13,832 nucleotides of DNA from Streptosporangiaceae bacterium (GTDB taxonomy: Bacteria; Actinomycetota; Actinomycetes; Streptosporangiales; Streptosporangiaceae), in assembly GCA_030041195.1 (NCBI GenBank), contig JASHOI010000407.1, forward strand, positions 1 to 13,832, in the 5' to 3' direction. A program made the translations under genes and the position numbers. Below the pieces are notes generated by a model that worked only from the letters and a program-made list of their open reading frames with translations, did no database searches and was not told the DNA's origin. Positions 1-13,832 of this stretch are shown here, piece by piece (position 1 is the first letter of the stretch; the number at the start of each line of letters is the position of its first letter).

Positions 1-48
1 GCGCTCCATCTCATCGAGGATGCGCTGCTCGTCCATGGACAGGGCCAT
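1..48 (-). CDS. DUF3040 family protein, N-terminal fragment (runs off window)
   Basis: Only the first 16 codons are in the window, reading MALSMDEQRILDEMER on the minus strand. This is the characteristic opening of actinobacterial DUF3040 proteins, small membrane proteins of unknown function whose N-terminus reads roughly LSxxEQRxLxExE. The start is fixed by a GGAGG ribosome site five bases upstream of the ATG. It is the last visible gene of the minus-strand operon and its start overlaps the 3' end of the preceding 164-residue gene by 38 bases in another frame. The membrane segment expected after about residue 40 lies outside the window. The family call rests on a short motif and is therefore moderate. 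Confidence 0.6.
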   Translation of the reverse strand, partial: MALSMDEQRILDEMER

Positions 49-505
49 GGCCACCTCCGCACCACGTCCGCGCCACCGCTGCCGGGACAGCGGTAGGGAC
101 CCAGCCCCCCGGGTCGGTGACCACCACACGGTCCTCGTTCTCGGTCGTGATCTGCAGGGCAGCGCCGGCAACCGGGCGCCGGCGGATGTCGACAAGCCGC
201 ACGGCGACGATGACGAAGCCGTCCCGGCCGGGCAGCGCGCAGGCGGTCAGGCTGGCGCCCGAGGAGGTGGTTTCCACCCGCAGGTCGCCGGGCTCGAGCA
301 CCAGGACCACGCGGCCCGCCCGGGCCTGCGCGGCGAGGGCCAGGTCGAGCGCCAGGCCGGCGGCGGCGGGGTCGCCGGTGACGGCTTCGGTGAATCGGTC
401 AAGGAAACCGTCGGAGCCCGGATCTCGGGCAAGGAAGACGGCCGCTTCGGCGAGCAGCACCTGTGTCACTTCCGGCAATGCGCTCACCCCGCTACGCCCA
501 TTCAT
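11..505 (-). CDS. Small protein of unknown function, possible C-terminal beta domain (164 aa)
   Basis: The ATG at 505 is preceded six bases upstream by an excellent GGGAGGTGA ribosome site and overlaps the end of the zinc-ribbon gene by 14 bases, so translational coupling is likely. Residues 1-60 are predicted helical (motif FLDRFTEAV at about 34-42). Residues 65-130 look like beta strands (RVVLVLEPGDLRVET, FVIVAVRLVDIRRRPVAGA, VVVTDPGGW). The run P-V-A-G-A, then T-D-x-x-G-W, resembles carboxypeptidase-regulatory-like folds, but this is weak. The last 25 residues are rich in Gly, Ala, His and Arg, overlap the DUF3040 start and do not look like a folded end. They may be a natural tail or the result of a frameshift. 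There is no signal peptide or membrane segment. Function unknown. Confidence 0.7.
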   Translation of the reverse strand: MNGRSGVSALPEVTQVLLAEAAVFLARDPGSDGFLDRFTEAVTGDPAAAGLALDLALAAQARAGRVVLVLEPGDLRVETTSSGASLTACALPGRDGFVIVAVRLVDIRRRPVAGAALQITTENEDRVVVTDPGGWVPTAVPAAVARTWCGGGHGPVHGRAAHPR

Positions 506-2336
506 CCCGGCTCACCTCCCGGACCATCGCATCTTCTGCCGCCGCCGAGTTCAGCGCGCCCGCTCTCGTCGCCGCCGGGGGCGAACTCAGCGCGCCCGGC
601 GCCCGGTCTGGCGCCTCGGCGATCTGTCTGCACTCGAACAGCAGCTCAAGGCCGCGCAGCCCGGCGAGATCGCGGAACGCGTTCATGTCGGCCGATGACC
701 ATTCTTTGGCCAGCGCCCACACGTCCGCGGGTGTCCGGAGCGGCCGCTGCTCGCGCAGCGGCAACTCGCCGCACACATCGGCCAGGAACCGCAGGTCCGC
801 CTCGCCGAGAGCGCCGCCGCCGGCCGTGTCGTCGTCGCCGGGCCCGGCCGTGGCCTTCAGGTCGGCCCACGCGGATGCCAGCGGCAGCAGCACCCATCCG
901 TGGTGGATCCGCTCGTGCGCCCGGTCCGGGCCGGTGCCGCACTCGGGACAGTGCCCGGCCGAGCGCGAGTAGCGCCCGCATCGACGGCACATCCAGACCG
1001 GTCCCAGCGGCTCGGTGGAGCCGTACCCCGCGTTGCCCCCTTCCGGCGACTGCGAGGCGACCACGATCCCGAGCTTGGGCCGCAGCAACCGCCGGCCGTC
1101 GCGCTCGATGAACTCGCTGCGGTAGACCAGATGCTGCTGCGGGCAGCAGGCCGCCCGCTGCACCAGCGTCCGCCCGGCCGGCCCCGCGACCGAGACCAGC
1201 CGCACCTTGCTGCCGCAGCTGCGGCAGAACTCCGGCAGGATGCGGTCGTAACGCAGCACCGGGCCGCCGAAGCCGCGGTCGGCCGACAGCCACCGGCGGG
1301 CCAGCACGCTGCTGGCCACGTCGTTGGAACGCAGCTTCGGCCGCGCGGTAGGCAGCGCAGCGGCGGCACGACCCGCGTCGGCGCCGCCGAGCCAGCGGCG
1401 CTGCCAGCCCCACAGCGTGCTGGCGTACCGCGCGCCGTTACGGCTGCCGGGCTTGTGCTGGCCGGGCCGCCAGGCCGTCAGGTCATGGTCGTCCTGCCGG
1501 CACGGCCCCCGCCGGGCGAAGCCCAGCTCTTCGTCTTCGGCCGGCACCTTGCACCCGCAGCCGCGCCACAGCGCGCTCGCTTCGTCCGCGACCAGGCCCG
1601 CGAGGCTGGCCGTCCGGGCGGGCGTGTGCGGCCCGGGCAGGAACTCGATTCCCAGCCACCGCTCCACCGTGGACAGCGCCGAGCCGGCCGCGCTGACCCC
1701 CAGGTTGCAGAACAGGTGGAACGGGAACAGCCACTCCCGCGGCGGCACCCCGCTGGCCTGCGCCGCCCCGCCAACCACCGCCGCCGCAACCGCCTCGCCG
1801 AGGATCCGGTCCTGCAGCGTCACCCGGTGCCATCCCTGCCGCCGGTCGCCCGCCATCGCGGCGAACAACTCGTCCAGCTCCGCCGTCCGCCTGGCCAGTG
1901 CGTCCAGGGCGGCGGCCCACCCGGGCGAGCCGAACGCCGCGATCCTGCGGTGCACGTGCAGCAGCGCCGCGGCTTCCTCGGCCGGGTCCAGCCTCAGCGT
2001 GGACAGCGCCGAGATCGCGGTGATGGCCGTGACCCTCGGGCACTCCTGGCCACAGGCACCACCAACCGCCTGCGCCGCCACATCCACGATGCCGGCGGCC
2101 AGCAGGCGAACCGGGAACTCGTTCTGGTAGATCAAGGGCTCCACGTCGTCGTTGGCTGGTTCCTGGGCGAGAGGGTCGACTGAGTAAAGCCGCAGCCTCC
2201 GCCGCAGGCTCGGTGGGATGGACCCGGTGAGCGCGGTCAGCAGCGACGCCGGGTGCCCCGGGTCGCCTTCGGCGTCCGGCAACTGCCGGTCCGCCAGGGC
2301 CGCGGCCACCCTGTTCATGACCTCAGACCAGCGCAT
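492..2336 (-). CDS. Orphan protein with two Cys4 zinc-ribbon-like clusters (614 aa)
   Basis: I do not recognise the family. The start is taken as ATG at 2336, which shares one base with the TGA of the upstream solenoid gene (TGATG) and has GGAGG four bases upstream. A TTG one codon earlier is less well spaced. Residues 1-230 are mainly helical. A Cys-containing stretch lies at about 260-279 (GCGC, then C279). Two zinc-ribbon-like clusters follow: C371xxC374 with C397C398, and the clearer C450xxC453 with C463xxC466 (CRRCG, HCPECG). The last 35 residues are Ala/Pro-rich and probably disordered. There is no signal peptide or convincing membrane span, so it is probably cytoplasmic. Zinc ribbons of this kind bind protein or nucleic acid. 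In this operon a scaffold or adaptor role next to the alpha-solenoid protein is plausible but inferred. Confidence 0.75.
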   Translation of the reverse strand: MRWSEVMNRVAAALADRQLPDAEGDPGHPASLLTALTGSIPPSLRRRLRLYSVDPLAQEPANDDVEPLIYQNEFPVRLLAAGIVDVAAQAVGGACGQECPRVTAITAISALSTLRLDPAEEAAALLHVHRRIAAFGSPGWAAALDALARRTAELDELFAAMAGDRRQGWHRVTLQDRILGEAVAAAVVGGAAQASGVPPREWLFPFHLFCNLGVSAAGSALSTVERWLGIEFLPGPHTPARTASLAGLVADEASALWRGCGCKVPAEDEELGFARRGPCRQDDHDLTAWRPGQHKPGSRNGARYASTLWGWQRRWLGGADAGRAAAALPTARPKLRSNDVASSVLARRWLSADRGFGGPVLRYDRILPEFCRSCGSKVRLVSVAGPAGRTLVQRAACCPQQHLVYRSEFIERDGRRLLRPKLGIVVASQSPEGGNAGYGSTEPLGPVWMCRRCGRYSRSAGHCPECGTGPDRAHERIHHGWVLLPLASAWADLKATAGPGDDDTAGGGALGEADLRFLADVCGELPLREQRPLRTPADVWALAKEWSSADMNAFRDLAGLRGLELLFECRQIAEAPDRAPGALSSPPAATRAGALNSAAAEDAMVREVSRDEWA

Positions 2337-4450
2337 CAAGCCTCCAGCCGCGAAGCACCAGCCGCGTCCTTAGATGGCAGGTAGGGATAGCGAGGTCCGA
2401 GCTCGGCCAGCGCCGCCTCGGCCACGGCTGCCCAGCTTGCTCCGGTGGCGCCGCTGAGCCACCGCGCCGCGGCACCGGCCACCAGGCCGTCGAACGCGGC
2501 GACCTCAGCGATGGCGCTGGCCGCCGCCATCGCGCGGACGTTGGCCGCCAGCTCGGCGGCGAACGTCGCCGGCCAGTCAAGCTCGACCGCGACCTGCCAG
2601 CGGTCGGCCGGCGCCTCGGCCACCCAGGCGCTCAGCGCCAGGGCGGCCAGGTCGGGCAGCAGGCGGCCGCGCAGGAAGCGGACCAGGACCGCGGCGTCCA
2701 CCTCGCGCGCCTCGAGCAGCCGGGAAACACCGCGGGCGAGCAGCGGGTCCGGAACCTCCCGCCCGGCCAGCACCGCGAGGGCCGTCCACACCACAACCGA
2801 TTCCTCGTGGCTGAGCAGGCCGACCACCCGGGCCAGCACCTCCGGCGGCAGGTCCCGGCCCTGCAGCAGTTCCAGCGCGCTCACCACCACCGACGGGCTG
2901 CCGTGCCCGAGCAGCCCGCCGATCCGGTGCAGCACGTGCTCGGCGAGGTTGCGGCCGCGCAGCACGGAATGGGCCCCGCCGACGATCGAGGGGTCCCTGC
3001 GCTCCAGCGAGCCGATCACCCGGGAGATCACGCTCGCCGGCAGGTCCCTGCCCTCCAGCACCTGCAGCACGTGACCAACCACGGTGGCGTCCTCGTGCTC
3101 GAGCAGGCTGATGATCCGGGCCCTGACGTCGTCGGTCAGGTTCTTGTCCCGCAGCACGCCGAGCGCGTGCGCGACGACCGGCGGCCGGTCGTGTTCCAGC
3201 ACGTCCACCACCTGGGACAGGACGGGGCCGGGCAGATCCGTGCCCGCCAGCAGCGATCTGGCACCGAGGCCGACGGTCGAGTCCTCGTGCTCGAGCAGCC
3301 CGACAAGGCGGGCAAGCAGTTCATCAGGCAGATCACGGTTCTCCAGCAGGCCCAGCGCGCCGGCCACCACCTCGGGGCTCTCGTGCTCGAGCAGCTCGAC
3401 GATCTTGGACAGGATGTCCTCGTCGAGCTCACAGGTTTCCAGCACGCTCAGCGCGCTCCACACCACCAGCGGATCCCCGTGCTCGAGCAGGTCGACGATC
3501 CGGGACAGGATCTCGTCGTCGAGGTCGCGGCCCTCGAGCACGCTCAGCGCGCTCCACACCACGAGCGGGTCGGAGTCGGCCAGCAACGCGACGATCGGCG
3601 CCAGCAGGTGATCGGGAAGGTCGCGGTTCTCCAGCAGCGACGCGGCGCGCTCGGCCAGGGATCGGTCCGGGTTGGCCAGCAACGTGACGATGCGTTCCAG
3701 GAGGTCATCAGGGAGTTGACGGCCGTCGAGGACCAGGCGGGCGCTGGCAGCGACCGCGGGATCCCGGTGCCCGAGCAGGCCGACGATGCGATCGAGCAGG
3801 TCATCGGGCAGAACCCGGCCGTCGAGCACGAGGCGGGCGCTGGCCGCGATCGCGGTGTCGCCGTGGCCGAGCAGCTCGACGATGCGCGCGACCAGATCGC
3901 TCGGGAGGACCCGGCCCTCGAGCGCGCGAAGGGCGCTGGCGACGACCGCGGGATCCCCATGCCCGAGCAGGTCGACCACGCAGGACAGCACGGCCTGGGG
4001 CAGCTGGCGGGTGACCGCGCGGGCCCGGGCCGGGCCGCCCTGGCGCACCCCGCGGAACGCCTCGAGGCCGAACAGCGCGTCACCGGCGACCGCCGGGTCG
4101 GGGTCGGTGAGCAGCGCCAGGTACTCGGTGAGCACGTCGGTGTTGTCGAGGTGGTTGGCGAGAGCCGCGCAGGCCGGCCGGCGCATCGCCGGGTGGCGCA
4201 GCGCCATCGTCAGCACCGGCGAGCGGGGCCGCAGCCTGGCCATCGCGATCGCGAGCTCCGGGCGCCGGTCCGCGACCGCGGCCATCGCGATCGCGAGCTC
4301 GTCGTGCAGCACCCCGGCCAGGTCCTCGGGCCGGTCTTCGAGCACCGCGACCGCGCCGGCCACCCCGGCCAGCAGCGAGAGATCGGGCCGGGACGAGGCG
4401 TACCGGTACAGCCAGCGCACGTACCGGTCGGCGGCTTCGTTAACGGCCAT
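2336..4450 (-). CDS. HEAT/LRV-like alpha-solenoid protein with thirteen 32-residue repeats (704 aa)
   Basis: First gene of the minus-strand operon. The ATG at 4450 has an AAGGA ribosome site seven bases upstream. Residues 1-160 are helical and irregular, with poorly conserved repeat-like elements. Residues 161-576 are thirteen uninterrupted units of exactly 32 residues with the pattern LLxHxDPxVVxxALxxLxxRxLPDxLLxRIVx, so each unit holds two helices. Residues 577-704 form an Ala-rich helical cap. The periodicity resembles HEAT or leucine-rich-repeat-variant solenoids, which are protein-binding scaffolds. I know of no catalytic role for it. No signal peptide or membrane segment is seen, so it is probably cytoplasmic. 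Its stop overlaps the start of the zinc-ribbon gene by one base, so the two products are probably made in similar amounts and may interact. No convincing promoter is visible in the 132-bp divergent gap. Confidence 0.85.
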   Translation of the reverse strand: MAVNEAADRYVRWLYRYASSRPDLSLLAGVAGAVAVLEDRPEDLAGVLHDELAIAMAAVADRRPELAIAMARLRPRSPVLTMALRHPAMRRPACAALANHLDNTDVLTEYLALLTDPDPAVAGDALFGLEAFRGVRQGGPARARAVTRQLPQAVLSCVVDLLGHGDPAVVASALRALEGRVLPSDLVARIVELLGHGDTAIAASARLVLDGRVLPDDLLDRIVGLLGHRDPAVAASARLVLDGRQLPDDLLERIVTLLANPDRSLAERAASLLENRDLPDHLLAPIVALLADSDPLVVWSALSVLEGRDLDDEILSRIVDLLEHGDPLVVWSALSVLETCELDEDILSKIVELLEHESPEVVAGALGLLENRDLPDELLARLVGLLEHEDSTVGLGARSLLAGTDLPGPVLSQVVDVLEHDRPPVVAHALGVLRDKNLTDDVRARIISLLEHEDATVVGHVLQVLEGRDLPASVISRVIGSLERRDPSIVGGAHSVLRGRNLAEHVLHRIGGLLGHGSPSVVVSALELLQGRDLPPEVLARVVGLLSHEESVVVWTALAVLAGREVPDPLLARGVSRLLEAREVDAAVLVRFLRGRLLPDLAALALSAWVAEAPADRWQVAVELDWPATFAAELAANVRAMAAASAIAEVAAFDGLVAGAAARWLSGATGASWAAVAEAALAELGPRYPYLPSKDAAGASRLEA
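2723..3970 (-). repeat. Thirteen tandem 96-bp coding repeats of the alpha-solenoid
   Basis: Units of 32 codons run without a single indel. Most are diverged at DNA level, but neighbouring pairs are close. The 26 bases at 3441-3466 recur exactly at 3537-3562, a 96-bp offset (units 5 and 6), and units 2 and 3 share nearly the same LVLDGR segment around 3720 and 3817. This suggests growth by local unit duplication. Confidence 0.9.
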
Positions 4451-4582
4451 GGGTACATCCTTGCCAAGGCGCGGCTCGATGCCCAGACCGCACCCATAGC
4501 GAAGTTTCGGCGGGTATGTGCCGGGGGCGCTCTGCCGGGTCCGCGCCTACAGTTGGCGTACGGCCTCTCGATGCGGAGACTC

Positions 4583-5329
4583 ATGACGGAAACACCGGTA
4601 CGCGAGCACGTGACCTGGATGGTTGCCACGGCCGGCCGGGTCAAAGACGAGACCCCGTCGGTGCGCACCATCGAGCTGCGGGCGCCGGGCTGGCCGGGGC
4701 ATCGCGCCGGGCAGCACCTGGACGTGCGGCTCACCGCGGATGACGGTTACCAGGCCGAGCGGTCGTACTCGATCGCGTCGGCGCCCGGCGAGCCGCTGGC
4801 GATCACCGTCGAGCGGCTCGACGACGGCGAGGTGTCGCCGTACCTGACCGAGGAGCTGCGGCCGGGCGACGAGATGGAGGTGCGCGGCCCGATCGGCGGG
4901 TACTTCGTCTGGGACGCCAGCGACGCCGGCACGCCGCTGCTGCTGGTGGGCGGCGGATCCGGGATCGTCCCGCTGCGGTCGATCCTGCGGTACCGGGAGC
5001 GGATCGGCGCCACCACCCCGACCAGGCTGCTCTACTCGGCACGCTCGCTCGCCGACGTGATCTACCGGAACGAGCTGGACGGCTACCGCGACGGCGTGGA
5101 GGTGATCTACACGCTGACCCGGAACCAGCCTCCTGGCTGGACCGGCCACGCCGGCCGGGTCGACGCCGCGCTGCTCACCGACGTCGCCTGGCCGATGAGC
5201 GAGGATCCGCTCGCGTTCGTCTGCGGTCCCACCAGCTTCGTCGAGACCGTGGCGGCCGGCCTGGTCGGGCTCGGCTACCTGCCGGGCCGGGTCAAGACCG
5301 AGCGCTTCGGCGCGACCGGCAAGAGCTGA
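4583..5329 (+). CDS. Ferredoxin-reductase-type FAD/NAD(P)-binding oxidoreductase (248 aa)
   Basis: A flavoprotein of the ferredoxin-NADP reductase superfamily that moves electrons between NAD(P)H and a redox partner. Residues 10-110 form the FAD-binding barrel with the signature R60-SYS-63, followed by IAS. Residues 115-235 form the nucleotide-binding domain with GGGSGIVPL (123-131) and CGPTSF (214-219). It ends in KTERFG (238-243), with no plant-type [2Fe-2S] domain, so the partner must be a separate protein. Length is normal for the stand-alone form. The start is the ATG at 4583, with GGAG about four bases upstream; an ATG four codons earlier has no ribosome site. Relatives are often encoded beside a sulfite-oxidase-like molybdoprotein, which is absent here. 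It lies 16 bases upstream of the methyltransferase gene, so the two are probably cotranscribed. Confidence 0.88.
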   Translation: MTETPVREHVTWMVATAGRVKDETPSVRTIELRAPGWPGHRAGQHLDVRLTADDGYQAERSYSIASAPGEPLAITVERLDDGEVSPYLTEELRPGDEMEVRGPIGGYFVWDASDAGTPLLLVGGGSGIVPLRSILRYRERIGATTPTRLLYSARSLADVIYRNELDGYRDGVEVIYTLTRNQPPGWTGHAGRVDAALLTDVAWPMSEDPLAFVCGPTSFVETVAAGLVGLGYLPGRVKTERFGATGKS

Positions 5330-5345
5330 CAGCCGGGAGGGGCGC

Positions 5346-6395
5346 ATGGGCCGTTACGCGCTGCTGATCCTCCCGTCGGCGAACCGCGTGTACGCGGAGG
5401 GGTCGACCGCGCTGACCGTTGCCGAGCTAGAGGCGTTCGGCGGGTCCGTGCTCGGCGGCCGGATTGGCGGCGCGTCGGCGGCCGTGATCGGCGGCGTGCC
5501 CTACGTCACCTTCGCCGCCGACCGCATCGACGCCAGCGACGCGGCGCTGCTCGCCAACCTCTCGTCGGTGTACGCGCTGTTCCGGATCGAGGACCGGCGC
5601 AGCGGCGGCGAGGTGCTGCGGCCGGTCGAGTTGCGCCCGCTCGACCGGTTCGACGATGACCTGATCACGATCCAGAAGTACCAGGGGAAGACGAACGAGC
5701 AGTTCACCAAGCTGCTGCTGAACGTCACGCTGCTGGCGTCCGGCTTCGCGAGCCAGATGCTGGACCGGAAGTTCGCGGTGCTCGACCCGCTGTGCGGCCG
5801 CGGGACGACGCTCAACCAGGCCCTGACGTACGGGTTTGACGCGGCCGGCATCGACCTCGACGCTAAGGACTTCGACGCGTACGCGGCGTTCATCCAGACC
5901 TGGCTGAAGCGCAAGCGGGTCAAGCACCACGCGGAGCAGGCGCGGCTGCGGCTCGGCGGCCGGGTGGCCGGCCGGCGGCTGCGGATCACCCTCGCGGCTG
6001 ACAAGGACGACTACAAGGCCGGCGTCACCCAGCGCCTCGACGTGGTCAACGCCGACACGATCCGGGCCGCCGAGTTCTTCAAGCCGGAGACGTTCGACCT
6101 GGTCGTGGCCGACGCCCCGTACGGGGTCCAGCACGGCAGCCGGACCGCGGCCAGGGGCCTGGCGCGCAGCCCGGTGGACCTGCTGGCCGCCGCCGCACCC
6201 GGCTGGGCGAGCCTGCTGCGCAGCGGCGGCGCGTGCGGGATCGCGTGGAACACGCTGGTCGCCCGCCGCGACGAGGCGGCCAAGATCCTCGCGGACGCCG
6301 GACTGGATCCGGTGGACTCCGGGCCGTACCTGGGGTTCCGGCACCGGGTGGACCAGGCGATCGTGCGCGACATCCTGGTCGCCCGCAAGCCGTAG
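5346..6395 (+). CDS. TRM11-like SAM-dependent RNA/DNA methyltransferase (349 aa)
   Basis: The C-terminal half is a Rossmann-fold methyltransferase. Motif I is DPLCGRGTT (147-155), which binds S-adenosylmethionine, followed by GIDLDAKD at about 168-175. The catalytic motif IV is DAPYG (256-260), the counterpart of the (D/N)PPY motif of enzymes that methylate exocyclic amino groups. The segment KYQGKTNEQFTKLLLNV (111-127) before motif I is typical of the TRM11/Trm-G10 group, which makes N2-methylguanosine in tRNA. The first 100 residues replace the usual THUMP region and are not a clear THUMP. The ATG at 5346 has GGGAGG six to twelve bases upstream, inside the 16-base gap after the flavoprotein gene. 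The target, tRNA or other nucleic acid, is inferred from the family. Confidence 0.8.
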   Translation: MGRYALLILPSANRVYAEGSTALTVAELEAFGGSVLGGRIGGASAAVIGGVPYVTFAADRIDASDAALLANLSSVYALFRIEDRRSGGEVLRPVELRPLDRFDDDLITIQKYQGKTNEQFTKLLLNVTLLASGFASQMLDRKFAVLDPLCGRGTTLNQALTYGFDAAGIDLDAKDFDAYAAFIQTWLKRKRVKHHAEQARLRLGGRVAGRRLRITLAADKDDYKAGVTQRLDVVNADTIRAAEFFKPETFDLVVADAPYGVQHGSRTAARGLARSPVDLLAAAAPGWASLLRSGGACGIAWNTLVARRDEAAKILADAGLDPVDSGPYLGFRHRVDQAIVRDILVARKP

Positions 6396-6445
6396 CCAAC
6401 CGCCGGATGGGCCAGCGCAACCGGCCGACGGGACGAGTTTTCATG

Positions 6446-6490
6446 ATCTGGGTGGCAAACGCCGCCTATTTGGCTGCTATCCACCCAGAT
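6446..6490. terminator. Perfect 10-bp inverted repeat with 25-base loop, possible terminator or protein site
   Basis: The arm ATCTGGGTGG (6446-6455) is matched exactly by CCACCCAGAT (6481-6490). The loop holds a further CAAA/TTTG pairing (6456-6459 with 6469-6472). It lies 50 bases after the methyltransferase stop, is less GC-rich than its surroundings and has no T-run. It could help end transcription of the plus-strand pair or be a protein-binding dyad. Confidence 0.45.
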
Positions 6491-6514
6491 AATGGAAAGT
6501 GACGCGGACATGCG

Positions 6515-6552
6515 GCGGGGCCGGTCCCGGCTGGCGGCCGGGCCGGCCCCGC
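6515..6552. terminator. Probable bidirectional terminator hairpin between convergent genes
   Basis: A perfect 10-bp GC stem, GCGGGGCCGG (6515-6524) with CCGGCCCCGC (6543-6552), continues after one bulged T into CCCGG/CCGGG (6526-6530 with 6538-6542) and a 7-base loop. There is no T-tract, as is common in actinobacteria. Its place 14 bases beyond the peptidase stop and downstream of the methyltransferase fits termination in both directions. Confidence 0.7.
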
Positions 6553-6566
6553 GTGCGCTGACTACC

Positions 6567-7424
6567 TCAGCTACGTTCCCAGGTGACGCTGAACCCGTTG
6601 CCGCTGCTGTTCAGCGCTCCCGGCTGAGCCTCGACCGCGCCGGACGAGGTGACCATGGTGATCTCGTCGTCGGTGAACGAGGAGATCACGCCGGATGTCG
6701 AGCCCTCCGTCACCGTCGCGCCGGAGAAGCTGACCGTGCCGAAGTCGGTGAGCGGGTAGACGCCGGACGAACCGCTCGGCGCCTCGGCGATCCACTCGGC
6801 GCTGCTGTCCGCGGCGCCCGAGTAGGTCTGCGTGGTGCTGAAGCTGTCCGCGGGGTGGGTGGAGTCGGTGACCGCGAGCGTGTAGCTGTCACCACTACGG
6901 GTCACCGAAGCGGTGATCTGGTCGCCGGGATCGACGTTGGCGACGACCTGGACATCATTCTCCGGGTAGATCTCCCACCAGTCGTAGTAGTACACCGTGC
7001 CCTCGTAGGACTCGATGAGCGTGCCATCCTGCTCAACCGTGTCACTGCTGTAGCCGTCGATGCCGACCCAGAACGCGGCGAGCGACGTCGTCCTCCTGCC
7101 GCTGGAGACCCCCGTGGGCTCGGTCCAGCTGCCGGTCACCTTGGAGAAGCCGCTGCCGGTGTCGGCGTAACCCGACCAGTTGGTGCTCTCCACCTGGGTA
7201 AGGCCTCTGACCTTTGACGAGTGCCCGGCCACCCGCTGATCGGAACTGTGCCGGCCGATCGCGAGGTGCTCAATGGCGGTGCGGGCGATCGCGGCGGCTC
7301 TGGCGCTCGGCGCGGTGGCGGCGGTGCTGGCACCCGCCGCCGGGCCGAGGGCCAGGAGCATGCCGACGGCCGGCACGCACGCAGCTAAAGCGATGCCGAG
7401 GAGCCGATGAGGACGCAGATGCAT
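6567..7424 (-). CDS. Secreted glutamic peptidase, family G1 / Peptidase_A4 (285 aa)
   Basis: A bacterial relative of scytalidoglutamic peptidase, an acid-active endopeptidase that uses a Gln-Glu dyad. Residues 1-32 are a Sec signal peptide: Arg-rich start, hydrophobic core, then a likely cut after GPAAGA. A propeptide-like Ala-rich segment runs to about residue 75. The mature domain begins near TNWSGY (81-86) and has VTGSWTEPT (96-104), FWVGIDG (118-124), the catalytic Gln as Q132 in VEQDG, YDWWEIYPE (147-155) and the catalytic Glu as E214 in AEWIAEAP. Both dyad residues match the fungal enzyme's ILQTG and AEFIIE segments from memory. Length fits the family. It is transcribed alone, with its own candidate promoter and a hairpin at its end. 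It is probably exported for extracellular protein breakdown. Confidence 0.9.
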   Translation of the reverse strand: MHLRPHRLLGIALAACVPAVGMLLALGPAAGASTAATAPSARAAAIARTAIEHLAIGRHSSDQRVAGHSSKVRGLTQVESTNWSGYADTGSGFSKVTGSWTEPTGVSSGRRTTSLAAFWVGIDGYSSDTVEQDGTLIESYEGTVYYYDWWEIYPENDVQVVANVDPGDQITASVTRSGDSYTLAVTDSTHPADSFSTTQTYSGAADSSAEWIAEAPSGSSGVYPLTDFGTVSFSGATVTEGSTSGVISSFTDDEITMVTSSGAVEAQPGALNSSGNGFSVTWERS

Positions 7425-7476
7425 AGGGAGGTTGCCTTTCGTGTTGGCGCGGCCACGGGCAGCCGCCGTCTACCGG

Positions 7477-7505
7477 ATCGTAACTTTGCCAACCTTGATC
7501 ATCAA
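7477..7505 (-). promoter_or_regulatory. Candidate promoter of the G1 peptidase gene
   Basis: On the minus strand, TTGATG (7505-7500) and TACGAT (7482-7477) are separated by 17 bases, each matching four of six consensus positions. Transcription would start near 7470 and give a leader of about 45 bases. Confidence 0.4.
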
Positions 7506-7519
7506 GAGTCCGCCAAAGT
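7483..7519. promoter_or_regulatory. Nested inverted repeat, possible operator
   Basis: CTTGAT (7494-7499) and ATCAAG (7501-7506) flank a single C, and ACTTTG (7483-7488) and CAAAGT (7514-7519) form an outer pair of arms. The inner dyad covers the -35 element of the candidate peptidase promoter, so a bound regulator would block it. The regulator is unknown. Confidence 0.4.
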
Positions 7520-7528
7520 ATGGCTGGC

Positions 7529-7634
7529 TTGACATCGCATCCGATCCCGGATATTCCGTTACGGCGCGGGGCGAGCGTGTCCGCCAGGAAACCCCCGTGT
7601 TGGGAAATAGGCCGCGTTGGGTGTCAAATATAAT
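7529..7634 (+). promoter_or_regulatory. Candidate promoter elements of the ATPase operon
   Basis: A perfect -35 TTGACA (7529-7534) is followed after 17 bases by a weak TATTCC (7552-7557). Farther downstream a perfect TATAAT (7629-7634) has no good -35 partner. Either could drive the operon. They are best read as alternatives. Confidence 0.35.
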
Positions 7635-7731
7635 CGGCACCGTTTGCGACGCCGCAAGCGAGTAACAAGCGGGTAGTAAGGCACACGCTTTGCCGATCTC
7701 CGGTACGACCTGAGCGAGGGGCGAGCACCGC

Positions 7732-10554
7732 ATGTCGATCGAGGAGATCGAGGGCGAGATTCACGCTGCCTACCTGCGCCTTGCCGAGTCTGTTGCCCTG
7801 GTCCGTCACGGTCATGAGCATTACCTGGACAGCCTGGCTGCCCCGGGCGGCGAGCCGCTACGGCAGAGACCTCCCGAGGTTCACGGTTGGTATGCGGCCC
7901 CTGTGGTTGATGCGGCCGCTGATATGGCACATGAAACGGTGATCGCTGCGGCGATCCAGGCGCACGATCAGGCCGTTGGCCGCCTGCCGGAAACGGTTAA
8001 TGCGCTTGCCGCCGCCAATCCCTGGGCACTGGCGGACTTCGGCGCCCCGGAATGGGACAGCTACCAGCCCGACCTGAGAGCGCCGTCGCCGACCGGGGTC
8101 CGGGTGGGTGTCCTCAACGTGGCGCACAGCGCCGGCATGCCGCTGATGCCGGCGGTCGCGAGGTTCACCGGGCACGGCCACCTGCTGGTCGAGGCCGAAG
8201 AGGGCGCCGGGGCCGGGGCCCGCTCCCTGCTGCAGGCTTTAACTCTCCGGCTCGCGGTGGCCACCAGGCCCGGCACGGTGCGGTTCGCGCTCGCCGACCC
8301 GCTCGGCCAGGGCGAGCAGCTCAGCGGGTTCCTGCGGCTGCCGGCCACGCTGCGGGTGGGCAGCGGGGTCGCCTCCAGCGCCGCGGAGATCGAGGCGCTG
8401 CTGAAGACGCTCACCGACCACGTGGTCGAGGTGACCCAGACCAGGCTGACCAACGTCTACGACTCGGTCGAGGCCTACAACGCCGCGACCACGGGGGTAT
8501 CCGTTCCGTACCACGTCCTGGTCCTGGCGGGTTTCCCCGGCGGCATCAGCGAGCAATCGGCCGACCTGCTGACGCGGCTTGCCCGTAACGGCCCGCGCGC
8601 CGGGGTCTACATTCTGGCGACGATCGAGCGTGGCCAGGAGCGGGCCCGGGACCACGGCCTTTCCGCGCTCGCCGCGGCGGCCGCGGACCTGCACGTGGCC
8701 GCCGGGGGCACCGTGACCTGGAACGACCCCGACTTCGGCCGGTGGGCGATCGAGCCTGACGCGATGCCGCCGGCGGCACGGGTGAACGCGTGGCTGGACG
8801 CCGTGGGCGCCGCGGCCAGCCTGGGCTCGCGGGACCTGCCGTTCGCGCGGATCGCGATCCCGCCCGCCGAGCGCTGGGCCGCCGACACCACCGACGGCCT
8901 TGACGCCCAGATCGGCGTCGATAGCAAGGGTGAGCCACAGCACTTCGTGATGGGGACCCGGGGGGTGCACAACGGCCTGGTCGGCGGCGACGTGCGCATG
9001 GGCAAGAGCAACCTACTGCACGTGCTGATCACCCAGCTCGCGCTCAAGTACCCGCCGGAAGAGCTCGAGCTGTACCTGCTCGACTTCAAGGAAGTCGAGT
9101 TCGACGCGTACCTCACCCAGCGGCTGCCGCACGCCAGGGCGATCGCGTCCCGCACCGACCGCGAGTTCGGCCTCAGCATGCTGCGTCGATTCCATGACGA
9201 GATCGAGCGGCGGGCTCGGCTGTGCCGGCAGGCCAGGGTCACCCAGCTTCCCGAGTACCGCATCCAGACCGGACAGGTGCTGCCCAGGTCGCTGGTGATC
9301 ATGGACGAGTTCCAGGTGCTGTTCAGCGAGGAGGACCGGCTGTCCAGGGAGGCCGGGGCGTTGCTGGCGGACATCGCCAAGCGAGGCGCGGCGTTCGGGC
9401 TGCACCTGCTGCTGGCCACCCAGTCGCCCGGCGGTTCGCTGACCGTGCACCTGCGGCCGGCCTACGAGCAGATGGCGCTGCGAATCGCTCTTGGCTGCCT
9501 GCTGCCGAGCGTCTCCCAGGCGATCCTGGGCGAGGGCAACGACGCGGCGATCAGGCTCAACAAGGCCGGCGACGCCATCTACAACGACCGCCGCGGTGAA
9601 GGCGCCAACCCGGTCATGCGGATCGCGATGCTGCCGACCGCCGGCCGGCTGGAGTGGATATCAACGATCCGGTCCCTTGGCGGCGATCGGGTCTACGAGC
9701 CGTCCGCCACCTTCGACCCGGACGCGCCAGCGGATTTCGCGGCCAACCCGGCCTGCGCGGTGTTCGCGGCAGATCCGGGCCGCTGGCCCGTTCCCGGCCC
9801 CACGACGGCGGCCTGGCTCGGCGAGGCGATCGAGATCAAGCCCGCCACCGCCGCCGTGTTCGAGAGCTTCGTGCGGTCGAACCTGCTGGTGATCGGCGAC
9901 GAGGAACACGGCCACGCGCTGCTGCTCGCCACCCTGCTCAGCGCGGCGGTGCAGCGCTCGCCCGCCGACGTCTCGTTCGTGATCGCCGAATTCGCCCGGC
10001 CGTCCTCGCCGTTCCACCGCTACTTCGATCCGCTGCGTGACCTGCCGCACGAGGCCGTGGTCGTCGGTGGCGCCGATGCCCTCGCCGCCCTGCAGGATCT
10101 GAGCGCCGATCTCGACGCACGGCTCGCGGACGCCGGGGCATCACCGCGGCCGCTGCGGTTCTTCCTGGTCGCGGGGCTGCACCGGTGGCAGGAACTCGGC
10201 GCCGACAGCGAATGGGGCAAGCCCACAGCGGCGACGGCGCTGCTGACCAGGCTCGCCGAGCACGGCCCGGAGGTGGGCATCCACGTGGTGGTCTGGGCCG
10301 ACAGCTACGCCACCGCCGAGCGGGCTCTGCGGCGCCCCGGCATCGGCCAATTCACGCTTCGCGTAGCCTTGCGCCTGCCGTCGCCTACGGAGAGCGATGC
10401 CCTTCTCGGCGTGCCCGCCGCGGCCAGCCTGGCGGACGACCGCGCCCTGTTCCGGGACGTGGACTGGCCGCACGAGCAGGTCGAGAAGTTCAAGCCGTAC
10501 TCGTCCAGTTCGCTGTACGCATTCGCCCGAACCGCCTTCAGGAGACCGGCATGA
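7732..10554 (+). CDS. Soluble FtsK/SpoIIIE-type ATPase with three ATPase-like domains, EccC-like (940 aa)
   Basis: Residues 1-115 are helical. Domain 1 (about 120-375) has a degenerate P-loop at 156-165 (EEGAGAGARS, no lysine) and a Walker B position without acids (VLVLAGFP, 262-269). Domain 2 (about 395-650) is intact: Walker A GDVRMGKS (419-426), LLDFKEVEFD (449-458), Walker B LVIMDEFQ (521-528) and ATQSP (562-566), as in FtsK and the type VII secretion ATPase EccC. Domain 3 (about 700-940) has the degenerate loop IGDEEHGHAL (721-730) and no Walker B acids. No transmembrane helix is seen, whereas EccC carries two and is longer. The ATG at 7732 has GAGGGG ten bases upstream. It overlaps the next gene as ATGA and leads an operon with WXG100-like genes, so the substrate is more likely protein than DNA. 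This is inference. Confidence 0.85.
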   Translation: MSIEEIEGEIHAAYLRLAESVALVRHGHEHYLDSLAAPGGEPLRQRPPEVHGWYAAPVVDAAADMAHETVIAAAIQAHDQAVGRLPETVNALAAANPWALADFGAPEWDSYQPDLRAPSPTGVRVGVLNVAHSAGMPLMPAVARFTGHGHLLVEAEEGAGAGARSLLQALTLRLAVATRPGTVRFALADPLGQGEQLSGFLRLPATLRVGSGVASSAAEIEALLKTLTDHVVEVTQTRLTNVYDSVEAYNAATTGVSVPYHVLVLAGFPGGISEQSADLLTRLARNGPRAGVYILATIERGQERARDHGLSALAAAAADLHVAAGGTVTWNDPDFGRWAIEPDAMPPAARVNAWLDAVGAAASLGSRDLPFARIAIPPAERWAADTTDGLDAQIGVDSKGEPQHFVMGTRGVHNGLVGGDVRMGKSNLLHVLITQLALKYPPEELELYLLDFKEVEFDAYLTQRLPHARAIASRTDREFGLSMLRRFHDEIERRARLCRQARVTQLPEYRIQTGQVLPRSLVIMDEFQVLFSEEDRLSREAGALLADIAKRGAAFGLHLLLATQSPGGSLTVHLRPAYEQMALRIALGCLLPSVSQAILGEGNDAAIRLNKAGDAIYNDRRGEGANPVMRIAMLPTAGRLEWISTIRSLGGDRVYEPSATFDPDAPADFAANPACAVFAADPGRWPVPGPTTAAWLGEAIEIKPATAAVFESFVRSNLLVIGDEEHGHALLLATLLSAAVQRSPADVSFVIAEFARPSSPFHRYFDPLRDLPHEAVVVGGADALAALQDLSADLDARLADAGASPRPLRFFLVAGLHRWQELGADSEWGKPTAATALLTRLAEHGPEVGIHVVVWADSYATAERALRRPGIGQFTLRVALRLPSPTESDALLGVPAAASLADDRALFRDVDWPHEQVEKFKPYSSSSLYAFARTAFRRPA

Positions 10555-11276
10555 CCCCGATGCCAGCCCAAGCCCCCGCCACGGCGCTGTCCCCGTACCT
10601 TTCACTTCGCCAGGCGGTGCGGCCCGCGATCGTGACCTATACCGTTCTTGCCAGCGAGCAGGAACGCGCCGGCGCGCTGGCCGATGAGGCCAGCCAGCTT
10701 CTGGAGGCCACGCGGGAACTGCTCGAGGCGGTCGGCCTGGTTCACCTGCTCAGCCCCGATCCCGGCGCGGAGATCCCGGGCAACGACCGCGGCGACCGCC
10801 AGGCCCGGCTGCTCGCCGCTTACGCAGACGCCGGAGTCCTGTGGGCCAAGGTCGTCGGCCACTCGATAGCACTTGCCGACGGACTGCTCGGCCAGGCCAG
10901 ATGGCACGACGTGCTGCGGCTGGCCGACTTCCTCGAGCACGCCGGCGAAACGGTGGTCGCCGACAGCCTGCGCCAGCGCGCGAACGACGCGATACGCGGC
11001 GAGTACTACGCCCGGATCAGCTCCATACACGACAGAATGTCGCGAGAGGAAACGGCGGCGGCCATCGACACGCTGCGGTCGCTGCCCAAGGAATTCCCGG
11101 AGCGGAAACTGGAGATCGCGTTGCGCCTCCGGCCCCTCGGGGCGTCGGTGAAGACCGTCACCAGGCTGGACCGCCAGACGAGAAATACTGTCGAATCGGC
11201 GATGAGCAGCCTCCCCGATTCGGCCGACTACTACCTTGCCGTTCTCTCCGACATCTATTACAGCTTCGTGAAGTAG
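10551..11276 (+). CDS. All-helical cytoplasmic protein of unknown function (241 aa)
   Basis: The family is not recognised. The ATG overlaps the ATPase stop (ATGA) and has AGGAG six bases upstream, which fixes the start. After a Pro/Ala-rich opening of about 15 residues the protein is nearly all amphipathic helix: segments around 20-65 (TVLASEQERAGALADEASQL), 80-150 (ARLLAAYADAG, WHDVLRLADFLEHAGE) and 155-240. There is no signal peptide, membrane span, Cys pair or recognisable catalytic motif. The coupling to the ATPase and the 9-base gap before the WXG100-like gene suggest it is a component or chaperone of the same machine, perhaps in the position held by EspG-like chaperones in ESX loci, but no sequence similarity to EspG is claimed. 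Confidence 0.75.
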   Translation: MTPMPAQAPATALSPYLSLRQAVRPAIVTYTVLASEQERAGALADEASQLLEATRELLEAVGLVHLLSPDPGAEIPGNDRGDRQARLLAAYADAGVLWAKVVGHSIALADGLLGQARWHDVLRLADFLEHAGETVVADSLRQRANDAIRGEYYARISSIHDRMSREETAAAIDTLRSLPKEFPERKLEIALRLRPLGASVKTVTRLDRQTRNTVESAMSSLPDSADYYLAVLSDIYYSFVK

Positions 11277-11285
11277 AGGAGGATC

Positions 11286-11567
11286 GTGGCCGAGGTCAAC
11301 GTCAGCGACATTGAGGCACTTGCGGACTTCAGATCGCATCTGGCCGAGTTCAACAAGAATCTGGCGGAAAGCTTCAAGACCATGCGCACCCACTGGCGTG
11401 AACTCGGCGAGGTCTGGCGCGACGACATGTACCGCCGTTTTGGCGAGGCACTGGAGGAGGTCACGCCGGGCGTCGATTCCTACCTGGCGGCCACCGAGGC
11501 GCACGAGGCATATTTGCTCGCTCTCGTCGAGCGTCTCCGGGCGGTCCGCGAACTGTCGGCGGAGTGA
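11286..11567 (+). CDS. WXG100-like small helical protein with W-x-D-D motif (93 aa)
   Basis: Length and layout match the WXG100/ESAT-6-like family: two long helices joined by a turn carrying W44-R-D46-D47, followed by F52 and G53, then a second helix to the end (DSYLAATEAHEAYLLALVERL). The canonical W-x-G is W-x-D here. The N-terminus reads VSDIEALADFRSHLAEF, which recurs in the next gene. The start is GTG at 11286, with a strong AGAGGAGGA ribosome site that overlaps the stop of the previous gene. The stop overlaps the next start (GTGA). There is no signal peptide, as expected for type VII substrates. Such proteins are exported as dimers or act as assembly factors recognised by FtsK-type ATPases. 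Whether this one is exported is not shown. Confidence 0.8.
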   Translation: MAEVNVSDIEALADFRSHLAEFNKNLAESFKTMRTHWRELGEVWRDDMYRRFGEALEEVTPGVDSYLAATEAHEAYLLALVERLRAVRELSAE

Positions 11568-12028
11568 CGGACGTGGCCGATATCCACGCGGACGTCGAGG
11601 CGCTCAAGGAGTTCGCCGGCGCGCTCACCCGGTACCGGTACGCCCAGCGCGAGGTGGCAGACCGGGGCGACCACGAGATCGCGGCGACACGCGCCTCGCT
11701 CGAGGAAAAGGCCAGTCGATGGCGGTCATTGCTGAACCAGCGGCAGGCCAATCTCGCCGCCTGCCAGCGCGCGGCGGCCCTGGACACCGACGGCGGCGGC
11801 CACACGGACTGCCATGCGGAGGCCGCGGCGGTGCGGGAGGCACAGGAACGGCTGGAGTCGATCAGGCGCTGGCAGCAGCAGGTCGAGGACGGAGCCAGCG
11901 CGTACCTCGGCCCGGCGGGCCGGTTCCGGAACCTGCTCGAGGTGGACCTGCCGCGGACCGAGAACCACCTGCAGGCCATCGTCGACGGCCTCGAGGCCGC
12001 GCGGGGCGTCCGGGTGGCACGATCCTGA
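11564..12028 (+). CDS. Coiled-coil protein of unknown function sharing the N-terminal motif of its neighbour (154 aa)
   Basis: The GTG start at 11564 overlaps the stop of the WXG100-like gene as GTGA, so the two are translationally coupled. Residues 9-25 (ADVEALKEFAGALTRYR) repeat the D-[IV]-E-A-L-x-[DE]-F-x3-L pattern of the previous protein. Residues 25-70 and 85-112 are charged heptad-like helices (ATRASLEEKASRW, REAQERLESIRRW) on either side of a Gly-rich turn (77-80, DGGGH), a hairpin coiled coil. Two cysteines, C67 and C83, sit on the two sides of the turn and could face each other. A third helix (LPRTENHLQAIVDGLEAA) follows. It may be the partner or chaperone of the small WXG-like proteins. 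It is not a family I can name. Confidence 0.75.
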   Translation: MTDVADIHADVEALKEFAGALTRYRYAQREVADRGDHEIAATRASLEEKASRWRSLLNQRQANLAACQRAAALDTDGGGHTDCHAEAAAVREAQERLESIRRWQQQVEDGASAYLGPAGRFRNLLEVDLPRTENHLQAIVDGLEAARGVRVARS

Positions 12029-12053
12029 CGCCGGCCGGAGAAGGAACGAGCTG

Positions 12054-12266
12054 ATGGCCGGCCGCCCGCACGAGGACGGGGAACTCCTGCTCAGAGAAAT
12101 AGGGTCCGCCTGGTCCGGAACGCAGCAGCACTGGCATGATGACCTGGCGAGCAACTTTGGCCGCCTGCACTGGGCGCCGTTGGTCGACGAGTCCCGCTCC
12201 TACCTGCGGGCACTCGGCGAGTGCATGGAACTGCTGACCACCGCCGAGCGGGAAACCGAGTACTGA
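12054..12266 (+). CDS. Second, shorter W-x-D-D WXG100-like protein (70 aa)
   Basis: The ATG at 12054 lies eight bases after AAGGA. The reading frame is open further upstream, but only this start has a ribosome site and avoids a long overlap with the coiled-coil gene. Residues 20-36 read WSGTQQHWHDDLASNFG, with W27-x-D29-D30 and F35-G36 at the same spacing as W44, D46, D47, F52 and G53 of the 93-residue protein. The second helix, RSYLRALGECMELLTTAER, also aligns with DSYLAATEAHEAYLLALVER. The first helix is much shortened, so it looks like a truncated paralogue that may pair with the longer one. It is the last gene before a 210-bp gap and ends the compact operon. Confidence 0.75.
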   Translation: MAGRPHEDGELLLREIGSAWSGTQQHWHDDLASNFGRLHWAPLVDESRSYLRALGECMELLTTAERETEY

Positions 12267-12280
12267 GCAACGGATGCCGT

Positions 12281-12297
12281 TCGTGACCGGTTCACGA
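12281..12297. other. Short perfect inverted repeat after the operon
   Basis: TCGTGA (12281-12286) and TCACGA (12292-12297) flank CCGGT, 14 bases past the stop of the short W-x-D-D gene. It may be a weak terminator or a dyad for a regulator. There is no T-run directly after it; a TTTTT lies 30 bases on. Confidence 0.3.
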
Positions 12298-12354
12298 GAT
12301 CGGCCGTGGATGCACCCCCCCAAGGGTTTTTCGTCCCTCGGGAGCTATTCGTCC

Positions 12355-12383
12355 TTGCCCCGGGTTACTCAGGATGCCCTAAT
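12355..12383 (+). promoter_or_regulatory. Candidate promoter of the Pro/Gly-rich protein gene
   Basis: TTGCCC (12355-12360) and CCTAAT (12378-12383) are spaced by 17 bases, each matching four of six consensus positions. The predicted leader of about 85 bases holds a ribosome-site-like AAGGAGAGGAG (12391-12401) with no start codon behind it and a tiny ATG frame of four codons at 12452. A separate promoter would make the long protein independent of the upstream operon. Confidence 0.35.
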
Positions 12384-12476
12384 CTTCCTGAAGGAGAGGA
12401 GTTAACACACTTCCCTCCCCGCCCGGGATCAACGCGTGGCCCGGGTGTCCCATGTCCCCCCGCTGATGGAGGCCCC

Positions 12477-13832
12477 GTGGTCCCTGTTGCTTCCGGTCGA
12501 CACCGGAGGCCTGAGGACGAGCTGTTCAGTACCCCCGAGTTCTACCAGGAGCCAGGCATGGCAGGTCCCGAAGCCGGTTACGCCGGCGAGTGGGGGCCCG
12601 GGCCGGCCGCGGCGCCCGGACCTCAGGCTTACGACAGAGTTGACTTCCAACCCGCGAATGGGCAGCCCATGGACGTTGTTCCGGACTGGCCGCCGGACTC
12701 GCTCGGAGCCTCCTGGCCCCAGTGGGACGCGCCGCCGCCCGCGCTGTATCCCGATCACCCTTCCGCCCCGGTACCGCGGGTGCAGATGGCCGCGCCGGCC
12801 GGGGCCGCCATGCGCGGCAACCCCGGACGCCCCGCCGGGCCGATGACCGGGCCGCCTCAGCTGCCGCAGCGGCGGCGGCCGGGAGGCCCCGGGCCAGTCG
12901 GCCCCGGGAACGGCGGACCTCGGGCCAACGGCGGCGGTCCCCCTCCGGGCGGGCCGGGCCGGTCAGCCCAGGCGCGGAACGTGCCGCTGACGCAGGACTT
13001 CAACACGGGCGACATTTACAACACCGGCGACCTCTACAACGCCGGTGACATGTACAACTCCGGCCAGTTCCCCGCGGTGCGCCCCGACTACCCGGCAGGC
13101 CCGAACGTGCAGCCGCAGGCCGGAGGGCCAGCGCCGCGGCAGGCCGGCCCAGGCGGGCCCGGCGGGGCAAGCCGGGCCAATGGACTCGCACGGCGTAACG
13201 GGCCCGGCCAAGCAGGCGGACCGGCACCCCGGCGCGGCGGACCCGCGCGGCCCAACGGGATGCCGGGGCCTGGCGGACCGGCCGCACCCAACGGTTACGC
13301 ACAGCCCGGCCCACCCGCCGGCTACCCGCAGCCCGGCCCACCCGCCGGTTACGCACAGCCCGGACCCAACGGCTACCCGCAGCCCGGACCCAACAGCTAC
13401 GCGGGAGCCGGGCCGACCGGGATGCCAGGGCCTGGCGGACCGGCCGCACCCAACGGCTATCCGACCCTCGGCGGGCCGGCCGGACCCAGCCGACGACCCG
13501 GACCGGGAGGACCCAGGCGACAGAACGCGCTCCCCGGACCTGCCGGACCGGCCGCGCCCAACGGCTACCCACAGCCGGGCGCACCCACCGGACCCAACGG
13601 CTTCGTAAGGCCGGGCGCGCCGACCGGGTCAAACGGCTTCCCGACCCTTGGCGGACCACCCGCGCCCAACGGACGCCCAGGACCGGGCGGGCCCGCCGGA
13701 ACCGGCGGCTACCCGACCCTCGGCGGACCCAGCGCCCCAGCGCGGCCCGACAGGCCAGCGCGGGCCGGCGGCCCTCCGCGGGCCGGCGGACCTCGTGCAG
13801 GCGGAGCCACCGGACCCGGCGGCTTCCCAACC
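12477..13832 (+). CDS. Pro/Gly/Ala-rich low-complexity protein, N-terminal part (at least 452 aa, runs off window)
   Basis: The frame is open from GTG at 12477 to the window edge. GGAGG four bases upstream supports this start; an ATG at 12558 is internal. Residues 1-25 (ASGRHRRPEDELFSTPEFY) look like a conserved cytoplasmic N-terminus without a signal peptide. Residues 28-175 are Pro/Gly-rich with scattered Trp (GEWGPG, DWPPDS, SWPQWD). Residues 176-199 are a tandem hexapeptide, N-x-G-D-[ILM]-Y three times and then NSGQFP. From about 205 on, the protein is built of Q-P-G-P and N-G-[YF]-P units (NGYPQPG, YPTLGG, GPAAPNG). In ESX loci, long Pro-rich N-termini occur in EspI-like proteins, which end in a MinD-like ATPase. 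The deciding C-terminus is outside the window, so function is open. Confidence 0.8.
   Translation, partial: MVPVASGRHRRPEDELFSTPEFYQEPGMAGPEAGYAGEWGPGPAAAPGPQAYDRVDFQPANGQPMDVVPDWPPDSLGASWPQWDAPPPALYPDHPSAPVPRVQMAAPAGAAMRGNPGRPAGPMTGPPQLPQRRRPGGPGPVGPGNGGPRANGGGPPPGGPGRSAQARNVPLTQDFNTGDIYNTGDLYNAGDMYNSGQFPAVRPDYPAGPNVQPQAGGPAPRQAGPGGPGGASRANGLARRNGPGQAGGPAPRRGGPARPNGMPGPGGPAAPNGYAQPGPPAGYPQPGPPAGYAQPGPNGYPQPGPNSYAGAGPTGMPGPGGPAAPNGYPTLGGPAGPSRRPGPGGPRRQNALPGPAGPAAPNGYPQPGAPTGPNGFVRPGAPTGSNGFPTLGGPPAPNGRPGPGGPAGTGGYPTLGGPSAPARPDRPARAGGPPRAGGPRAGGATGPGGFPT
13002..13073 (+). repeat. Tandem 18-bp coding repeat (N-x-G-D-hydrophobic-Y)
   Basis: Four consecutive 18-base units encode NTGDIY, NTGDLY, NAGDMY and NSGQFP. 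Third codon positions vary while the protein pattern holds, which suggests selection on the peptide and not a recent slippage event. Confidence 0.85.
13266..13456 (+). repeat. Direct repeats in the Pro/Gly-rich coding region
   Basis: A 29-base segment at 13266-13294 (encoding GPGGPAAPNG) recurs exactly at 13428-13456. Between them, a 20-base element encoding QPGPPAG at 13302-13321 recurs at 13329-13348, a 27-base (nine-residue) period. The identity at DNA level suggests recent internal duplication. Confidence 0.8.

Follow-up and report, generated by a model that had tools for sequence, protein, structure and literature searches.

A stand-alone five-gene actinobacterial operon of the soluble EccC-like ATPase and W-x-D hairpin class

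Introduction

The ATPases of the canonical ESX system (T7SSa) and of the variants T7SSc-j are membrane-bound and contain four NTPase domains (PMC11217815). A soluble EssC-like ATPase/WXG100 module was mentioned in 2012 as a 'mobile T7SS' in a table footnote, which names other phyla and not actinobacteria (PMC3482391, table 1, footnote 6). In 2024, the relevant sections of PMC11090510 placed such ATPases within CoCoNuT systems, as the Type III-A CoCoNuT extension, described the soluble ATPase of this class as free of membrane helices, and stated that a different mechanism appears likely for a T7-like motor without a membrane part. In the portions of the literature consulted, no test of how such a membrane-free motor acts is reported. 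In Helicobacter pylori, HP0062 (WxG) and HP0066 (FtsK) are encoded, and a 'WXG100 secretion system' cluster listed in the table of PMC4978471 is probably the HP0062/HP0066 cluster; the structure of HP0062 is 3fx7 (PMC3397514).

The operon studied here resembles both descriptions, as far as these sources give them. It shares with the soluble EssC-like/WXG100 module three FtsK modules of which only the middle one is active, the lack of membrane helices, two small WXG100-type proteins, and a coiled-coil protein. It differs from that module in being stand-alone, with no TerY-P, CoCoNuT, or CARF component among the genes tested, in having a coiled-coil protein without a C-terminal nuclease-like domain, and in the addition of a helical protein. 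HP0062 is likewise a W-x-D hairpin (WRD) clustered with an FtsK/SpoIIIE protein, whereas the table of that cluster also lists a nuclease of the HNH/ENDO VII type and a homologue of DnaK. The soluble ATPase class is thus already in print, and what is new is its stand-alone five-gene actinobacterial version.

Results

A conserved five-gene operon

The window, the whole stretch of 13,832 nucleotides analysed here from a soil bacterium of the Streptosporangiaceae, contains five called ORFs on the same strand that form a compact operon at 7732-12266 (+), and it extends 7.7 kb upstream and 1.6 kb downstream of them. The gene content claimed in the earlier note (an FtsK-like ATPase, a helical protein, a coiled-coil protein, and two W-x-D proteins) was confirmed in full:

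g1, 7732-10554, + strand: soluble three-module FtsK/EccC-like ATPase, 940 aa
g2, 10551-11276, + strand: all-helical protein, 241 aa
g3, 11286-11567, + strand: GTG start; WXG100-like hairpin with W-x-D (WRDD), 93 aa
g4, 11564-12028, + strand: GTG start; coiled-coil carrier-like protein, 154 aa
g5, 12054-12266, + strand: short W-x-D (WHDD) paralogue of g3, 70 aa

The reading frames of g1 and g2 overlap by 4 bases. No membrane helix was detected in g1-g5 by hydropathy, a test that also came out negative for one of the five T7-type ATPases used as controls. The order g1-g5 was kept in all four close loci (L001-L004), where the flanks of the cassette differ; gene-order conservation, on which the earlier note had made its proposal depend, was therefore observed, and the homologues do occur together. 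Twelve relatives at 31-35% identity were excluded from this close set, and L023-L026, L047, and L066-L069, which share genomes with L001-L004, were not counted again. The dN/dS values across g1-g5 were 0.05-0.48 (15 tests, five genes by three pairs drawn from the window, L001, L002, and L004, with L003 left out), and the operon is under purifying selection. The shared order and these ratios together indicate that the recurrence of the operon exceeds chance. g1, g2, and g4 each have at least several hundred homologues, counted within the best 8,000 or so candidates for each (120 are listed for each).

g1 is an EccC-like ATPase of a soluble cross-phylum class

g1 matched PF01580 in Pfam (4e-32) and the EccC structure 4nh0 by sequence (3.5e-26), profile (9.5e-58), and fold (3.9e-33). 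Its best sequence matches were EccC and not FtsK, and the NCBIfam EccC models matched it, but far below their cut-offs. The AlphaFold2 (AF2) model, predicted as a single chain like the others, comprises an N-terminal helical hairpin followed by three RecA-like modules:

g1 N-terminal helical hairpin, residues 3-95: low confidence (AF2)
g1 module 1, residues about 120-370: degenerate
g1 module 2, residues 385-655: active; Walker A at 419-426, Walker B LVIMDEF at 521-527
g1 module 3, residues 690-935: degenerate

When an N-terminal coiled coil was sought on the ATPase, the helices at 3-35 and 60-95 were predicted at low confidence. Across 47 aligned ATPases, Walker A was intact in the middle module (D2) of 46, and GK[ST] occurred in D1 of none and in D3 of none. 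Residues 1-120 of g1 contain no hydrophobic segment (maximum KD 1.06); four of the five T7-type controls, which include the ATPases of L020, L021, and L077, reached 1.86-2.42, and one reached only 1.31. The earlier claim that the ATPase lacks membrane helices held by hydropathy and in the AF2 model. Module 1 was weakly similar to EccC modules (best 40 to ATPase 1 and 26 to the preceding stretch), module 3 scored equally to ATPases 1 and 2 (59 and 60), and these scores assign neither to a particular EccC module.

In the tree, the active module of g1 fell into a group of 34 sequences together with soluble ATPases from other phyla (support 100/98; soluble-class rows were selected via similarity to g1), and this group sits beside EccC ATPase 1. 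Six canonical ATPase 1-type modules, one of them the second matched module of L077, grouped at 92/86, below the star level. Many soluble three-module ATPases across phyla adjoin W-x-D hairpins. The soluble ATPase operon described earlier is thus a conserved unit but not an isolated one. Sequence comparison, structure prediction, and the tree together establish the operon as a stand-alone actinobacterial branch of the soluble EccC-like ATPase/W-x-D hairpin class.

g3 and g5 are W-x-D hairpins

The proposed WXG100-like pair was recovered, with WRDD in g3 and WHDD in g5. The match of g3 to the WXG100 family PF06013 was weak (3e-4, 21.3 bits; cut-off 27.3). g5 alone matched no Pfam family; it aligns to g3 as a paralogue with an N-terminus about 17 residues shorter, and it is retained in L001-L004 with dN/dS of 0.28-0.48. 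W-x-D was present in 10/10 g3/g5 sequences and YxxxD/E in 0/10, and the g5 of the window has one additional W-x-G at its earlier Trp. As a control, six PF06013-type genes elsewhere in the same genomes (leaving out the L009 and L011 frames, which are not WXG genes) comprised five with W-x-G, three of these also with YxxxE, and one with neither.

The W-x-D hairpin profile A7 matched the HP0062 structure 3fx7, its closest solved relative, at 8.5e-16. W and D were invariant in 14/14 aligned hairpins of a chosen set, a biased count because nine were chosen by eye or as the window family, with the motif already in mind, and the other five came from a profile made of such sequences. The W-x-D profile found matches in only 5 of 15 further loci searched. 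No W-x-D protein was seen by eye in L005 and L018, W-x-D is absent from the short proteins encoded at L016 and L022, and of the 13 other hairpins inspected, three (L017, L022, and L058) do carry YxxxD/E.

g2 and g4

g2, modeled by AF2 as ten helices (pLDDT 82), had no Pfam family and no significant PDB match by fold or by profile. It has at least 848 homologues (E<=0.001; 120 of them listed), has so far been seen only in the window lineage, and is likely an adaptor.

For g4, Pfam gave only a sub-threshold match, and the homologues suggest that its true start may be at 11573. The protein contains two cysteines spaced by about 15 residues, one conserved in all 120 listed homologues and the other in 119. 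At 154 aa, with homologues of 147-162 aa (117/120 listed), g4 is too short for a C-terminal effector domain behind the coiled coil. Some relatives have a coiled-coil protein extended by a further C-terminal domain, which in one case is a WHH nuclease with a SUKH gene adjoining. In hhalign, the g4 profile aligned with the coiled-coil halves of the L059 protein (probability 90) and the L019 protein (88), reached 63 with the L058 coiled coil and 4 with L007, and did not match the coiled coils of L016, L017, L022, and L063 (<3). The window contains no recognised effector, and no toxin or immunity gene was recognised beside the window family.

Comparison with ESX systems

Profile searches found neither EccB nor EccD on the cassette contig of any of the four relatives, and the MycP model TIGR03921 had no match on these contigs; 33 subtilase-type matches occurred elsewhere, none over the TIGR03921 cut-off. 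Because the contigs measure 13, 50, 76, and 42 kb, 20 kb on each side of the cassette is not covered in every relative, and the earlier claim that eccB, eccD, and mycP are not visible nearby stands for the four contigs but not for the full distance everywhere.

The operon is not a canonical ESX system. With T7SSa and the variants T7SSb-j (PMC11217815), it has in common the small helical hairpin proteins and an EccC-related ATPase, g1 showing the EccC-type FtsK/SpoIIIE homology of canonical ESX. However, g1 is soluble (no membrane helix detected) and three-module, unlike the ATPases of T7SSa and T7SSc-j, and in comparison with canonical ESX, W-x-D replaces W-x-G, YxxxD/E is missing in g3/g5, and EccB/EccD were not found on the cassette contigs.

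Possible functions of the operon

Both readings offered in the earlier note, a secretion-related machine and a cytoplasmic assembly or defence system, remain live. The most likely in our assessment, held tentatively at somewhat under even odds, is a motor that works in the cytosol to load or export a carrier of the coiled-coil type. g1 would assemble into a ring in the cytosol, powered by the middle module as the only active one. g3 and g5 would come together in a WXG100-like bundle of four helices, which would dock on g1 and present g4. g4, as carrier or substrate, may correspond to the front half of the relatives' coiled-coil proteins with an extra C-terminal domain, and g2 would serve as the all-helical adaptor. 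The motor could then load, unfold, or export g4 or a g4-bound partner. As the operon encodes no membrane component, a pore from an unlinked gene or docking straight onto the membrane would be required for export. Against loading or export speak the missing membrane part, the lack of a known export signal in g3/g5, the lack of a recognised toxin or immunity gene beside the window family, the four coiled coils missed by the g4 profile, and the position of several relatives near genes for intracellular conflict or stress (Card1-like nuclease, TerD, ThiF/JAB, and Hsp70/GrpE), which fits a cytosolic job equally well.

A bolder version, which we consider unlikely, is a protein-delivery machine without its own membrane part, in which the g1 ring and the W-x-D pair would load and launch g4, with a tip that the cysteine pair would pin through a disulfide or a metal. 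On this view, the window lineage would have a form, free of effectors and perhaps domesticated, of a cross-phylum (including Gram-negative) polymorphic-toxin launcher.

How a membrane-free type VII-like motor acts is a question raised in print, in the relevant sections of PMC11090510. The five-gene version is compact, with a motor of <1,000 residues and no attached restriction, phosphorylation, or ubiquitin-like genes, and purified components could show whether the class moves proteins or acts inside the cell. Residues to probe are offered by the W-x-D signature, by the two near-invariant cysteines, and by the assignment of the active module to ATPase 1.

Nearly as likely as the loading/export motor, and equally to be held with doubt, is an intracellular defence or stress assembly in which the motor and W-x-D bundle would act on a nucleoprotein or invader without secretion, with g4 structural. 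Relatives lie beside Card1-like nuclease, vWA, PP2C, and kinase genes (L016) and Hsp70/GrpE (L018), a TerD domain is fused to the ATPase in L019, and an Mrr-type restriction gene adjoins the cassette at L003 (1/4 close loci). ThiF was over cut-off in 5/5 loci and JAB in 4/5, in loci chosen for looking so. Proteins of L006, L007, and L064 bear a resemblance to E2 proteins but had no Pfam match. The absence of YxxxD/E in g3/g5 and the CoCoNuT placement of such ATPases in the sections cited above (PMC11090510) also fit a defence role. However, none of those partners is among the five genes of the window. No TerY-P triad or McrBC domain was found in nine window proteins scanned or in 8 flank proteins of L001-L004, one of which is the Mrr-type protein of L003. 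The PADLOC matches were partial and domain-level (g1 to mad8, 1.4e-15, and SspH; g4 weakly to PDC-M68B), and the WHH nuclease and SUKH immunity-type gene neighbouring the relative at L022 suit delivery better.

It is improbable that g1 is a secretion ATPase acting in trans with a canonical ESX membrane core elsewhere in the genome. EccB, EccD, and EccC were over cut-off on other contigs in two of the four relatives' genomes, so that the borrowing of ESX membrane parts suggested earlier is possible there, but EccB/EccD were not found in the other two, a weak point because these are fragmented MAGs. The g3/g5 proteins also depart from the W-x-G (five of six) and YxxxE (three of six) of the PF06013-type genes read elsewhere in these genomes, and plasmids of Caballeronia, Helicobacter, and Deinococcus carry relatives, with EccB in 0/5 of the plasmid records. 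To our knowledge, ESX cores are lacking in groups such as these.

The database name (DNA segregation ATPase FtsK/SpoIIIE) would make g1 a DNA translocase that serves housekeeping or segregation, which is very improbable, since the sequence matches favour EccC over FtsK and the gene company is WXG-like. A decaying T7SS remnant, which the missing membrane parts, two degenerate ATPase modules, and lack of a recognised effector might suggest, is largely refuted by the dN/dS of all five genes, by the at least several hundred homologues each of g1, g2, and g4, and by a middle-active architecture common to several phyla.

Outside the operon, a methyltransferase gene at 5346-6395, without a tblastn match in L001-L004, gave a partial PADLOC match to mad2 (1.1e-6); mad2 and the mad8 matched by g1 are both MADS models, and both matches are partial. 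In a related subfamily, the neighbours look by eye like biotin-ligase and PH-domain proteins.

Conservation of the five-gene operon

The operon lies at 7732-12266 on the forward strand and consists of the following genes:

7732-10554 (+), g1, 940 aa, soluble FtsK/EccC-like ATPase, PF01580 (E 4e-32)
10551-11276 (+), g2, 241 aa, helical protein, no Pfam family
11286-11567 (+), g3, 93 aa, W-x-D hairpin, weak WXG100 match under the curated cut-off
11564-12028 (+), g4, 154 aa, coiled coil, sub-threshold Pfam match only
12054-12266 (+), g5, 70 aa, short W-x-D paralogue, no Pfam family

Four-base overlaps were found at g1/g2 and g3/g4, and the remaining intergenic gaps are 9 and 25 bases; homologues suggest that g4 starts nearer 11573. 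The NCBIfam EccC and EssC models matched g1 far under their cut-offs.

Seven related loci were identified, four close (65-82% identity) and three remote (23-27%). In all four close loci (L001-L004), tblastn recovered the five genes in unchanged order, with identities of 38-89% for g2, 66-90% for g3, 56-73% for g4, and 47-70% for g5. The flanks of these loci vary (eight proteins tested) and include histidine kinase, DAG kinase/PAP2, BNR, Mrr, and ferric reductase-like proteins, among others; because the tested flank proteins differ, the five genes were taken as a unit. The dN/dS values were 0.05-0.48 in 15/15 comparisons among the window, L001, L002, and L004. These analyses show the homology, architecture, co-conservation, and purifying selection of the operon. 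At E<=0.001, at least 522, 848, and 722 homologues were obtained for g1, g2, and g4, respectively, and the sources named among the matches listed (120 per gene) were Streptosporangiaceae or Actinomycetota MAGs. Close g1 matches (E<=1e-100) were present in 4/345 genomes of the order of G002, one relative's genome, and these were the four close-locus genomes. Within one family, g1 was matched at E<=1e-30 in 16/297 genomes, including the four close ones.

Hairpins and canonical secretion parts

The g5 protein resembles g3 minus about 17 N-terminal residues, and W-x6-W-x-D is common to both. The W-x-D motif was present in 10/10 g3 and g5 proteins of the window and L001-L004, and the type VII export signal YxxxD/E was found in 0/10; the earlier Trp of the window g5 also gives one W-x-G. 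YxxxD/E occurred in 3/13 other hairpins examined. Elsewhere in the relatives' genomes, five of six PF06013-type genes read carried W-x-G, three of these also YxxxE, and the sixth neither motif.

In an alignment of 14 hairpins from several phyla, a biased set chosen with the motif in view (nine picked by eye or as window family, five via a profile of such sequences), the first Met, W, and D alone were invariant. Against known structures, the profile of this set ranked Helicobacter pylori HP0062 (3fx7, 8.5e-16) above EsxA and EsxB. According to PMC3397514, HP0062 has WRD at the bend, and its gene clusters include an FtsK/SpoIIIE protein. A W-x-D hairpin profile matched beside the ATPase in only 5/15 further loci, so not every soluble three-module EccC-like ATPase is accompanied by a hairpin of this type.

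EccB and EccD were present in 2/4 relative genomes, never on the cassette contig, and EccC scored above cut-off in the same two. The search for EccB and EccD in the other two, both fragmented MAGs, found neither. EccB, sought in plasmid records only, was found in 0/5.

The coiled-coil protein and g2

The g4 protein stops at the end of its coiled coil. Two cysteines were conserved in 120/120 and 119/120 of the g4 homologues listed, out of at least 722. Against the coiled-coil halves of proteins from other loci, the g4 profile gave probabilities of 90 for L059 and 88 for L019 and a moderate 63 for L058; L007 reached only 4, and L016, L017, L022, and L063 were unmatched. By eye, a similarly positioned cysteine pair was seen in L007, L016, L017, L019, L058, and L059 and none in L022 or L063. 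The L059 and L019 proteins aligned over nearly their full length, cysteines included (32% identity, pairwise E 2e-38). Both (L019 9565-10509; L059 5383-6399) share a C-terminal domain after the coiled coil, to which Pfam and NCBIfam gave no name. The L022 protein ends in a WHH/colicin-DNase-like region (1.1e-11, 9.8e-9), and a SUKH-type gene adjoins it.

The predicted g2 structure is all-helical (pLDDT 82). Fold and profile searches gave no significant match, and g2 may be an adaptor.

Contexts of related ATPases and possible function

Class members were matched at E<=1e-60 in 10/396 sampled Actinomycetota genomes, including G002. In five loci picked for that context (L006, L007, L063, L064, and L065), a soluble ATPase and W-x-D hairpins adjoin ThiF (E1-type) and JAB genes, with ThiF above cut-off in 5/5 and JAB in 4/5. 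These loci may link a T7-like motor to ubiquitin-like conjugation. Near the L016 ATPase are genes for a Card1-like nuclease, vWA, PP2C, and kinase; the L019 ATPase is fused with TerD; and Hsp70, TPR, and GrpE genes lie near the soluble ATPase of L018, where the protein after a hairpin gene (11304-12122) matched no Pfam or NCBIfam family.

Our preferred reading, held tentatively, is that the operon encodes a motor that works in the cytosol and either loads a coiled-coil carrier or exports it. In such a motor, g1 would assemble as a ring, g3 would pair with g5, and g4 would be presented by the pair; these steps, like the direction and destination of transport, are inferred. The main rival, an intracellular defence or stress assembly, is only somewhat less likely.

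On a Helicobacter plasmid (L022 3140-7542), one gene run comprises a W-x-D hairpin, the WHH/colicin-DNase-like-ended coiled coil, SUKH, a short helical protein, and a soluble ATPase. A subfamily of soluble ATPases that are 31-35% identical to g1 showed one chromosomal context, by eye, in 7/12 loci (L029, L031, L032, L033, L035, L036, and L037): a biotin-ligase-like gene adjoins the ATPase, and an 86-aa hairpin lacking W-x-D, a coiled coil of ~210 aa, and a membrane protein were called in several of the seven. This biotin-ligase-associated locus looks like a housekeeping one.

Relation to published systems

The operon is a variant of a kind already in print. Solo WXG domains with a YueA-like three-module ATPase, only the middle module active, are described as apparent mobile T7SS versions (PMC3482391, 2012). 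Type III-A CoCoNuTs have such ATPases without membrane domains plus two WXG100 proteins (PMC11090510, 2024, which credits the stand-alone forms to Anantharaman 2012). PMC4978471 lists an H. pylori neighbouring-gene cluster as 'WXG100 secretion system' and describes the WxG gene HP0062 and the FtsK gene HP0066 as paralogues with wide conservation. T7SSc-j are defined with every ATPase membrane-bound and four NTPase domains (PMC11217815). In a literature search largely without subscription papers, no paper was recognised on the actinobacterial five-gene form, W-x-D as a class mark, or the cysteine pair.

Other features of the window and flanks

2336-4450 (-), HEAT-repeat protein (PF13646) coded by 96-base tandem repeats
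frame ending 5326 (+), FAD/NAD-binding oxidoreductase as its 3' part, upstream of the methyltransferase gene
5346-6395 (+), RlmKL-like gene with a methyltransferase domain (UPF0020), matched in part by the PADLOC mad2 model as well
6567-7424 (-), Peptidase A4 gene (PF01828), hydrophobic N-terminus, divergent neighbour of g1
13001-13794, near the window end, clustered short tandem repeats (18, 24, 27, 36, and 54 bases) within a strongly AT-skewed stretch

The methyltransferase gene had no match in L001-L004. The Peptidase A4 gene was unmatched in L003 and L004; its homologues adjoin the cassette in L001 (76%) and lie nearby in L002 (46%). An Mrr-type restriction endonuclease gene lies immediately past the cassette in one of the four close loci (L003 14817-16247, -).
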